A stretch of 64,000 bases of DNA from Acidilobaceae archaeon (GTDB lineage Archaea > Thermoproteota > Thermoprotei_A > Sulfolobales > Acidilobaceae): positions 500,561 through 564,560 of the forward strand of contig JANXEI010000001.1 in NCBI GenBank assembly GCA_025058835.1, read 5' to 3'. The translations under genes and the position numbers were made by a program. The first letter of the stretch is position 1. Each line of letters begins with the position of its first letter. Below the pieces are notes generated by a model, which did not search any database, had not been told where the DNA came from, and worked only from the letters and a program-made list of their open reading frames with translations. Shown in pieces: positions 1 through 64,000 of this stretch.

Positions 1-29
1 AATAGCATTAAAAAATTATTTGGGAAAAT

Positions 30-308
30 TTACACTTCTCTAGGCGGGCTCATGAGGTTCTTGCACTCTGTGCAACCCTTCTCTAGATGGGACAAATGAA
101 TACAGCAGCTCGAGAGCGGTTTCCCCTCGTTGTCCTCAATATTTATGATAAGGTATTCCCCCTCCACTCTTCCTTTGGCTCTATGGGGCTTTCGGATTAT
201 CTTCTCCATCTTGAAGGTGTGGCTCCTCTGCAAGTACTCTATTTGGAGTTCAGCCGAGTAGAGCCCGTCTTGATCCACGCTGACCGAGGAAATCTTAGCC
301 TTGAGCAC
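30..308 (-). CDS. Hypothetical protein with C-terminal cysteines
   Basis: I do not recognise this 92-residue protein. It is basic in the middle, has no membrane segment, and ends in a cysteine-rich tail (CC about residue 68, then C-T-E-C near residue 82) that could bind a metal. The start is a GTG; the frame stays open for about 30 codons further upstream without an ATG, GTG or TTG, so the N terminus is uncertain. It is transcribed away from gcvT, and an AT-rich stretch between the two could serve both. Composition looks like a real archaeal protein rather than a shadow, but no family can be named. Confidence 0.55.
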   Translation of the reverse strand: MLKAKISSVSVDQDGLYSAELQIEYLQRSHTFKMEKIIRKPHRAKGRVEGEYLIINIEDNEGKPLSSCCIHLSHLEKGCTECKNLMSPPREV

Positions 309-361
309 TTCCCATCCAGAAACTGTAATGTCTGCGAGGCTAATAACTATGAGCAGAAGGA

Positions 362-370
362 CTTTTTTAG
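362..370 (+). promoter_or_regulatory. TATA-like box upstream of gcvT
   Basis: A CTTTTTTA-type stretch lies about 31-39 nt before the gcvT ATG, as expected for an archaeal TATA box giving a short leader. Read on the other strand, CTAAAAAAG could equally serve the leftward 92-residue gene. Confidence 0.4.
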
Positions 371-400
371 CCGCTCTCCCGCCTCGAGAGCGGTGATTTC

Positions 401-1507
401 ATGAGAACTATTCAGTTGAGAGCGCTCCACGAAGAGATGGGAGCTAACTTCCTCGAGTTCGCTGGGTGGGAGGTGCCGGGAGACTATGGGAGTGCCGTTG
501 AGGAACACCTCTCGGTAAGGAGGGAGGCAGGAATATTCGACATAAGTCACATGGGTAGGCTCCTCATCTCCGGTCCCGATGCTCCAGCCCTTCTAGAGAC
601 GATATACACGAAGAGGGTCAGCAGGACGAAGGAGGGCTTCATGAGCGGCCCCACCTTGGCGCTCAACCACCTTGCCAGAGTAAAGGATGACGAGATGCTC
701 TACAACTTGGGAAGTAGCTGGTTCGTGGTGCCTAACGCAGCCGCGGCAGAAAAGATGAGGGAGCACATGCTCTCTGTTGCTGCTTCTCGAGGGTTCAAGG
801 TGAGCGTAGAGGACTTAAGGGAAAAGCTCTCCCTCCTAGCCCTCCAAGGGCCGAGAGCAGCCGAGATAATGGAGAAGCTCGGCGCAGGGTGGGCCTTGGC
901 CCTCAAGCCCCTCGAGTTCAGGGCTGGGGAAGAGGTGGCCGGCGTAAGAGCTTTCCTCGTGAGCAGGAGCGGGTGGACGGGCGAGGACGGCTTCGAGATC
1001 GCGGCTGAGCCTGGAAGTGCGAGGAAAATCTACCTGGAGGCTGTCAAGGTGGGAGCTAGGCCGGCAGGGATAGTGGCTAGAGATACCTTGAGGATGGAGA
1101 TGGGCTTCGTGCTGCTCGGAAAGGAATACGGAGAGGATGCAGTCAAGTTCCCCTGCGCAGTGAGCCTGAGATACGGGATGGGGGCGATAGACTGGAGCAA
1201 GAGGGACTTCGTAGGGGAGGAGGCGTTGAGGGCATGCAGGAGGGAGGGCGCTAGGTGGGTGAGGGTGGGGCTGGTCATGAGGAGAGAGGCAGGTAGGGCT
1301 ATACCGAGAGAGGGGAGCAAGGTGAAGGTGGAGGACATAGAGGTAGGGTGGGTCACCAGCGGTACCTTCAGCCCCGTGCTGGAGAGGGGAGTAGCTCAAG
1401 CATACGTTCAGTCCTCCTACGCGCTGATAGGCGACGTCGTGGAGGTAGAGATCAGGGGAGAAAGGTATGAGGCAAAGGTCTCGGACTTCCCTCTCATAAA
1501 GAGGTAG
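401..1507 (+). CDS. gcvT: Aminomethyltransferase (glycine cleavage system T protein)
   Basis: GcvT takes the aminomethyl group from lipoylated H protein and, with tetrahydrofolate or tetrahydropterin, releases ammonia and methylene-folate in the cytoplasm. The 368-residue length fits the family. Visible family features are N-terminal LHEEMGA..EFAGWEVP, the DISHMGR segment, the G-W-T-G-E-D-G-F-E loop near residue 190, and the C-terminal EVGWVTSGTFSP segment that separates true GcvT from YgfZ-like proteins. The ATG is preceded by GGTGAT. No H or P protein genes are in the window, so the other glycine cleavage subunits must lie elsewhere. Confidence 0.93.
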   Translation: MRTIQLRALHEEMGANFLEFAGWEVPGDYGSAVEEHLSVRREAGIFDISHMGRLLISGPDAPALLETIYTKRVSRTKEGFMSGPTLALNHLARVKDDEMLYNLGSSWFVVPNAAAAEKMREHMLSVAASRGFKVSVEDLREKLSLLALQGPRAAEIMEKLGAGWALALKPLEFRAGEEVAGVRAFLVSRSGWTGEDGFEIAAEPGSARKIYLEAVKVGARPAGIVARDTLRMEMGFVLLGKEYGEDAVKFPCAVSLRYGMGAIDWSKRDFVGEEALRACRREGARWVRVGLVMRREAGRAIPREGSKVKVEDIEVGWVTSGTFSPVLERGVAQAYVQSSYALIGDVVEVEIRGERYEAKVSDFPLIKR

Positions 1508-1513
1508 TCAGTC

Positions 1514-1630
1514 TTGATCTGCGAGGAGGCGGCAGAGGCGGCAGTAGGCCTCCTTGCTGCCTCTACCATTTTAATTACAGTGTACAAAATCTTTAGAATT
1601 AGAAGCAGAAAAGAGAACTCTAGGCAGTGA
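1514..1630 (+). CDS. Possible 38-residue single-span membrane protein
   Basis: A TTG start seven bases past the gcvT stop, with GAGGTAG before it, opens a 38-codon frame: a short acidic head, a hydrophobic run of about 19 residues (AAVGLLAASTILITVYKIF), then a basic tail. That is the layout of a small membrane protein. Against it, the same bases form an imperfect hairpin followed by a T-rich run, which could be a gcvT terminator, and the last codons overlap the end of the opposite zinc-ribbon gene. Treat as a candidate only. Confidence 0.25.
   Translation: MICEEAAEAAVGLLAASTILITVYKIFRIRSRKENSRQ
1534..1575 (+). terminator. Hairpin plus T-rich run after gcvT
   Basis: AGAGGCGGC at 1534-1542 can pair with GCTGCCTCT at 1556-1564 with one mismatch, and ATTTTAATT follows. 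This could end the gcvT transcript. It competes with the small reading frame through the same bases. Confidence 0.35.
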
Positions 1631-1940
1631 GGCCCTCCCGGACGGCCCCACTGGAGACGAGCTCAGGCTTTACTCTGTTCATAAGCTTGAACTCCCCAAC
1701 AACGTACCTTTCGTTGAACTCCTTTTGAGACATGAAGATGAGTCTCTCGGGCCTCGGGGAGAGCTTTCTCCTGCAGCTGGGACACCTCATCTCATCATAG
1801 CCGCTCATTGCCTTAGATGGGGTTGGCGGACCGTTAAACTTGTTTCTGTTGGTGGCGTCCCCAATAGAGTACCAATACAGCTTGAATCCACACTTGCATA
1901 TTACAGCAATTACGCCGACTCCATTGTAATTTAGACCCAA
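1620..1940 (-). CDS. Small zinc-ribbon protein
   Basis: The core is C-K-C-G-F-K-L-Y-W-Y, a conserved-looking NRNKFNGPPTP segment, then M-R-C-P-S-C-R-R-K-L. The two C-x-C/C-x2-C knuckles about 40 residues apart are a zinc-ribbon pattern. I know similar short unannotated proteins from Desulfurococcales, but cannot name a function. The start chosen is TTG at 1940, preceded closely by GGTGAG, giving about 106 residues. A longer version could begin at an ATG at 2015, but that extension contains an AT-rich element (CTTAATTA) that looks like the promoter. A nucleic-acid or protein-binding role is only a guess. Confidence 0.65.
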   Translation of the reverse strand: MGLNYNGVGVIAVICKCGFKLYWYSIGDATNRNKFNGPPTPSKAMSGYDEMRCPSCRRKLSPRPERLIFMSQKEFNERYVVGEFKLMNRVKPELVSSGAVREGLTA

Positions 1941-2140
1941 AGTCTCACCCCACAGGGGGAGTCCGAAACAAATCGTCACTAACCGGAAGTAATTAAGTAT
2001 CCTCCGGCCCCGCAATGTCTCTGAGGGCCGGGCTCTCGAAGACGGGCAAGGCGTCGGCGAGTTGGAAAACCTAGTATCTAGCCTTAAGGAGACTCGTCAG
2101 ATCTACATGGATTCTCCGAAGGCTGGTATTTAGCTGAAGT

Positions 2141-2186
2141 CTATATATTTTGGGATGGGGCTTTCTGGACGAAACTCTTATTATTA
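2141..2186 (+). promoter_or_regulatory. Promoter region of aIF5A
   Basis: The 2016-2216 gap holds no convincing gene. It carries CTATATATTT at 2141-2150 and a second AT-rich element, CTTATTATTA, near 2177-2186. The nearer one sits about 30-40 nt before the ATG. Confidence 0.45.
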
Positions 2187-2216
2187 CTAGCGTTCGGGAA
2201 CTATAGGGGAAAGAAG

Positions 2217-2618
2217 ATGAGCTATTCGTACGCCTCGCTAGGAGACCTCAGGAAGGGGAGCTACGTGATCATAGACGGCGAGCCCTGCAGGATAGTCGAA
2301 TACTCTACAGCCAAAACCGGAAAGCACGGCAGTGCCAAGGCTCATGTGGTAGCAGTTAGCGTTTTCACGGGGCAGAAGAAGACGTTGGTGGCTCCAGTAG
2401 ACACGAAAGTTCAGGTGCCCATAATAGAGAAGAGGGTAGGGCAGGTCATAGCCGATCTAGGGAACAACGTCCAAGTGTTGGACATGGAGACCTACGAAAC
2501 GCTCGAGATGAGCAAGCCTACGGATGAGCCACAGCTAGCAGAGGCCCTGAAACCAGGAGTTAACATAGAGTTCTGGGTTATATTGGGCAAGCCTTTGATC
2601 GTGAGGCTTAGGTCCTAA
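2217..2618 (+). CDS. Translation initiation factor aIF5A
   Basis: aIF5A binds the ribosome E site and helps peptide-bond formation at difficult sequences. The 133-residue length is typical. The N-terminal SH3-like barrel carries the K-T-G-K-H-G-S-A-K loop, in which Lys36 is the expected hypusine or deoxyhypusine site; the usual second histidine is Ser here. The C-terminal half is the OB-fold. The gene stands alone behind its own promoter, and its TAA overlaps the stop of the opposite TatD-like gene by four bases. Confidence 0.95.
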
Positions 2619-3448
2619 GGGGGCTCCACTCCGTATAGCTTGACCACGTTGTCCACATTGATTTTGTAGAGCTTCTCCTCCTCTTTATACTGGCTCATTT
2701 GTTCAGCAAGGCTCCAGGGACCTATCGCTGAGGGCCTCCTGGCGTCGTCAACGTAATCGCTCTCGAAGACAAAATTCGGCTCCAACGACTTCATTGCATG
2801 CTCCATAAGCCTAGGGGCTCCGTGAAGAGTTGCTGCATAGCCTCTGGCTGTTGCCTCCTTTGCTACCTTTGGATCTGCATGATGGAAGACGAGCAGCTCC
2901 TCCCTCGCCCCTACTCTCTTCGCGGAGAGGTCCACGAGATGGACAGTGATCTCTCCCTCTTGTTCTAGATGCATGTGCACGGGAACGCCCAGATCCCTCG
3001 AGATCTCCATGGCTCTCTCGAGTATTAGCTGGGAGAGCAGAGCCCTTGCAGCGCTGGTCTTGTAGTGCTGCCTTCCGACCTCGCCTATCCCGTGCAGCTC
3101 CCCCCTCTTCAGCCTGTCCTCCACAAGGGAGAGCACTCTATAGGCCAGCAGTAGCACGCTCATCGGGTCTAGCCGGTGCTGGTCTATGAGTCTGTCCACG
3201 TCAGCAGGATGGAAGCCCGCAAGGCAGACAGCTTTTACCCCTCTTACCTTCTTGCACTCCTTTACTTGATGCTCTATCACCTTGGAGTAGGCCTCGAGGG
3301 TGGGGAGGTCCAGCTCATAAGAGGAGGGGGGCAAGGAAACTAGGGCCATGAACCACCCGCCGCTCCTCCTGAACCTCTCTGCTATCTCCTCCGCTCCGAT
3401 CCCCCTAACGGGATTTGAGTGGAGGTGACCGTCAGCTACCGGTATCAA
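2615..3448 (-). CDS. TatD-family metal-dependent hydrolase
   Basis: A 277-residue TIM-barrel amidohydrolase of the TatD type. Metal ligands visible in order are D-G-H-L-H near residue 6, G-E-V-G-R near residue 123, H-M-H-L near residue 160, H-H-A-D near residue 190 and E-S-D-Y-V-D-D near residue 230. TatD proteins are often DNases, but archaeal members are poorly characterised and the substrate cannot be read here. The TTG start overlaps the gatB stop, so it is the last gene of the gatCAB operon; no functional link to amidation is evident. Confidence 0.82.
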
Positions 3449-4881
3449 GAGCCCCTCCCCAACCTTTTCTCTATGGCTTCCCTGATAGCCCTTGGATCGA
3501 GCGCTTTCTTCCCCGTTGCCTTTATCACTGCTCCCACGAGGTAGTTCATTGCCTGAGCCTTGCCGGAAAGGTAGTCCTTCACTGCTCTCTCCTCCCTCTT
3601 CAGGACCTCGTCGATTATCGAGTCCAGGTTTTCAGCCCTCTGGGGCAGGACGGACTTGAGGTCTACCATCGGGTTCTCTGCCAGCTTGGGGAGGACGATC
3701 CCCTTCACAGCATCGTAAGTGTAGACGCCCTCCTTTACGAGCCTCACCAGCTCTGTCACGTATTCTGTAGCTGGCCAGCTGGAGGGGTCGTAGGGATCTC
3801 TGTTCTTCTCTCTCAGCTCACCTTTATAGTCCACAGCAATGAGTCTGGCTGACAGCTGGGGGTCAGCCCCTCTTTTCACCGACTGGAGGAACAGCTCAAG
3901 GGCAGGACGAGTCGTGACTAGGCTCCACGCCATCTCCTTCGACACGCCGAGCTCCACTACTTGAGCGAAGAGGGCAGAGGGATCATTTAGGGCAGCAAGA
4001 GATCTTGCTCTGTCAACCATCTCTCTAAGGAAGATAGGGGGGAGGTCAGGATCTGGGAAGTAGAGGTAGTCCTCCTCCTGCTCCTTCTGCCTCAGAGGCC
4101 TCGTGGAGCCCCTCTCTGCATCCCAGTGCCTCGTCTCCCTCTCCACCTTCCCGCCAGAGGAGAGGATGGCCGACTGTCTCATGATCTCGTAGTTGATTGC
4201 CCTCTCCACGTCGAGAGTGCTCCCTATGTTCTTCACCTCCACCCTCTCCCCTCCCTCCACGCTCACGTTAGCATCTACTCTGAAGGCCCCCTCCAGCCTC
4301 GGGTTGGTGACCCCTAGGTATTCTAGAACTAGGAGCACGTACTCGACTAGCTGCCTTGCCTCCCGAGCGCTCCCAAGATCTGGCTCCGTTATTATCTCCA
4401 GCAGGGGGACGCCGCTCCTGTTGTAATCTACATATGCCTCTGCGCTCCTGAGGATACCCCCCTCCCCATACACAGTCTTTCCCGGGTCTTCCTCTATGTT
4501 GATCCTCCTCAGCCTACACTCCTTCCACTCCCAGGCATGGATGTCCAGGTACCTGACCCTCCCCCCTCTACATATGGGGACGCCTCCTGCCCTCTCGTAC
4601 ATGCTTATCTGGTAGTTTTTCGGCAAGTCAGGGTAGAAGTAGTGCTTCCTGGTGAAAACTATGTACTCTGGTGTGCTACAGCTAAACGCCAGAGAGGCAG
4701 CCAGAGCTAGCTCCACGCTTTTCCTGTTTACTACCGGCAGAGCGCCCGGGAGCCCAATGCAGACGGGGCAAACGTTCGTGTTAGGTTCCATCCCCCTGTA
4801 GTTTGCCTTACAGTTACAGAAGAGCTTGCTCCCCGCCTCTGTCATTTGGACATGGATCTCGAGCCCTATCTTTGCCCTCAG
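3445..4881 (-). CDS. gatB: Asp/Glu-tRNA(Asn/Gln) amidotransferase subunit B
   Basis: GatB selects misacylated Asp-tRNA(Asn) or Glu-tRNA(Gln), phosphorylates the acyl group and receives ammonia from GatA. Family hallmarks begin at once (KIGLEIHVQ, then SKLFC-C and CPVC zinc cysteines), followed by the catalytic core ([36 protein letters not shown]) and a C-terminal YqeY-like domain, 478 residues in all. There is no ATG, GTG or TTG in frame between the foreign-frame stretch under gatA and KIGLEIH. The only sensible start is CTG at 4881, which forms a CTGA overlap with the gatA stop and has GGGGGTGAT upstream. Confidence 0.93.
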
Positions 4882-6314
4882 TCCACCATCACCCCCGCTA
4901 GGCCTGTAAGGCTCTCCACGAGAAGGCCGAGGGAGATCAACTTCTGCTCCTCCAGAGGACCCGCTATCCACTGGATGCCTACCGGTAGACCATGGGAGAA
5001 GCCTATGGGTTGAACGAGAGCGGGCACTCCCGCGAGGTTGGCGACCACTGTGTACATGTCCATGTAGTAGAGCTTCAACGGATCGTCCAGCCTCTCCCCT
5101 ATCCTTGGGGGCAATATGGGAGAGGCCTGGGCTGCTATGATGCATCTCCTCGTTAATTTCAGCACCTCGTCCCTGATCGCCCTCCTCACCCTTGTCGCTG
5201 CGACGTAGAACTCGTCCCTGAAGCCCTCGCTGAGGGCATACACGCCCATCAAGATCCTCCTCTTGACCTCCCTCCCAAAACCCTTGGCCCTAGCCTCCCC
5301 TACGTATTCTTCCCAAATGCCAGAGGAGCCCTTGCTAGGATAGAATATTCCTGCATACCTTGCTAGGTTGCTGGCTGCCTCTGCAAAAGCTATCGTGTAA
5401 TATGTCGGCAACGCTTTGCTGAGCACCGGTATCCTCACCTCCTCTAGCTCTGCCCCCTCTGAGGAGAGCTTCTCGACGACGTTCCAGAACAGCTTCTCCA
5501 CGGGCTCCTCTGCTCCCTCCACCATCTCTTTCACAAGGCAGATCTTCTGCCCCCTTGCCTCTGCCGGCTCGAGGGAGAAGACGGGGCTTCCAACTCTAAG
5601 GCTTGTGGCATCTCTGGCATCCCATCCTCCTATGACCTCTAGCAACAGCGCTACGTCCCTCACGCTCCTAGCCATGGGAGAGATCTGTTCAAGGCTGTTG
5701 CCGTAGGGTATCAGGCCATACCTGCTCACGAGCCCGTAAGTAGGCTTCAGGCCGACGGTTGCCGTGTACGCTGCTGGTAACCTTGCAGAGCCGCCCGTGT
5801 CGCTCCCTAGCGAGAGGTCTGCGCCTCCATATGCTAATGACGATGCGCTCCCTCCACTGCTCCCTCCCGGAACTCTGGTCAGGTCCCAAGGGTTTCTAGT
5901 AGGCCAGAAGGCGCTCAGCTCCGTGGTGGAGCCCATAGCAAATTCGTCGAGGTTTGTCTTGCCTATCACTATGGCGTCCTCGGCGAGCAGTCTCTCGACG
6001 ACCGTGGCGTTGTAGGGAGATACATAGCCGTCGAGCATCCTGGAACCCGCGGTGGTGGGCAGGGCGGTCGTGCATATGTTGTCCTTTACCGATACCAGAA
6101 GGCCCGCAAGCTTCCCCACCTTTTCCCCCTTCCTCAGCCTCCTCTCCAGCTCCTCTCCGCGCTGTCTGAGCAGCTCGGGGATCTCAAGGGAGATATACGC
6201 CTTTACCTCGCCCTCCCACTTTTCAACCCTCGCTAAGACCTCTTCCACGTGCCCCACTACGTCCCTTCCTTCCCTTATCTTCTCTAGCTCTTGCCAAGCT
6301 TCTCTACTCTTCAA
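4878..6314 (-). CDS. gatA: Asp/Glu-tRNA(Asn/Gln) amidotransferase subunit A
   Basis: GatA is the amidase that releases ammonia from glutamine or asparagine for the GatB site. The amidase-signature triad is visible: Lys77 in V-S-V-K-D-N, Ser153 in G-G-S-S-G-G-S-A and the nucleophile Ser176 in S-D-T-G-G-S-A-R. The 478-residue length fits. I chose the TTG at 6314, preceded by GGGGAGGGAGGG and overlapping the end of gatC by 11 bases; an in-frame ATG at 6350 would add 12 residues lying over gatC. The gene is the middle of gatC-gatA-gatB. Confidence 0.95.
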
Positions 6315-6600
6315 CCCTCCCTCCCCTCCACGGCACTGCGATGTGTCCATCCTTCACCTTCGTGGGCAGCTCCCTCACATCTACTCTATGGCTCTCTCCC
6401 CCATCTCTTAGAGGCCCTCCAAGATCCCACACATAGTAGAGGGGCTCCGTTCCTAGCTCCCTTGCAGCTTCTCCCACTGCTTTGAGGTATTCAGCTATCC
6501 GTGAAAGCTCATCGCACAAGGTCTTCCTTTCCTCCTCGTTGAGAGATATCTTTGCTATCTCTACCAGCTTTTCCATAACTTCCTTGTCCTTACACTCCAA
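6304..6600 (-). CDS. gatC: Asp/Glu-tRNA(Asn/Gln) amidotransferase subunit C
   Basis: GatC wraps round GatA and stabilises the GatCAB heterotrimer. At 98 residues it has the family shape: an N-terminal helical part (V-x-K-L-x-x-I-A-K-I-S-L), an EEER segment, then an extended C-terminal tail ending in a V-R-E-L-P-x-K region. It opens the operon, starting at a TTG. The presence of GatCAB implies that Asn-tRNA and/or Gln-tRNA is made by amidation; with GatDE typical of archaeal Gln, Asn is the likelier product, but that is inference. Confidence 0.9.
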
Positions 6601-6626
6601 GGACTTCTCCCAATCTACTTATCAAC

Positions 6627-6637
6627 AGCTTAAAACT
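6627..6637. promoter_or_regulatory. Shared TATA-like element between gatC and sppA
   Basis: AGCTTAAAACT lies about 30 nt before each of the divergent gatC and sppA starts. Read on either strand it gives a TTTTAAG/CTTAAAA box, so one element could serve both directions. Confidence 0.45.
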
Positions 6638-6669
6638 GCCATTTCCTTTCGCCTCTGAGGGAAATTGTA

Positions 6670-7620
6670 ATGCGCGACCTCTACGTGGCTGGGGCAGCAG
6701 TTCTCCTGAGCGTTCTGATTGTTCTCTCTGCTGTGGCAACGGCCCAATGGGTCAGGGCCATAGAGGTATCTGCGCAGTTGGCTGCACAGGAATATGTAGC
6801 GCTCGTAGAACTGTACGGTCCAATAGATTATGATACCGGCGACGTCTTTGGCACCTCTGGCATAACGCCCAGAAAAGTGGAGAGGTTGGTAGACAAGATA
6901 ATTAGGGACAAGGCAGCAAAGGCTGTGGTTCTCGTAGTGAACAGTCCTGGGGGCACCGCAGCCTCGTTCGAGGTCTACGAGCTGATCAAGAGGCTATCGC
7001 AAGAGAGGGTGGTAGTCGTATACTTCACCGACGTGGGCGCCTCTGGCGCCTACCTCATGTCTCTTCCTGCCGACCTGCTCGTGGCTCATCCCGCATCTCT
7101 CGTAGGCTCGGTAGGCGCTGTGGCAGTGCTCCTGAACTTCAAGGGACTCCTTGACAAGTTAGGGATTAACGCAACGACCGTGACAAGCGGTGACCTAAAA
7201 GACGTAGGTAACCCGTACAGGGAGTTGAAGGAGGAAGACGTGGAGTACTTGAGGGAGATCGTGATGTCCCTTGCGGAGGTCTTCTTCGAAAAGGTGAGGG
7301 AACACAGGGGTGATAAGATAGTAAACATGAGGGAGGTGATGAGGGCAGGGGTGTATCCTGCAGGAAAGGCAAAGCAGCTGGGCCTCGTGGACCTCGTCGG
7401 CACCTTAGATGCTGCAGTTCAGAAGGCCAGGGAGCTGGCCAACCTCTCCTCGGATGTTCCAGTTAGGAGGGTAGAGCCAGACATAGATTTCTTCGAGATA
7501 GTGAGTAGGTTCCAGCCTTCTATGAAAATACCGAAGCCCTCTCCCCTCTCTGTTGAGATATTGTTCATGTGGCCTTTGCCTCAGGCGTACGAAGTGGTAG
7601 TCATAAGGCCTTGGGACTAG
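6670..7620 (+). CDS. sppA: Signal peptide peptidase SppA, S49 family
   Basis: A membrane-anchored serine protease that degrades cleaved signal peptides or membrane proteins. Residues 5-27 form one hydrophobic N-terminal segment; the rest should face outside. The catalytic Ser/Lys dyad is visible as Ser125 in G-A-S-G-A-Y and Lys177 in T-S-G-D-L-K-D, with the oxyanion-type N-S-P-G-G loop at 91-95. At 316 residues it is the short single-domain form usual in archaea. It is monocistronic, divergent from gatC, and its TAG shares the CTAG tetranucleotide with the stop of the opposite DUF296 gene. Confidence 0.92.
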   Translation: MRDLYVAGAAVLLSVLIVLSAVATAQWVRAIEVSAQLAAQEYVALVELYGPIDYDTGDVFGTSGITPRKVERLVDKIIRDKAAKAVVLVVNSPGGTAASFEVYELIKRLSQERVVVVYFTDVGASGAYLMSLPADLLVAHPASLVGSVGAVAVLLNFKGLLDKLGINATTVTSGDLKDVGNPYRELKEEDVEYLREIVMSLAEVFFEKVREHRGDKIVNMREVMRAGVYPAGKAKQLGLVDLVGTLDAAVQKARELANLSSDVPVRRVEPDIDFFEIVSRFQPSMKIPKPSPLSVEILFMWPLPQAYEVVVIRPWD

Positions 7621-8030
7621 CCCTCTAGCTCCCATACCTTCAGCCCGTGCTCCCAAGGTTTCCTCTCCAGCAGCGGTCCAGGCACCTCTGTTACGTAGAG
7701 CTCTACCATGAAAACTGAGGCTCTCATGAGGTGACCGCCAACAGTGCTCCCGTCCCTTCTGCTTAGCACAGCGTGAACGTGAGGGAAGGGCTCACCGTCC
7801 ATGAGAGATATGTTGCCGCTGAGGGAGACTAGCTCGGTCCTCTCCTTCACTTCTATTGGCTCGTACCTCCTGGTCTCCAGGTCGTAGTAGGCTAGAGTTG
7901 CATCTTCGAAAGATCCTATAGCAAAAACGGCTGCCTTCTTTATCTCGTTCTTCCTCGCGAACTCCTTTAAAAAGCTCAGGAGCTCTGCGCCTTTTGGTAC
8001 GCGTAGGAGAAAGCTCCTCACCTTCCTCAC
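7617..8030 (-). CDS. PPC/DUF296 domain protein
   Basis: A 137-residue single-domain protein of the PPC (DUF296, PD1-like) family, trimeric proteins found in archaea and bacteria and fused to AT-hooks in plants. The metal-site histidines of the family are visible in F-P-H-V-H-A (about residue 83) and G-G-H-L (about residue 98), and the N terminus has the R-S-F-L-L-R-V-P-x-G-A-E-L strand. The molecular role in archaea is not established. The start is one of two GTG codons six bases apart within a GGTGAGGAAGGTGAGG run. It is convergent with sppA. Confidence 0.85.
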   Translation of the reverse strand: MRKVRSFLLRVPKGAELLSFLKEFARKNEIKKAAVFAIGSFEDATLAYYDLETRRYEPIEVKERTELVSLSGNISLMDGEPFPHVHAVLSRRDGSTVGGHLMRASVFMVELYVTEVPGPLLERKPWEHGLKVWELEG

Positions 8031-8054
8031 CTCTGTTCATAACATCAATATAAT

Positions 8055-8065
8055 CCCTTTAAACG
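8055..8065 (+). promoter_or_regulatory. TATA box of the ABC exporter operon
   Basis: CCCTTTAAACG lies about 25-35 nt before the ATG at 8090. The central TTTAAA is palindromic and could also serve the divergent DUF296 gene. Confidence 0.5.
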
Positions 8066-8089
8066 CTTGATGGTCCCTAGCGGGGGAAA

Positions 8090-9061
8090 ATGGATCCGGT
8101 TAGGGCTGAAAGGCTTTCGAAGAAGTACGGCAACTTTGAGGCAGTGAAGGGAGTGAGTTTTCGTGTGGGGAAAGGGGAACTCTATGCTCTCCTCGGCCCT
8201 AACGGGGCCGGAAAGACCACGACTATAAAGATGTTGAGCACGCTCTTGAAGCCAACTTCGGGCGATGGGTACGTGATGGGCTACAGCGTGGTAAGGGAAC
8301 CGAAGGAGGTAAGAAAGGTCATAGGAGTTGTACCACAAGACCTGACGGCAGATGACGAGCTCACCGGTCTGTACAACGTCTACCTTCAAGCGAGGCTTTA
8401 CGGTTACTCGAGCTCAGAGGCCATGGAGAGGGCAAAGAGAGCTCTGGAGATAGTTGGGCTTACGGAGAGCGCCGAAAGAAGGGTCTCCACGTACAGCGGG
8501 GGCATGAGGAGGAGGCTCGAGATCGCTATGAGCCTAGTCCACGACCCCCCAGTCCTCTTCCTTGACGAGCCCACCCTCGGGCTTGACGTTCAGACCAGGA
8601 GGACCATCTGGGATCTGATCAGGGAGTTCCAGAAGGAGGGAAGGTCCCTGATATTGACGACCCACTACATGGAGGAGGCCGAGACGTTGGCTAGCAGGGT
8701 AGGGATCATCGACCTGGGAGTGCTGAAAGCAGAGGGGACGCCGGAGGAGCTAAAGAGTAAGCTAAGAGGAGACAGGCTTTACGTCGAGTTGTACAGCGAC
8801 GAGGATGCGAACGCTCTAGTAAGGGAGATGACCATTGCTGGGCTAGAGGTGAAGGGGGACTCGAGCCAGATAGTCGTTTCCATGCAGAGCGAAGAGGTGC
8901 TCCGGAAAGTGATAGGGTTGCTGAACGGCAAGAGGGTCAGGTCGATAAACATAGTGAAACCGAACTTGGAGGAGGTGTTCATAGAGATCACCGGGAGAAG
9001 GCTACGCGAGGAGTCCTTCGATGCCTTCAGGCAGAGAGTCTTCATGAGGAAGGTGAGGTGA
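8090..9061 (+). CDS. ABC transporter ATP-binding protein (ABC-2/DrrA type)
   Basis: The ATPase of an export-type ABC system. Walker A G-P-N-G-A-G-K-T-T is near residue 43, the signature Y-S-G-G-M-R-R-R near residue 138, and Walker B L-F-L-D-E-P-T near residue 159, followed by the switch histidine in T-T-H-Y-M-E-E-A. After the nucleotide domain comes a C-terminal region of about 100 residues ending in N-L-E-E-V-F-I-E-I-T-G, the DrrA/CcmA-like tail. The permease gene follows immediately, so the two form a two-gene operon. The substrate is not indicated; drug or lipid-like compounds are usual for this class. Confidence 0.93.
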   Translation: MDPVRAERLSKKYGNFEAVKGVSFRVGKGELYALLGPNGAGKTTTIKMLSTLLKPTSGDGYVMGYSVVREPKEVRKVIGVVPQDLTADDELTGLYNVYLQARLYGYSSSEAMERAKRALEIVGLTESAERRVSTYSGGMRRRLEIAMSLVHDPPVLFLDEPTLGLDVQTRRTIWDLIREFQKEGRSLILTTHYMEEAETLASRVGIIDLGVLKAEGTPEELKSKLRGDRLYVELYSDEDANALVREMTIAGLEVKGDSSQIVVSMQSEEVLRKVIGLLNGKRVRSINIVKPNLEEVFIEITGRRLREESFDAFRQRVFMRKVR

Positions 9062-9062
9062 G

Positions 9063-9878
9063 GTGTTAGGGGAGACCTACGTGCTCTGGTACAGAGAGAT
9101 GAAGAAGTGGCTAGGGCGGAAGCCCGTTCTTTTCATCTCGCTCTTCTCGCCCATATTCTGGATCCTCCTCTTCGGCAAGAGCTTCAATCCCATCAACCTG
9201 TTGCCGCAAGATGCTGACGAGATCGTTGCGCTACTGAGGGCAAAGATCGTAGAGCTGTTCGGCACTCAGGACTACTTTACTTACGTTGCTGCAGGGATGA
9301 CGGTAGCCTTTGCCCTCTTCCAGGCCTCCTTTGCCGGCGCCAGCGCCCTTTTCGACAGAAGGCTAGGTTACATGGATCGGCTCCTCGTGACGCCTATAAA
9401 CAGGGAGAGCATATTCGCTGCAAAGGTACTGGCCTCCGTTACTAGAGTGGTGGTGCTCACTGCGTTCCTCATGGCAGTATCGTACATAGCAGGACTCCAG
9501 CTCAAGGCGGACATCACGCCCCCAGATCTGTTGTTGGCTCTCCTCACTGTCGCTTTCATCTCTCTCATCTTATCTAGCATATTCATGCTGGCAGGCTTCG
9601 TTATGGACAACCCGGAAGGGCTGTTCGCAATAGGTAACCTAGTTAACACGCCCCTCCTCTTTGCTTCTAGCGTGCTTTTCCCTACGGCACAGATGCCGAC
9701 CTGGCTCAGGCTCATCGCAGAGGTCAACCCTCTTTCCCACGGCGCCGACCTTGTGAGATACTTCCTCGTGGGCAAGCCGATGGAAGATCCGTACTTAGTC
9801 CTAGCCCTCTTTGGGATAATTTCCGTTATCGTCTTCCTGACATCTGCCAAAGTAGCCGTAAAGCTCATGGAGAAATGA
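9063..9878 (+). CDS. ABC-2 type transporter permease
   Basis: A 271-residue integral membrane protein with about six hydrophobic segments, beginning with an amphipathic Y-R-E-M-K-K-W stretch typical of ABC-2 permeases and containing the family-like L-L-V-T-P-I-N-R-E-S loop, where the permease meets its ATPase, and a late N-P-L-S-H-G-A-D-L-V-R motif. The GTG start lies one base past the stop of the ATPase gene, with a GAGGTGAGGTGAGG ribosome-site run. It would form the membrane pore of the exporter. It ends one base before the opposite Clp1-like gene. Confidence 0.92.
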   Translation: MLGETYVLWYREMKKWLGRKPVLFISLFSPIFWILLFGKSFNPINLLPQDADEIVALLRAKIVELFGTQDYFTYVAAGMTVAFALFQASFAGASALFDRRLGYMDRLLVTPINRESIFAAKVLASVTRVVVLTAFLMAVSYIAGLQLKADITPPDLLLALLTVAFISLILSSIFMLAGFVMDNPEGLFAIGNLVNTPLLFASSVLFPTAQMPTWLRLIAEVNPLSHGADLVRYFLVGKPMEDPYLVLALFGIISVIVFLTSAKVAVKLMEK

Positions 9879-9879
9879 G

Positions 9880-11025
9880 CTACAGGCCGAGAGACTGCAG
9901 GTCTACCCGTGCCTTTCCTACCTCCAAATGCTTCACTTTCCCTTCATAATTTGTGAACACTCTCAGCAACTTCTTCTCGTAATAGATCTTGTCTAACACC
10001 CCTACGTGAATCCCATCGCCCTCCACCGAGACCAATAGCCCCCTCTCCCACGACTCCCTCAAGAGCTTGACTCCCTCGCCGAGAGGAGGTCTCTCCCCTC
10101 TATAAACGACTATCAGCCCTCCCTCTCCCATTTCTGCATATACTGTGGACGGGTTGTTCAGCCTCAGCGGCTTCCCCCTGAAGAGCTCAAGCCCCTCCAG
10201 CTCCAGCTCCTCTGCTCTGAGCAGCCTCTGCTTCGCCCCGATCAGTTTCTGTGCTATCAACCTCTCCCTGTGGACTCTCCTCTCCTCTTTGCTCTTCTCC
10301 CTCCTCGCCAGCCTAGCTACCGCGATCACTTCTGCTGCTAACTTCTCCTCCAACAACTTCGCCCTCTCCTCCAGCCCCACCGCGATGACAAGGTCTGCCC
10401 TCACCGCCTCTGCCAGCTTTACCTTACTCATCAGAGCTCCCTCCCCATCGACCCATCCATCCGTGTCCACTACCAAAAGGCCGGAGACCTCGCGCGAGAG
10501 CTTCTCCGCACAGGAGAAATACTTGGCGAGGGACTCTGCCGGAGAAAAGGAGCCCACGAAGCAAGGCTTTACGTGCGGAAAAGAGCCCTGGTTCCCGGGT
10601 ATGACGGGGGGAGCAGCAGAGCTCAGGGCGGCAAAGGCTGGGCAGAAGACCTCGTTCTGCCCCACGTCCATGGTGAGGAAATGCGCGTCCCTCCTCGCAG
10701 ACAGGGCCTTGTTGAGAATCCAGGCTGCGAGGGTGCTCTTCCCGGCATCTACTGGGCCTACTATCATGACCCTCTTCCCCTCGAGGGCAAGCGAGGCAAC
10801 CTGGTCGAACTCTGCGTAACTCTCTCGAGATGCCGGGATGAGGCCTCCGCTGCTCGACCTGGCGACGGCTTCCCCTCTCACCTTTAGCAGAACGTGTCTC
10901 CCCACTGGCACTATGAAGGAGGAGCCTTGGGAGACCTCATAGCCCAACACCTCCGCGCTTCCCCTCGCTATCGTGACCGTCACGGGGCCTGCTGCCAGGT
11001 AGAAACGCTCCTCCATAATTATCAT
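9880..11025 (-). CDS. Clp1-like polynucleotide 5'-hydroxyl kinase
   Basis: Archaeal Clp1/Grc3-type RNA kinases phosphorylate 5'-OH ends of RNA and DNA. The P-loop G-P-V-D-A-G-K-S-T lies in the central kinase domain, followed by the M-D-V-G-Q-N-E segment and the V-V-D-T-D-G-W-V Walker-B-like strand. An N-terminal beta domain (E-R-F-Y-L-A-A-G-P-V) and a C-terminal domain with G-L-L-V-S-V-E-G-D-G complete the family plan, about 381 residues. I chose the ATG at 11025; another ATG nine bases on is equally possible. TATTATA about 30 nt upstream suits a leaderless transcript. Confidence 0.85.
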   Translation of the reverse strand: MIIMEERFYLAAGPVTVTIARGSAEVLGYEVSQGSSFIVPVGRHVLLKVRGEAVARSSSGGLIPASRESYAEFDQVASLALEGKRVMIVGPVDAGKSTLAAWILNKALSARRDAHFLTMDVGQNEVFCPAFAALSSAAPPVIPGNQGSFPHVKPCFVGSFSPAESLAKYFSCAEKLSREVSGLLVVDTDGWVDGEGALMSKVKLAEAVRADLVIAVGLEERAKLLEEKLAAEVIAVARLARREKSKEERRVHRERLIAQKLIGAKQRLLRAEELELEGLELFRGKPLRLNNPSTVYAEMGEGGLIVVYRGERPPLGEGVKLLRESWERGLLVSVEGDGIHVGVLDKIYYEKKLLRVFTNYEGKVKHLEVGKARVDLQSLGL

Positions 11026-11109
11026 CGATTTAAGCGGAGTTTTCGTGCCTATAATACGTATGCTACTTTTATTACTCTTCAATCTATACAAAAATATGGG
11101 TGGAGGATT

Positions 11110-11655
11110 TTGTTAAGAGAATTCATGATACTGAGCCGCGGGGGGCAGGGAGGGGTCACAGCTTCTCGCATACTCGCCACGGCAGCAGCAGTTGAGGGCA
11201 GGTGGGCTCAGGCAATGCCGGAGTTCGGGGCAGAGAGGAGGGGTGCTATCGTAAGGAGCTACTTGAGGGTCTCGGAGGAGCCCATAAGGAGGAGGTCAGC
11301 TGTGAGGGAGCCGGAGGGAGTTGCCGTGTTCAGCCGCCGCATTATAGAGATTACGGATGTGAACAAGCTCGCGCCCCCTCCTGTTCCCTTGCTCCTCAAC
11401 TCTGAGAAGGGTGTGGTGCTAGGGGAGAGGCGCGTTTTCTATGTAGACGCTACGGGCATTGCCCTCAAGCTAGGCCTCCTAGTTGCTGGCTGGCCTTTGG
11501 TGAACACTGCTATGGCTGCAGCCATGGCAAAGACCTTCAACATAGCCTCTCTCGAGAGCGTTAAGAAGGCCATGGGAGACTACTTCCGCGGCAAGACCCT
11601 TGAGGCTAACTTGGCAGCTGCAGAGCTTGCGTGGGAATCTGTGAGGGGTCTATGA
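11110..11655 (+). CDS. porG: 2-oxoacid:ferredoxin oxidoreductase, gamma subunit
   Basis: The gamma subunit of the pyruvate/2-oxoacid:ferredoxin oxidoreductase complex, which makes acyl-CoA, CO2 and reduced ferredoxin. Hallmarks are the N-terminal R-G-G-Q-G-G-V-T-A-S motif and an M-P-E-F-G-A-E-R-R-G-A segment, then the C-terminal helices. The TTG at 11110 is chosen because GGAGG ends three bases before it and it puts the RGGQGG motif about ten residues in; the frame is open further upstream over the divergent promoter. It is the first of four overlapping genes porG-porD-porA-porB. Confidence 0.9.
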   Translation: MLREFMILSRGGQGGVTASRILATAAAVEGRWAQAMPEFGAERRGAIVRSYLRVSEEPIRRRSAVREPEGVAVFSRRIIEITDVNKLAPPPVPLLLNSEKGVVLGERRVFYVDATGIALKLGLLVAGWPLVNTAMAAAMAKTFNIASLESVKKAMGDYFRGKTLEANLAAAELAWESVRGL

Positions 11656-11969
11656 TGGGCATGAGGTACGTTCCCTCGGACCTCGAGGGAGAGGCTAACA
11701 AGGACCTAGAGGACTTGAGGAACAAGCTCCTCTCCCGTCCATCCCCTGGCGCTTCTGGACCTACGGGCAGCTGGAGGTTGTTCAGGCCGGAGGTCTCAGC
11801 TGCAAAGTGCGTGAAGTGCGGGATATGTTGGCTATACTGTCCAGAGGACGTCATAGCGTGGACACAGCGGGAGTTGCCCAGGATAGACTACACTTACTGC
11901 AAGGGCTGCGGAGTTTGCGCCAGCGTGTGCCCGACCAAGGCCATAGAGATGGTGGTGGAGGGAGAATGA
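11652..11969 (+). CDS. porD: 2-oxoacid:ferredoxin oxidoreductase, delta (ferredoxin-like) subunit
   Basis: The delta subunit carries two [4Fe-4S] clusters that pass electrons to ferredoxin. Both binding motifs are intact: C-V-K-C-G-I-C-x3-C-P and C-K-G-C-G-V-C-A-S-V-C-P. The ATG lies in an ATGA overlap with the porG stop, giving 105 residues; the first 45 form an extension without cysteines, usual for PorD. Confidence 0.93.
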   Translation: MMGMRYVPSDLEGEANKDLEDLRNKLLSRPSPGASGPTGSWRLFRPEVSAAKCVKCGICWLYCPEDVIAWTQRELPRIDYTYCKGCGVCASVCPTKAIEMVVEGE

Positions 11970-13150
11970 AGAAGAAAATCTTGATGGGTAGTCATGCGGT
12001 GGCAGAGGCGGTAAAGCTGGCGAGGGTTGACGTTATCTCAGCCTACCCCATCACGCCGCAGACTGTAATTGTGGAGAGGCTTGCCGAGATGGTGGAGAGG
12101 GGGGAGCTGAAGTCAAGGTATGTGAGGGTAGAGTCGGAACACTCAGCCCTCGCCGTTGTCTATGGAGCGAGCGCAGGGGGCTCCCGCGTCTTCACCGCTA
12201 CCTCGAGCCACGGGCTGTTGTACATGTACGAGATGTTGTGGTGGGTAACGAACAGCCGGCTGCCTGTGGTCATGGCCGTCGCCACCAGAGCCATCGGGCC
12301 TCCCTGGAACATCCACACAGATCACAACGATGCCCTCACGATAAGGGATGCCGGCTGGATCATCGGCTTTGCCGAGAGCGTGCAGGAGGCCTTTGATATG
12401 ACTCTGCAAGCATACAAGATCGGTGAGGACAAGAGGGTTCTCCTGCCAGTCATGATAGCTCTCGACGGCTTCATCCTGAGCCACACCTCAGAGCCCGTAT
12501 TGGTGCCGGAAGAGGAGGAGGTGGCAGATTGGCTGCCGCCTAGGGAGCCACTACCCTTTAAGGTTGAACCAGGGAAACCATTTGCAGTGGGCAACCTAGG
12601 CCCTGACAATGTGACCATGGAGCTCAGGTGGAATGCCTGGAAGGCAGCGGAAAGGGCGAAGAGAGTGATAGAGGAGGTAAGTGCTCAGTACGAGAAGAGG
12701 TTCGTTACGGGCACCTCTTCAGGACTTGTCGAGCGCTACGAGACGGAGGGAGCCAAGTACCTGGCCATTAGCATAGGAGCGTGGAGCGGGGATGTGAAGG
12801 AGGCAGTAGACGCTTTGAGAGAGGAGGGCTATGACGTCGGACTTGCCAGGATCAGGTACGTGAGGCCCTTCCCGAGGGAGGAGCTGAGAGATCTGCTCTC
12901 TTCCGTGAGGGCTGCGGTAGTGTTAGATCGCTCCGTTTCTATGGGCCACATGGGCATCCTGGGCTCAGAGGTGAGGGCTGTTTCAGAGAGGACGCCGGTG
13001 AAGAACGTCATAGCGGGGATAGGAGGCGTTGACGTAAGCTACAAGGACTTCATCTCTATCCTGAGGGGCTTTGTGGAGGAGTATGAGGCAGGCCTTTCCG
13101 GAGAGTGGAGCGTTGCAGAGTGGTACATGCCGTGGGTGACAGAGAGATGA
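11966..13150 (+). CDS. porA: 2-oxoacid:ferredoxin oxidoreductase, alpha subunit
   Basis: The alpha subunit holds the pyrimidine side of the thiamine diphosphate site and the transketolase C-terminal domain. It begins M-K-K-K-I-L-M-G-S-H-A-V-A-E-A and shows Y-P-I-T-P-Q-T, E-S-E-H-S-A-L-A and T-A-T-S-S-H-G, all family blocks, in a 394-residue chain. The ATG overlaps the porD stop (ATGA) and the gene overlaps porB the same way, so the four subunits are translationally coupled. The four-subunit layout and the alpha sequence fit pyruvate as substrate, though other 2-oxoacids cannot be excluded. Confidence 0.94.
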   Translation: MKKKILMGSHAVAEAVKLARVDVISAYPITPQTVIVERLAEMVERGELKSRYVRVESEHSALAVVYGASAGGSRVFTATSSHGLLYMYEMLWWVTNSRLPVVMAVATRAIGPPWNIHTDHNDALTIRDAGWIIGFAESVQEAFDMTLQAYKIGEDKRVLLPVMIALDGFILSHTSEPVLVPEEEEVADWLPPREPLPFKVEPGKPFAVGNLGPDNVTMELRWNAWKAAERAKRVIEEVSAQYEKRFVTGTSSGLVERYETEGAKYLAISIGAWSGDVKEAVDALREEGYDVGLARIRYVRPFPREELRDLLSSVRAAVVLDRSVSMGHMGILGSEVRAVSERTPVKNVIAGIGGVDVSYKDFISILRGFVEEYEAGLSGEWSVAEWYMPWVTER

Positions 13151-14055
13151 GCCTCCCGAGGCTAGCTCAAGGAAGGAACAGGGGAGTTATGCCAGGTAAC
13201 CCTGCCTGTGCAGGGTGTCCTCATACCATTGGGCTCCGCGTCATGGGCAGAGTGCTCGGAGACAAAGCGGTGCTGGTGGTGCCAGCTGGTTGTACCTCCA
13301 TAATCTCTGGCTTCTACCCGCGTTCCAGCCTCTCCTTCCCCTTGCTACACGTTCCCTTTGCCTCTGCAGCAGCCGTAGCTTCAGGCCTGAGGGCTTCCAT
13401 GGATGCTAGGGGCGAGGAGGGAGTAGTGGTGGTGTGGTCTGGCGACGGCGGCGCTGCCGACATAGGTCTAGCAACGCTCAGCGGCGCGGCAGTGAGGAAC
13501 GAGGACATCCTCGTCGTGGTCAGCGATAACGAGGCGTACATGAACACGGGCATCCAGGCCAGCGGCACTACTCCGTGGAAGGCACTAACGACGACGAGCC
13601 CTGTTCTCGGGAAGAGCGAGGAGAGGAAGGACATAGCCCTCCTGATGCTATTCCACAAAGCACCTTACGTAGCCACAGCATCTGTAGCATATCCCATAGA
13701 CTTTGCAGAGAAGCTGGAGAGAGCGCTGAAGGTCAAAGGGTTCAAGCTCATCCACCTTCACTCTCCCTGCCCGCCTGGATGGAGGTTCGACGCGGGCAAG
13801 ACCGTCGAGGTCGCAAAGCTTGCGGTAGAGACCGGGGCTTGGATACTTTGGGAGTACATGGAGGGGAGCTTCAGGATAAGCCCACAGAGCAAGCCCTTCG
13901 TCCAGAAGGAGAGGAGGAAGCCCTTAGCAGAGTACCTGAAGCTGCAAGGGAGGTTCTCTCACCTCAGGCCGGAGGATGTGATTGAAATTGAGAAGAAAAT
14001 GGAGGAGAGCTGGAGGCTAGTAGTTGAGCTGGAGAAGTTTTACAGCAGATCATAA
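13147..14055 (+). CDS. porB: 2-oxoacid:ferredoxin oxidoreductase, beta subunit
   Basis: The beta subunit binds the thiamine diphosphate phosphates and one [4Fe-4S] cluster. Cluster cysteines are seen in A-C-A-G-C-P, P-A-G-C-T-S and a late S-P-C-P-P-G-W. The thiamine motif is G-D-G-G-A-A-D-I-G followed by D-N-E-A-Y-M-N-T-G-I-Q. The ATG at 13147 sits in an ATGA overlap with porA, giving 302 residues. It closes the por operon; tRNA-Asp follows 35 bases later behind its own TATA box. Confidence 0.95.
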   Translation: MSLPRLAQGRNRGVMPGNPACAGCPHTIGLRVMGRVLGDKAVLVVPAGCTSIISGFYPRSSLSFPLLHVPFASAAAVASGLRASMDARGEEGVVVVWSGDGGAADIGLATLSGAAVRNEDILVVVSDNEAYMNTGIQASGTTPWKALTTTSPVLGKSEERKDIALLMLFHKAPYVATASVAYPIDFAEKLERALKVKGFKLIHLHSPCPPGWRFDAGKTVEVAKLAVETGAWILWEYMEGSFRISPQSKPFVQKERRKPLAEYLKLQGRFSHLRPEDVIEIEKKMEESWRLVVELEKFYSRS

Positions 14056-14058
14056 ACT

Positions 14059-14066
14059 CTTTAAGC
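14059..14066 (+). promoter_or_regulatory. TATA box of tRNA-Asp
   Basis: CTTTAAGC is centred about 28 nt before the 5' end of the tRNA, the archaeal spacing. Confidence 0.6.
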
Positions 14067-14090
14067 CTTGAGCTGTTAAGGGGGAGAGGA

Positions 14091-14165
14091 GCCGCGGTAG
14101 TATAGCCTGGACCAGTATGCGGGCCTGTCAAGCCCGTGACCCGGGTTCAAATCCCGGCCGCGGCG
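14091..14165 (+). tRNA. tRNA-Asp (anticodon GTC)
   Basis: Acceptor arms GCCGCGG and CCGCGGC pair fully. The anticodon stem CGGGC/GCCCG encloses loop CTGTCAA, giving anticodon GTC (Asp). The T arm is CCGGG-TTCAAAT-CCCGG. There is no intron. The discriminator is G at 14165 and a CCA end is encoded at 14166-14168, unlike the two other tRNAs of the window. Confidence 0.96.
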
Positions 14166-14226
14166 CCAGCAATTTAAGGCAAGCTAGCAGTTGTCACTGC
14201 TGATAAGCAGGCGGAGGAACGTTATC

Positions 14227-15048
14227 ATGAAGGCCGTCATAACTGCAGGAGGGCTTGGGACGAGACTCTTGCCTACAACCAAAGAGATCCCCAAAGAGCT
14301 CCTCCCCCTATACAGCAGAGGGGAGAACGGAGAGATCTTGGTTAAGCCTGTGCTCCAACTCATCTTCGAGATAATGTACAAGGAGGGGGTTAGGGAGTTC
14401 TGCATCGTAACGGGGAGGGGTAAGAGGGCAGTGGAAGATCACTTCACTCCGGACTGGGACTTCGTAGAGTACTTGGAGAAGATCGGCAAGGGGTCCCAGG
14501 CTAAGGAGCTGGGGAGGTTCTTTGCGATGATAGAGGACTCCACCATATTCTGGGTAAAGCAGCCGCAGCCGAGAGGCTTCGGTCATGCCGTCTACATGGC
14601 GAAGGCCTTCGTAGGAGACGAGAACTTCCTGCTTGCGGCAGGGGACACTGTGGTGTACCCTGAGGACTTCCTGAGAAGGCTCTTGCAGGGAGGTTCAGAT
14701 GCGGCTCTACTGCTAGCGGAGGTGGAGGACCCGCGGGCTTACGGAGTTGCAGTGCTAAACGGCGACAGGGTCGTGAAGGTAGTGGAGAAGCCGAGGGAGC
14801 CCCCCTCTAGAATGGCTATCCTCCCCTTCTATGTTCTACCGGCAGAGATCATGAATGTCCTCGAGAAGGCGGAGGCAGGGATCGGCGGGGAGGTTCAGCT
14901 AACCGATGCGATCCAGAAATTAATAGAGAGGGGGAGAGATGTGAGGGCAATAGTACTTGATGATAGGTACGAGTTCGCCGACGTAGGGACCCCTGAGAGC
15001 TACATTAAGGCGCTAGAGATGACCTTTTCGAGGAGCAGGGGAGCATAA
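14227..15048 (+). CDS. Nucleotidyltransferase, GalU-like (UTP-glucose-1-phosphate uridylyltransferase)
   Basis: Makes a nucleotide sugar, most likely UDP-glucose, from a sugar-1-phosphate. The N-terminal nucleotide-binding G-G-L-G-T-R-L-L-P motif and the K-E-x-P-K-E-L-L-P block are present, followed by a Q-P-x-P-R-G-F-G-H-A-V segment and A-G-D-T near the metal site, all GalU-type. It has 273 residues from the ATG at 14227, which follows GGAGG. It heads a cassette whose third gene oxidises UDP-glucose, which favours UTP and glucose-1-phosphate over dTTP. TATA-like CAATTTAAGG is at about 14172-14181. Confidence 0.88.
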   Translation: MKAVITAGGLGTRLLPTTKEIPKELLPLYSRGENGEILVKPVLQLIFEIMYKEGVREFCIVTGRGKRAVEDHFTPDWDFVEYLEKIGKGSQAKELGRFFAMIEDSTIFWVKQPQPRGFGHAVYMAKAFVGDENFLLAAGDTVVYPEDFLRRLLQGGSDAALLLAEVEDPRAYGVAVLNGDRVVKVVEKPREPPSRMAILPFYVLPAEIMNVLEKAEAGIGGEVQLTDAIQKLIERGRDVRAIVLDDRYEFADVGTPESYIKALEMTFSRSRGA

Positions 15049-16046
15049 TGGAGAAGGAGACGGAGCTCATCCTGGAGAGCCTAAGTCAAGAGGAGAAGGA
15101 GTTCTACAGGGGCAAGAGGGTGCTTGTGGTAGGGGGCGCAGGGTTCATTGGCAGCTGGCTCTCCGAGTCGCTTCATGCTATGGGAGCAAGGGTCACCTGT
15201 CTCGACAACATGAGCACCGGCTCGCGGAGAAACCTGGAGAACCTCTTGGGGAAGGAGGGTTTTGAGTTGATCGAGGCTGACGTAACGAAGACAGAGATCG
15301 GGGATTACGACATAGCCTTTCACGGCGCAGCAATGCCGGCCCCCGATATGTACATGGAGAGGCCCGTGGAGGCAATGCTGCCAGATAGCATAGGGCTGCT
15401 GAGGGTGCTAGAAGGGGTTAAGGGGAGGGTGGTGTTCCTCAGCTCCTCAGAGGTCTACGGGGAGCCGGAGGTGGTGCCTACTCCAGAGAGCTATCCCGGG
15501 AAGGTGGACCCCATAGGGCCGCGGAGTCCCTACGAGGAGAGCAAGAGGTTTGGGGAGGCGCTTGCTATGTCCTTCTTCAGGGAGAGGGGGAAGGACGTGA
15601 GGATAGCAAGGATATTCAACACATATGGACCAAGGCTGGACCCTGGCTCTCCTTATGCTAGGGTGGTCACTCGCTTTGTTGAGAGGGCCCTTAGCGGGAA
15701 GCCCCTCGAGATCCATGGAGATGGGCTGCAGACGAGGAGCTTTGCCTTCGTCAGCGATACGGTCGCAGGACTCATCAAGCTTGGTGCCTGCAGCGACTGC
15801 GCCGGCGAGGCTTTCAATATAGGAGGGGAGGAGGAGGTAACCGTGCTGGAGCTCGCAGCCATTGTCATGGAGCTTACCGGCTCTCGCGTGCCAATAGTGC
15901 ACACTCCCCCTCGACCCGGTGACCCTAGACGGAGGAGGCCTGACATAAGCAAGGCGAAGAGAAGGCTAGGCTGGAGGCCGCGGGTAAGCCTGAGGGAGGG
16001 CATCCTCATGACAATTGAGTGGTACAGGAGGATGGGATATGGTTAA
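15048..16046 (+). CDS. NAD-dependent sugar-nucleotide epimerase/dehydratase (UDP-glucuronate decarboxylase-like)
   Basis: An extended short-chain dehydrogenase of 332 residues. The Rossmann motif G-G-A-G-F-I-G-S follows a 26-residue N-terminal extension; the catalytic Y-E-E-S-K lies near residue 164, after the S-S-S-E-V-Y-G strand. N-T-Y-G-P-R and G-D-G-x-Q-T-R-S-F are the substrate-binding blocks of the UXS/RmlB/GalE branch, and the sequence looks most like UDP-glucuronate decarboxylase. Together with the next gene this would convert UDP-glucose to UDP-glucuronate and UDP-xylose. UDP-sugar 4-epimerase is the alternative. Its ATG overlaps the previous stop by one base. Confidence 0.82.
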   Translation: MEKETELILESLSQEEKEFYRGKRVLVVGGAGFIGSWLSESLHAMGARVTCLDNMSTGSRRNLENLLGKEGFELIEADVTKTEIGDYDIAFHGAAMPAPDMYMERPVEAMLPDSIGLLRVLEGVKGRVVFLSSSEVYGEPEVVPTPESYPGKVDPIGPRSPYEESKRFGEALAMSFFRERGKDVRIARIFNTYGPRLDPGSPYARVVTRFVERALSGKPLEIHGDGLQTRSFAFVSDTVAGLIKLGACSDCAGEAFNIGGEEEVTVLELAAIVMELTGSRVPIVHTPPRPGDPRRRRPDISKAKRRLGWRPRVSLREGILMTIEWYRRMGYG

Positions 16047-17319
16047 GATATCGATCGTTGGCCTGGGATACGTAGGCTTAGTCCATGCAGTGGGCTTCGC
16101 TCTCCTCGGTCACGAAGTGATCGGGTACGACGTGGACGAGCAGAAGCTCAAGAGGCTTTCGGAAGGCACTCCCACGATATACGAGGAGGGGCTGGAGGAG
16201 GGGCTCAGGAGAGCTCTATCTCATGGCTCCCTGAGGTTCACGAGGGACATAGGGGAGGCTGTGAGAGGTAGCGATGTCAGCTTCATCTCCGTGGGAACGC
16301 CCAGCAACCCTGACGGATCTCAGGACCTCAGCCAGATAATTGCTGCTTCCCGCTCCTTGGGGAGGGCCTTGAGAGGGAAGGGCAGCTGGCACCTCATAGC
16401 GGTGAAGAGCACCGTTCTGCCTGGCACCACGCTCGGAGTTGTGAGGAGGGCCCTGGAGGAGGAGAGCGGGCTGAAGGCGTTCGAAGACTTCGGCCTCGCC
16501 TCCAACCCAGAGTTCTTGAGGGAGGGGAGCGCCATGAGAGACTTTTTCAAACCAGACAGGATAGTCATAGGGGTCGGCGAGGCCAAGAGCAAAGAGCTCC
16601 TTTTGGACGTGTACGCTCCGATAGAAGCGCCTAAGGTAGTTACGGAGATCACGACCGCAGAAATGGTGAAATACGCTGCGAATGCGTTCCTTGCCCTTAG
16701 GATCAGCTTCGCTAACGAGATGGGCTCCCTCTGCAAGGAGCTGGGGATAGACTGTTACGAGGTGCTGAAGATAGTAGGGATGGATCACAGGATAGGCCCC
16801 CACTTCTTCCGCGCAGGCCTCGGCTTTGGCGGCTCCTGTTTCCCAAAGGATCTGAGGGCTCTCGCTGCCTTCGCAGAATCCAGAGGTCTTAGGGCGAGGA
16901 TAGTCAGGGCAACGCTCGAGGTCAACGAGGAACAGATTCACAGAGCTCTAGCGCTACTCGAAAAGCACCTAATTGACCTGAGGGGCAAGAAGGTAGGGGT
17001 GCTGGGACTGGCCTTCAAGCCTGGCACGGACGATGTTAGGGAATCCAGGGGAATAGCCGTCGCGAAGGAACTGCTGAGGAGGGGAGCACTCGTAGGGGTT
17101 CACGACCCGAAGGCTATGGAGAACGCGAGGCGCGAGCTGGGGGAGGCAGTGACCTATTACGGAGATCCGCAGAGCCTCGTCAGAGATTCCGAGGCAGTGG
17201 TAATAGCTACAGAGTGGAGGGAGTACGAGCTGCTGGACTACAGGGGGAAGGTAGTGGTGGACGGGAGGAGGGTGGAGAAGGCGAGGGAAGCAAGGGTATA
17301 CGAGGGCATGGCCTGGTAA
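16039..17319 (+). CDS. UDP-glucose 6-dehydrogenase
   Basis: Oxidises UDP-glucose twice with NAD to UDP-glucuronate. The N-terminal G-L-G-Y-V-G-L motif binds NAD, the S-V-G-T-P segment follows, and the catalytic cysteine lies in G-F-G-G-S-C-F-P-K-D. The C-terminal UDP-binding domain contains G-L-A-F-K-P-G-T-D-D-V-R-E-S. Length from the ATG at 16039 is 426 residues, usual for the family; this start overlaps the preceding gene by eight bases. A GDP-mannose dehydrogenase is less likely given the GalU- and UXS-like neighbours. Confidence 0.92.
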   Translation: MVKISIVGLGYVGLVHAVGFALLGHEVIGYDVDEQKLKRLSEGTPTIYEEGLEEGLRRALSHGSLRFTRDIGEAVRGSDVSFISVGTPSNPDGSQDLSQIIAASRSLGRALRGKGSWHLIAVKSTVLPGTTLGVVRRALEEESGLKAFEDFGLASNPEFLREGSAMRDFFKPDRIVIGVGEAKSKELLLDVYAPIEAPKVVTEITTAEMVKYAANAFLALRISFANEMGSLCKELGIDCYEVLKIVGMDHRIGPHFFRAGLGFGGSCFPKDLRALAAFAESRGLRARIVRATLEVNEEQIHRALALLEKHLIDLRGKKVGVLGLAFKPGTDDVRESRGIAVAKELLRRGALVGVHDPKAMENARRELGEAVTYYGDPQSLVRDSEAVVIATEWREYELLDYRGKVVVDGRRVEKAREARVYEGMAW

Positions 17320-17361
17320 AGGCAAAGATATTGGTTTCCTGTAGGGAAAAGCGGAAGAGCC

Positions 17362-18516
17362 ATGACGAAGGTGCTGGTGCAGCACACCTTTTGGGCACAC
17401 GGCGGGGCAGAGAGAGTGTTCTTCGTAACGGTTAAGAGCCTTGCCAACGCAGGCTTTGACGTCACAGTTTACACCGATAGAAAGTCCAACGTGAAGATTT
17501 ACGAAGACGTCATGGGGGAGCCCTGGCCGCGGAGCGTGATAATAAAGGAGGGAAAGCTGGCTAGCATCGGGACCTTTACTGTGTACATGAGTTTGTTGAC
17601 CAAGTTGGTGGACAACATAGGCACCCGATACGATGCGGTGGTGGTCACACAAGGGCCCTTCTATCCATGGGAGGCCCCCCGCACGCAACTTCTACTTTAC
17701 CTTCACTTCCCTCCTTTAGACATAGAGATCCCGGCCCTTTACCCTCTTCCGCAGAGCCCGTTGCGACGCCTAGCTAAGCTTCTATACAAGATGTACTTAG
17801 CACTCCCTGTTTACGCGCAGAAGCTCGCTCACATGAACATGGTGAAGAGGGCCTTCAAGATATTTGCCAACTCTCGGTTCACCCTGGCAGCCCTTTCCTT
17901 GTATGTCAGAGGGCTAGAGGACATTATGTCAAAGGCAACGATCTTAAACCCGCCGTTGATAGGGGCGGAGAGGCTGCTGTCTCATAGAAAGGCGGCGAAG
18001 GAGCCATGCATAGCCACTATCTCCCGTTTTAGCGAGGAGAAGAAGTTGGAGTTAGTTCTAGAAGCGGCAAGGAGGCTGAAGGGCTACAGGTTCTACATAG
18101 CAGGCGGAGTAGCTAGCAGGGCCTCCCGGCTGTACTATGAGAGGATAGCGCGTTCTAGGCCTCCTAACGTAACGTTAGCGGCAAACGTTCCAGAGAGCAC
18201 AAAGGAGGCCCTCCTCGGCAAGTGCCAGGTGTACCTACACACAATGGTAGGGGAGCACTTCGGCATAGCGCCGCTGGAGGCCCTCGCGGCGGGGGCTACG
18301 CCGGTGGTGCACAAGTTCTCCGGAACCTGGACAGATGTGTGCGCTGAGAAGTACTGCTACGGCTTCTCCTCCACAGATCCAGAGGAGGTAGCAGAGAGGG
18401 TTCAGGAAGCCCTGGAGAAGCCCATACTAGCTCCGCCAGATCACTTCGAGAAGTTCTCTCCCGAACTTTTCGGCAAGAGGATGGTGAAGGCCGTGGAGGA
18501 AGCGGTACTCAAATAG
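17362..18516 (+). CDS. GT-B glycosyltransferase, ALG11-like, copy 1
   Basis: A 384-residue GT4-type glycosyltransferase. The C-terminal nucleotide-sugar domain shows S-R-F-S-E-E-K-K, Y-L-H-T-M-V-G-E-H-F-G-I and the A-P-L-E-A-L-A-A-G block, an arrangement like eukaryotic ALG11 mannosyltransferases. The N-terminal acceptor domain begins V-L-V-Q-H-T-F-W-x-H-G-G-A. It has no clear membrane span. The start is the ATG just after GGAAGAGCC. It is followed by a paralogue, and with the preceding UDP-sugar genes probably builds a surface glycan or glycolipid. Donor and acceptor cannot be read. Confidence 0.87.
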   Translation: MTKVLVQHTFWAHGGAERVFFVTVKSLANAGFDVTVYTDRKSNVKIYEDVMGEPWPRSVIIKEGKLASIGTFTVYMSLLTKLVDNIGTRYDAVVVTQGPFYPWEAPRTQLLLYLHFPPLDIEIPALYPLPQSPLRRLAKLLYKMYLALPVYAQKLAHMNMVKRAFKIFANSRFTLAALSLYVRGLEDIMSKATILNPPLIGAERLLSHRKAAKEPCIATISRFSEEKKLELVLEAARRLKGYRFYIAGGVASRASRLYYERIARSRPPNVTLAANVPESTKEALLGKCQVYLHTMVGEHFGIAPLEALAAGATPVVHKFSGTWTDVCAEKYCYGFSSTDPEEVAERVQEALEKPILAPPDHFEKFSPELFGKRMVKAVEEAVLK

Positions 18517-18549
18517 CGGGCTATTTTAGGAGACCCCCTGGGCTAGAGA

Positions 18550-19755
18550 ATGGGGAAAGCCTTGACGAAGGTGCTGGTTCAACACACTCGCTGGGGTTAC
18601 GGTGGCGGCGTCATGGTGTTCTTACAGATGATCTCCTCTCTTGCCAAGGCGGGCTTCAAGGTATATGCGTACACGCTAGAGAAGCCTCAGCCGAAGACCT
18701 ACGAGGAGGTCATGGGGGAGCCGTTGCCAGAGAACGTGACGCTCCTGAGCTCCAGGCTCTCGAGGGCGAAGCTCTTCACGATATACAAGCCTTTCCTCTC
18801 GAGGCTCCTGGACGGAAGGCGAAAGGGCTTCGACGTGAGGGTAGTTAGCGACGGCTACTTCACTAGGGAGGAGGCAAGGGGAGTGCCTACCATCTACTAC
18901 GTTCACTTCCCCATGCCGCTCAATGTAGAAGGCCCCTGGGGCTCCGCCTCGAAGTACAACCTCCAGCCGCTCTCGAGGGGGCTAGGGGGATTTGTTAGGG
19001 GCGTTATCTGGTGGCTGTACGGAAAGCCATACAGGTTCCTCGCCAGGAGGGCCTACGGGGAGATGATAGAGAGCTCCGTGAAGAACTTCGTGAACTCGCG
19101 TTTCACGCTCAAGGCATACCTCTACGCCCTCACGCTTTACGAGAGGGTAGACAGGGAAGATTTGAAGAAGAAGGTAGAGGTTCTATACCCGCCGCTCCCC
19201 CGCCCGAAGAGACTCCTAGAGCTAAGGAGGGAGAACAGGGTCCCTTGCGTGCTCTCTCTCGGCAGGTTCAGCGAAGAGAAGAGGTACGAGCTGGTACTCG
19301 AGGTAGCGAGGAGGCTGAAGGACTACAGGTTCTACATTGCAGGAGGGGTGGCAGGCAGGGCTTCCATGCTGTACTATGAGAGGATAGCCCGCTCTAGACC
19401 TCATAACGTCACGGTAGCGGCAAACGTCTCGGAGGGCCTCAAGGAGGCCCTGCTCTCTAGATGTCAGGTATACCTCCACACGATGGTGGGGGAGCACTTC
19501 GGCATAGCGCCGCTGGAGGCCCTCGCAGCTGGCGCAACTCCCGTGGTTCACAGATTTTCGGGTACATGGACTGATGTGTGTGATGAAAGGTACTGTTATG
19601 ACTTCAAAACGACCGACCCGGAAGAGGTCGCGGAGAAGGTGCAGAACGCTCTTGAGAGGCCGAGGGCTGCTCCTGTCGAGCACATAGAGAGGTTCTCCCC
19701 TGAGCTCTTTGGCAGAAGGATAGTGAGGGCCGTGGAGGAAGCTCTTAGCATATAA
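18550..19755 (+). CDS. GT-B glycosyltransferase, ALG11-like, copy 2
   Basis: A 401-residue tandem paralogue of the preceding gene. The C-terminal 170 residues are by eye about three-quarters identical to copy 1, with the same Y-L-H-T-M-V-G-E-H-F-G-I and G-T-W-T-D-V-C blocks, while the N-terminal acceptor half is strongly diverged and carries an extra insertion of about 15 residues around residue 125-160. This suggests the same donor sugar with a different acceptor, possibly successive steps of one glycan. The ATG at 18550 gives a short extension relative to copy 1. Confidence 0.87.
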   Translation: MGKALTKVLVQHTRWGYGGGVMVFLQMISSLAKAGFKVYAYTLEKPQPKTYEEVMGEPLPENVTLLSSRLSRAKLFTIYKPFLSRLLDGRRKGFDVRVVSDGYFTREEARGVPTIYYVHFPMPLNVEGPWGSASKYNLQPLSRGLGGFVRGVIWWLYGKPYRFLARRAYGEMIESSVKNFVNSRFTLKAYLYALTLYERVDREDLKKKVEVLYPPLPRPKRLLELRRENRVPCVLSLGRFSEEKRYELVLEVARRLKDYRFYIAGGVAGRASMLYYERIARSRPHNVTVAANVSEGLKEALLSRCQVYLHTMVGEHFGIAPLEALAAGATPVVHRFSGTWTDVCDERYCYDFKTTDPEEVAEKVQNALERPRAAPVEHIERFSPELFGRRIVRAVEEALSI

Positions 19756-19789
19756 GTTCACCTCAGAATATATGTCCAGGCGAAGTACC

Positions 19790-21007
19790 ATGCGGATCTA
19801 CATGGACAAGCCCGTTGTGGAGATGGATGGAGACGAAATGGCGCGGATCATGTGGCATCTAGTGAAAGAGAAGCTCATCCTCCCTTACGTAGAGCTCAAG
19901 ACAGAGTATTATGACCTTCACGTCAAGGTAAGGGACGAGACCAACGACGAGGTAACTGTTAGGGCAGGGGAAGCCGTGAAGAAGCATGGGGTTGGAGTAA
20001 AGTGCGCTACTATCACTCCAGATGCAGAGAGAGTGAAAGAGTACAACCTGAAGAAGGCTTGGCGGAGTCCTAACGCAACGCTAAGGGAGATGCTGGATGG
20101 GACGCTCTTCAGGGCCCCGATCATTCTCAGCAACGTGATCCCTGCAGTTAGGTTCTGGAAGAAGCCCATAGTCGTTGCAAGACATGCCTTCGGCGACATT
20201 TACTCTGGAATAGGCATATCAGTAGAGGAGGCAGGAGACGTAGAGGTAGTCTTCAGGAGCTCCTCTGGGAAGGAGACCAGAGTAAGGCTGGCAAGGGTAG
20301 AGGGGCGCGGAGTGGTCCAGGCGTACTACAACCTCGATTCCTCCATCAGGAGCTTTGCTAAGGCTACCTTCGGCTATGCAATAGCTAACGGCCTCGACGT
20401 CTGGTTTGCTGCAAAGGACACAATATCCAAGGTTTACGATGCAAGGTTCAAGGAGATATTCCAGGAGGTATACGAGGAGAACAGGGAGGAGATGGAGAGA
20501 AGGGGGCTCAAGTACGAGTACTTCCTGATAGATGATGCATATGCTAGGGTCGTGAGGAGCGAGGGGGGCTTCGTTTGGGCTGCGAAGAACTTTGATGGAG
20601 ACGTGCTCTCCGACTTCGTTTCCTCTGCCTTCTCGGGCAGCATAGCCCTCATGAGCTCAGAGCTCTACTCCCCTCACGGCTACTACCTTTCGGAGGCGGC
20701 TCACGGCACAGTGAGGAGGCATTACTACAGGTGGCTCAAGGGGGAGAAGACCTCTTCTAACCCTACAGGCACAATTTACGCGTGGACCAGGGGGCTGAGG
20801 GAGAGGGGGAGAAGGGACGGAAACGCTGATTTGGTGAGGTTTGCAGAGAAGCTTGAGGAAGCGGTGAAGCACACAATAGAGGTGGAGAGGATCATGACTC
20901 AAGACGTAGCCAGGGTGGCGGAGCCGCCAATTAACGCAATAGTAACTACAGAGGAGTTCGTAGAGGCCGTTAGGAGAAGCCTCGAGAAGCTCCTCAACAA
21001 GCCCTGA
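19790..21007 (+). CDS. icd: NADP-dependent isocitrate dehydrogenase, eukaryotic-type (subfamily II)
   Basis: Converts isocitrate to 2-oxoglutarate and CO2. The sequence follows the homodimeric eukaryotic/Thermotoga-type enzyme: V-V-E-M-D-G-D-E-M-A-R-I near the start, C-A-T-I-T-P-D, the substrate loop with S-P-N-A-T-L-R, the A-K-D-T-I-S-K-V-Y-D-A-R-F block, metal-binding L-I-D-D, and A-A-H-G-T-V-R-R-H-Y with T-S-S-N-P-T-G. About 405 residues. The ATG at 19790 is preferred because CATATAAG lies about 35 nt upstream; an ATG at 19772 adds six residues. Most crenarchaeal enzymes I know are subfamily I. Confidence 0.92.
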   Translation: MRIYMDKPVVEMDGDEMARIMWHLVKEKLILPYVELKTEYYDLHVKVRDETNDEVTVRAGEAVKKHGVGVKCATITPDAERVKEYNLKKAWRSPNATLREMLDGTLFRAPIILSNVIPAVRFWKKPIVVARHAFGDIYSGIGISVEEAGDVEVVFRSSSGKETRVRLARVEGRGVVQAYYNLDSSIRSFAKATFGYAIANGLDVWFAAKDTISKVYDARFKEIFQEVYEENREEMERRGLKYEYFLIDDAYARVVRSEGGFVWAAKNFDGDVLSDFVSSAFSGSIALMSSELYSPHGYYLSEAAHGTVRRHYYRWLKGEKTSSNPTGTIYAWTRGLRERGRRDGNADLVRFAEKLEEAVKHTIEVERIMTQDVARVAEPPINAIVTTEEFVEAVRRSLEKLLNKP

Positions 21008-21057
21008 TTTGATCTCGAACACGTTTCTCTTATACGATTTTCTATCTGTTAGAACAG

Positions 21058-21067
21058 TATTTATAGC
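21058..21067 (+). promoter_or_regulatory. TATA box of the feoAB operon
   Basis: GTATTTATAG lies about 45 nt before the feoA ATG in the 100-base gap after icd. It predicts a leader of about 15-20 nt. No clear metal-regulator operator could be picked out. Confidence 0.5.
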
Positions 21068-21107
21068 ACCAGATTAGTATAGGAGAAATCGCAGTACTTG
21101 AGAACGA

Positions 21108-21359
21108 ATGAACCGCGAACGTCTGGGACGCTTCGCAGAAGGGGAAAAGGTGATTATAAAGGGAACGGACCTGGACGAGGAGCTGAGGTTCCGCCTCTAC
21201 TACATGGGACTCTATCCTGGCTCTAAAGTTCAGATAGTGAGGAACGACGGCCGTTATCCTGTGCTCGTTGAGGCTCATGGATCTCTCATAGCGCTCAGCG
21301 CAGACATAGCAGAGAAAGTTTACGCAGAAAGGGTCGTAGAGAGGGAGGGAGACCAGTGA
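21108..21359 (+). CDS. feoA: Ferrous iron transport protein A (FeoA domain)
   Basis: An 83-residue SH3-like FeoA protein thought to regulate FeoB. Family features include the F-A-E-G-E-K-V-I-I strand, R-F-R-L-Y-Y-M-G-L-Y-P-G-S, the hallmark turn, and V-E-A-H-G-S-L-I-A-L-S. Its TGA overlaps the feoB GTG (GTGA), so the two are coupled. Confidence 0.92.
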   Translation: MNRERLGRFAEGEKVIIKGTDLDEELRFRLYYMGLYPGSKVQIVRNDGRYPVLVEAHGSLIALSADIAEKVYAERVVEREGDQ

Positions 21360-23491
21360 TTAATGCGGCTCATCATCACGGGACGAACTCGCCGGGGGAG
21401 AAAGAGAGGCCGACTTTGCGCGTAGGGATCATCGGTTTTCCCAACGTGGGCAAAAGTGCCCTTTTCAACTCCCTCACAGGAGGGGAGGCAAGGGTAGCAA
21501 ACTGGCCGGGGACTACAGTCGACATACACTACGGCCTCAAGAAGTTCGGCAGAAAAGTAATAGAGTTCGTAGATCTGCCCGGCGTGTATAGCTTAGGGGA
21601 AGGAGGGCCGATCGGCGATGTCGTGAAAACGTACCTGCTGCTCCAGAGGCCTGACGTAGTTCTGGTGCTCGTTGATGGAACAAATGTGGAGAGGACCCTC
21701 AACCTGGCAGTACAGGTCGCGGAGGTGAGCGAGAGGGTTGTGGTTGCGATCACAAAGGTGGACTTGGCCCACAGTAGGGGCATCCACATAAACGCAGAGG
21801 GGCTCTCGAGAGCCTTGGGGAGAAGGGTAGTCCCCACCTCTGTTACGTGGGGGTTGGGGCTAGAGGAGCTGTTGATGGCCATCGTAGAGGTGGCTGAGGG
21901 CGAAGGTCAGGTCCCCCTGAAGATCAACTATGGCCCTCTCGAGCCATACGTGAGAGAGCTCTCGTCTAAGTTAGAGCCGTTCGAGCCCTCTCTCGGCGTG
22001 AACTCCAGGTGGGTAGCGGTAAAGCTCCTCGAAGGAGACCCCTTCGTAGAGAAGATCGTGGGGGAAAAGGCCGGTGAGCTGTTGAACGAGGCGAGAGAGA
22101 TGAGGGCAGAGATCTCGAAGACTCTAGGGAAGGAACCTCTGGGGCTCATAGCAGAGACGAGGTTCAGATATTCCCTTTCCCTTGCCTCTGGCAACATAGT
22201 CAGGTCAGGCCTACGGTTGTCCAGGACAGAGCGCCTGGACAGGATGACCCTCGACCCCCGCCTCTCCCCCTTCATCTCCGCTGCGGCTATACTGACCCTC
22301 TTCCTCTTTGCCTTCTCCCTCAATACGGGGTTCCCCCTTAACGTCGTTCTCTCCTCTTTGGGCTTTGAGCAGGCAGCGACTATAGTTGACTCGTATAACG
22401 TGGCGGCGCTCATGGAGAGGTTTATAGGCTATGGGACCTCCCTTCTCGAGCCTTTGCTGGAGGGACGGCCCGCCTGGTTAAGGAGCCTTCTGCTCGACGG
22501 CGTTATAGGGGGAATAAGCGTAGCTCTCCTCTTCGCTCCCCTCATCTTCACCGTATCCGCCTTCCTAGCCGTCCTCGAAGACTCAGGCCTTGCGCCCAGG
22601 TTCGCGTACAGCCTCCACCCATACACCTGCAGGGTAGGGCTCTCAGGCCACTCCCTCTTCCCTGCTGTTAGCTGCTTCGGCTGTAACGTAGGAGGGCTGA
22701 TGGCAGTGAGAGGCACCCCGAGCCTCGCGGAGAGGGTGAAGCTCTACCTCATCCTCCCCCTCCTCCCCTGCCAGGCGCGGTTGATCGTCTTCCTAGCCCT
22801 TGCTGCAGCGGTAGGCAGCGTTCTCGGCGTGTTAGGCGTAGTCATGACTTACGTTATATCGGTGACCCTAGTTGCTGTGCTGAGTTACGTTCTCGACAGG
22901 TTCTACACAAGGAGCTCCAGGCCCATCATGCTCATGGACATCCCCAACCTTCACATGCCTCTCAGGAGGGTTGCCTGGTGGATGGCCTGGTCCACTACCA
23001 GGCACTTCCTGTATAGGACGGGGACCATTATATTCCTAGGAGCTTTGCTAACTTGGGTTCTCTCTAGCTTCACTCCCTCGCTCCAGTACACCCCTGATCC
23101 CTCCGAGAGCATTGCTGCGCACCTCTCTCGCGTGCTGGTCCCCCTCTTCGCTCCCCTTGGCATCGAGGGGGAGAAGGCATGGATGACCGTCTATGGGCTG
23201 ATTGCTGGCTTTGTGGCAAAGGAGATCTACCTCTCCTCCCTTGCCGTCATAACGGGCATAGAGAACCCGATAGAGGCAGTCTCCTTCTTGTCCCTCTCCG
23301 AGGCCTCCCTTCTCGCTCTCATGGTCTTCATAGCCCTCTACGTCCCGTGTCTCGGAACCATAAGCGTGATATACACCGAGACCAGGAGTGTTAGAGTAGC
23401 CCTCACCGCTCTCGTGCTGTCTCTCGTTACAGGATACCTAACGGCCATAGCGGTTTACCACTTCTACCTGATCCTCCTCTCTATCCTCTAG
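21356..23491 (+). CDS. feoB: Ferrous iron transporter FeoB
   Basis: A GTP-regulated Fe(II) importer in the cytoplasmic membrane, 711 residues. The N-terminal G domain has G1 G-F-P-N-V-G-K-S, a G2 threonine in N-W-P-G-T-T, G3 D-L-P-G and G4 T-K-V-D (bacterial FeoB usually has N-x-x-D there). A helical linker follows, then from about residue 300 a polytopic membrane region with two Gate-like repeats, the first holding C-F-G-C-N-V-G-G and the second Y-V-P-C-L-G-T-I, whose cysteines are the expected pore residues. It starts with GTG. Its stop abuts the 3' end of the opposite tRNA-Pro. Confidence 0.95.
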   Translation: MINAAHHHGTNSPGEKERPTLRVGIIGFPNVGKSALFNSLTGGEARVANWPGTTVDIHYGLKKFGRKVIEFVDLPGVYSLGEGGPIGDVVKTYLLLQRPDVVLVLVDGTNVERTLNLAVQVAEVSERVVVAITKVDLAHSRGIHINAEGLSRALGRRVVPTSVTWGLGLEELLMAIVEVAEGEGQVPLKINYGPLEPYVRELSSKLEPFEPSLGVNSRWVAVKLLEGDPFVEKIVGEKAGELLNEAREMRAEISKTLGKEPLGLIAETRFRYSLSLASGNIVRSGLRLSRTERLDRMTLDPRLSPFISAAAILTLFLFAFSLNTGFPLNVVLSSLGFEQAATIVDSYNVAALMERFIGYGTSLLEPLLEGRPAWLRSLLLDGVIGGISVALLFAPLIFTVSAFLAVLEDSGLAPRFAYSLHPYTCRVGLSGHSLFPAVSCFGCNVGGLMAVRGTPSLAERVKLYLILPLLPCQARLIVFLALAAAVGSVLGVLGVVMTYVISVTLVAVLSYVLDRFYTRSSRPIMLMDIPNLHMPLRRVAWWMAWSTTRHFLYRTGTIIFLGALLTWVLSSFTPSLQYTPDPSESIAAHLSRVLVPLFAPLGIEGEKAWMTVYGLIAGFVAKEIYLSSLAVITGIENPIEAVSFLSLSEASLLALMVFIALYVPCLGTISVIYTETRSVRVALTALVLSLVTGYLTAIAVYHFYLILLSIL

Positions 23492-23565
23492 TGGGGCCGC
23501 CGGGATTTGAACCCGGGACCACAGGGGCCCAAGCCCTGCATCCTACCAAGCTAGACGACGGCCCC
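23492..23565 (-). tRNA. tRNA-Pro (anticodon TGG)
   Basis: GGGGCCG pairs with CGGCCCC, the anticodon stem CAGGG/CCCTG encloses CTTGGGC (anticodon TGG, Pro), and the T arm is CCGGG-TTCAAAT-CCCGG. No intron. The discriminator is A; no CCA is encoded. Its 3' end touches the last base of the opposite feoB stop codon. It follows tRNA-Ser by four bases, so both are probably one transcript. Confidence 0.95.
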
Positions 23566-23569
23566 ACAG

Positions 23570-23655
23570 CGCCGGGGGTGGGATTCGAACCCACGCGTCC
23601 CTTACGGGACAACGGGTCTCCAGCCCGTCGCCTTGGACCACTCGGCCACCCCGGC
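23570..23655 (-). tRNA. tRNA-Ser (anticodon GGA)
   Basis: A class II tRNA: acceptor GCCGGGG/CCCCGGC, anticodon stem ACGGG/CCCGT with loop CTGGAGA (anticodon GGA, Ser), a long variable arm GTCCC-GTAA-GGGAC, and T arm GTGGG-TTCGAAT-CCCAC. No intron; CCA not encoded; discriminator G. Reading leftwards, a TTATTAGG element about 30 nt before the 5' end is the probable promoter. Confidence 0.95.
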
Positions 23656-23662
23656 CCAGTCT

Positions 23663-23677
23663 CTCTAACTGTTAGAG
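23663..23677. repeat. Perfect 15-base palindrome upstream of tRNA-Ser
   Basis: CTCTAAC-T-GTTAGAG is a perfect 7-bp inverted repeat around one base. It lies between the tRNA-Ser 5' end and the hsp20 stop, where it could be an operator or a transcript-end hairpin. Its role is unknown. Confidence 0.5.
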
Positions 23678-23679
23678 TC

Positions 23680-24135
23680 CTAATAACCTTGCTTAGGCAC
23701 CCTCACGTAGACCTTGCTCCCCCTCTTTTCTACCTTAGCCCTCTGAGGATCAATGGGGAAGGGTAGCACATACTCCCCCCTCACCCTCTCAACTTTTCTT
23801 GAGGCCCTGCCCAACGCTCTTTCTATTTTCCTCTTATCTACCTTCCCCTCTACTATTATTCTGTCCTCTAGCAGAGTTATCTCGAGCGTGCCCTCCTCTG
23901 CCTCTGGCACGTCGAAGATCAGGAGCAGCTCTCTGTCCTTATCTATTACAGTATACAAGGGAGCCGCAGAGCCCTCTGCTGCCTCCCTCTGCCGTTCCTC
24001 CAGCAACCTCTCCATCTCAGCGAACTCTCTCATCGTCTCCTCGAGTTCCCTCTCCATCCTCTCAAAATCTCTCAGCATTCTTCTCATGAGCTCTCGCAGG
24101 AACCTCCTCTCATTGGGCTCTAGCATGCGATTCAC
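23680..24135 (-). CDS. Hsp20/alpha-crystallin family small heat shock protein
   Basis: An ATP-independent chaperone that binds unfolded protein. The first 55 residues form a charged helical arm rich in Arg and Glu (E-R-R-F-L-R-E-L-M-R-R-M), probably a coiled coil. The alpha-crystallin domain follows, with D-R-I-I-V-E-G-K-V and the Y-V-L-P-F-P-I-D segment; the C terminus is short and lacks an obvious I-x-I motif, so oligomerisation may be atypical. Start is GTG at 24135, right after the stop of the PAC2 gene, with which it is co-transcribed; an ATG lies three codons in. Confidence 0.82.
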   Translation of the reverse strand: MNRMLEPNERRFLRELMRRMLRDFERMERELEETMREFAEMERLLEERQREAAEGSAAPLYTVIDKDRELLLIFDVPEAEEGTLEITLLEDRIIVEGKVDKRKIERALGRASRKVERVRGEYVLPFPIDPQRAKVEKRGSKVYVRVPKQGY

Positions 24136-24909
24136 CTAGTATATCATGGGGCTTCTCAGCTCGTAGCCCTTGCCCATCCTAGCTAGGGTGCTCTTCATGT
24201 CCTTCATTAGCTCCTTCAGCCTTATCTTTATGAGCTCTCCCTCCTCCAGCAACTTCTCTACGGGTATCTCCCTGCTTATTATTTGGGAGACCGCCCTCAC
24301 GACGACGGCTGCAGCCTCTGGGTCCGGTATGTCGAGGAAAGAGTCTGCCATGAGGACTACCGTGTTGACCCTCCTCTTAGCAGACTCTTTGAGAAGGGTT
24401 GCGTATGGACCCACTATGTACCCCTCTTCTACCCTCTTGATCTCTGGGATCTCAGCAACTATTCTCGACGCCTCGCTGGTGCTTGCCACCCAATGAACGC
24501 CGGGCCTCTCCATTTCTGCCCTCTCCGGATTTACGGCCCCGGTAAGCCCTAGGACGTACTCGACGCCCTTCAGCCTAGCGTATTCCACTATAGCCAGAGA
24601 GAGGGGCACTATGCTCCTCGGGTTGAGAGCTATGTCAGTCAAAAGTGCCACGACCTTTCCGTCCTCGTCTCCGTAAACCCTAATAGGGGAGAGCACCTCC
24701 CCTCTCCTCGCCACTGCCACAGGCGGGAGGAGAGAGTAGCTGTCCACTCCTGCCTTGAAGCTGAGGCCCAGGCTCCTCACTATGTGTTGAACTGCTATTT
24801 CTCCCACGAGTCCCACATCAGGTAACCCCACTATGAGGAAGCGAGGGCGAGTTATGTGAGAATACTCGCTGAAAACGAAATCGCCGATCTCCTCCTCGTA
24901 AACGATCAA
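24136..24909 (-). CDS. PAC2 family protein (proteasome-assembly chaperone-like)
   Basis: Archaeal PAC2-family proteins resemble the eukaryotic proteasome assembly chaperone 2 and may act as proteasome assembly chaperones. Visible blocks are L-I-V-G-L-P-D-V-G-L-V-G-E-I-A near residue 25, a Y-V-L-G-L-T-G-A-V strand, a G-P-Y-A-T-L-L segment, and the acidic D-I-P-D-P-E-A-A region. Start is TTG at 24909 with AGGGGAGA upstream, giving 257 residues; open frame upstream lies over the divergent ferredoxin gene and is rejected. It is followed directly by hsp20, so a proteostasis operon is likely. Confidence 0.83.
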   Translation of the reverse strand: MIVYEEEIGDFVFSEYSHITRPRFLIVGLPDVGLVGEIAVQHIVRSLGLSFKAGVDSYSLLPPVAVARRGEVLSPIRVYGDEDGKVVALLTDIALNPRSIVPLSLAIVEYARLKGVEYVLGLTGAVNPERAEMERPGVHWVASTSEASRIVAEIPEIKRVEEGYIVGPYATLLKESAKRRVNTVVLMADSFLDIPDPEAAAVVVRAVSQIISREIPVEKLLEEGELIKIRLKELMKDMKSTLARMGKGYELRSPMIY

Positions 24910-24938
24910 TTTGTCTCCCCTTTGAGAGGGGCAGCTGG

Positions 24939-24949
24939 ATTTAAAAACC
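24939..24949. promoter_or_regulatory. Shared TATA element between PAC2 and ferredoxin genes
   Basis: GATTTAAAAAC has a palindromic TTTAAA core about 30 nt from both divergent TTG starts (24909 leftwards, 24971 rightwards). Confidence 0.5.
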
Positions 24950-24970
24950 CTTCGCTGCGGGGAAGGGTAG

Positions 24971-25180
24971 TTGCGTAGAGTTTGGATAGAGAGGAGGGAG
25001 GAATGTCTAGGAGAGCAGGCGTGCGTTGTTGTATGCGGGGAAGTTTTCGGCATAGGAGAAGATGGGCGCGTAACGATCCGGGGGGGATGGGAGGGAGAAG
25101 TGGGAGAGGAGCTCGAGAGCTGCATAGAGGAAGCGAGGAAGGTCTGCCCTGTAGACATAATAAGATGGCAAAGGGTTTAG
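24971..25180 (+). CDS. Monocluster ferredoxin with Glu at a ligand position
   Basis: A 69-residue ferredoxin. Cysteines at 12, 18, 22, 51 and 59 follow the Pyrococcus furiosus layout, in which 11/14/17/56 bind the cluster and 21/48 form a disulfide. Here the second ligand position is Glu15 (C-L-G-E-Q-A-C), where Pyrococcus has Asp and most ferredoxins Cys, and the usual Pro after the fourth Cys is Gly. So C12, E15, C18 and C59 would bind a [4Fe-4S] or [3Fe-4S] cluster and C22-C51 could form the disulfide. TTG start with GGGGAAGGG before it. It may carry electrons from Por to complex I. Confidence 0.85.
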   Translation: MRRVWIERREECLGEQACVVVCGEVFGIGEDGRVTIRGGWEGEVGEELESCIEEARKVCPVDIIRWQRV

Positions 25181-25947
25181 CGTTCCAAGTTCCTTACGTA
25201 AAGATGAGAGCCCAAGAGGAAGAGGAAGAGTGTCCATATGGCGAGCTTAGCCAGGTTCGCGCTGATATCAGTGGGGGGTACCATCTCTGGGATGAACACC
25301 TCTCTATAAATGCTTGTGGCTAAAGATATTGGGTTGTTCACTATGACCACGTAGAGCTGCTCGGGGAACCTCTCCCTTATCACGCTCTCTGGGTAGAAAA
25401 CGTTAGAGAGGAAGAACGCCAAGAAGTAGAGGAGGCTCCTGATAGTTGCCTGAAGCTCTAGGCTCTTGACAAGGGTAGAGGCTGCTATCGAGAGGCACGA
25501 CATGGAGGCAACTATCATCAAGGTAGCGAGGGTCATGGCAAGTAATCCATGAGGGCTCGGCGGCTCCAGGAGCACTAGGAGAAGGAGAAGGAAAGGCGTT
25601 TGATAAATGATCCCTCTCACCATCCCCGCGGCTATCCTCCCAAAGACTAGCTCTAGGCGGGATATGGGCAGGCTTAGCAAATAGTGGTGGAACCCTCTCC
25701 TCAGCTCCATCATCACCTCTCTTCCGATGGTAAAGGCAGCCGCAAAGGCCGCTATGGAGGCTATCCCTGGAGCGAGGAAGAGGAAGTAGTCAGGTATCAG
25801 CTCCCTCTTAACGATGCCGCGGAATATGAGGGCAAAGATGAAAAGGTCGGCCAAGTTCATGGTAACAAGCGCTGCAAGCCACCACTTGTACTTCCAGAAC
25901 CTCTCCAGGTCCCTGTAGGAGAGGACTGCTATAACCCAAGGTCTCAT
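25177..25947 (-). CDS. ABC-2 type transporter permease (distal)
   Basis: A 256-residue membrane protein with about six hydrophobic segments, an N-terminal cytoplasmic R-D-L-E-R-F-W-K-Y-K-W stretch and a central L-L-S-L-P-I-S-R-L-E loop, both ABC-2 permease features. Its start overlaps the stop of the next upstream permease gene, so the two are coupled. The last four bases are shared with the stop of the opposite ferredoxin gene. Confidence 0.88.
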   Translation of the reverse strand: MRPWVIAVLSYRDLERFWKYKWWLAALVTMNLADLFIFALIFRGIVKRELIPDYFLFLAPGIASIAAFAAAFTIGREVMMELRRGFHHYLLSLPISRLELVFGRIAAGMVRGIIYQTPFLLLLLVLLEPPSPHGLLAMTLATLMIVASMSCLSIAASTLVKSLELQATIRSLLYFLAFFLSNVFYPESVIRERFPEQLYVVIVNNPISLATSIYREVFIPEMVPPTDISANLAKLAIWTLFLFLLGSHLYVRNLER

Positions 25948-26738
25948 CTGCCGTAACCCCCCTCGATCTTCCTGTCCAATAGGAAAAGGGAAGAGAGGAT
26001 GGCTGTGAAGGCAAACCCTGCAAGGAACATCAGTATCACTTCAGGCGAGGAGACCGCGCTCCCCTGATACTCTTCAGGAATAGCAATGAGTCGAAGGGCA
26101 TCTACCATGTGACTCACCGGATTTACCTTCGCTAGGTAGTAGTATACTGCAACGCCGCTTATGGCTGCAATGGGGTAAAAGATGGTGCTTATCCTCACGA
26201 GGAGAGAGTCTGAGACCCCCATCAAAATGTCTAGCCTATCGCTCGACCTGAGTATGAGGGCAACGCCCATCGCTATTCCCGAAAGGCTGGAGGCAAACAC
26301 GAAGGATGCAAGGGCGAGAGCTAGAACCGCGGAGAGGCTGCTCACGCCAAGGACTAGGACCACAACGATTAACATCGGGAGAGAGTGGAGGAAAGCCGAT
26401 ATACCGCCTCCGATGGCCCTCCCTATTGCCAGCACCTTCCTCTTAACGGGGAGAGACAGTTGATAGTCAACTAGCCCATCCTCGAACTCCTCTACGATGT
26501 CATGACCCTTTACCATAGACATAGAGAAGAGAACGGCCATGAAGGCTCCTACTACATAGAACTTGTAGTAGTCCAGGTCGCCCACCGAAACCATGTTTGC
26601 AACCAGCAGCCCAAACACGAGGACCTGGAGGAGAAACCAGGAGAACCTCATGGCAAGGAAGAAGGTATACCTCCTGAGCTTCCTTACGTCCCAAAAGGCC
26701 ACCAGCGCCAGGGCTCTCAAGTCGTCCTTCAGGCTCAT
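25944..26738 (-). CDS. ABC-2 type transporter permease (proximal)
   Basis: A 264-residue polytopic membrane protein with six or so hydrophobic segments and the ABC-2 loop Y-Q-L-S-L-P-V-K-R-K near residue 92, then an N-P-V-S-H-M-V-D-A-L-R motif late in the chain. It is the second of three genes ATPase-permease-permease; the two permeases differ greatly and probably form a heterodimeric pore. Overlaps of four bases join all three genes. Confidence 0.89.
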   Translation of the reverse strand: MSLKDDLRALALVAFWDVRKLRRYTFFLAMRFSWFLLQVLVFGLLVANMVSVGDLDYYKFYVVGAFMAVLFSMSMVKGHDIVEEFEDGLVDYQLSLPVKRKVLAIGRAIGGGISAFLHSLPMLIVVVLVLGVSSLSAVLALALASFVFASSLSGIAMGVALILRSSDRLDILMGVSDSLLVRISTIFYPIAAISGVAVYYYLAKVNPVSHMVDALRLIAIPEEYQGSAVSSPEVILMFLAGFAFTAILSSLFLLDRKIEGGYGR

Positions 26739-27682
26739 CTCCCTTCCCTCAGCTGGGCTCCGGTGAAGTAGAAGAAGACGTCGTCCAAGGTGGGCTCCTT
26801 GATCGAGACGCTCCTTACTTTCACTCCCATCTTCGAGAGGGTCTCTATGGCGACGGCAACTTTCTCCTCTGCTCTGTTCACGTACACCTTCAAAGTCCCG
26901 TTAGTGAGGTTAACCCTCTCTGTGTTGAGAGCCCTGCTCAGAGCCGCGAGCAGATGCTCTCCTGCTTGTCCCTCTATGCTAAACTCCATCACGTCCCCCG
27001 CGGGTATGCGGTCCTTCAGTTCAGCCGGCGTTCCGAGGGCCTTGAGGTTCCCCTTGTAAATGATGCCAAGCCTATCTGACAGCCTATCTGCTTCCGCCAT
27101 ATCGTTCGTAGCAACAATGATCGTCCTCCTCTCCTCTTTGAGCGCCTCTATCATGTCCCAGACCTTGTGCCTGGTGGTCACGTCTAGCTGTGCAGTGGGC
27201 TCGTCGAATATGGCTACTTTGGGCTTTTGCAGGAAGAGTTTTGCTATCTCCACCTTCTTCCGAGTTCCCCCGCTCAGCTCGGAGAACAGCTTACCTCTGT
27301 GCTCCCAGATCTCCAGCTCCTCCATGATCTCTCTTACTGCCCTTCTTGCGTCTAGAAAGCTGTAGCCTACAACCATGGCATGCCAGACGAGGAGCTCGTA
27401 GGGGTTGTCCACCCACAGAGCCTTTGGCTCTTGGAAAGCGATGCCGACTAGCCTCCTCACCTCATCTGGGCTTTTCGTGACGCTGTGACCATGAACCTCC
27501 ACGTCCCCCTCTGTAGGCTTGTACACTGTGGCTATGATCAACAGAGTAGTAGATTTGCCAGAACCGTTAGGCCCGAGAAGGCCGAATATCTCTCCCTCTT
27601 CAATGTCCAGATTCAGGCCGTTGACAGCTGCAAAGTTCCCGAATTTCTTCACGAGCCCCCTGATCTTGACTGCCACGCCCAC
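26735..27682 (-). CDS. ABC transporter ATP-binding protein
   Basis: The ATPase of the exporter formed with the next two permeases. Walker A G-P-N-G-S-G-K-S-T-T near residue 37, signature L-S-G-G-T-R-K-K-V-E and Walker B V-A-I-F-D-E-P-T are intact; the switch-loop histidine is replaced by Asn in A-T-N-D-M-A-E-A, which may slow hydrolysis. A C-terminal region of about 80 residues ends E-P-T-L-D-D-V-F, the DrrA-like tail. GTG at 27682 with GGTGAT five bases upstream is chosen; open frame beyond it lies over the divergent GTPase gene. Confidence 0.92.
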   Translation of the reverse strand: MGVAVKIRGLVKKFGNFAAVNGLNLDIEEGEIFGLLGPNGSGKSTTLLIIATVYKPTEGDVEVHGHSVTKSPDEVRRLVGIAFQEPKALWVDNPYELLVWHAMVVGYSFLDARRAVREIMEELEIWEHRGKLFSELSGGTRKKVEIAKLFLQKPKVAIFDEPTAQLDVTTRHKVWDMIEALKEERRTIIVATNDMAEADRLSDRLGIIYKGNLKALGTPAELKDRIPAGDVMEFSIEGQAGEHLLAALSRALNTERVNLTNGTLKVYVNRAEEKVAVAIETLSKMGVKVRSVSIKEPTLDDVFFYFTGAQLREGR

Positions 27683-27752
27683 AAAAATCACCAGAGATAA
27701 GTGACGGGTAGCGCCTTTATCCCTAGACCCTCCCGCATAGAGGGGAGAAGGG

Positions 27753-28532
27753 GTGAGGCTTGCCGCTTGGAGAGATGTGGCCAAGCTGGTCAGAGCAAGT
27801 GACGTAGTGCTGGAAGTAGCGGACATTAGAGATCCCCTTGGGACCAGGAGCAGGCGGCTGGAGGACATGGTGAAAGATCTTGACAAGCGCCTACTCCTCG
27901 TCCTCAACAAGTCGGACCTCGTGCCTCGCGAGGTGGCAGAAGGGTGGAAGGAGTACTTGGAGGCAAAGGGTTACGAGGTTATGTACGTTTCAGCCACGTC
28001 GAGGCTGGGGACGAGGATGCTGAGGGGCTGGATAAAGTCGGTGGTAAAAGTCAGGCCCTTCACTGCCGCAGTGGTCGGCTATCCAAAGACGGGTAAGTCG
28101 AGTATAATAAACGCCCTTCGCGGCAGAAAGGGGGCCTCGACGAGCCCGGTGCCCGGGAGCTACGGCTACACGAGAGGGGTACAGCTCCTCAAGCTCGAGG
28201 AGGGCTTCTACATGATAGACACGCCCGGCATAGTGCCTGCTGACGGCGGATGGCCTGAGGCGGTGATAAGGGGGATGGCGCCAGAGGAGATCAAGGATCC
28301 TGTGCCAGCTGCCATGGCGCTGATAGAGAGGGCTCTTCAGTACAACCCCTTGGCTCTCGTAGATGCATACGGTATAGAGACGAAAGACCCTCTCCAGGCC
28401 CTGGAGTCATTAGCTATAAAGAGGGGGTGGAGGTACAAGTCTAGCGGGGAGCCGCTAATAGAGGAGGCAGCGAGGGCAGTCATAAGAGATTATCACACGG
28501 CAAGGCTGTACTTCTATGTACCGCCGCCGTAG
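27753..28532 (+). CDS. Circularly permuted GTPase (YlqF/RbgA/Lsg1-like)
   Basis: A 259-residue GTPase with its G motifs in permuted order: G4 N-K-S-D near residue 52, G5 S-A-T near residue 78, G1 G-Y-P-K-T-G-K-S-S near residue 108 and G3 D-T-P-G near residue 153. This order defines the YlqF/YawG group, which assists large-subunit ribosome assembly. The neighbouring Brix and EF-2 genes fit that role. Start GTG with GGAGAAGG upstream. It overlaps the Brix gene by 17 bases. Confidence 0.92.
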   Translation: MRLAAWRDVAKLVRASDVVLEVADIRDPLGTRSRRLEDMVKDLDKRLLLVLNKSDLVPREVAEGWKEYLEAKGYEVMYVSATSRLGTRMLRGWIKSVVKVRPFTAAVVGYPKTGKSSIINALRGRKGASTSPVPGSYGYTRGVQLLKLEEGFYMIDTPGIVPADGGWPEAVIRGMAPEEIKDPVPAAMALIERALQYNPLALVDAYGIETKDPLQALESLAIKRGWRYKSSGEPLIEEAARAVIRDYHTARLYFYVPPP

Positions 28533-29034
28533 CTCTCTGATAGTTACGACTAGCAGGAGGCCGAGCAAGAGGACAAGGAGCCTATCGAGAGAGCTGGCTC
28601 TCCTCCTCGGCGCCACGAGGATCACGAGAGGGAAGAAGTCTCTCTCTGCACTCCATGCAGAAGCACTGAGGCTTGGGGCAAAGGCTGTCATCATCATAGC
28701 AAATGTGAAGGGTAATCCGGGAGTCTTGCGGATTTACAATGTGTCGGAGAACTCTCTGGCTGAGAAAGCTACGTTCAGGATAGAGGGAGTGAGCCTGGCA
28801 AGGGAGGCTAGGAGGGAGGTTCCGCCAGGGGCAAAGAGGCTCTCTATGGAGAGCGACGGGTCTCCCATAGCACGGGAGGTGGTAGCGTCGTTACAAAGCT
28901 CTCTGCCGCCCTCAGACAGGGGGGAGAGCTTAGTGCTCAGAGTAGAGGGGAGGGAGGAGAGGGCGGTGGTCACCTTCCTCTTCAGGGAACGCGTTGTGGG
29001 GCCCACTCTCAAGCTGAAACCCCTGAAGAAATAG
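28516..29034 (+). CDS. Brix domain ribosomal biogenesis protein (Imp4-like)
   Basis: Archaeal Brix proteins resemble eukaryotic Imp4/Brx1 and act in rRNA processing. The 172-residue chain begins with I-V-T-T-S-R-R-P-S and the R-E-L-A-L-L-L-G segment, then R-G-K-K-S-L, as in archaeal Brix-domain proteins. It lacks a long extension. Overlap with the permuted GTPase gene and the nearness of EF-2 suggest a ribosome-assembly and translation group. Confidence 0.88.
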   Translation: MYRRRSSLIVTTSRRPSKRTRSLSRELALLLGATRITRGKKSLSALHAEALRLGAKAVIIIANVKGNPGVLRIYNVSENSLAEKATFRIEGVSLAREARREVPPGAKRLSMESDGSPIAREVVASLQSSLPPSDRGESLVLRVEGREERAVVTFLFRERVVGPTLKLKPLKK

Positions 29035-29080
29035 TGCTCCTTAATAGCCCTCGAGAAATCCCCAGCGCGGGGCATGTGAG

Positions 29081-31294
29081 ATGGGCGCTAGGGTAAAGCT
29101 GCTCGCAGAGATAGAGAAGATCATGGGCAACCTAGAGCAGGTAAGGAACATAGGCATCATTGCCCACGTAGATCATGGTAAGACCACCACTAGCGACACG
29201 CTGCTGGCAGCAGCGGGGATGATATCAGAAAGAGTTGCTGGAGAGGCGCTGGTTCTAGATTACTTGAACGTGGAGAAGCAGAGAGGCATCACCGTAAAGG
29301 CCGCTAACGTGAGCCTCTACCACGAGTTCGGAGGCAAGCCTTACGTCATCAACCTCATCGACACTCCGGGCCATGTGGACTTCAGCGGTAAAGTTACGAG
29401 AAGCCTCAGGGTGCTCGACGGAGCCATAGTCGTTGTGGACGCAGTGGAGGGGGTCATGACGCAGACAGAGACTGTGATCAGGCAGGCACTGGAGGAGAGG
29501 GTCAGGCCGGTGCTCTTCATCAACAAAGTGGACAGGCTCATCAAGGAGCTCAAGATGACGCCTGAAAGGCTCACCGAGAGGTTCTCTGAAATCATTAAGG
29601 AGGTCAACAACCTGATAGACACTTATGGGGAACAAGAGTTCTCAAAGAAGTGGAAGATTAGCCCAATAGAGGGGAACGTAGTCTTCGGGAGCGCGCGGGA
29701 CAAGTGGGGAGTCAGCGTCCCCATGGTTAAGAAGAAGGGCATCAGCCTTGCAGACGTCATCAAGGCTTATGAGACAGATAACAAGGAGATGATAGCTCAG
29801 TTCGCCAAGAAGATGCCTATCCATGAGGCATTGCTGGACATGGTGGTCAGGTTCGTTCCCAGCCCGAGGGAGGCGCAGAAGTACAGGATACCCAAGATCT
29901 GGAAGGGGAAGCTCGACAGCGAGCTGGGGAAAGCCATGATGGAGGCAGACCCCAACGGCCCGCTTGTCTTCTTCATCAACGACGTGAGGGTGGAGAAGGC
30001 AGGACTAGTAGCGACGGGCAGGGTCTTCTCTGGGACCCTCGAGGCGGGCTCTGAGGTCTATCTCGTGAACGCAGGCAAGCAAGCAAGGGTGCTCCAGGTA
30101 AGCCTCTACATGGGTCCCTTCAGGGAGATCACGAAGCAGGTCCTCGCAGGGAACATGGGCGCTATAATGGGCATAGAGGACGTGAGGTCTGGCGAGACGC
30201 TTGTGAGCGTTAACAGCACTTCCAGCGCGGCACCCTTCGAGCACCTCAGATATGTGAGCGAGCCCGTCGTCACCATAGCCGTGGAGCCCCTCAAGGTGCA
30301 GGACCTCCCCAAGATGATCGACTCCTTGAGGAAGCTGATCATAGAAGACCCCAACCTCCTCTTGAAGATCAACGAGGAGACAGGAGAGTACCTGCTCTCT
30401 GGAATGGGACCGTTGCACCTCGAGGTTGCCCTCACGCTGCTCAAGGAGAAGTTCAACGTGGAGGTGAAGACTTCCCCGCCCATAGTGGTCTACCGCGAGA
30501 CGGTGAGGGACGCAAGCAAGATCTTCGAGAGCAAGAGCCCCAACAAGCACAACAGGCTGTACATTAGCGTGGAGCCTCTGAACGAGGAGACCGTAGAGAT
30601 GTTGGCAAAGGGCATCATAACTGAGGACCAGGATGCGAAGGAGAGGGCCGCCATACTGAGAGACAGAGCAGGGTGGGACTATGACGAGGCGAGGAAGATA
30701 TGGGCAATTGACGAGAACCTGAACATAATGATAGACAGGACCAGCGGCGTTCAGTACCTGAAGGAGGTTAAGGACACCATAGTGGCGGGCTTCAGGCTAG
30801 CGCTGAAGGAGGGACCGCTTGCATCAGAGCCTGTGAGGGGATTGAAAGTGATTCTCCACGATGCTATGATTCATGAGGACCCTGCCCACAGAGGTCCCGG
30901 CCAGCTCTACCCTGCGACGAGGAACGGGATATGGGCCGGCGTGCTCACTGCAAGGCCTACTCTGCTCGAGCCTATCCAGAAGCTGGACATCAGGCTCCCG
31001 ATGGACGCAGTGAGCAGTGTAGCAGGCCTCCTCTCGAAGAAGAGGGGCAGAATACTGGACATGACTACTCAGGGGACTGCAGCCAGGCTCGTAGCAGAGG
31101 TGCCCGTAGGCGAGAGCTTCGACCTGGCTGGAGAGCTGAGGAGTGCCACGGCCGGTAGAGCGTTCTGGGGCATGGAGTTCAGTAGGTGGGCCCCGGTACC
31201 TGATGCCATACTCGACGAGCTGATCAAGTCGATCCGCAAGAGGAAGGGGCTGGCTCCGAGCATCCCTTCAGTCAACGATCTCCTCGGCCCCTAG
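29081..31294 (+). CDS. Translation elongation factor EF-2
   Basis: The GTPase that moves tRNA and mRNA after peptide-bond formation. The G domain has G1 A-H-V-D-H-G-K-T-T near residue 30, G2 R-G-I-T, G3 D-T-P-G-H and G4 N-K-V-D. Domains II-V follow to residue 737, the archaeal length. The diphthamide histidine should be that in P-A-H-R-G-P-G-Q near residue 604. The ATG follows a GCATGTGAG ribosome-like site, with CTTAATAG about 35-40 nt upstream. Confidence 0.97.
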
Positions 31295-31333
31295 CCCCAT
31301 TTGCTCTATATATTGACTGGATTGAAATAGTAT

Positions 31334-31343
31334 AATTTATAAG
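31334..31343 (+). promoter_or_regulatory. TATA box of the complex I operon
   Basis: AATTTATAAG in the 84-base gap between EF-2 and nuoA lies about 40 nt before the nuoA ATG. The surrounding bases are strongly AT-rich against a GC-rich background. Confidence 0.6.
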
Positions 31344-31378
31344 GTTAAGCCCTCCTTTTATGTATTAGGGGACAATCT

Positions 31379-31789
31379 ATGGTGCTTGACCTGCTCTACA
31401 GCGAGGCGGTGAGAGGCATAGCATCTGTTGTGGTCATACCTTTGGCGGCTCTCCTCCTCTTTGCCGGCTTGGCTCACCTCCTCTACATTCTAACGAGCCC
31501 GCGGGAGGACATAGCCAGAGTGGAGAAGTTCAAGAACCAGAGGTACGAATCGGGCAACCCTCCTGTCGGTCAGCCGAGGAGCGCAGTCTCCATGCAGTAC
31601 TTCGGTTACCTAGTTCTCTTCCTCGCCGTGGAGCCTGCCCTCGTGCTCTTCGCCCTCATGCTCCTTGCAAGCGAGGAGCTCTACGCGAGGGTTCTAGGTA
31701 TGTATATCGCTATACTTGCAGTATTTACCCCATTCCTAGTATACGGAATCAGGGAGTCCAGGAGGGTTGAGCTATGGGTGTTGGAGTAG
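31379..31789 (+). CDS. nuoA: NADH-quinone oxidoreductase-like subunit A
   Basis: Small membrane subunit next to the quinone site of complex I. Three membrane segments are seen (about residues 15-37, 78-98 and 104-124); between the first two lies the conserved loop with K-F-x-N-Q-R-Y-E-S-G-N-P-P-V-G and M-Q-Y-F-G-Y, family hallmarks. 136 residues. First gene of the operon; overlaps nuoB by 16 bases. Confidence 0.9.
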   Translation: MVLDLLYSEAVRGIASVVVIPLAALLLFAGLAHLLYILTSPREDIARVEKFKNQRYESGNPPVGQPRSAVSMQYFGYLVLFLAVEPALVLFALMLLASEELYARVLGMYIAILAVFTPFLVYGIRESRRVELWVLE

Positions 31790-32388
31790 GCGGGGCTTGT
31801 GCAAAGGGAGAGGGAAAGGTTTACGCAGGCAACCTTAACGTTGCAGCTAAGCGGGCAAGGGACATCATCCTCGGGAAGCTGAAGCTGGGCGAGGTAGTAG
31901 ATTGGGCTACGACTTTCAGCCTCTGGCCAGTACACTTAGTTACCAGCTGTTGCGGCGCAGAGTTTGCAGCAACTTGGAGCCCTCGTTTCGATGCAGAGCA
32001 ATACGGAGCTCTCCCATGGATCAGCCCTCGCCAGACCAACTTCATCATCATAGAGGGAACCGTGACGAGGAAGATGGCCTGTGCTCTAAGGATCACCTAT
32101 GAGCAGATGGCGCATCCCAAATTCGTCATAGCCATGGGCGCATGCGCCCTCGACGGAGGCCTGTTCTACAACAGCTACAACGTCGTGAAGCCGTGGGAGA
32201 TAGTGCCGGTAGACGTATATATAGCAGGCTGCCCGCCGCCGCCAGAGGCGCTGGCGAGAGCAATACTCGATCTCAGGAAGAAGATCAGGGAGAAAAAGAT
32301 GGCAAGCAACTGGCTAAGGGAGGGGTGGAGAGGGGACGTGGAGTATCCGATGCCTAAAGAGGATCCGTGTAAGTGGTGGCAGCCGTGA
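31774..32388 (+). CDS. nuoB: NADH-quinone oxidoreductase-like subunit B
   Basis: Holds the terminal [4Fe-4S] cluster N2 that reduces quinone. Ligand cysteines are present: adjacent C-C in T-S-C-C-G-A-E, then G-A-C-A-L-D-G-G and A-G-C-P-P-P-P-E. The N terminus (about 45 residues) is longer than in bacteria. It is soluble, 204 residues, sitting at the junction of the arms. Start is the ATG inside the end of nuoA. Confidence 0.95.
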   Translation: MGVGVGGACAKGEGKVYAGNLNVAAKRARDIILGKLKLGEVVDWATTFSLWPVHLVTSCCGAEFAATWSPRFDAEQYGALPWISPRQTNFIIIEGTVTRKMACALRITYEQMAHPKFVIAMGACALDGGLFYNSYNVVKPWEIVPVDVYIAGCPPPPEALARAILDLRKKIREKKMASNWLREGWRGDVEYPMPKEDPCKWWQP

Positions 32389-32879
32389 GCCTCCCAGAGC
32401 TGGGCGAAGAGATTCGGGTGAGGCTGGGAGTCCTCGCAAGGGAGGTAAAAGTTGCTAAGGGCTTCGTAGAGGTGGTGACGGGCAGGGAAACTTTGAGAGA
32501 GGTAGCGAAGACGCTGAAGGAGATGGGTTTTGACCATGTGAAGAGCGTTACAGCAGTGGACTATCCCAAGGAGGGGAAGATAAGGGTTACTTACCATGCC
32601 TCGAGCTTCCTCAACGAGGAGCTGTCAAGGTTCATGGTTGGACTCTCCGTTGACCTCCCGAGAGACAAGCCGGTCGTGGAGACCCTGTACCCGATCTGGA
32701 ACAGCGTGGAGTTCATGGAGAGGGAAGTCTATGAGTTCTTTGGCGTAATATTCGAGGGTCACCCAGACCTTAGACCTCTCCTCCTGGCTCCCGATCTTGC
32801 AGAGAAAAAGGTAATGAGAAAGGACTTCGTTGTGAGGGAGGAGAGCATTTACGAGGGGGTACCTCATGAGTATAAGTGA
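32385..32879 (+). CDS. nuoC: NADH-quinone oxidoreductase-like subunit C
   Basis: The 30-kDa-type subunit packing against NuoD. The signature W-N-S-V-E-F-M-E-R-E-V-Y-E-F-F-G-V is clear near residue 105, preceded by V-E-T-L-Y-P. The GTG at 32385 in a GTGA overlap with the nuoB stop is preferred (164 residues); a GTG four codons earlier is possible. C and D are separate genes here, unlike the enterobacterial fusion. Confidence 0.92.
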   Translation: MSLPELGEEIRVRLGVLAREVKVAKGFVEVVTGRETLREVAKTLKEMGFDHVKSVTAVDYPKEGKIRVTYHASSFLNEELSRFMVGLSVDLPRDKPVVETLYPIWNSVEFMEREVYEFFGVIFEGHPDLRPLLLAPDLAEKKVMRKDFVVREESIYEGVPHEYK

Positions 32880-34098
32880 GGGTACTCTAGGAGAGCTCAG
32901 ATCTAAGGGGGTAGAGGTAAGGAGGATAGACAAAGAGTACTACGAGATCTTCATTGGCCCACAGCACCCCGGCTCAGGCCACATGAGGTTCAGGGTAAAG
33001 CTGGACGGGGACATAATAGTAGACGCTGACCCTGATATAGGCTATGTGCACAGGACCATGGAAAAGTTGAGCGAGGGTAGAGAGTGGTTAAAGATAACGC
33101 CCCTCGTGGAGAGGATGACCATAATCGACGCCTGCAACATCACTCTACCTTATATCAACGCTCTTGAGAAGCTCATGGACAAGAGGCCCTCTACGAGAGC
33201 AAGCTATCTCAGGGTTCTCCTGTGCGAGATGAACAGGATAGCCTCTCACCTCTACGGTTTCGGAATCTTCGGAGTCTTCATTGGACATTCGACGGCTTAC
33301 ATGTGGGGCTTCGGTGACCGCGAGGTTTTCGTGGAGCTCTCGGAGATACTCACAGGCACTCGGCTAACCTATACATATCACATACCAGGAGGGGTGAGAA
33401 GGGACATGCCTCAGGACTTCCCACAAATGGTGAGGAGAGCTGTGAGGTACATGAGGAGCAGGATGCCTGAGTACGAGAAGATCTTTCTGAACAACCCAGT
33501 TATCGTGACCAGGCTGAAGGACGTAGGGGTTATCACTAAGAACAGAGCTGCAGAGCTGGGAGTCGTAGGCCCCACCCTGAGGGGGAGCGGGATCAGGTAT
33601 GACGTTAGGCTAGCCGAGCCCTACGAAGTGTATGGAGAGATCGATTTTGAGGTGCCGGTCTTTGAGGACGGCGATGCCCTTGCAAGGACTTGGGTGAGGG
33701 TGGAGGAAATCAAGCAGAGCCTAAACATCATGGAGCAGGCCATAGATTGGCTGGAGAGACATAGAGATGAGCCCGTCATCCCGAAGGAGGACTACGACAA
33801 GCTGCCAAAGCTCCACAAGGAGGTCTACGAGAAGAGCGGGAGGGTTAAGCTGCTCCCGGCTCAGATCTCGATGAAGGTACCTCCGGGCAAGGCTGTAGCT
33901 AGAGGTGAGGCAGGGAGGGGCGAGATCTTCTACTACGTGGAGAGCGACGGAGGCACAATGCCCTATCGGCTAAGGGTCGTGACTCCGTCAGCAAGGAACG
34001 CTATAGTGTTCAAGAGGATCTTGCCAGGCCACAGGCTGATGGACCTGCCCACAGTTTACGGAAGCATTGACTACTTCGCTCCGGAGGCTGACAGGTGA
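32866..34098 (+). CDS. nuoD: NADH-quinone oxidoreductase-like subunit D
   Basis: The 49-kDa-type subunit forming the quinone pocket with NuoB. G-P-Q-H-P-G-S-G-H lies near residue 31, then D-I-G-Y-V-H-R and the E-M-N-R-I-A-S-H-L block. The cysteines that ligate Ni-Fe in related hydrogenases are absent: E-R-M-T-I-I-D-A-C replaces R-V-C-G-I-C and the C terminus ends without a D-P-C-x2-C motif. So this is a quinone-type complex, not a hydrogenase. 410 residues; the start overlaps nuoC by 14 bases. Confidence 0.94.
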   Translation: MSISEGTLGELRSKGVEVRRIDKEYYEIFIGPQHPGSGHMRFRVKLDGDIIVDADPDIGYVHRTMEKLSEGREWLKITPLVERMTIIDACNITLPYINALEKLMDKRPSTRASYLRVLLCEMNRIASHLYGFGIFGVFIGHSTAYMWGFGDREVFVELSEILTGTRLTYTYHIPGGVRRDMPQDFPQMVRRAVRYMRSRMPEYEKIFLNNPVIVTRLKDVGVITKNRAAELGVVGPTLRGSGIRYDVRLAEPYEVYGEIDFEVPVFEDGDALARTWVRVEEIKQSLNIMEQAIDWLERHRDEPVIPKEDYDKLPKLHKEVYEKSGRVKLLPAQISMKVPPGKAVARGEAGRGEIFYYVESDGGTMPYRLRVVTPSARNAIVFKRILPGHRLMDLPTVYGSIDYFAPEADR

Positions 34099-35120
34099 TG
34101 GTGCTCGAGACAATACTCTATCTGATAGCCTATCCGCCCCTCTGGCATGTGCTCATAGTAGGTCTGCTGGGAGCATTCTTCACGGCAGTGGTAGCGATAT
34201 GGTTCGAGAGGAAGACGGCTGCTAGGGTCCAGAGGAGAATAGGGCCTTATTGGGCAAGTCCAAGGCTAGGAGGTTTCCTGAACTTAATTGCCGACATGAT
34301 CCGTTACATCCTTCAGGAGGTCATAATACCTAGGAGCGTGGACAGGGTGCCCTTCGTCCTAGCTCCCGTTGCTGCCTTTGTGATATCAATTATGCCAATG
34401 GCCTTTGTCCCGCTCTCTCCCTACGAGAAGTTCTGGCCCGTGCCTAACATGGACTACAGCCTCCTGCTAGCCCTTGCCATATCCACTGTGCCGCCCTTGA
34501 TGTCCATAATAGGGGGGTGGGCGAGCAACAACAAGTTCTCCATAATAGGGAGCATCAGGGAGTCCTACGTCATTACCGCCTACGAGCTTATCTTCGTCAT
34601 CTCGCTGCTCTCTGCTGCAGCTACTTATACTAGCCTGAACCTACTCACCATAGTTAACGCCCAGAGCCCCATAGCCTGGCTGCTCTTCCTCAACCCAATA
34701 GCGTTCCTTGCTGCCTTCTTGGCTGTGCTGATGTCGACCTCTGCTTTCCCCTTCGAGATACCCGAGTCAGAGCACGAGGTTGTGGGAGGACCCTACACCG
34801 AGTACAGCGGCATACTGTACGCCCTTAACATGGGAGGTGCATATGTGAGGAGGTTCATCTATGCAGTTATCATGTCCCTCGTCTTCCTCGGTGGCTGGGC
34901 TCCGTACGTTCCGCCTGCCGATGGCCCCCTCTTTGCCATAATAATCCCCTCTCTCATAGTAGCAATAAAGGCTGTGATCCTTGTTCTCATAATGAGCTTC
35001 CTGAGGGCTGTGTACGGGAGGTACAGGCTGGACCAAGCGTTAGACTCTGCCTGGCGTCTCGTCCTGCCGATGGCCCTCATAGGGCTTGGGTGGGGCATTG
35101 TCCTAGGTCTTATATTGTAG
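34095..35120 (+). CDS. nuoH: NADH-quinone oxidoreductase-like subunit H
   Basis: The membrane subunit linking the quinone site to the proton-pumping arm, 341 residues with about eight hydrophobic segments. Early E-R-K-T-A-A-R-V-Q-R-R-I-G-P and the late F-P-F-E-I-P-E-S-E-H-E-V-V-G-G-P-Y-T-E-Y loop (acidic quinone-cavity residues) are diagnostic. Start GTG or ATG within a GTGATG overlap with the nuoD stop. Confidence 0.95.
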   Translation: MMVLETILYLIAYPPLWHVLIVGLLGAFFTAVVAIWFERKTAARVQRRIGPYWASPRLGGFLNLIADMIRYILQEVIIPRSVDRVPFVLAPVAAFVISIMPMAFVPLSPYEKFWPVPNMDYSLLLALAISTVPPLMSIIGGWASNNKFSIIGSIRESYVITAYELIFVISLLSAAATYTSLNLLTIVNAQSPIAWLLFLNPIAFLAAFLAVLMSTSAFPFEIPESEHEVVGGPYTEYSGILYALNMGGAYVRRFIYAVIMSLVFLGGWAPYVPPADGPLFAIIIPSLIVAIKAVILVLIMSFLRAVYGRYRLDQALDSAWRLVLPMALIGLGWGIVLGLIL

Positions 35121-35140
35121 TATACGTTTAGTTACAGTAT

Positions 35141-35152
35141 AATATATAAGCC
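35141..35152 (+). promoter_or_regulatory. Internal promoter before nuoI
   Basis: The only sizeable gap inside the complex I operon (77 bases) holds AATATATAAGCC, a strong TATA-like box about 45-55 nt before the nuoI start. It suggests separate or added transcription of nuoI-nuoN. Confidence 0.55.
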
Positions 35153-35197
35153 ATGCCCACCACCTTTTTAGATGGTGCTTAACGAGAGGTGAGGTGA

Positions 35198-35746
35198 ATG
35201 CCCCCTAGGGCCGTCACGAAAAGCGTGAGAAAGACGGGAGGCCTCTTTGATGGCGTGAAGAGCAACGTGGAGGCGCTAATTATCGGAGTGAAGTACTTCA
35301 TTGATCCGAAGAGGATGACCATGTTCTATCCAAAGGAGTACCTGGAACACAGGCCGGGCTATAGGGGTTTCATAGTCCTTAAGAAGGAGGTGTGCATCAG
35401 CTGCGCAGCATGTGCCCGTATTTGTCCTTCAGCAGCCATGAAGATGGTGAGGGTTTCTGAGGTAGATCCGAAGGAGCCCGCAAAGCAGAGGCAGAAGCAA
35501 TATCCTGTCATCAATTACCAGCGCTGCATATTCTGCGGCTACTGCGTAGACGTGTGCCCGGTGGAGGCCCTCTATCATTTGCCCTTCCACGATGTAACAT
35601 ATGAGAGCCTGGGCGACATGTTCCTCACTCTAGACTTGTTCCAGAAGGAGCCTCTGAGGCCGGTAGAGAAGGAGGGAGTGCCAGTAGTATATGAGGTGGA
35701 CGAGACCCTTGGGCTGGTGAAGAGGGAGAGGAAGGGTGGCGGATAG
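35198..35746 (+). CDS. nuoI: NADH-quinone oxidoreductase-like subunit I
   Basis: The ferredoxin-like subunit with clusters N6a and N6b. Two complete motifs are present: C-I-S-C-A-A-C-A-R-I-C-P near residue 67 and C-I-F-C-G-Y-C-V-D-V-C-P near residue 109. An insert of about 20 residues (K-Q-R-Q-K-Q) separates them. At 182 residues it has a basic N-terminal stretch that should dock on NuoH. The ATG follows GAGGTGAGGTGA. Confidence 0.95.
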   Translation: MPPRAVTKSVRKTGGLFDGVKSNVEALIIGVKYFIDPKRMTMFYPKEYLEHRPGYRGFIVLKKEVCISCAACARICPSAAMKMVRVSEVDPKEPAKQRQKQYPVINYQRCIFCGYCVDVCPVEALYHLPFHDVTYESLGDMFLTLDLFQKEPLRPVEKEGVPVVYEVDETLGLVKRERKGGG

Positions 35747-36212
35747 CCTACTCATCTCCCTTGCTCTCCTTGCATCCTTGCTCTCCCTGGCCTTAGCTTT
35801 CCTGATAGTGTATGTAAGGGACCTCATATATGCTAGCGGGATGCTGGCGCTCCTCGGCGGCCTCACCGCAGGTATTGCAGCTCTCCTCGGCTATTACCTC
35901 GTGGCTGCCTTCATAATAATCATATATGTGGGCGCTGCTGTGATGTTTATCATCATATCGGTTTCTATGCTGGGCGGCGGTGGTGCAGAGGAGAGGGTGA
36001 ACCCGAGGGGACTTCTCTTGGGGCTCGTCACGCTCCTCGGCCTCGGGTTTGTGGTCTTCAGGTCTCCCCTAGAGGTGGGGAGCGTGCCCGTAGCGATAGA
36101 GGTGGGCGAGGTGGCAGGGGAGCTGCTCATCCGCTATGCTCCGGTAGTGATCCTGCTGATGGTGGCTCTTGCTGCAACCATTATAGAGGCAATTGCTGTT
36201 GCTAGGAGGTGA
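35736..36212 (+). CDS. nuoJ: NADH-quinone oxidoreductase-like subunit J
   Basis: A 158-residue membrane subunit with five hydrophobic segments. The third segment contains F-I-I-I-I-Y-V-G-A-A-V-M-F, the conserved pi-bulge helix of NuoJ. GTG start overlapping nuoI by 11 bases. Confidence 0.92.
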   Translation: MADSLLISLALLASLLSLALAFLIVYVRDLIYASGMLALLGGLTAGIAALLGYYLVAAFIIIIYVGAAVMFIIISVSMLGGGGAEERVNPRGLLLGLVTLLGLGFVVFRSPLEVGSVPVAIEVGEVAGELLIRYAPVVILLMVALAATIIEAIAVARR

Positions 36213-36520
36213 GCGCGGTGGAGCTCATCCATGTCATTGTCGCTGGGAGTGCCGTCCTCATGGCTTCCATAGGCGCTTACGGAGTTGCCTCCTCTAGGAA
36301 CTTGGTCAGGCAACTGCTCTCCGTGGAGGTGATGTTCAATGCCGTGATCTTACTGCTTCTCGTGATGCTCTCCTCCCAGCCCTCTCTGGCCACTCTGCTC
36401 ACCATCGTCCTCATATCGGTCGTCACGGGGGAGATAGTAGTAGTTGTTGCCCTGCTGATATCCATGTACAGAGCTACGAGGAGCCTCACCTCTGAACCCC
36501 TGCAGGAGGCGATGGTGTGA
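36209..36520 (+). CDS. nuoK: NADH-quinone oxidoreductase-like subunit K
   Basis: A 103-residue three-helix subunit. The S-V-E-V-M-F-N-A-V segment carries the conserved Glu of helix 2, and V-V-T-G-E-I-V-V-V-V carries the second Glu of helix 3, both in the proton path. The start overlaps nuoJ by four bases. Confidence 0.93.
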   Translation: MSAVELIHVIVAGSAVLMASIGAYGVASSRNLVRQLLSVEVMFNAVILLLLVMLSSQPSLATLLTIVLISVVTGEIVVVVALLISMYRATRSLTSEPLQEAMV

Positions 36521-38049
36521 TGGAACTCCCTCTGCCCCTCTTGTGGACATCCGTCTTGCTACCACCTATCCTAGCTATCCTCTCAGCTCTCAACAGGGAT
36601 CTCCTGCGCTACTCAGTGGCGTTGTCCTCTCTCCTCTTCCTCCTCCCGGCAGCTGTAGGGCTATACTATGTCGGGTACGCAGGAGAGCGCTCCGTTGCCG
36701 ACCCCTTCAGCATAAACCTTCAGCAATACTCCCTTGGCAGCTTTTACCTAATCGTAGACGGCCTCTCGCTCCCCGTTATAGTTGGCATTTCCATTGTCAC
36801 AGCCCTCGTTGCTATTTACAGCATGAGGTATATGTCGCAGAGGATCGAGGAGCTTGAGAAGGAGGGAACGAAAGTTCCAGGAATGGCTGCTTACTTCTTG
36901 CTATACAATGCCTTCTCCTCCTCAATGCTCGGAATGGCGCTCTCGTCGAACTTGTTGCTCTTCTTCATCTTCCTCGAGATATCGCTCCTTACTTCCTTTG
37001 CGCTAATTGCCTATTACGGCTATGGGGACAGGATGAGGATATCGTTACTCTACTTCATCTGGACCCACGTGGCGGGAGCTCTCTTCTTGATAGGCACACT
37101 GTTCTACGGCATCGGGGCTGGCAGCTTCGACGTCCTCCTGGGCTCCTCCTACAACAAGGCCTTCCTCAACGTGCAGGCAGAGGGACTCCTCTTCTTAGCC
37201 CCACTCTTCATAGTCCTGGGATTACTGATCAAGATGGCTATTACGGGCGTGCACATGTGGTTACCATATGCGCATGCAGAAGCCCCCACTCCGATCTCAG
37301 CTCTGTTGTCTCCTAACTTGATCGGGATTGCAGGATATGCTATGGCTCGCTTTGGGCTGACGCTCTTCCCCTCCTTCATGGAGAGCATAGCAAATGCGCT
37401 CCTCTTCCTTGCAGTCCTCACCATCCTCTACGGCGCCTTCGTTGCGCTAAAGCAGAACGACTTCAAGAGGTTCCTGGCGTATTCTAGCATCAGCCAGATG
37501 GGATACCTCTTGCTCGGCATATCGACCCTCACCTATTTCGGAATTGCCGGTGCCATGCTCCACTACCTCAGCCATGCCATAGGCAAGGCAGTCCTCTTCA
37601 TGATAGCCGGCATCTTCATCACAGAGCTCCACGGCCTGAGGGATATGAACAAGATGGGGGGCCTCGCGAGGGCATACCCGATCACGGCTGCCCTTGCCCT
37701 GCTGGGTTTCATGCACCTGGCAGGGATCCCCCCAAGCGTTGGCCTATGGGGAGAGCTGCTGATCCTGCTAGGCGTGGTAGAGGCTTTCAGTCCCCTCACG
37801 CCCCTTAGCCTCCTGCTCGTCACGCTCGTGCTCGTGCTCAGCTTCATAATGACAGCCGTCTACTCTTTCGTTGCAATGCGCAAGATATTCTTCGGCCCAC
37901 CGAAGATCAACGCAAGGGAGGAATTAGACCTGTTCAAGGGCAGCGTCCTCGTCATGGGAGCTCTTGGCATCCTGCTCTTCATCATAGCCGGCCTCCTCGT
38001 CTCCCCCGCCCAGGGGGCAGTTGAGCTCTTGCTGGAGGCGTTGAGGTGA
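36517..38049 (+). CDS. nuoM: NADH-quinone oxidoreductase-like subunit M (antiporter-type)
   Basis: A proton-pumping antiporter-like subunit with about 14 hydrophobic segments in 510 residues. The conserved helix with F-F-I-F-L-E-I-S (Glu near residue 150), the L-I-K-M-A-I-T-G-V-H-M-W-L-P-Y-A-H-A-E-A region with the pumping Lys and the Q-N-D-F-K-R-F-L-A-Y-S-S-I loop are family marks. By order and by the H-M-W-L-P-Y-A motif it is closest to NuoM, though NuoM, NuoN and NuoL paralogues are easily interchanged. Confidence 0.9.
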   Translation: MMELPLPLLWTSVLLPPILAILSALNRDLLRYSVALSSLLFLLPAAVGLYYVGYAGERSVADPFSINLQQYSLGSFYLIVDGLSLPVIVGISIVTALVAIYSMRYMSQRIEELEKEGTKVPGMAAYFLLYNAFSSSMLGMALSSNLLLFFIFLEISLLTSFALIAYYGYGDRMRISLLYFIWTHVAGALFLIGTLFYGIGAGSFDVLLGSSYNKAFLNVQAEGLLFLAPLFIVLGLLIKMAITGVHMWLPYAHAEAPTPISALLSPNLIGIAGYAMARFGLTLFPSFMESIANALLFLAVLTILYGAFVALKQNDFKRFLAYSSISQMGYLLLGISTLTYFGIAGAMLHYLSHAIGKAVLFMIAGIFITELHGLRDMNKMGGLARAYPITAALALLGFMHLAGIPPSVGLWGELLILLGVVEAFSPLTPLSLLLVTLVLVLSFIMTAVYSFVAMRKIFFGPPKINAREELDLFKGSVLVMGALGILLFIIAGLLVSPAQGAVELLLEALR

Positions 38050-40082
38050 CGGCTATGTACGAGCCCTTGTTCCCGTGGATATTCGCTTGGCTCGCTCCCT
38101 TTGTGGGAGCAGGGATCATAGCTCTGGGCATGCTGTTCAAGGTGAAGGACGAGAGGTTCTACGGTTACCTTAGCGTCCTGAGCATCTTAGCCTCTGCTCT
38201 GATCTCGCTCCAGGCTGCCTCAAAGGTCTTCTCTGAAGGGAGACCCCTCTACTCGGGCGGCGACTTCCTGTGGATACCCTGGCTCAACGTGACCCTAGGA
38301 ACGTACTTTGACGGCCTCTCCTCGATCATGGCTCTGGTGGTGTCATGGGTTAGCCTCTTCATAGCTATATACAGCACGAAGTACATGGAGGGAGACTGGG
38401 GATACGGCAGGTATTTCCTGTTCTTCACGTTCTTCGTGGGCAGCATGATGTTGCTGGTCCTGGCAGACAACCTCATCCTGCTTTTCATAGGCTGGGAGGG
38501 AACTGGGCTGGCTAGCTATGCCTTGATTGGTCACTGGTACACAGATGAGGAGGAGAAGGGAGTAGGAAGGCCCAACAGGTATGCCCTGGGGTTCCCCATG
38601 TTCTTCGAGCCAACTCACAGCGGTCTCAGGGCGATCCTCTTCACTAGGGTCGGCGACATAGCCCTACTAGTCGGTGCAGCCACGATATTCTTGGCAACCG
38701 GGACCTTCAACTTAGTGGAGATCGCGGAGAAGGCGCCCGTATGGATGGCCGATCTGAACGCCAAGGGCATCCTGTCGCTCTCCCTGGCTATACTCTCTTT
38801 GGGCATGTTGGCCAAGAGCGCTCAGTTCCCGTTCCACGAGTGGCTTGTGACAGCTATGACGGGCCCCACCCCTGTCTCTGCCCTCATCCACGCAGCTACC
38901 ATGGTTAAGGCGGGCATTTACCTCTTCCTTAGGTTCGTGCCCATATTGCTAAGCGGCGCTCTGGCTGCAGGGATAGTTGGCGACCTCTATCCGTTCTTCC
39001 TCTTTGTGGCTGCGTTGGGAGCAGTAACTGCCTTTGCCCTAGCAACTATGGCTCTAGTTTCTGATGAGCTGAAGCTTATTCTAGCCTACTCGACAGCTAG
39101 CCAGATAGGCTACATGTTCCTCGGCGCAGCATCTGTTGGACTCCTCGCAGGAGCCCTCGATGCAAAGATGATCGCAGAGGGCGTGATAGCGGGCATGTCG
39201 CACCTTGCTAGCCACGCGGTTTTCAAGGCAGCCTTGTTCCTGGTAGCAGGATGGCTGATCCATGTGGCTCACAGCAGGTTCATTGACCAGATGGGAGGTT
39301 ATGCCAGCTTCATGAGGTTAACTGCTGTGGCCTTCTGGCTAGCAGGGCTTAGCCTCATAGGCCTCCCGCCCCTCTCGGGCTTCTTTAGCAAGGAACTCGT
39401 GATCCACACTGCTTTCACTGCCTCCCCTGTCCTGGGCATCATAGCAATAGTTACAGCAGCACTCACGGCAGCCTATACGGTAAGAGCCATCTTAAGGACC
39501 ATGCACCTCCCGCCTCGAGCCTCTTCGCATGAGGAGGAGCGTCACGAGGCTCCCCCAACTATGTTGGTACCCTACCTGCTGCTTGCCCTAGCCTCGCTGC
39601 TCCTCGGCCTGGCATGGCCTTACCTGGCTGAGACCTACTCAGAAATGGCGCTCCTCACGCTTGCCCTCGGGAAGTCCTACCTGCCTGAAGTGAGCCTCTC
39701 CGGCACGGCGCTGGCTGTCGTAGCACTAGTTCTGCTGTCTGCCCTGGCAGTGTTCTCCGCATATTACGTCCTCAAAGTTAGGTTCTCTGAGCTCATTGTG
39801 ACTGCTCCCTGGAGCACTATTTACAACTTCCTCTTCGACAGGTGGTACCTGAACTCCATATTGTACTGGCTCTTCAAGAACAACGGCTTGAGGGTGGCTA
39901 ATTTCGCCTCTGACGTCGACGAGGGCGTTGATTTCACATACCACAGCGGCCTGCCATCTATAGGGAGCTTGGCCGCAAACGCCTTAAGGTCACTTCACAG
40001 GGGAGCAACGGATTATTACATGGCTCTGTATTTGGCATCCATAGTAGCGCTCGTCCTCCTTATTATAGCTCTGATGGGGTGA
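38046..40082 (+). CDS. nuoL: NADH-quinone oxidoreductase-like subunit L
   Basis: The distal antiporter-like subunit, 678 residues with about 16 membrane segments. N-terminal blocks F-I-G-W-E-G-T-G-L-A-S-Y and G-D-I-A-L-L, then A-Q-F-P-F-H-E-W-L-x-x-A-M-T-G-P-T-P-V-S, are NuoL-specific. The last 120 residues form the extended C-terminal part with the lateral-helix region (F-L-F-D-R-W-Y). Start GTG overlapping nuoM. Confidence 0.94.
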   Translation: MTAMYEPLFPWIFAWLAPFVGAGIIALGMLFKVKDERFYGYLSVLSILASALISLQAASKVFSEGRPLYSGGDFLWIPWLNVTLGTYFDGLSSIMALVVSWVSLFIAIYSTKYMEGDWGYGRYFLFFTFFVGSMMLLVLADNLILLFIGWEGTGLASYALIGHWYTDEEEKGVGRPNRYALGFPMFFEPTHSGLRAILFTRVGDIALLVGAATIFLATGTFNLVEIAEKAPVWMADLNAKGILSLSLAILSLGMLAKSAQFPFHEWLVTAMTGPTPVSALIHAATMVKAGIYLFLRFVPILLSGALAAGIVGDLYPFFLFVAALGAVTAFALATMALVSDELKLILAYSTASQIGYMFLGAASVGLLAGALDAKMIAEGVIAGMSHLASHAVFKAALFLVAGWLIHVAHSRFIDQMGGYASFMRLTAVAFWLAGLSLIGLPPLSGFFSKELVIHTAFTASPVLGIIAIVTAALTAAYTVRAILRTMHLPPRASSHEEERHEAPPTMLVPYLLLALASLLLGLAWPYLAETYSEMALLTLALGKSYLPEVSLSGTALAVVALVLLSALAVFSAYYVLKVRFSELIVTAPWSTIYNFLFDRWYLNSILYWLFKNNGLRVANFASDVDEGVDFTYHSGLPSIGSLAANALRSLHRGATDYYMALYLASIVALVLLIIALMG

Positions 40083-40088
40083 TGAGAT

Positions 40089-41447
40089 GTGGCGATCGTG
40101 GAGGTTTTGGTCGGTATCACTCTCGTCACGTCTCTGCTTGTGCCCCTCTTCTTCCAGAACAGGCAGTTCGTAAACCTGCTCAGCTGGATGGGCATGCTGG
40201 CCTTTGCGGCAGCATCTGCCTATCTCTTACTCACGGGCGGCGGGACTTTCTTTGATGGCCTCCTGAGGCACGATGTCTTCACCTCCCTGCTGCTCCTCGG
40301 CTCCTCTGCATCCGCTGCCCTGCTCCTCTTCGCTGCTGGTCAGTCTGCAGCGAGCTGGAAAACGTATCCAGCCTTCCATAGCCTCCTGCCGCTCTCCCTC
40401 TTCGGCCTCTTCTTCCTGGCAGGAGCAGAGAGCGTCCTCGTCATAGTTGCCTCATGGTTGCTCGTCTCCGTGATCAGCTATGTGATAATCTCGCTGCCCG
40501 GAGACAGGGAGAGCAGGCTTGCAGCAGTGAGGTACATCTATGTCGGTATCGTTGCAACCCTCTTCGTAGCCCTGTGGATCACTAGCATTGCTTACGCGAC
40601 GGGCTCGGATGTTTTAGCTCCTCTCAACGGCAGCTCTATCAGCGTCATGGCTCTCAGCTTTGCGATAGCTGCAGTCGGTTTCAAGCTGGGCCTCTTCCCC
40701 CTGCACTGGTGGCTCCCCAGCGTCTACGGTAAAGCCGACGGGAGGGTAGTTGCATTCGTTGCGAGCGCTGCAAAGCTGGGCTTCATAGCCCTCCTCGTCA
40801 GGACCATCGCTTCTACCTTCGGCGGCTCGGGGGAGGCAGCCCTGTTCCTTGCCATAATAGCCGCCCTCACCATGAGTTACGGCAACCTCGCAGCGCTTAC
40901 GACGGGGGACCTCCAGAGGCTGCTGGCGTACAGCAGCATAGCGCAGGTGGGCTACATCCTTGCAGGCCTAGCCGTCGTCGTAGCCTTCCCTGACAGCCAG
41001 CTGGAAAAGCTCGCGCTCGCCGGCATAGCTCTACAATCTATTGCCTATGCCCTCAGCAAGACTCCCCTCTTTGCCATGATAGCAGAGGGAGGGAGGGAGC
41101 TAGAGGGAGAGCTGAAGGGACTTCTTTCGCGGGACAGAGTTTCTGCTATCTCTTCAGCGACCCTGCTAGCTAGCTTGCTAGGTATTCCGCCGCTCCTCGG
41201 CTTCTGGGGCAAGCTCTACATATTCTTCCCACTAGCTAGCTACTCTCTCCCTCTGCTTGCCATAGCGCTGCTGAACAGCGGCATAAGCTCTGCTTTCTAC
41301 ATAAGAGCCTTTAGGGACATGACTTCGGCGAGCCCTAACCCGAGAGGCCCTCTAAGCGAGAGCTATAGGCTAGCCCTTCTCGTTGCAGCCGCTCTGACAG
41401 TTCTCTTGGGCATTGTGGCACCTGTAGCAATAGGTCTCTTTTTATAA
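40089..41447 (+). CDS. nuoN: NADH-quinone oxidoreductase-like subunit N
   Basis: A third antiporter-like pump subunit of 452 residues with about 14 hydrophobic segments. It contains G-F-K-L-G-L-F-P-L-H-W-W-L-P-S-V-Y-G-K-A near residue 195 (pumping Lys and His) and T-G-D-L-Q-R-L-L-A-Y-S-S-I-A-Q-V-G-Y, as in NuoN. It ends the operon; CTCTTTTTATAA at its end may help termination. GTG start six bases after nuoL. Confidence 0.9.
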   Translation: MAIVEVLVGITLVTSLLVPLFFQNRQFVNLLSWMGMLAFAAASAYLLLTGGGTFFDGLLRHDVFTSLLLLGSSASAALLLFAAGQSAASWKTYPAFHSLLPLSLFGLFFLAGAESVLVIVASWLLVSVISYVIISLPGDRESRLAAVRYIYVGIVATLFVALWITSIAYATGSDVLAPLNGSSISVMALSFAIAAVGFKLGLFPLHWWLPSVYGKADGRVVAFVASAAKLGFIALLVRTIASTFGGSGEAALFLAIIAALTMSYGNLAALTTGDLQRLLAYSSIAQVGYILAGLAVVVAFPDSQLEKLALAGIALQSIAYALSKTPLFAMIAEGGRELEGELKGLLSRDRVSAISSATLLASLLGIPPLLGFWGKLYIFFPLASYSLPLLAIALLNSGISSAFYIRAFRDMTSASPNPRGPLSESYRLALLVAAALTVLLGIVAPVAIGLFL

Positions 41448-41496
41448 ACCTCTCTTTCCTACTTTAGAGACTTAAGCGGTTAACTCAGAGAGTAAC

Positions 41497-41509
41497 CTTT
41501 ATTAATTCC
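41497..41509 (+). promoter_or_regulatory. TATA-like box upstream of the APC permease
   Basis: CTTTATTAATTCC lies about 35-45 nt before the GTG at 41545, in the AT-rich 97-base gap after nuoN. A second candidate is CTTATAGG at about 41529. Confidence 0.45.
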
Positions 41510-41544
41510 GGAAATTCTGTAGCAAAGCTTATAGGGAGTGAGAC

Positions 41545-42969
41545 GTGGGGTTGGCAAAACTGAACGGTGCTGCGCTGAGCCTGAAGGAGAACTATGCTCA
41601 GGCAATGGCAGTTACCGCTCCGTTGGGGAGCGTTGTCTCTACCACCACGGTGGCTGTGGCATATGCAGGAGGAGACGTCGTAATCGCCACTCTGTTGGCA
41701 TTCGTTGCCAGCGCCTTGTGGGTCTACACTCTTACCATATACAGCAGGAAGCTGGCGAGCGCAGGCGGTTACTACACTTTCGTCTACGCAGCCTACCGAA
41801 ACAGGGCTATCGCCTTTTCGGAAGCGATCATAGAGCTCTTCTCTTTCATCCTCCTGAACGCGGTGAACGTTATAGCGGTCTACCTCATGACGTCAACGAT
41901 CTTGCGCTCCTACGGACTTTCTGAACTCTCACCATACGTCCTCCCTCTCGTCCTGTCTTTCAGCCTCCTCTACCCTACCGCGGCGTCCTTCCTTACTGAC
42001 GTAAGAAAGCTGTTGAGCAGCATAGTCCTCGTAGTGGCAACCCTAGAGGTCTTGGTCCTCTTTGCCCTCTTCGCCCTATCTCTCACGAAAGGGTTCAGGC
42101 CAGAGTTCCTGTTCCCGCCCTTCGAGGCAAGTCTAGGGAGCATAGCTTTGGCCTTCATGGTCATAATGGTTAGCCTTGACGGAGTGGGCACAGCAACTTA
42201 CCTAGGAGAGGAAACGAAGAGTCCTACGAGCAACGTGACGAGGGGCATGTGGTTGGCCTTCATTCTCGGAGGACTTTCCATGATATTGGGCACCTATGCA
42301 ATGGTGGCTCTCTGGCCTTACGGGCTCTCAGCCCTCTCCGACTCGGAGCAGCCGCTCATAGAGTTGGTTGCAATCTATGGCCCTCTTCCGGCACTCCTGG
42401 TGTTCTTGATAGCCACCAAGAGCCTGCTCGTGTCGAACGTCGGCACTACGCTGGCTGCAGCTAGAATATTCTTCAACCTGGCGAGGGAGAACGCTGCTCC
42501 TTCTTTCCTCCGGTCCACGAACTCGCATGGACAGCCGCACCTTGCCACCCTGCTCACAGGCCTCCTCACTGTCATCATAACTATCTTCTTCACAGAGGCC
42601 TTCGGCTACAGGGAGGCCTTCGTTCATCTCGGCGTTGCCACAGGAATACTCTGGATCCTCGGACGCGCCATTAACTCTGCCGGAGCTCCGCTCCTAGTGG
42701 TGCAGATGAGTAGAGCTGCTCTACCCCCCGCTCGCGACGTGCTGATTCCCCTGACAGCGACGGCCCTCAACTTGATAGGTCTAGTTATATCGGCAATGGA
42801 CATGACGCTCGTCAGCACCGCCTTACTGGGCAGCATAGGAGTTCTGACAGCTATCTGGTATTTCTTCATGGGCAGGTTTGGGATACCAGGCGAGCTGGTC
42901 GTGGACGATAGCAACAACGTGATAAGGTTGGAGGAATACCTCAGCAACTTGTCCAGGAAGACAGTCTGA
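41545..42969 (+). CDS. APC family amino acid permease
   Basis: A 474-residue membrane protein with about 12 hydrophobic segments, of the amino acid-polyamine-organocation superfamily. The first helix with A-V-T-A-P-L-G-S-V-V-S and the A-S-A-G-G-Y-Y-T-F-V-Y loop correspond to the family's unwound helix and following conserved segment, and D-G-V-G-T-A-T-Y-L-G-E-E-T-K-S-P resembles the helix 6 to 7 region. A short soluble tail is acidic. The substrate cannot be read. GTG start with GGGAGTGAG upstream. Confidence 0.85.
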   Translation: MGLAKLNGAALSLKENYAQAMAVTAPLGSVVSTTTVAVAYAGGDVVIATLLAFVASALWVYTLTIYSRKLASAGGYYTFVYAAYRNRAIAFSEAIIELFSFILLNAVNVIAVYLMTSTILRSYGLSELSPYVLPLVLSFSLLYPTAASFLTDVRKLLSSIVLVVATLEVLVLFALFALSLTKGFRPEFLFPPFEASLGSIALAFMVIMVSLDGVGTATYLGEETKSPTSNVTRGMWLAFILGGLSMILGTYAMVALWPYGLSALSDSEQPLIELVAIYGPLPALLVFLIATKSLLVSNVGTTLAAARIFFNLARENAAPSFLRSTNSHGQPHLATLLTGLLTVIITIFFTEAFGYREAFVHLGVATGILWILGRAINSAGAPLLVVQMSRAALPPARDVLIPLTATALNLIGLVISAMDMTLVSTALLGSIGVLTAIWYFFMGRFGIPGELVVDDSNNVIRLEEYLSNLSRKTV

Positions 42970-42991
42970 TTAGCTCTCCTCCCTTATACTG

Positions 42992-43471
42992 GTGCAGCCG
43001 TTGGACAGCTCAGAGAGGGCATTGAGGGTCGCTGAGAGCCTAGGAGGCGGTACCCTCTCCCTTCTTGGCCCCCTCCTCCTCTCGGGCAGCGCCCTCCTGG
43101 CGCTTGCCTCTACCCTGCTGGGCTCCCCCTCTCCCGTTTTCCTCACTGCCCTCGTTTCCCTTGCCTTCCTCGGAGGGACCCTGGAGCTCTATCATCTCTT
43201 GCTGCTTGTCCACGCTGAGGCAGTCGTGAAGAGGGAACCGCCGGCTATCGCCTCCCTCCTCTACGCTCTCCTCTCCCTCTCCTTGTACTACTTCCTCATA
43301 GGCATTGCCCTCATCTCCTGGAGACATGACAGGCTCGCCGCTGAGCTAGGGTGCGAGAGAGGCCACGGCCTGCTCGTTGATGTGCTCACGCTCGGGCTCT
43401 CGCTCTCGAGAAAGCAGCAGCATCTAGCTGTCTGCATAAAGGAAAGGCTGTCTTCTATGAAGGGGGAGTGA
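42992..43471 (+). CDS. Unknown membrane protein
   Basis: I do not recognise this 159-residue protein. It has three hydrophobic segments (about residues 22-42, 45-70 and 88-108), then a soluble tail of about 45 residues with two cysteines (C-E-R-G-H-G and V-C-I-K-E-R). The GTG at 42992 is followed by a TTG three codons later that is an equally good start. It lies between the APC permease and an FdhE-like zinc protein, seven bases before the latter, and is probably co-transcribed with it. Confidence 0.6.
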   Translation: MQPLDSSERALRVAESLGGGTLSLLGPLLLSGSALLALASTLLGSPSPVFLTALVSLAFLGGTLELYHLLLLVHAEAVVKREPPAIASLLYALLSLSLYYFLIGIALISWRHDRLAAELGCERGHGLLVDVLTLGLSLSRKQQHLAVCIKERLSSMKGE

Positions 43472-43477
43472 GGCCTT

Positions 43478-44170
43478 TTGGCAGAAGAGCTCGCATCAGC
43501 GCTGGTGAAGTACGCTCACCTGATAGGCACCCCCATAAACGTGGACTGGATAAAAAAGGTGGAGAGAGCCCAGCAGGAGATCATCAAGCAAGTGAGGGAG
43601 AGAGCTAGGGAGAGTGACACTCTGTCCTCCTTCCTCTCGAAACTAGACTCGAGCGGGGAGCTCCCAGAGCTCGTCAAAAAGGTGGCACAAGAGATAGAAG
43701 AGGAAGTACCGGACGTAAGGAGGGCCATAGCTGCAGCCCTCTCGGGGAACTCCGAGGAGGAGGGCTTTCGATCGGCCCTGCTAGCTCTTCAGGCCGTAGC
43801 AAGGGCCTTTGCGGAGGGAAAGGAGGCAGTTGCGGAACAGTCCGCCTTCTGCCCCCTCTGCGGGGCTAGGAGCGAGACAATTTACAGGAGGGGCAACAAG
43901 TACTACATGGTCTGTCACTTCTGCACATACACATGGATCCAGTCAACAGAGAGGCCCTCCTGTCCTTACTGTGGCAACTACTCCGAGTTCTCCATAGGCA
44001 TGTTCTCTGACAAACAGAAGAGGGTAGCTCTCATGAAGTGCTGGGAGTGCGGCTCGAGCTGGAGGGTCATATTGGACGAAAGCATCAGGGCCCCCGCGGT
44101 CGCAATCCCTCTAATAGGGATGGCAGCAGAGAAATTCAGGAGGGCGGCAGAGGATCAGAGCTCTGGCTGA
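43478..44170 (+). CDS. FdhE-like zinc-ribbon protein
   Basis: A 230-residue protein whose C-terminal half has four C-x2-C knuckles: C-P-L-C-G near residue 125, C-H-F-C near 146, C-P-Y-C-G near 161 and C-W-E-C-G near 190. Two tandem rubredoxin-like ribbons after a helical N-terminal half is the plan of FdhE, which helps mature formate dehydrogenase. No formate dehydrogenase lies in the window, so the target is unknown; other molybdo- or tungsto-enzymes are possible. TTG start. The end overlaps the opposite MBL gene by 16 bases. Confidence 0.72.
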   Translation: MAEELASALVKYAHLIGTPINVDWIKKVERAQQEIIKQVRERARESDTLSSFLSKLDSSGELPELVKKVAQEIEEEVPDVRRAIAAALSGNSEEEGFRSALLALQAVARAFAEGKEAVAEQSAFCPLCGARSETIYRRGNKYYMVCHFCTYTWIQSTERPSCPYCGNYSEFSIGMFSDKQKRVALMKCWECGSSWRVILDESIRAPAVAIPLIGMAAEKFRRAAEDQSSG

Positions 44171-45126
44171 CTTTCAGCAGGGATGTTTAGCGCTTTTTCT
44201 ATGTATTTAGCCGTGATCCTGGTGTCGGTGCCCCGATAGGCGTCAACAATGACCTTCTTAGGCATTGCCTCCTGCACATATTCTATGATTTCCTTGAAGG
44301 TAGCATGATCGCTGAAGCCGACTCTGTACACTCCATCTTTAACCCTTACTACGGGAGCTCTGAGCTCCCACCCTGTTGCCAATATCTTCATCGCTTTCCC
44401 CCTCCTCTCATCGAACCTGCTTGCATGGACAAAGCTGACGAAGCTAGACCCTTCCTCAGGCCTGGTCAACAGGGGTTCTAGGTCCACCTCATAGAACCTC
44501 TCCGCCACCTTTGCCATCTTGTAACCCCGTAGATCCGTTACGAAGGGCTCTCTGACCTTCCTTATCCTAAGCTCTGCCATTATCTCCTGGATCTTGCCGT
44601 GATAAGCGTAGATCTCCACAGGACCATACTTTAGCCCCTCCTCCACGAGGCTAAGCAGTGCGGCCATGGCTTCGAAGTCGCTCCACTTCCTCTGGAGGCG
44701 GGGGCTTCCATATGTAGCGTCTATAACTAGCACATCGAGCCTCTCCATGGGAGGAGTGCCTGGCATCTTGAAGTCGCTAGTGTAGCCTACTCTGTACTCT
44801 TCCCCCTCCACCATGACCTGGGCACTGCCCACTATGTGTCTTGCCGGGAGGAGCGTAACGATTTCGCCCATCATTTCTATGGGCTTGTTGTAGCTCATCT
44901 GCACCCTTTTCGTTTCAGGCGCGTAGTGCCCGAGTATCTCTAAGAGCTCCATGGTGTACTCCGTTGCCACGACCAGCAGCGACTCACGGTAGCTCCTCTC
45001 TAGCTCCACGATGTGATCTGCGTGGATGTGAGTGACGATCCTGATAGGCCTCGGCGCATGGGCATCTACAGCAAAGTTCCTGCCGAGGAGGACGGCGCCC
45101 TCCCTACTCACAGCGGCTATGTCCAT
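44155..45126 (-). CDS. MBL-fold metallohydrolase, SNM1/exonuclease-like
   Basis: A 323-residue metallo-beta-lactamase-fold protein. The metal motif T-H-I-H-A-D-H is near residue 32, followed by an A-R-H-I-V-G-S-A-Q histidine, Y-T-S-D-F-K (metal Asp), D-A-T-Y-G and a late G-F-S-D-H. This set resembles archaeal SNM1/CPSF-like nucleases rather than glyoxalase-type hydrolases, so an exonuclease role is inferred. The gene is convergent with the FdhE-like gene and co-directional with ppa. Confidence 0.78.
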   Translation of the reverse strand: MDIAAVSREGAVLLGRNFAVDAHAPRPIRIVTHIHADHIVELERSYRESLLVVATEYTMELLEILGHYAPETKRVQMSYNKPIEMMGEIVTLLPARHIVGSAQVMVEGEEYRVGYTSDFKMPGTPPMERLDVLVIDATYGSPRLQRKWSDFEAMAALLSLVEEGLKYGPVEIYAYHGKIQEIMAELRIRKVREPFVTDLRGYKMAKVAERFYEVDLEPLLTRPEEGSSFVSFVHASRFDERRGKAMKILATGWELRAPVVRVKDGVYRVGFSDHATFKEIIEYVQEAMPKKVIVDAYRGTDTRITAKYIEKALNIPAESQPEL

Positions 45127-45127
45127 G

Positions 45128-45661
45128 CTATTCCTTGCCCTCTCTCCTCCTCATTGCCTGCTCTATCTTCTTCCTTGCCTCCTCTACTCCCTTCCAGCCG
45201 GTGACCTTCACCCACTTGCCGGGCTCTAGCTCCTTGTAATGCTCGAAGAAGTGCTTGATCTTTTCCTTCAAGATCTCTGGCATGTCCACAACGTCCTTCC
45301 AGGTAGCATAGAACGGGTCGAGCTTGGGTTTGGGCACTGCTATTACCTTGCTGTCCACGCCCTCCTCGTCCTCCATCTCAAGGAGGCCTATGGGCACTGC
45401 CTCTATGATCGAGCCGGGCAGAACTGCCTCCCTACTGATGACCAGAACGTCTACCGGATCCCCGTCCTCCTCTAGAGTGCCGGGCACGAAGCCGTAGTTG
45501 AAGGGGTAGACCATGCTGGTGTAGAGGAAGCGGTCCACTTTCGGCAGGCAGCTCTCCTTGTCCAGCTCGTACTTCACTGAGCTCCCCATTGGTATCTCTA
45601 CAACCACGTTGATCAGCTGGGGCGCTCCCTTCCCTGGTCCCAACTTCTCCAGGCAGCTCAT
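45128..45661 (-). CDS. ppa: Inorganic pyrophosphatase
   Basis: A soluble family I pyrophosphatase, driving biosynthesis by hydrolysing PPi. [12 protein letters not shown] is near residue 22, [11 protein letters not shown] near 52 and the metal-binding [10 protein letters not shown] near 65, all intact. 177 residues. Start ATG after GGAGGATGAGCT, about 30 nt from a palindromic TATA box shared with the divergent L7Ae gene. One base separates it from the MBL gene. Confidence 0.96.
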
Positions 45662-45692
45662 AGCTCATCCTCCACTGAGCGTCGTCCATAGG

Positions 45693-45700
45693 CTTATAAG
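45693..45700. promoter_or_regulatory. Palindromic TATA box shared by ppa and L7Ae
   Basis: CTTATAAG is a perfect palindrome 32 nt from the ppa start and 49 nt from the L7Ae start. It is the only TATA-like sequence in the 87-base gap. Confidence 0.55.
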
Positions 45701-45748
45701 GGTTGTTAGAGTTAAGGAGCAGGACGACCTAGCGGGGAGGAGGATGAG

Positions 45749-46132
45749 ATGCCCAAGGCACCTCATGTGAGGTTCCAGGTTCCGGATGAGTTGGCAGAGA
45801 AGGTATACCAGGCCGTGAGCAAGGCAAAGGACACGGGGAAAGTGAAGAAAGGCGTGAACGAGACCACGAAGGCAGCAGAGAGGGGCATAGCGAAGCTGGT
45901 GGTGATAGCCGTTGACGTAGATCCGGCTGAGATAGTAATGCATCTACCCTATCTCTGTGACGAGAAGAAGGTACCGTACATCTATGTGCCCAGCAAGAAG
46001 AGGCTAGGAGAGGCGGCAGGGATAGAGGTCCAAGCCTCGAGCGTTGCCATAGTTGAGGCAGGCGAGGCAGAGCCGTTAGTAAAGGAGATAGTTGAAAAAG
46101 CAAAGGAGCTCAGGGCAAAGGCGGGGGCGTAA
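45749..46132 (+). CDS. rpl7ae: Ribosomal protein L7Ae
   Basis: Binds kink-turns in 23S rRNA, box C/D and H/ACA sRNAs and RNase P RNA. At 127 residues it shows the family block [13 protein letters not shown] near residue 40, the RNA-contact surface, and [16 protein letters not shown] after GGGGAGGAGGATGAG. It lies upstream of the S13 operon but that operon has its own TATA box. Confidence 0.96.
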
Positions 46133-46135
46133 GGC

Positions 46136-46146
46136 CATTATAAATC
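46136..46146 (+). promoter_or_regulatory. TATA box of the S13-S4-S11-Rpo3 operon
   Basis: ATTATAAATCC lies about 35-45 nt before the rps13 ATG in the 47-base gap after L7Ae. Confidence 0.55.
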
Positions 46147-46179
46147 CTTCGAAGCAGGAGAGAGGGGCGTGAAGCTGTT

Positions 46180-46689
46180 ATGGAAGCTTCGCAGGGAGTT
46201 GAGACGCAGTTCAAGTACATAGTGAGGGTGCTGGGCACAGACCTCGACGGCAACATGAAGCTACTCTGGGGGCTCGCCTCCATTAAAGGCATAGGCTATT
46301 CCACGGCGCTTGCTGTAGTGAGGCACCTAGGCCTCAACCCTGAACTCCTCGTAGGATATCTTACAGAAGAGCAGGTGGCTAAGATCGAGGAGGCCTTCCA
46401 GAACATCACCAAGCTAGGCATGCCCACTTGGATGTACAACAGGAGGAACGACGTGGAGACGGGAGTAGACATGCACCTCATCGGCTCCGACCTGATACTT
46501 TACGTTAGGAAGGACATAGAGAGGGAGATAAAGATCGGGACCTGGAAGGGCATAAGGCACAAGCTAGGCTATAAGGTTAGGGGGCAGCGCACCAAGACCA
46601 CGGGCAGGCTCGGGATGACGGTGGGAGTTAGGAAGAAGAAGGGAGCTCAGCCTCAGCAGGAGAAGAAGGAGGAGAAGAAGCAGGGGTGA
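46180..46689 (+). CDS. rps13: Ribosomal protein S13
   Basis: Small-subunit head protein contacting tRNA in the P site. The core begins F-K-Y-I-V-R-V-L-G-T-D-L-D-G, with G-I-G-Y-S-T-A and the C-terminal R-G-Q-R-T-K-T-T-G-R-L-G tail. 169 residues; a Lys/Gln/Glu-rich end (residues about 150-169) extends past the usual core. Its TGA is followed in the same frame by the S4 reading frame. Confidence 0.96.
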   Translation: MEASQGVETQFKYIVRVLGTDLDGNMKLLWGLASIKGIGYSTALAVVRHLGLNPELLVGYLTEEQVAKIEEAFQNITKLGMPTWMYNRRNDVETGVDMHLIGSDLILYVRKDIEREIKIGTWKGIRHKLGYKVRGQRTKTTGRLGMTVGVRKKKGAQPQQEKKEEKKQG

Positions 46690-46695
46690 CGTGAA

Positions 46696-47223
46696 CTGGG
46701 AGACCCAAAGAAGTCTAGCAGGACCTGGCAAGGCCCCAAGCATCCATGGATAAAAGAGAGGTTGGTCAAGGAGATAGAGCTGATAGGCAGGTACGGTCTT
46801 AAGAACAAGAGGGAGCTCTGGAAGGCAGAGACCCTCGCTAGGAACTTCAGACATAAGGCGAGGGCGACGCTGGGACTTCCTGCTGGAGCTAGGGAGGCCG
46901 CTCTGAAGGCTATATTCGACAAGCTGAAGGAGCTGGGACTTGTGAGCGGAGAGGTCTCGCTAGACGCGGTGCTAGGGCTCACCGCAGAGCAGATTCTGGA
47001 GAGGAGGCTACAGACTATAGTCTTCAAGAAGGGCTTGGCCAGGAGCGTTCACGAGGCGAGACAGTTCATAACTCATGGACACATAGCGATCGGGGGCAGA
47101 AGGGTCACCTCCCCCGGCTACCTGGTGAGCCTCAAGGAGGAGCCCCTCGTGAGTTACGCGCCGGGAAGCCCCCTCCTCCAGAGGGCTGCGCAAGAGGGTG
47201 GTGAGAGTGTCTCGGGAGCTTAG
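46696..47223 (+). CDS. rps4: Ribosomal protein S4
   Basis: 16S-binding small-subunit assembly protein. The archaeal N-terminal block G-D-P-K-K-S-S-R-x-W-x-G-P-K-H-P-W is present and the S4 RNA-binding domain follows ([17 protein letters not shown]). The only codon that can begin this block is CTG at 46696, three codons after the in-frame rps13 TGA; GGGGTGA stands six bases before it. The next standard start, a TTG at 46762, would delete 22 conserved residues. About 175 residues; overlaps rps11 by 26 bases. Confidence 0.93.
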
Positions 47224-47599
47224 GTGGGGTATAGCCTACATATATAGTAGCTTCAACAACACTCACGTCCACATAACAGACCTCAGCGGCGCTGAGACAG
47301 TCTCTAGGGTAAGCAGCGGGATGGTAGTAAAGGCAGACAGGGAGAAGCCCTCTCCCTATGCTGCGATGATATCTGCCAGCAAAGCAGCACAAGCAGCCTT
47401 CGAGAAAGGCATAGTGGCTATCCACATAAAAGTCAGGGCTCCCGGAGGCCATGGCCCTAAAACCCCAGGCCCTGGGGCTCAGGCGGCAATAAGGGCCCTC
47501 GCAAGGTCTGGCTTTATCATCGGGAGGATCGAGGACGTGACGCCTATACCTCACGACACGACGAGAAGGCCGGGCGGCAGGAGAGGAAGGAGGGTATAG
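47198..47599 (+). CDS. rps11: Ribosomal protein S11
   Basis: Platform protein of the small subunit. [13 protein letters not shown] near residue 10, [12 protein letters not shown] and the basic [10 protein letters not shown] end are typical. 133 residues. Start is one of two GTG codons (47198 or 47210), inside the end of rps4. Confidence 0.96.
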
Positions 47600-47600
47600 C

Positions 47601-48434
47601 TTGAAGAAGGTAGAGATCCGAGAGCTACAGGAGAAGAAGCTCCGCATGCTGGTATATGGGTTCCCCGTCCATTACGTGAACGCGATAAGAAGGCTAGTGA
47701 TGTCGGATGTGCCCACTATGGCAGTGGACATCGTGTACTTCTACGACAACAGCACTGACGTTTACGATGAGATGATAGCTCACAGGCTAGGGCTTACTCC
47801 TTTCACCTCTGAAACAGCCATTACGAAGTATTCTCCTCCAGAGCTATGCGCCGAGGCGGAGCCGCCTAACCCCAACTGCTTTGTGGAGCTCTTCTTGGAC
47901 TATAGCGTGGAGGAGGGCAAGGCTGGGGCTTATGTGAAGGCAGCAGACATAAAGGTAAGCGATCCAGACGTAAAGCCCGTGCACCCCGAGACGCCCATTA
48001 CTTACGTTGCTGCAGGGCAGAGGCTGTACCTAGTCGCCTATGCGAGGTTGGGGAGGGGTAGGGAGCACGCCAAGTGGAGTCCTGCAACCATATCAGCTCT
48101 AACGTACACTCCCGTGGTCAGCTATGAGGCCCATAAGGTGAGCAGGGAGTGCCGCGAGTGCATCTCTGCTTACCCCGAGATCTTAGAATCGTTGGAGAGG
48201 GGCGGAGAAGGCGAGGTCAAGCTGTTCTGGAGGAACACAAGCGCTCTGAGGTACTGCGTGGAGACCTCCTGCAGCGGCAGCTTGAAGCTAAGGTATGACG
48301 AAAAGATCCTCCAGTACTCTCTGGAGACAACTGGAGCCTTGAGCCCTCTGCGGGTGGTGCTGGAGGCCACAAAGGTCATTGAAAATAAAATTAAGAGGCT
48401 CAGAGAGAGCCTGGAGGCGCTAGAGGTGAAGTAG
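47601..48434 (+). CDS. rpo3: RNA polymerase subunit D (Rpo3)
   Basis: Homologue of bacterial alpha N-terminal domain and eukaryotic Rpb3; with Rpo10, 11 and 12 forms the assembly platform. N-terminal V-N-A-I-R-R-L-V-M-S-D-V-P-T-M-A is diagnostic. The inserted domain keeps cysteines 184, 187, 219 and 224 (C-R-E-C and C-V-E-T-S-C), fewer than a full ferredoxin motif but enough in principle for one Fe-S cluster, as known in Sulfolobus. 277 residues, TTG start directly after rps11. Confidence 0.95.
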   Translation: MKKVEIRELQEKKLRMLVYGFPVHYVNAIRRLVMSDVPTMAVDIVYFYDNSTDVYDEMIAHRLGLTPFTSETAITKYSPPELCAEAEPPNPNCFVELFLDYSVEEGKAGAYVKAADIKVSDPDVKPVHPETPITYVAAGQRLYLVAYARLGRGREHAKWSPATISALTYTPVVSYEAHKVSRECRECISAYPEILESLERGGEGEVKLFWRNTSALRYCVETSCSGSLKLRYDEKILQYSLETTGALSPLRVVLEATKVIENKIKRLRESLEALEVK

Positions 48435-48797
48435 GTGAGGCGAACGGGGCCTACTAGTGAGGTGACGAGGGAGCTGATAGCGCAGCTGAGGAGCGTAGGC
48501 AAGCGAGAGCAGGCCCCCGCTTGGTTGGCAGTAGCTGAGGAGCTAGAGGGGCCTAGCCGGAGGAGAGCAGAGGTGAACCTCAGCAGGATCAACAGGTACT
48601 CAGAGGAGGGGGAGATGGTGGTGGTGCCAGGAGCAGTTCTAGGAACGGGGAAGGTGGAGAAGAGAGTAACCGTGGCAGCCCTCAGGTTCACGAAGGCGGC
48701 GAGGGAGAAGTTGATCGCCGCAGGGTGCAGCGTTATGACTCTTAAGGAGGCGCTCGAGAAGAACCCTAAGGCGCAACGGGTGAGGATCATAAAGTAG
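48435..48797 (+). CDS. rpl18e: Ribosomal protein L18e
   Basis: Large-subunit protein related to bacterial L15. V-N-L-S-R-I-N-R-Y, V-V-V-P-G-A-V-L-G-T-G and A-A-L-R-F-T-K-A-A are family blocks. 120 residues; GTG start immediately after the rpo3 stop. Confidence 0.95.
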   Translation: MRRTGPTSEVTRELIAQLRSVGKREQAPAWLAVAEELEGPSRRRAEVNLSRINRYSEEGEMVVVPGAVLGTGKVEKRVTVAALRFTKAAREKLIAAGCSVMTLKEALEKNPKAQRVRIIK

Positions 48798-48809
48798 GGG
48801 GAGAGAACG

Positions 48810-49250
48810 ATGGAAGAGGTATATGTGAACGGGGAGAACATGATCCTGGGGAGGTTAGCGAGCAAGGTAGCAAAGCTGTTGCTGAGCGGAAAAAGAGTGT
48901 ACGTAGTGAACGCGGAGAAGGTGGTAGTGAGCGGGGACAGGTCTGCTCTGATCTACTATTACAAGAGGACCATCTTGGGAGTTAGGAGCCACCTCTCCCA
49001 CAAGTGGAGGCCGAAGAGGCCGAGGAGTCCCATAAGGCTCTTCAAGGCCGCTGTGTGGGGCATGCTGCCCAAGAACAATAAGGGGATCAGGGCACTCAAG
49101 GCATTGAGGGTCTACGTGGGGGTGCCCGAGGAGTTGAAGGGGAAGGAACTAGTTGCCTTCGAGGAGGCTAGCTCGCAGAGGCTCGCCAGGAAGCCCGTGC
49201 CTCTTGCGGTCATTGCAAAAGAACTGGGCTGGAGAGGTGGTGAGGCTTAG
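48810..49250 (+). CDS. rpl13: Ribosomal protein L13
   Basis: Early-assembly large-subunit protein. [12 protein letters not shown] near residue 12, [11 protein letters not shown] and W-G-M-L-P-K match archaeal L13. 146 residues with ATG behind GGGGGAGA. Confidence 0.96.
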
Positions 49251-49273
49251 CGCTTGAGAAACTCGCAGGCAGA

Positions 49274-49711
49274 TTGATCACGGCAACCGGGAAGAGGAAG
49301 ACTGCGGTGGCAGTCGCAACGGTGAGGAGGGGCAGCGGCAAGGTTCTGGTGAACGGCGTTCCGGTGGAGCTCCATCCGGTCGAGGTAGCAAGGTTAAAGA
49401 TAATGGAACCGCTCCTCCTGGTGGGCAGCGAGATCAGGAACCTTGTTGACATAGACGTCAAGGTTAAGGGCGGCGGCTTTATGGGCCAGGCTGAGGCAGC
49501 TAGGATAGCTATCGCGAGGGGCCTCGTAGAGTTCTTCGGTTGCGAGGACGAGAGCGAGGAGTGTAAGAGCCTTCGAGAGATAGGGTTGAGCATAAGGAGG
49601 CTCTTCTTGGAGTACGACAGGAGCATGCTGTCAGGAGATCCGAGGAGGACAGAGCCTGAGAAGCCCCTCATGTACAGCGCCAGGCGGAGAAGGCAGAGGT
49701 CTTACAGGTGA
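49274..49711 (+). CDS. rps9: Ribosomal protein S9
   Basis: Small-subunit protein whose C-terminal tail reaches the P-site t[15 protein letters not shown] at the start, [12 protein letters not shown] in the middle and the basic tail with R-R-R-R-Q-R-S-Y-R are diagnostic. 145 residues. The TTG start has only a weak ribosome site; no better start lies upstream in frame. Confidence 0.95.
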
Positions 49712-49717
49712 TGAGAG

Positions 49718-49966
49718 ATGTTGCCCCCTGTTAGGTGCTTCACCTGCGGCACTCCTCTGGGCCACCTCTGGGAGCAGTTCAAGGCGAGGGTGGCTGCTGG
49801 AGAGGAGGCGGGGAAGGCATTGGACAGCCTTGGGGTGGAGAGGTATTGTTGCAGGAGGACCCTTTACACTGCAGTGACCTATGTGGAGGAGCTAGCCCTC
49901 TACTCTGTGTACAGGAAGGAGAGGGAACAGGTGATCAGGAAGTACTTCCACGTAGGTGAGGGATGA
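49718..49966 (+). CDS. rpo10: RNA polymerase subunit N (Rpo10)
   Basis: Zinc-binding assembly subunit, homologue of Rpb10. The atypical zinc motif is complete: V-R-C-F-T-C-G at residue 7 and R-Y-C-C-R-R near residue 44. 82 residues, slightly longer than usual at the C terminus. Overlaps rps2 by four bases. Confidence 0.96.
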
Positions 49967-50577
49967 TGTCAACTCTCGTGCCAGTGGATATGTACAAGAA
50001 GATGGGCGTGATAGTAGGCACTCAGATATGCACTAAGTATATGAAGAGGTTCGTTTACAAGATAATTCAGGAGGGCTACTACATCTTCGACGTGGCAAAG
50101 GTAGACGAGAGGCTGAGGATCGCTAGCAGGTTCCTCTCCACCTTCGAGCCAGAGAAGATAGCGGTGGTATCGGTTAGGGTCTACGGACAAAAGCCGGCTA
50201 GCATGATGTGTAAGTACGTCGGCTGTAAACCCATTTTAGGACGCTTCGTTCCTGGCACTTTCACGAACCCAAGGCTAGAGTACTACATGGAGCCCGACGT
50301 GGTTCTCCTCACCGATCCCAGGACAGACAAGCAGGCCCTTCTGGAAGCTTTCAAAGCAGGAATACCTGTCGTGTCCTTTGTCGACACGGACAACAAGGTG
50401 GAGATGATCGACCTCGTCATCCCTGCTAACAACAGGGGGAGGAAGAGCCTTGCCCTGCTCTACTGGATACTCACCAGGGAGATCTTGAGGTACAGGAACA
50501 TCCTCGCTCAGGATCAGGACCTCGACGTGGGCCCTGAGGCTTTCATGTCACTGAAGGTGGCAGAGGAGGAGGCCTAG
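49963..50577 (+). CDS. rps2: Ribosomal protein S2
   Basis: Small-subunit protein between head and body. [28 protein letters not shown] and [11 protein letters not shown] are archaeal S2 blocks. 204 residues; the ATG overlaps the rpo10 stop and another ATG follows at once. Rpo6/RpoK and enolase, often in this operon in other archaea, are not here. Confidence 0.96.
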
Positions 50578-50578
50578 G

Positions 50579-50588
50579 GATTTAACTT
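50579..50588 (+). promoter_or_regulatory. TATA box before the MEMO1 gene
   Basis: GATTTAACTT begins one base past rps2 and lies 21-30 nt before the MEMO1 GTG. It predicts a leaderless or nearly leaderless start for the isoprenoid operon. Confidence 0.5.
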
Positions 50589-50608
50589 CCCCCTCTCCCT
50601 TTTACGCG

Positions 50609-51466
50609 GTGCAGCACGTGATCAGGCACCCTTATCATGCGGGGAGCTTCTACCCAGAGAGGAGAGATGAGCTCCTCTCAGCCATTCGCGCCAGCTTTCT
50701 CCACCCCCTCGGCCCCGGCCAGCTCCCCTCGGGGCCTGGGGGCCAGAGACTCTCCTACGCCTATCTGGTACCCCATGCAGGCTACATGTACAGCGGCCCC
50801 ATAGCAGCACATGCTTACTACCACCTCTCGCGGGAGAGAGTGCCTGAAACAGTGATCTTGGTGGGACCGAACCACACCGGGCTAGGGCTAGCCGTTTCCG
50901 TGTACCCGCGAGGGAGCTGGAGGACCCCGCTGGGAGATGTGGAGGTAGACGAGGAGGCGGCGAAGCTCATCTCCACGTTCTCAGGCATAGCGGCGCCGGA
51001 CATGAAGGCTCACATATATGAGCACTCTTTGGAGGTACAGCTGCCCTTCCTGCAGTTCGTGCTGGGCGAGAAGTTTAAGATAGTCCCCATAACTGTCATG
51101 GCTCAAGTTCCCAGCATCTCTCGAGCGCTGGCTGAGGCGGCGATGAGAGTAAGGGAAGAGGTTGGAATAGATTCGGTAGTTGTCGCCACTTCAGACCTTA
51201 ACCATTACGAGCCCCACGACGTTGCAGTGAAGAAGGACTCCCTCATCCTAGAGGCATTCCTGAAGCCAGATCCGGAGGGCGTGTTCAAGGCTGCAGAGGA
51301 GTACGGAGTGAGCGCATGCGGCCCCGGCCCTATGGCGATGGTGGCATACATAGCGAGGGCAGCAGGCACTAAGCCCCTTCTCCTCTCCCATGCCACCTCT
51401 GGAGACGTAACGGGAGAGAAGGACTGGGTTGTGGGATACGCAAGCGTCAAGGTGCCCCGATCTTGA
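50609..51466 (+). CDS. MEMO1 family protein
   Basis: A 285-residue member of the MEMO family, related to LigB-type dioxygenases; the archaeal role is not established. The N terminus has P-x-x-A-G-S-F-Y-P, then V-P-H-A-G-Y-M-Y-S-G-P-I-A-A-H, G-P-N-H-T-G, E-H-S-L-E-V-Q-L-P-F-L and a late A-T-S-D-L-N-H-Y, which gather the conserved His and Cys residues with A-C-G-P-G-P. MEMO genes often stand next to mevalonate-pathway genes, as here. GTG start; overlaps the next gene by four bases. Confidence 0.93.
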   Translation: MQHVIRHPYHAGSFYPERRDELLSAIRASFLHPLGPGQLPSGPGGQRLSYAYLVPHAGYMYSGPIAAHAYYHLSRERVPETVILVGPNHTGLGLAVSVYPRGSWRTPLGDVEVDEEAAKLISTFSGIAAPDMKAHIYEHSLEVQLPFLQFVLGEKFKIVPITVMAQVPSISRALAEAAMRVREEVGIDSVVVATSDLNHYEPHDVAVKKDSLILEAFLKPDPEGVFKAAEEYGVSACGPGPMAMVAYIARAAGTKPLLLSHATSGDVTGEKDWVVGYASVKVPRS

Positions 51467-52224
51467 GGTTCCAGATCGCGGTGCCGGCAGTCCTGCTCGG
51501 GGTACCCATTCCAGGTAGCGAGAACCCGGTGATCGTTGCGCCGATAGGGGAGCTGGAGGCTGAGTTCTCCTTCTGGGACTGTCAGGAGCCAAAGCTCGAG
51601 GGGAGGGAGGAGCTGGCAGGGCTCTGGCAGAGGGCTGCTGCGGGCCTCGGCTTGAAGCTCTGCGCCAGGGTGGACGCCCACCGCCAGGATAGGTCGGGCA
51701 ACGAGTACTTTGCCCTCTCTGCAGGCCTGCTGTACGCCCTCTACAGGGAGCACGGCGAGAGGCTTAGCGCCAGCGAGTTGGTGGAGATGGCAGGTCAGCT
51801 CGTGGATGTTGCAGACCCTAGCTGGAGAGTCGTCTACGAGGCCCTGTGGTACTCTGCACACAAAGGTAGTTCCTTTGCTTACAGGAACCTAGAGGAGGCC
51901 TTCGAGCTGGACTTCCGCGTCAAGGCCTCTGTGCGGAGCGTAAGGAGCGCGAGGGGGAGCAGAATCTTCAGGGATCTGGTTGGGGAGGAGCTCTACGGCG
52001 CAGTGGTGCATCTCATGGGCTCTGCCGTCCTGGAGGCCTCCCTGAGGCTAAGGGAGGGGCAAGCTCTCGATGAGGTCATAGAGGCCTTTGCCCCTATTCA
52101 CGACGGCATAGCTAGCATGGTGTGGGGCCTTCCGCCGGAGGGGGACTGCTTGTGGTCTCCAGCCACATATAACAGCTTCTCCCTCCTATGCCTCGAGGAG
52201 CGGGGGGAGGGCAGTGAAGTGTGA
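51463..52224 (+). CDS. Unknown protein, degenerate GHMP-kinase-like, at the mevalonate kinase position
   Basis: A 253-residue protein between MEMO1 and isopentenyl phosphate kinase, the place usually held by mevalonate kinase. The start (A-V-P-A-V-L-L-G-V-P then P-V-I-V-A-P-I) resembles the GHMP opening P-x-K-V-I-L-x-G-E-H, but Lys, Glu and His are lost. R-S-G-N-E-Y-F-A-L-S-A-G-L-L stands where the ATP loop P-x3-G-L-G-S-S-A should be, and no G-A-G-G-G-G block occurs near the C terminus. So a GHMP-derived protein without kinase motifs is suggested, by eye only. It would not be expected to phosphorylate mevalonate. TTG start in a TTGA overlap. Confidence 0.6.
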   Translation: MRFQIAVPAVLLGVPIPGSENPVIVAPIGELEAEFSFWDCQEPKLEGREELAGLWQRAAAGLGLKLCARVDAHRQDRSGNEYFALSAGLLYALYREHGERLSASELVEMAGQLVDVADPSWRVVYEALWYSAHKGSSFAYRNLEEAFELDFRVKASVRSVRSARGSRIFRDLVGEELYGAVVHLMGSAVLEASLRLREGQALDEVIEAFAPIHDGIASMVWGLPPEGDCLWSPATYNSFSLLCLEERGEGSEV

Positions 52225-52957
52225 GATGGCAGTGGTGAAGCTGGGAGGGGGTGCCATAACTCGCAAGAGCGTGCCAGAGACCGTGGACGAGGAAAACCTC
52301 CAGGCCATAGCACAAGCGTTGGCCCGCTTCAAAGCCCGTGACGGGAAGGTAGCACTAGTCCACGGCGGGGGGAGCTTTGGTCACTACGCTGTGAGCCAGA
52401 TCTTGACGGAGAGGGGCAGGTTGTTGCCCCAGGACTCTAGCGCTGTTCAGCTCTCTATGCTGAAGCTCTCTATCCACGTTCTTCGCGCCCTTCAATCTCA
52501 CCGCCTATACCCCACGCTCCACCCTCCCCACTCCCTCTGCCTCTCCCCCAGCCTGGAGAGCTGCTCCTTCGCCCCCCTCGCAAGGGACATCTCCCTAGGC
52601 CTTCTGCCCGTCACTTACGGCGATGCTCTGCCGGACGGCGGGTCCACCAGGATCGTTAGCGGTGACGACTTGACGGCAAAGGCGGCAGAAGCCCTCGGGG
52701 CTGATTGCGCCATATATGTCATAAGGGAAGAGGGCGTGCTGGATGAGAACGGAAACGTGATGAGAACCTTGAGCTCCCTCCAGGAGGTTAAAACGCTAAG
52801 GAGAGAGGGCTTTGACGTAACGGGAGGTATAGTGAAGAAGGTCGAGAGCGCGCTCTTAGCGTCAAAGAAGGTGCAGAACGTGAGGATAGTCGGCGTCTCT
52901 GCCCTTCTCGATGCGCTTGTTGGCAACGAGGTAGGAACGAGGGTAGTGCAGAGATAA
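52214..52957 (+). CDS. Isopentenyl phosphate kinase
   Basis: Phosphorylates isopentenyl phosphate to IPP in the archaeal alternative mevalonate pathway. An amino-acid-kinase-fold protein of 247 residues with V-K-L-G-G-G-A-I-T near the start, H-G-G-G-S-F-G-H-Y (the catalytic His), G-D-D-L-T-A-K-A-A and D-V-T-G-G-I-V-K-K-V-E near residue 210. GTG at 52214 or ATG at 52226 are both possible. It overlaps the preceding gene and precedes IDI-2, the next pathway step. Confidence 0.92.
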   Translation: MKCEMAVVKLGGGAITRKSVPETVDEENLQAIAQALARFKARDGKVALVHGGGSFGHYAVSQILTERGRLLPQDSSAVQLSMLKLSIHVLRALQSHRLYPTLHPPHSLCLSPSLESCSFAPLARDISLGLLPVTYGDALPDGGSTRIVSGDDLTAKAAEALGADCAIYVIREEGVLDENGNVMRTLSSLQEVKTLRREGFDVTGGIVKKVESALLASKKVQNVRIVGVSALLDALVGNEVGTRVVQR

Positions 52958-52989
52958 GAGGGTCAAACGTTTAGGGGCGGGCATAGGCC

Positions 52990-54135
52990 TTGGAGGGGAG
53001 CACGGTCTCTAGGAAGCTTGAGCATGTGAAGCTGCTGCTCGCTAACAAGGTGGAGTCGAGCGAGAGCACCCTCCTCGAGGACGTGGGGATAATTCACAAC
53101 CCGCTTCCTGAGCAGGACCTGGAGGAGATAGATCTGCAGGTGGAGTTCTGCGGAGGGAAGAGGCTAAGGGCCCCTCTCATGATAACCGGCATGACGGGAG
53201 GGCACAGGGACGTTGCATGGATAAACGAGAAGATCGCCGTGATCGCAGAGGAGATGGGGATTGCAATGGGAGTGGGGAGCCAGCGCGCGGCAATAGAGAA
53301 CGAGGGGGTGGCAGAGACCTTCTCCATAGCTAGAAAGAGCGCTAGTAAGGCAGTCATAGTGGCCAACATAGGGGCCCCTCAGCTGGCAAAGGGCTATGGC
53401 CTTAAGGAAGCAGAGAGGGCAGTGGAGATGGTAGAGGCGGACGCGCTTGCCATTCACCTCAACCCCGGGCAGGAGGCATTCCAGGACGAGGGGGACACGG
53501 ACTTCAGGGGGGTGATCAAGAAGATCGTAGAGATCTCCTCCCGCCTCTCTGTGCCTGTGATAGTGAAGGAGGTGGGCACTGGGCTATCCAGGAGGGCCGT
53601 AGCTACCTTGTACAATGCAGGCGTTAGGTGTTTTGACGTAGCGGGGCTAGGAGGGACAAACTGGATCAAGGCTGAGGTCCTGAGATCTAAGGCGAGGCAT
53701 GGAGAGCCCCGCAGGCCCGCTGGAAGCCTTGAGGACCTATGGGGCACCCACACTGCAGTAGCTATAGTGGAGGCGAGGATAGCAGCGCCGGAGGCTTTCA
53801 TAATAGGGAGCGGGGGGATCAGGAACGGCGTTGACGGGGCGAGGGCTATAGCTCTCGGCGCCGACGTGGCAGGCTTTGCCCTCCCTGCACTAAGGGCTTT
53901 GGTGAACGGCGGGGAGGAGGCCTTGAGGAGGCTCCTCGAGGCCATGATCTATCAGATCAAGGTCGTCACGTTCCTTGCCGGCGAGAGGCATGTGAGAGGC
54001 TTGTGGAAGGCTCCCATAGTAGTAGAGGGGAGGCTGAGGGGACAGCTGGAGGGGAGAGGCATAGACGTGGACCGCTATATAAGGGTTCACAGGCTAAGCT
54101 CTTACCTGAGGAGGTCTAGGAGTTGGAGAACATAG
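52990..54135 (+). CDS. fni: Isopentenyl-diphosphate delta-isomerase, type 2
   Basis: FMN- and NADPH-dependent isomerase that interconverts IPP and DMAPP. R-K-x-E-H at the start, I-T-G-M-T-G-G, M-G-V-G-S-Q-R, L-N-P-x-Q-E, V-K-E-V-G-T-G-L-S, G-L-G-G-T-N-W and G-S-G-G-I-R-N-G are the family's FMN- and substrate-binding blocks. 381 residues with a TTG start; an AT-poor gap of 32 bases precedes it. It overlaps the prenyl synthase gene by 13 bases. Confidence 0.95.
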   Translation: MEGSTVSRKLEHVKLLLANKVESSESTLLEDVGIIHNPLPEQDLEEIDLQVEFCGGKRLRAPLMITGMTGGHRDVAWINEKIAVIAEEMGIAMGVGSQRAAIENEGVAETFSIARKSASKAVIVANIGAPQLAKGYGLKEAERAVEMVEADALAIHLNPGQEAFQDEGDTDFRGVIKKIVEISSRLSVPVIVKEVGTGLSRRAVATLYNAGVRCFDVAGLGGTNWIKAEVLRSKARHGEPRRPAGSLEDLWGTHTAVAIVEARIAAPEAFIIGSGGIRNGVDGARAIALGADVAGFALPALRALVNGGEEALRRLLEAMIYQIKVVTFLAGERHVRGLWKAPIVVEGRLRGQLEGRGIDVDRYIRVHRLSSYLRRSRSWRT

Positions 54136-55133
54136 AGTTCACCCTCTTCAAGTACGCCAGGGTAGTGGACCACTACATCTACGAGAGGCTCACAGGGACC
54201 CCGGAGGAGCTATACAGGGCTGCCCTTCACCTGATCAAGGCTGGCGGGAAAAGGCTAAGGCCAACCATAGCGCTGCTCACCGCGAAGATGCTTGGGGGCA
54301 TAGAGGCAGAGAGCAGGGCCATCCCTCTCGCTGCAGCCATCGAGATCTCCCATAACTTCACTCTCGTGCACGACGACATAATGGACAAGGACGAATACAG
54401 GAGAGGAGTGCCCACCGTCCATAAGGTGTGGGGGGAGCCCTGGGCGATATTGGCTGGCGATCTTCTCCACGCTTTTGCCTACAGGTTCATAGTTTTCTCC
54501 ACAGACCACGGTATGAGTAAAGGAGATGCTCACGAGGCCATGAAGGTTCTCACAGTTGCAGGTATAAAGGTGTCCCGAGGACAGGCATATGACCTAATGT
54601 TTGAGAACAGGTGGGACGTCACTCCCGTGGACTATCTCGACATGGTATATCACAAGACAGGAGCTATGATGGAGGCATCGGCAAAGCTGGGCGCTATAGC
54701 AGCGAGGGCCTCCAACGAGGTGATAGAGCTCATGGGACAGTTCGGCAGCCTGCTAGGCGTGGCCTTCCAGGTGAGGGACGATTACCTGGGAGTTTTCGGA
54801 GATCCAAAGAAGACGGGCAAGCCTATTTATAACGACATAAGAAGGGGCAAGAAGACTCTCCTCGTGCTCCTGACCATGAGCATGGCGAGCGAGAAGGAGA
54901 AGGAGTTGCTCATGAGGGTCCTCGATCCTAACGTTCAGAAGAAGGAGGAAGAGGTGCTGAAGGTCGTCGATCTCATGAAGCTCTACGGGGCAGATGTGGA
55001 GGCGATGAAGATCGCGAGTGCTTACGCAGAGAGGGCAAAGGAGATCTTGAGAGAGATAAGAGACATAGTAGATCCTGCTGCAAGGGACGTGCTGATGCTG
55101 ATGGCAGACTACTCTGTGACGAGGGAGAAATAG
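54123..55133 (+). CDS. Polyprenyl (geranylgeranyl) diphosphate synthase
   Basis: Condenses DMAPP with IPP to the C20 chain for ether lipids. K-A-G-G-K-R-L-R-P binds IPP near residue 40; the first Asp-rich motif D-D-I-M-D and the second, D-D-Y-L-G, are in place. A Phe sits five residues before the first motif, as in the Sulfolobus GGPP synthase, favouring C20. 336 residues. TTG start. The product length is inferred. Confidence 0.92.
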   Translation: MENIEFTLFKYARVVDHYIYERLTGTPEELYRAALHLIKAGGKRLRPTIALLTAKMLGGIEAESRAIPLAAAIEISHNFTLVHDDIMDKDEYRRGVPTVHKVWGEPWAILAGDLLHAFAYRFIVFSTDHGMSKGDAHEAMKVLTVAGIKVSRGQAYDLMFENRWDVTPVDYLDMVYHKTGAMMEASAKLGAIAARASNEVIELMGQFGSLLGVAFQVRDDYLGVFGDPKKTGKPIYNDIRRGKKTLLVLLTMSMASEKEKELLMRVLDPNVQKKEEEVLKVVDLMKLYGADVEAMKIASAYAERAKEILREIRDIVDPAARDVLMLMADYSVTREK

Positions 55134-55136
55134 CCG

Positions 55137-55604
55137 TTGGAATCAGCTGAGGACGAATATGCGCTGCCTGAGCTCTACCTAGAAGAGGCGGCTGGAGAGC
55201 CCTGCGCGAGCGTGGATCTCGAGAGGAAGACCTTTGAAATAGGCAAGGGGGAGCTGTGCAAGATCCTCTACGAGGACGGTTGGGAGAGAGCGATAAGTCC
55301 TGAAGGAAAGGCCTTGAAGAGCTTTCTCGTGGTGAGGAACAAGGAAGGGGTTTTCGTGAAGGGTGGCAGCGCCTTGAGGCTGTTCGAGGTAAAGGGATCT
55401 GCGATGAGGTTAATCGCAAGAGAGGGCGAGAGGGTGGAGAGGGGGGAAACGATAGCCCAGCTGGTGAGCAGGAAAGGCGAGCTGCGCTCAGTGAAGAGCG
55501 ACACGGAGGGGGTAGTCGTCTACATAGCTTGGCTGCCAGGAAAGCCAGAGAAGTACGTGTACGTAATCAGTGAAACTGCTCACCTCTTGACTAGAGTAGG
55601 GTAA
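55137..55604 (+). CDS. DUF2118 protein, biotin/lipoyl-like domain
   Basis: A 155-residue archaeal protein of the DUF2118 type. The C-terminal half reads as a lipoyl/biotinyl-like barrel (V-R-N-K-E-G-V-F-V-K-G-G, G-E-x-V-E-R-G-E-T-I-A, T-E-G-V-V-V-Y-I), without a clear lysine attachment motif of the E-A-M-K-M or D-K-A kind, so modification is not expected. Function unknown. It sits between the prenyl synthase and gltX genes, as in several Desulfurococcales from memory. TTG start three bases past the synthase stop. Confidence 0.72.
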   Translation: MESAEDEYALPELYLEEAAGEPCASVDLERKTFEIGKGELCKILYEDGWERAISPEGKALKSFLVVRNKEGVFVKGGSALRLFEVKGSAMRLIAREGERVERGETIAQLVSRKGELRSVKSDTEGVVVYIAWLPGKPEKYVYVISETAHLLTRVG

Positions 55605-55637
55605 TTAAGTTCCTCTCCTCCCTCCCAAAGGGGAGCC

Positions 55638-57338
55638 ATGAGCGACTTGGTAAGGCTGGTCAGAGCTTATGCCCTAAGGAACGCCGTGAAGCACGGCGGA
55701 AAGGCGAGGGCTGAGAGTGTTCTCTCTATGATAATGAGCGACAGGCCTGAGATGAGGCCTATTGCTAAGCAGATACTCGAACTAGCTAGGGAGATCGTCT
55801 CTGAGATCAACAGGATGAGTCTAGAGGAGCAGAGGGCCCTCCTCCAACAGGAGTTCCCAGGCCTGCTAGAGGAGGAGAGGAAGAAGGAGGAGAGAAAGAC
55901 CGTCCAGCCCCTCCCCGGAGCCGTGGAGGGGAAGGTGACGCTGCGCTTCGCGCCCAACCCTGACTTTTACATTCATTTGGGCAACGCGAGGCCTGCCATC
56001 CTCTGCGATGAGTACGCGAAGATCTACAAAGGTAAGATGATCCTCAGGTTCGAGGACACTGACCCGAGGACAAAGACCCCTCTGAAGGAGGCCTACGATG
56101 CCATAAGGGAGGACCTGCGATGGCTCGACGTCAAGTGGCATGAGGAGTACGTCCAGAGCGCTAGGCTCGAGATCTATTACGATGTAGCAAGGGAGATGCT
56201 GAAGAGAGGCTGCGCTTACATCGACACTTGTAAGGAAGAGGGCAAGAGGCTCCTTTTGCAGGGCAAACACTGTCCCACCAGGGAGAGGGAGGCAGAGTGG
56301 CAGCTGGAGCAGTTTGACAAAATGGTGGAAGGAGCCTTCAAGGAGGGAGAGGCGCTGCTGAGGATAAAGACAGATCCTACTCACCCTAACCCGAGCATCA
56401 GGGACTGGGCCGCCCTCAGGATCATCAACGTGGAAAAGTATCCTCACCCGCTAGTGGGCAGCAAGTACTGGGTCTGGCCTTTGTACAACTTCTCCGTTAG
56501 CGTGGACGACCATCTGATGGGAGTAACGCATGTGATAAGGGGGAGGGAGCACGAGGTGAACACGGAGAAGCAGCTATATGTGTACAAGTGCATGGGCTGG
56601 GACGTTCCTGTCTTCATTCACACGGGCAGGCTCAAGCTGGAGGGCTTCATACTCAGCAAGAGCAAGATCAGGGAGCTCCTCTCCAAGCACAAGGAGGAGT
56701 TCCTCGGGCCAGACGATCCGCGGTTCGGCACGATAGCGAGCCTCAGGCGAAGGGGGATCCTGCCAGAGACGATCAGGGAGGTGATCCTCTCAGTGGGCAT
56801 AAAGGAGAGCGATGCCACGATAAGCTGGGTCAACCTGTCCTCCGCCAACAGGGTCCTCCTAGACAGGAGGGCTGACAGGATAATGGCAGTCGCAGAGCCA
56901 AGGGAGATGGTATATGAGGGGGAGTGCGTAGACGCAGAGATCCCATATCATCCCGACGTGCCCGCGAGGAAGAGGAAGTACAGGATATGCAGGGGAGACC
57001 GGATCCTTGTTGACGAGAGAGACCTAGGCCTCGGCGAGTTCAGGCTCATGGGTGCCGCGAACGTGAAGGTAGAGGGCGATAGGCTCGTTTTCGTTTCAAG
57101 GGAGCTCGAGCACGCCCTCCGCAGAAAGCTGCAGGTTATCCAGTGGGTGCCGTCGGAGGGCGCTGTGAGGACAAAGATCTATGTGCCGCAGGGCTTGGAG
57201 CTGAGGAGGCTTCATGCAGTGGCTGAGAGGGCGCTCAGGGAATATGGGCCAGGCTCGCCCCTCCAGCTGATCAGGTTTGGTTTTGTGAGGGTTGAGAGGG
57301 CAGGAGAAGCCTACGAGCTCATCTTCACTCACGAGTGA
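55638..57338 (+). CDS. gltX: Glutamyl-tRNA synthetase (archaeal type)
   Basis: Charges tRNA(Glu), and where needed tRNA(Gln), with glutamate. The 566-residue enzyme has an N-terminal helical extension of about 100 residues, then the catalytic domain: R-F-A-P-N-P with the HIGH-like I-H-L-G-N, and the KMSKS-like L-S-K-S-K-I near residue 343. The anticodon-binding part is the beta-barrel GlnRS-like type. If it also glutamylates tRNA(Gln), the downstream amidation step would use an amidotransferase such as GatCAB or GatDE. Confidence 0.95.
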   Translation: MSDLVRLVRAYALRNAVKHGGKARAESVLSMIMSDRPEMRPIAKQILELAREIVSEINRMSLEEQRALLQQEFPGLLEEERKKEERKTVQPLPGAVEGKVTLRFAPNPDFYIHLGNARPAILCDEYAKIYKGKMILRFEDTDPRTKTPLKEAYDAIREDLRWLDVKWHEEYVQSARLEIYYDVAREMLKRGCAYIDTCKEEGKRLLLQGKHCPTREREAEWQLEQFDKMVEGAFKEGEALLRIKTDPTHPNPSIRDWAALRIINVEKYPHPLVGSKYWVWPLYNFSVSVDDHLMGVTHVIRGREHEVNTEKQLYVYKCMGWDVPVFIHTGRLKLEGFILSKSKIRELLSKHKEEFLGPDDPRFGTIASLRRRGILPETIREVILSVGIKESDATISWVNLSSANRVLLDRRADRIMAVAEPREMVYEGECVDAEIPYHPDVPARKRKYRICRGDRILVDERDLGLGEFRLMGAANVKVEGDRLVFVSRELEHALRRKLQVIQWVPSEGAVRTKIYVPQGLELRRLHAVAERALREYGPGSPLQLIRFGFVRVERAGEAYELIFTHE

Positions 57339-57979
57339 TCCTCATGTCCACAAGAGATCTCTTTGAGGAGAACGCGGAGGATTACGACAGGTGGTACGAG
57401 GAAAACGCGGAGGTAGCAGAGTCAGAGGGGAGGCTCGTCGAGAGCCTGATGAGCGCAGCGCCAGAGCCCAGGGCCGAGATCGGGGTAGGCACGGGATACT
57501 TTGCGAAAAGGGCTGGGGTAGGCATAGGAATAGACCCGGCGGCAGCTATGCTGAGGATTGCGAGGGGGAGAGTTGAACATCTGGTGAGGGGGACTGGCGA
57601 GCACCTCCCTCTAGCCGATTCCTCTCTAGGCTCCGTTCTCATCGTGGTCACCATCTGTTTCGCAGACGATCCTCGAAAAATGCTAGAGGAGTCCTTCAGA
57701 GTGCTGAGGAAAGGGGGGATAGCCGTAGTCTGCGTGGTTCCCCGCGACTCCCCCTTGGGGGAGCTCTATATAGATTTAGGGAGGAAGGGACATAGGTACT
57801 ATTCAAGGGCCCGCTTCTATGGGAAGAGCGAGGTGGCCCTGCTAATGAGGGAGGCAGGCTTCGAGGTAGTGGAGGCCTTGGGGACCTTGAGGCATGGCTT
57901 GAAGGCGAGGGGTCCCGAAGAGCCCTCCCGGGAGCTCGAGGGAGCGGGCTTTGTCTGCTTCAAGGGAGTGAAGAGGTGA
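57335..57979 (+). CDS. SAM-dependent methyltransferase
   Basis: A class I methyltransferase of the UbiE/Methyltransf_11 type, 214 residues. Y-D-R-W-Y near residue 18, A-E-I-G-V-G-T-G-Y-F (motif I), G-I-D-P (acidic ribose ligand), and V-L-R-K-G-G are visible. Substrate unknown. The GTG at 57335 overlaps the gltX stop (GTGA); the ATG at 57344 is a good alternative. Confidence 0.85.
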   Translation: MILMSTRDLFEENAEDYDRWYEENAEVAESEGRLVESLMSAAPEPRAEIGVGTGYFAKRAGVGIGIDPAAAMLRIARGRVEHLVRGTGEHLPLADSSLGSVLIVVTICFADDPRKMLEESFRVLRKGGIAVVCVVPRDSPLGELYIDLGRKGHRYYSRARFYGKSEVALLMREAGFEVVEALGTLRHGLKARGPEEPSRELEGAGFVCFKGVKR

Positions 57980-57986
57980 GAGGGCC

Positions 57987-60695
57987 GTGAGAAGATATGC
58001 ATTTGCGGCCCTCCTCGCCTGGACCCTTTTCATTTTCCTCCTCATACCCCAAGCGTTAGAGCTCGACAAGAGGCTCCAGTACAGCGAAGAGGAGTTCGTC
58101 CCGCCCGGCTCAGAGGGCTACAGAGGCCTCGAGTTGCTCAGATCCCTTAACTACACTGCTGGCGATTACATGGTCGTTTTGTTCTCCCCCAACGACCTTG
58201 CGACGGCAAAGCTGGTAGAGGAGAGGGTGCTCGAAGCTATTGGAGATCGGGAGGCGAGCGTCCTGGGCCCCTACGGCGCGTACGAAAAGATCAGGGAGAG
58301 GGTAAGGGGCGAGCTCATGGAGGGCGTAAAGGCGGCAGTGCAGAGGAGGGCTGAGCTGGTCCGCCTGGCAAAGGAGGCAAAGGCTGGCTATGAGGAGGCC
58401 CGTTCCTTCCTGAACCTCTCCTACGGCCTCGCCCTCGCCTACCTAGCAGTATATCAAGGGGCCCTCTCCGCGGGTCATCCCGCGCCTGCCGACATAGCCT
58501 TTGCTACCCTCGAGCCCCAAATGACCCCCCAGGGCAGGTCCCTGCTCTACCTATTCGACCTCCACTTCCGTAACCTCTCCAGCTCCATGGAGCCGGAGAG
58601 GGCAGCCAGGGAGGCGATGATAAGGACGGTAGGCGTCTTCAGGCCAGAGGCAGTCCGGTTGCTCTCCAGCTTCACGTTTTCCGACTTCAGCAACGCTACG
58701 AGGATTGCAGAGTACGTTTATCGAGTTTCTGGGCTCGAGGGACTCGGCCTCTCCTTCCAGTCCTTCGCGCTCCTCCTTAAGGACCCGGAGAACGGTGCAA
58801 CGGCGCTGGTCTCAGAGAGCCTAGGGGCTGTGGACAGCTGTCTTCAGGAGGCCTTCATGTCGGTCCTTGCCGGCAAGGAGATGGGAGAGGCAATCGGCGC
58901 GTGCGAAGGGCTTATAGATTCGAAAGCTCCCTATCCTGATATTCTACCGTCAGAGCTGAAGGATAGGCTGATATCGGGGGAGAGGGCGGCAGTTTACGTC
59001 CTCCTAAAAGAGAGCGTGGCAATAGGAGAGGCGGCAGAGATCATAAAGAGCGTGAGGAAGAACCTTGAGGGACACACGCGGGAGCTGTTCTTTTACGGCA
59101 GCCTGCCTTTCTATGTAGATCTCAGCGAGAGGATAATTAACGAGATCAGGAAAATTGATGTAGCAACCGTAGTTCTCGTCATCATCTTGCTCGCTGTCCT
59201 CGTGGGCAGCATCTCTGCCCCTCTTGTCATACTGATGGCTACGACTGCCTCTCTCGTCGCTAGCGTGGGAGTCCTGAGCATTGCCGCTCTCTACTTCGAC
59301 GTTCACTACCTTGCGAGGGCGCTCATGGTGCCCATAGTCTTCGGCATAACCGTGGACTACTCAGTCTTCTACCTCTTCAGAGTTGCAGAGGAGAGAGGGC
59401 GGGGGGCCTCCTGGGAGGAGGCCATCTATCTGGCCTGGAGGAGGGCCGGAAGGGCGCTGCAGCTCGGCGGCATCTCTGTCGTCCTTGGTTTCCTCGCCTA
59501 CGCCTTTACTCCTACAGATGCAGTTAGGGGCATAGGCATCGCCCTTAGCATAGCTTCTGCCGTTGCGTTCCTCTCCAGCTATACGCTCTTCCCCGCAGTG
59601 CTATACTTCCTGGGAGAGAGGAGGACTTTCTGGCCCTCTGGCACCATAAATGTGTCAGGGGAGAGGCAGACCAGGCTCTTGAGAAGGGCGGCGGAGCTGA
59701 GCATAAGGTACCGGCTCCCCCTCCTCCTGCTCATGATAGCCTTCATCGTGCTCGGGAGCATTTACCTAGTAGAGATGGGAGTGTCGGGGAACGTTTACCT
59801 CAGCCTGACGGAGGACTCCACTTATGTGGAAGGGAGTAGGGCCGCCTTCTCATCGTTCCCCCCGCAGATCGTTACGCAAGTCATAATAGTGGCACCGAAG
59901 AACGTGACGCTCGACAGCTCTCTCGAGAAGTTGTTCGAGCAGGGACTCGTGAAGAGGGCACAGATCGAGGAGAGGGGAGACTACCTCGTGGTGACGGCAG
60001 GCGTGCCACTAGACCCTCTCGACGACAGGATATTCGACAGCGTGTCCTCAATAAGGCAGTCGTTGCCAGAAGGCGCTCTCCTAACCGGCTTCCCAGCCGT
60101 AAGAGTCGACGTAGTCACAAACATAACTAGAGAGTTCTTCACCTACACTCTCCCCTTGGCCGTTGTGCTCATAACGGCCTATCTCATTGTAGGCATGGGC
60201 TCTGTGCTGGTGCCCCTGAGGCTTCTGATCACTGTGGTGTTCAGCTCCGTGTTCAGCATGGTAGTGGTGGCAATGGTTTTCCATTGGATGATAGGGGAGG
60301 AGATATACGGCACCAAAGTTTCTTCCCCCATCTACTGGGTTATCCCCATCACCGTTCTGGGCATCATGATAACGCTCGGCATGGACTACGACATATTCCT
60401 CACTTCCAGGATCAGGGAGGAACTAGAGGGAGGGAAGAGAGAAGCGGGTGCCATAGTAAGCGCAGTCGAGAAGACGGGGCTAGTGATCACTGTCTGCGGC
60501 ATCATCCTGGCAGGGGCCTTCTCCTCTCTGCTCCTGGCAGAGATCGTTATCATGCAGCAGGCAGGCCTTGCTGTAGCTGTCTCCATCCTCGTGGACACCT
60601 TCCTCGTGAGGCCTGTGCTAGTGCCAGCCATCATGTCGGTCTTCGGGAAGTACAACTGGTGGCCGGGCAGAGGGCTCATCCAGAAGTGGGACTAG
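57987..60695 (+). CDS. MMPL/RND family transporter
   Basis: A 902-residue membrane protein of the MMPL branch of RND exporters. There is one N-terminal membrane helix, a large extracellular domain (about residues 27-385), then five helices, a second external domain (about 590-700) and a final helix group, the duplicated RND plan. G-I-T-V-D-Y-S-V-F in the first half and G-M-D-Y-D-I-F in the second give the conserved Asp-Tyr pairs of the proton path. Likely exports lipids or hydrophobic compounds. GTG start. Confidence 0.88.
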   Translation: MRRYAFAALLAWTLFIFLLIPQALELDKRLQYSEEEFVPPGSEGYRGLELLRSLNYTAGDYMVVLFSPNDLATAKLVEERVLEAIGDREASVLGPYGAYEKIRERVRGELMEGVKAAVQRRAELVRLAKEAKAGYEEARSFLNLSYGLALAYLAVYQGALSAGHPAPADIAFATLEPQMTPQGRSLLYLFDLHFRNLSSSMEPERAAREAMIRTVGVFRPEAVRLLSSFTFSDFSNATRIAEYVYRVSGLEGLGLSFQSFALLLKDPENGATALVSESLGAVDSCLQEAFMSVLAGKEMGEAIGACEGLIDSKAPYPDILPSELKDRLISGERAAVYVLLKESVAIGEAAEIIKSVRKNLEGHTRELFFYGSLPFYVDLSERIINEIRKIDVATVVLVIILLAVLVGSISAPLVILMATTASLVASVGVLSIAALYFDVHYLARALMVPIVFGITVDYSVFYLFRVAEERGRGASWEEAIYLAWRRAGRALQLGGISVVLGFLAYAFTPTDAVRGIGIALSIASAVAFLSSYTLFPAVLYFLGERRTFWPSGTINVSGERQTRLLRRAAELSIRYRLPLLLLMIAFIVLGSIYLVEMGVSGNVYLSLTEDSTYVEGSRAAFSSFPPQIVTQVIIVAPKNVTLDSSLEKLFEQGLVKRAQIEERGDYLVVTAGVPLDPLDDRIFDSVSSIRQSLPEGALLTGFPAVRVDVVTNITREFFTYTLPLAVVLITAYLIVGMGSVLVPLRLLITVVFSSVFSMVVVAMVFHWMIGEEIYGTKVSSPIYWVIPITVLGIMITLGMDYDIFLTSRIREELEGGKREAGAIVSAVEKTGLVITVCGIILAGAFSSLLLAEIVIMQQAGLAVAVSILVDTFLVRPVLVPAIMSVFGKYNWWPGRGLIQKWD

Positions 60696-61635
60696 ATCTC
60701 ACGGCCCTGTTTATTGCGTCCTCCGGGAGGAGGGACGACTTCACGTGCGGCCAGAGCCTTTTCAGTACTTCTAGCGGGACCTCCTCGTAAAAGACGTAAG
60801 AGCTTGTGGTCTCTCTGATAACGCTTTCCTCTAGCCCTACGAGGGCTGCATAGGAGCGAAAGTCCGAAGATCTTCTAGAGGCGCTGATCGATTCGCTAAG
60901 GGCCCTCGCTATGTGATCTAGCCCCTCTACGCCTTCATGAGCGCCAAGAAGGCAGCAGAGGGGGAGATCGCAGGCCTCTGCCCTTAGCCCCTCTTTCCTT
61001 GCCAAGTAGCCGTAGGGTTCCCACACCACTCCCTGCCTCGTCTCTCCCCTCTTCACCGCGTCCAAGATCTCCTTCCCGCTCCTCTTGTAAATTCTGGGGC
61101 CTTCCAATCTCATCATCTCAGCACAGAGCTCCATGGAAGAAGCCATTGTCGTTGCGTGCCCAAAGCCCTCCCTTCCCTCTATGACGTGAGCTCCCCCGCC
61201 GCTCCCGCCGCCTATTATGCTCGTTCTCCCTGCGCTTATTCTATGAGCGAGGAGGAGGGTAGGGACGGGAGCAAAGGCCAGCTGCACCTTGTTACTCGCC
61301 AGGTCTATGCCTAGCCTGAAAGCCTCATCATACACGATGAGCTCAACCCTGCTGTATCTATCCCTCAGCCTCCTCGCGAAGTCGATCACGTAGGGGTACT
61401 CGCTGGCGCGGAGAAGCCCTATCCTTATCGTCCCTGGCGGCTGCTTCCCTGCGATCCTGTAAACTAGAGTGATGCCGCCTATTCTCTTCATCTCAACCAG
61501 TCCCATGTCCTTGAGCAATCTTACTTTCCGCGAGACAGAGCTCTTGGCGATCCCCAGCTTGTAGGCAAGGGTGGAGATGGTGCTGGGGCCCTCCTTCTCC
61601 AGCAGGTCGAGGAGCTCCAGGTCTCGCTGCTCCAT
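60676..61635 (-). CDS. Transcriptional regulator: winged helix fused to a binding-protein-like domain
   Basis: A 319-residue protein. Residues 1-65 form a winged helix (I-S-T-L-A-Y-K-L-G-I-A-K-S-S-V-S-R-K with L-K-D-M-G-L-V). Residues from about 70 on look like a periplasmic-binding-protein fold of the NMT1/SsuA kind: I-R-I-G-L-L-R-A-S-E-Y-P-Y, the A-F-A-P-V-P-T-L-L strand, G-G-G-S-G-G-G-A-H, and G-V-V-W-E-P-Y-G-Y. No signal peptide. So it is probably a one-component sensor of a small ligand. ATG at 61635 is used; TTG at 61647 is possible. It overlaps the MMPL end by 20 bases and is divergent from the symporter genes, a likely target. Confidence 0.75.
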   Translation of the reverse strand: MEQRDLELLDLLEKEGPSTISTLAYKLGIAKSSVSRKVRLLKDMGLVEMKRIGGITLVYRIAGKQPPGTIRIGLLRASEYPYVIDFARRLRDRYSRVELIVYDEAFRLGIDLASNKVQLAFAPVPTLLLAHRISAGRTSIIGGGSGGGAHVIEGREGFGHATTMASSMELCAEMMRLEGPRIYKRSGKEILDAVKRGETRQGVVWEPYGYLARKEGLRAEACDLPLCCLLGAHEGVEGLDHIARALSESISASRRSSDFRSYAALVGLEESVIRETTSSYVFYEEVPLEVLKRLWPHVKSSLLPEDAINRAVRSSPTSG

Positions 61636-61712
61636 CCGATTACCCAACTACGGCTGGAGCGTCTGACCTAATAGCTTTGTTAAAATATTTAATTCCTGGA
61701 CAACTGTTCCAA

Positions 61713-61889
61713 GTGGTGAGGCTGGTGAAGAGGAGCTACCTGATCATGCTAGCGATCATAGCTCTAATGTTCGTGCTGCCCTACACGGTCTTCGCTAGGC
61801 AGAAAGACTGGCTCCTCTACTGGTTCTGGACCCTCTCCACGGTCGTTGTGATACTGATCGGTTGGCTGGAAACTAGGAGGTGGAGGTAA
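61713..61889 (+). CDS. Small two-span membrane protein partner of the symporter
   Basis: About 58 residues with two hydrophobic segments (L-I-M-L-A-I-I-A-L-M-F-V-L-P and W-T-L-S-T-V-V-V-I-L-I-G-W), joined by a charged loop R-Q-K-D-W. Small proteins of this kind (DUF997 or DUF3311-like) precede sodium:solute symporters in bacteria. The GTG at 61713 is preferred, since the TATA-like TTAAAATATTTAA overlaps the longer start at 61677. It overlaps the symporter start in TAATG. Confidence 0.65.
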   Translation: MVRLVKRSYLIMLAIIALMFVLPYTVFARQKDWLLYWFWTLSTVVVILIGWLETRRWR

Positions 61890-63319
61890 TGCTTCCCGTC
61901 CTCCTCTTCATCATCTACATCGTTCTCGGCACTCTCATCGCTGTGTATAGCAGGAGGTTCATGAGGCCAGGGGAGAGGGACTTCTACGTAGGCTCCTACA
62001 GAGTGGGAGGGCTAGTGGCGGCCCTCACCTACGCCGCTACGACGTACAGCGCTTTCATGATGGTTGGCCTAGTAGGGCTCTCCTACGCGACCGGCGTGGG
62101 CGCTCACGGCTTCGAGCTGCTCTACCTTGTAGCAACAGTTGCCATTTTGATTATCTTCGCCCCTCGCGTTTGGGAGAGGGCTAGAGAGAGGGGGTGGATA
62201 ACGCCGTCAGATATGCTGTCAGATCACTACGGGAGCAAGCTGATAGGGATCGTTGTTGCACTCATATACCTCATCTCCCTCGTTCCCTACACAGCCCTAC
62301 AGATGAAGGGCATAGGGGAGATATTTGGGAAGATGATGGGCGGAGAGGAGCACTACGGTCTCGGCGTTCTGTTCGGGGCGCTCCTAGTGCTCATATGGAG
62401 CCTCATCGCAGGCATCTGGAGCGTTGCCCTAACCGATGCCTTCCAGGGCCTCTTCATGCTCCTCGCAGGCACCCTCTACTTCTTCTGGCTCTTCCTCCTC
62501 GTCCAGCAGAACATAGGCCTCGCTGCAGCAACTGAGCTGCTCGCAAACAAGGGGCTCCTCGGCATGAGCAGCTTCTGGACCCCTCACGTCTTCCTCTCCT
62601 TCACCCTTCCCTGGATGCTGTTTGCCGTGATCCACCCACAGGTGGTCCAGAGGTTGTTCATCCCGCGAGACAGGGAGGGCCTTGCGCTGATGGTAAGGGG
62701 CTTTGCCGTCTTCGGGCTTCTCTACACGGTGCTTGCCGTTACGATAGGGCTCCTGGCAAGGGCTGCTGCGGAGGGGGGGCTGGTGCCCTACGTTGAACCC
62801 TCCCGGAGGGATCTGGTAACGCCAACTCTCCTGACCCTAATGCACCCTCTCCTCTCCTCCCTCATCTTCGTGAGCATAATCGCTGCTGCAGTGACGACGG
62901 CTAACAGCATAGTGCTCAGTCTCGCCGGGGTAGCGGCAAGGGAGCTGGGCTTCGTGCTGCCAGAGGAGAGGAGGATGAAGCTAGGCTATCTAGCCGCAGC
63001 GTTCCTCGTAGCCGTTGCTGCCTCTGTTGCATATGCGAGGGTAGGCTACATTGTAGACCTTGCTGTGCTCACCACCACCATGCTCCTCCCGCTAGCCCCC
63101 GTTACCCTGCTTGCCTGGCTCAACGTTAGAGTTCCCGCCTGGAGCGCGATCTTGTCTCTTCTTGCAGGCTTCAGTCTCGTGGTCTTCCTCATGATGTATT
63201 ATGGTAAGCCTATGCAGGTGTTCCTCCTGAGCATCTACGGGCTGCCCTCTTCAGTAGCGGTGTTGCTCCTCTCCAGCCTGTTCCTAGCGGTGGGCTGGGC
63301 TTTCAGCAGAAAAAGCTAG
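61889..63319 (+). CDS. Sodium:solute symporter (SSS) family transporter
   Basis: A 476-residue membrane protein with about 13 helices. Y-S-R-R-F near residue 23, R-D-F-Y-V-G-S-Y-R-V-G-G and T-Y-S-A-F-M-M-V-G (helix 1-2, sodium-site region), then T-P-S-D-M-L-S-D-H-Y-G and D-A-F-Q-G-L-F-M-L are SSS blocks, closest to the pantothenate/proline branch. Substrate unknown. ATG at 61889 within TAATG, behind GGAGGT; a GTG at 61880 would add three residues. Confidence 0.9.
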   Translation: MLPVLLFIIYIVLGTLIAVYSRRFMRPGERDFYVGSYRVGGLVAALTYAATTYSAFMMVGLVGLSYATGVGAHGFELLYLVATVAILIIFAPRVWERARERGWITPSDMLSDHYGSKLIGIVVALIYLISLVPYTALQMKGIGEIFGKMMGGEEHYGLGVLFGALLVLIWSLIAGIWSVALTDAFQGLFMLLAGTLYFFWLFLLVQQNIGLAAATELLANKGLLGMSSFWTPHVFLSFTLPWMLFAVIHPQVVQRLFIPRDREGLALMVRGFAVFGLLYTVLAVTIGLLARAAAEGGLVPYVEPSRRDLVTPTLLTLMHPLLSSLIFVSIIAAAVTTANSIVLSLAGVAARELGFVLPEERRMKLGYLAAAFLVAVAASVAYARVGYIVDLAVLTTTMLLPLAPVTLLAWLNVRVPAWSAILSLLAGFSLVVFLMMYYGKPMQVFLLSIYGLPSSVAVLLLSSLFLAVGWAFSRKS

Positions 63320-63471
63320 CAGCCGAGTCCTAGAAGTAGGGCCAAGTAGACCTCCAGCTCTTTCTCATCCGTCCTCCATGTCCTCGCAACTTCTTCCTTC
63401 AGGTATGCGTTCGCTAACACAGTTATCACCAATATTACGTTAATAGACGAAGTTAATAACGGGATATCCAT
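63316..63471 (-). CDS. 51-residue small membrane-type protein, leaderless
   Basis: An ATG at 63471 opens 51 codons: M-D-I-P-L-L, one hydrophobic run about residues 8-23 (I-N-V-I-L-V-I-T-V-L-A-N), a charged helix K-E-E-V-A-R-T-W-R-T-D-E-K-E-L-E, then L-A-L-L-L-G-L-G-C. CTTTAAG lies about 25 nt before the ATG, right for a leaderless gene, and the stop shares CTAG with the symporter stop. No homologue is known to me. It is convergent with the symporter gene. Confidence 0.5.
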   Translation of the reverse strand: MDIPLLTSSINVILVITVLANAYLKEEVARTWRTDEKELEVYLALLLGLGC

Positions 63472-63509
63472 GCTTGTATACGTCAAATGACTTAAAGAAA
63501 AGCGTTGTC

Positions 63510-63568
63510 CCCCAGGTGAACGCTCCTCATCGCATCTAGCTCAGTTGACCGTCGTTAGGTCATCCATC
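63510..63568 (-). ncRNA. Possible box C/D guide RNA
   Basis: Read leftwards: TGGATGA (C-like) at 63560-63566, CTGA (D') at 63541-63544, GCGATGA (C') at 63527-63533 and CTGG (imperfect D) at 63512-63515. Spacers of 15, 7 and 11 nt are near the archaeal plan. The imperfect C and D boxes make this weak. The rest of 63472-63636 holds no gene that I can see. Confidence 0.2.
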
Positions 63569-63597
63569 CATTTTACTAGAGCCCATGCCTATATTCA

Positions 63598-63606
63598 CTA
63601 TATAAG
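63598..63606 (+). promoter_or_regulatory. TATA box of the TldD/PmbA gene
   Basis: CTATATAAG lies about 31-39 nt before the GTG at 63637. Its reverse reads CTTATATAG and might also drive the leftward candidate RNA. Confidence 0.55.
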
Positions 63607-63636
63607 CCCCCTATACTCTTACACCTGGTGTTTTGA

Positions 63637-64000
63637 GTGGTATCCATAGACGAGCTCCAGAGGCTGGTGGAGGAGGCCTCTTCTAACGGCGCAGAGTACG
63701 CGGAGGCAAGATATCATCGCGTGGAGGGCCAGAGCTTGATGTTCTACAACGGCATGCTTGTCGGAGCGTCTCAACCGTTGACGGAAGGCGTAGCCATTAG
63801 GGTTCTCTACAAGGGCTCTATGGGGTTCTCCTCCACTTCCGACCTAACCCCTTCCGGCCTTAGAGAGGCCTTGCAGAGAGCGATCTCGGCTGCAAGGAGC
63901 TCTCTTCGACAGGTGAAGAGGGCTACTTCCGTAGGTCATGCCTTCCTAGGGAGCGCTAGGTACAGCGTGGTGGAGAGAAAGCCCCTCCTGGACATGAGCC
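63637..64000 (+). CDS. TldD/PmbA family protein, N-terminal part (cut by window end)
   Basis: The frame runs open to the end of the window (121 codons). The translation shows E-A-S-S-N-G-A-E-Y-A-E-A-R, G-V-A-I-R-V-L-Y-K-G-S-M-G-F-S-S and a helical L-R-E-A-L-Q-R-A-I-S-A-A-R, the N-terminal fold of TldD/PmbA metalloproteases (peptide maturation or degradation). The GTG start follows GGTG, with a TATA box at the right distance. The zinc motif would lie beyond the window. Confidence 0.82.
   Translation, partial: MVSIDELQRLVEEASSNGAEYAEARYHRVEGQSLMFYNGMLVGASQPLTEGVAIRVLYKGSMGFSSTSDLTPSGLREALQRAISAARSSLRQVKRATSVGHAFLGSARYSVVERKPLLDMS

Follow-up and report, generated by a model that had tools for sequence, protein, structure and literature searches.

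A putative pseudokinase derived from mevalonate kinase in an ancestral isoprenoid gene slot of Thermoproteota

Gene organization of the locus

The window analysed here, meaning the whole stretch of 64,000 nucleotides, contains a series of six genes that are all encoded in the same direction. Ribosomal protein S2 (49963..50577, + strand), assigned on the basis of its sequence and conserved neighbourhood, is followed by a MEMO family protein (50609..51466, +; Pfam Memo PF01875, E 1.6e-74), which forms the upstream border of a gene slot. The downstream border of this slot is isopentenyl phosphate kinase, or IPK (52214..52957, +), whose product barely reaches the cut-off of its family, NCBIfam IPPK_Arch NF040647 (120.3 versus 120 bits). 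A type 2 isopentenyl-diphosphate (IPP) isomerase (52990..54135, +; TIGR02151, 380 bits) and a polyprenyl diphosphate synthase of the GGPP synthase type, i.e. a polyprenyl synthetase (54123..55133, +; PF00348, E 1.5e-72), come next. The polyprenyl synthase is followed by a DUF2118 protein of unknown function (55137-55604; Pfam E 4.1e-25), and an MMPL-family membrane protein of 902 residues is encoded close to this lipid gene cluster (57987-60695).

The gene within the slot, referred to here as X (51463..52224, +), encodes a protein of 253 residues that we annotate, from its reading frame, predicted fold and slot, as a GHMP-fold pseudokinase with a probable origin in mevalonate kinase (MVK). The open reading frame called in a preliminary description of this DNA is real, with a TTG start codon that lies inside the MEMO stop codon (TTGA), giving a four-base overlap, and that matches the N-termini of the orthologues. 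The 3' end of X lies at the start of IPK, for which an alternative in-frame ATG is found at 52226.

Predicted fold of the slot protein

The structure of X was modelled with AlphaFold2 from an alignment of 18 orthologues (A1), with a pLDDT of 93.6 and a pTM of 0.91. The top VIA-align row for this model is the MVK 8teb_A (Z 17.1, rmsd 3.5, 238 of 253 residues aligned), which is to be read as tied with the MVK 6mde_A (Z 16.8), as are all rows less than one Z unit apart. The top Foldseek row is the MVK 2x7i (E 3.8e-8), and this same structure was the sole meaningful match of the A1 profile among solved structures (E 2.3e-4). A second member of the family, a protein of 227 residues from family f11 that is 20% identical to the X of the window, was also modelled with AlphaFold2 (pLDDT 93.9), and its best VIA-align rows are again MVKs (Z 13.9). 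On the agreement of AlphaFold2, Foldseek and VIA-align for two members, X is predicted to adopt the GHMP kinase fold, in which a ribosomal S5-like N-terminal half is joined to the GHMP C-terminal half. The GHMP outline that the preliminary description had read from the letters is therefore borne out by structure prediction, which yielded no fold unlike that of GHMP kinases.

Searches with single sequences were far less informative. The X of the window alone matched no family in Pfam or NCBIfam, and none of 35 relatives compared one by one with these databases gave a convincing match. The curated cut-off of the GHMP kinase family PF00288 and that of the MVK model TIGR00549 (163.05 bits) were not reached, with two of the 35 members matching in each case, at best E 0.072 and 0.049, respectively; and the shikimate kinase model matched one of the 35, weakly (E 0.011). 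Pfam and NCBIfam hold no family for X.

Compared with MVK (TIGR00549; structures 6mde and 4hac from M. mazei, 1kkh from M. jannaschii and 8teb, MKbur), X shows the GHMP fold along almost its entire modelled length, but it is some 70 residues shorter (253 versus 325) and lacks the Lys, Glu and His of motif 1, the Ser of the ATP loop, the conserved Asp base and motif 3. In length and fold superfamily it is also similar to the short GHMP kinases of archaea, namely, shikimate kinase and pantoate kinase. The genome from which the window comes carries a separate pantoate kinase-like gene, distinct from X.

Loss of catalytic motifs and residues retained

To locate these losses we used a profile alignment of 58 MVKs with 35 X sequences. 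Since X and MVK are only about 13% identical (hhalign), what follows on columns of the old active site is approximate. First, motif 1, whose Lys, Glu and His are present in 58 of 58 MVKs, is represented by a relic at residues 8-22 (51484..51528, +) with a conserved N21-P22: the Lys position has no aligned residue in X, the Glu is kept in two of the 35 sequences, and the His position is occupied by Pro in 25 of them, His not being among the common residues there. Second, motif 2, which is the ATP loop, survives as a relic (residues 77-86; 51691..51720, +) in which Tyr82 takes the place of the second Ser of GLGSS/GLGTS, a position that is Ser in 58/58 MVKs and Tyr in 28/35 X. Third, Asp115 (51805..51807, +) is aligned with the invariant Glu that precedes HG.PSGID in MVK (Glu in 58/58 MVKs, Asp in 27/35 X) and which we take to be a Mg2+ ligand in that enzyme. 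Fourth, the region from the Asp base to a conserved YR..E strand containing R141 and E144 (51838..51894, +) has Glu126 in the window, where all 58 MVKs have the catalytic Asp of GID; among the 35 X sequences this residue is Asp in nine and Glu in four, such that the Asp base is not conserved in the family. Fifth, the Thr and Gly of motif 3 (KLTGAGGGG) have no aligned residue in X, and a short C-terminal end, residues 227-253 (52141..52221, +), stands in place of this part of MVK.

The conserved set of X comprises N21 (29/35), P22 (33/35), Y82, D115, R129 (28/35), R141 (31/35), E144 (28/35) and G186 (31/35), with position 129 being Trp in the X of the window. By sequence alignment, Asn21, Tyr82, Asp115, Arg141 and Glu144 map at or near the former ATP, Mg and substrate site. 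The absence of the kinase motifs, remarked upon in the preliminary description, holds at the level of the family, as none of the X orthologues examined has intact motifs; the intact MVKs found in the slot of other families would represent the ancestral state. A dead kinase is thus strongly supported by sequence and modelled fold, and naming the slot gene 'mevalonate kinase' by its position, as in automated annotation, would be wrong in genomes with X.

Probable descent from mevalonate kinase

The profile of 31 X sequences aligned with that of 58 MVKs at P 1.2e-9 over 239 columns (hhalign), while the alignments of X with the non-GHMP controls MEMO, IPK, FNI, GGPS and S2 gave P 0.14 or worse. 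The 58 MVKs, which are those of the MVKs found for which loci were returned, fall into two types, A (GEHFVV, GLGSSA or GMGSSA) and B (GEHAVV, GLGTSA), with a support of 100/99 for the split, and the slot MVKs in this tree are of type A. When the profiles compared are about equally deep, being built from sets of 8 to 11 sequences, X is nearest to the slot-type or type A MVKs (P 6.4e-10 to 9.7e-9), ahead of type B (5e-6 to 7e-5) and of three other GHMP sets, namely, homoserine kinase-like (8.6e-6), shikimate kinase-like (1.1e-3) and larger GHMP kinases (0.012), these control sets being named by length and motif rather than by family search. When the 31-sequence X profile was run over 376 open reading frames from 40 loci, 24 slot frames ranked first, followed by three true MVKs. 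Taken singly, the X sequences of L125, L126 and L146 have no significant match to an MVK profile; those of L139 and L147 do match the profile of all MVKs. A chance resemblance between X and MVK is ruled out by Foldseek, VIA-align, hhalign and this ranking.

X could instead belong to another GHMP family whose gene entered the slot and displaced MVK, without being a degenerate MVK itself. The very low identity between X and MVK, and the fact that the single weak match to shikimate kinase has a better E-value than either of the two matches to the MVK model, would fit such a replacement. This is countered by the profile comparison, in which slot-type MVK comes out nearest and far ahead of the homoserine kinase-like, shikimate kinase-like and larger GHMP sets, and by the slot itself, which is that of MVK in other families; we consider replacement by another GHMP protein improbable. 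X is very probably both catalytically dead and derived from MVK. As to its descent, slot-type MVK is its nearest profile relative and has the same gene slot. Slot position, profile proximity and fold together support the earlier suggestion that the protein was made from MVK.

The two MVK types are spread over the phylum (L023-L052, L082-L109), and the order to which the window belongs has both, in different families: f1, f4, f5 and f9 have a type A MVK outside the slot, and f2, f6, f8, f10 and f11 have type B. This distribution suggests MVK replacement or transfer.

Distribution of X and occupancy of the slot

For 151 genomes of the phylum we combined the coordinates of MEMO, MVK, X and IPK. 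X was found in 32 of them, in all cases in the slot and with an intact MVK elsewhere, and X together with a slot MVK was found in none (0/151). The order MEMO>MVK>IPK occurs in 28 genomes and MEMO>MVK without an adjacent IPK in 11 more, which bears out for this phylum the S2-MEMO-MVK-IPK order that the preliminary description had given for many archaea. MVK>IPK occurs in 18; MEMO>X>IPK occurs in 26 by script, or 28 after two split X matches were corrected by hand; X>IPK without MEMO in four by script, or two by hand; MEMO>X in two; and 62 of the 151 have none of the slot arrangements. These counts took matches to profile A4 down to E 1.6e-6, used the better fragment alone for G265 and G275, in which the first fragment lies directly behind MEMO, and treated as absent the IPKs of G201 and G202, which were too weak to list. 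In most archaea, as noted in PMC3857490, MEMO belongs to the mevalonate operon.

Of the 25 genomes sampled from the order of the window, 16 carry X and none has a slot MVK. The ancestral type of arrangement, S2-MEMO-MVK-IPK-isomerase-polyprenyl synthase, is seen in L148 (family f19), and X takes the place of MVK in the slot of L110, L117-L122, L135 and L149. By protein search, X orthologues were found in 19 of 40 relatives. At a threshold of E 1e-5, the 35-sequence profile had matches in 90 of the 117 genomes of the class, a figure in which G097 matches only via its MVK, and G116 probably so, its match being called MVK by the length of the reading frame alone; a figure of 148 of 214 obtained at E 1 also takes in weak matches and MVKs, and cannot serve as a count of X. 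In the phylum sample, X is also present in families f14, f33 and f36, which are classed as 'same phylum'. Profile A4 already includes two f8 sequences and a single sequence from each of f14, f33 and f36, such that later matches in these families are not independent; independent support comes from profile A3, which has no members of these families and matched them at E 3.5e-19 to 2.7e-6.

The position of X after S2, where genes for ribosomal proteins and RNA polymerase follow one another, could indicate a nucleic-acid- or ribosome-associated protein, and the N-terminal half of GHMP proteins does share the ribosomal S5 domain-2-like fold. Yet at L148 the genes for MVK, IPK and the isomerase, for none of which we know of a ribosomal role, hold this same position, and in Pfam and NCBIfam neither the X of the window nor the 35 members matched an RNA-binding family. 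We regard such a role as very improbable.

Family f6 and most of family f9 lack X. In family f3 the order is S2-X-IPK, without MEMO (L112, L113), which weakens MEMO as the only partner of X. A partnership with IPK only is weakened by loci where X has no adjoining IPK (L114, L115, L116, L130, L159), and by family f11, in which the IPK model finds nothing in G182 at E 1e-10, does not list G197-G202 as matched, and reaches only about 1e-11 in G206-G209, with X remaining in its slot. One type of active MVK as the partner is likewise weakened, given that X co-occurs with both types. Since X is found without adjoining IPK, without adjoining MEMO and with either MVK type, genomics points to no exclusive partner. 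In f9, five loci (L128, L129, L132, L136, L137) read S2-MEMO-isomerase, X and IPK both being absent there and IPK lying elsewhere in these genomes; and in G025, of family f3, MEMO lies out of the slot, separated by some 950 bases from a relocated MVK on the opposite strand (C1:1361229-1363927).

Selection and losses

Pairs of X sequences were compared for dN/dS. Among six pairs, three close ones gave pN/pS of 0.22, 0.27 and 0.36, and three distant ones, near saturation, 0.53-0.66; synonymous sites are saturated in places. For comparison, IPK gave 0.23 and 0.25 in two pairs, and MEMO 0.13-0.14. X is under purifying selection.

Two genomes from the genus of the window have nevertheless lost the gene, and in both MVK and IPK stay. 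All that is left of X in G003 is an N-terminal remnant (33 aligned residues, E 9e-10); in G004, MEMO and IPK are 234 bases apart, and no trace of X was found in this interval. The two losses seem to be independent, because the MVK tree places G003 beside the genome of the window, G000, and assigns G004 to the other branch of the genus. Based on these losses, and on the absence of X from f6 and most of f9, its role is dispensable; X is useful but dispensable.

A decaying relic without function would account for such losses and for identities between families that fall to 12-14% relative to the X of the window. However, full-length open frames in many families, pN/pS well below 1 in the three close pairs, a high-confidence fold in two distant members, and residues conserved in 27-33 of 35 sequences all speak against decay, which we consider hardly credible.

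Active kinase and mevalonate pathway

The suspicion that the real kinase lies elsewhere proved correct, as a search of the genome of the window found an intact MVK at G000:C22:373805-374641 (264.3 bits, TIGR00549). The phosphomevalonate dehydratase AcnX, which belongs to the ordinary archaeal route, is encoded at C22:416045-417220. In 21 hand-picked genomes, X is present in the eight with diphosphomevalonate decarboxylase (8/8) and in the 13 without it (13/13). X thus occurs with the classical and with the archaeal mevalonate routes, and also without IPK, and among MVK, AcnX, IPK and the isomerase we found no missing step that it could replace. A changed pathway, which the preliminary description had offered as one reading, is therefore not what X marks: AcnX and IPK are in place, and X is found on both routes and in genomes lacking IPK.

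X might still catalyse a novel reaction, for instance on a phosphorylated isoprenoid intermediate, in a rebuilt GHMP cleft that can do without the GLGSS loop and motif 1. The polar residues conserved at or near the old active site, a purifying selection similar to that on IPK, and a location among pathway genes are in keeping with this idea. However, AcnX, IPK, the isomerase and MVK account for the pathway without X; G003 and G004 dispense with X while keeping MVK and IPK; and, because X is present alongside either downstream route, it cannot be matched to any one missing step. An enzymatic role of this kind seems unlikely, although less so than the other alternatives considered above.

A proposed non-catalytic role in isoprenoid synthesis

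The explanation that we favour, and hold to be somewhat probable, is that X is a pseudokinase derived from the slot copy of MVK and kept for a non-catalytic job linked to isoprenoids. The ancestral state would have been an MVK between MEMO and IPK; a second MVK would have taken over catalysis; and the slot copy would have lost its kinase activity and been retained for this other job. Whatever its date and number of origins, such a takeover by a second MVK, with the slot copy turning into X, is the simplest history. X may bind a pathway metabolite in its remodelled cleft, pair with the active MVK, or both, and by doing so it could tune the flow into membrane lipids.

These components merit different degrees of confidence. 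First, for a regulatory or accessory role in isoprenoid synthesis, to which operon position, conservation and selection point, we see about an even chance; the regulator or scaffold of the preliminary description is plausible in this sense. Second, that this very old pseudokinase family, in its ancestral operon slot, is a ligand-binding regulator of isoprenoid synthesis in Thermoproteota is a tentative proposal. Third, ligand sensing or pairing with MVK specifically, the mechanism that we find most likely, is still a rather doubtful suggestion, drawn from the conserved residues and from the fact that MVK is a dimer; the idea of a ligand comes from residue conservation, from which the X of the window departs at one position (Trp129).

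There are precedents for a GHMP kinase fold reused without sugar kinase activity, namely, the non-catalytic GHMP proteins Gal3p from yeast and XOL-1 from C. elegans, and the Gal3p structure 3v5r is among the VIA-align rows for X. These proteins are eukaryotic and come from other GHMP members, whereas X is archaeal and appears to derive from MVK. Moreover, Gal3p still binds ATP and galactose, unlike X, which has lost the ATP loop.

Our searches of the literature outside subscription papers, including the accessible portions of PMC9385802 and PMC3037878, turned up no account of a pseudo-MVK in this position, and the accessible text of a survey of archaeal mevalonate genes (PMC11052028) makes no mention of an X-like protein. 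Within that literature, the X pseudokinase family may be previously undescribed.

Archaeal membranes consist of isoprenoids and, to our knowledge, the control of mevalonate flux in archaea is poorly known. As a conserved dead copy of the pathway's kinase that still occupies the operon slot of that enzyme, X offers a concrete candidate for this control. It also illustrates clearly how the gene of an enzyme can outlive its catalysis at a fixed address.

Diphosphomevalonate decarboxylase was found in eight of eight f11 genomes tested and in none of 13 others, and Sulfolobales are reported to have PMK and MDC homologues (PMC3533463). On these grounds family f11 is probably Sulfolobaceae. X is present in f11, and in Sulfolobaceae genetics is possible.
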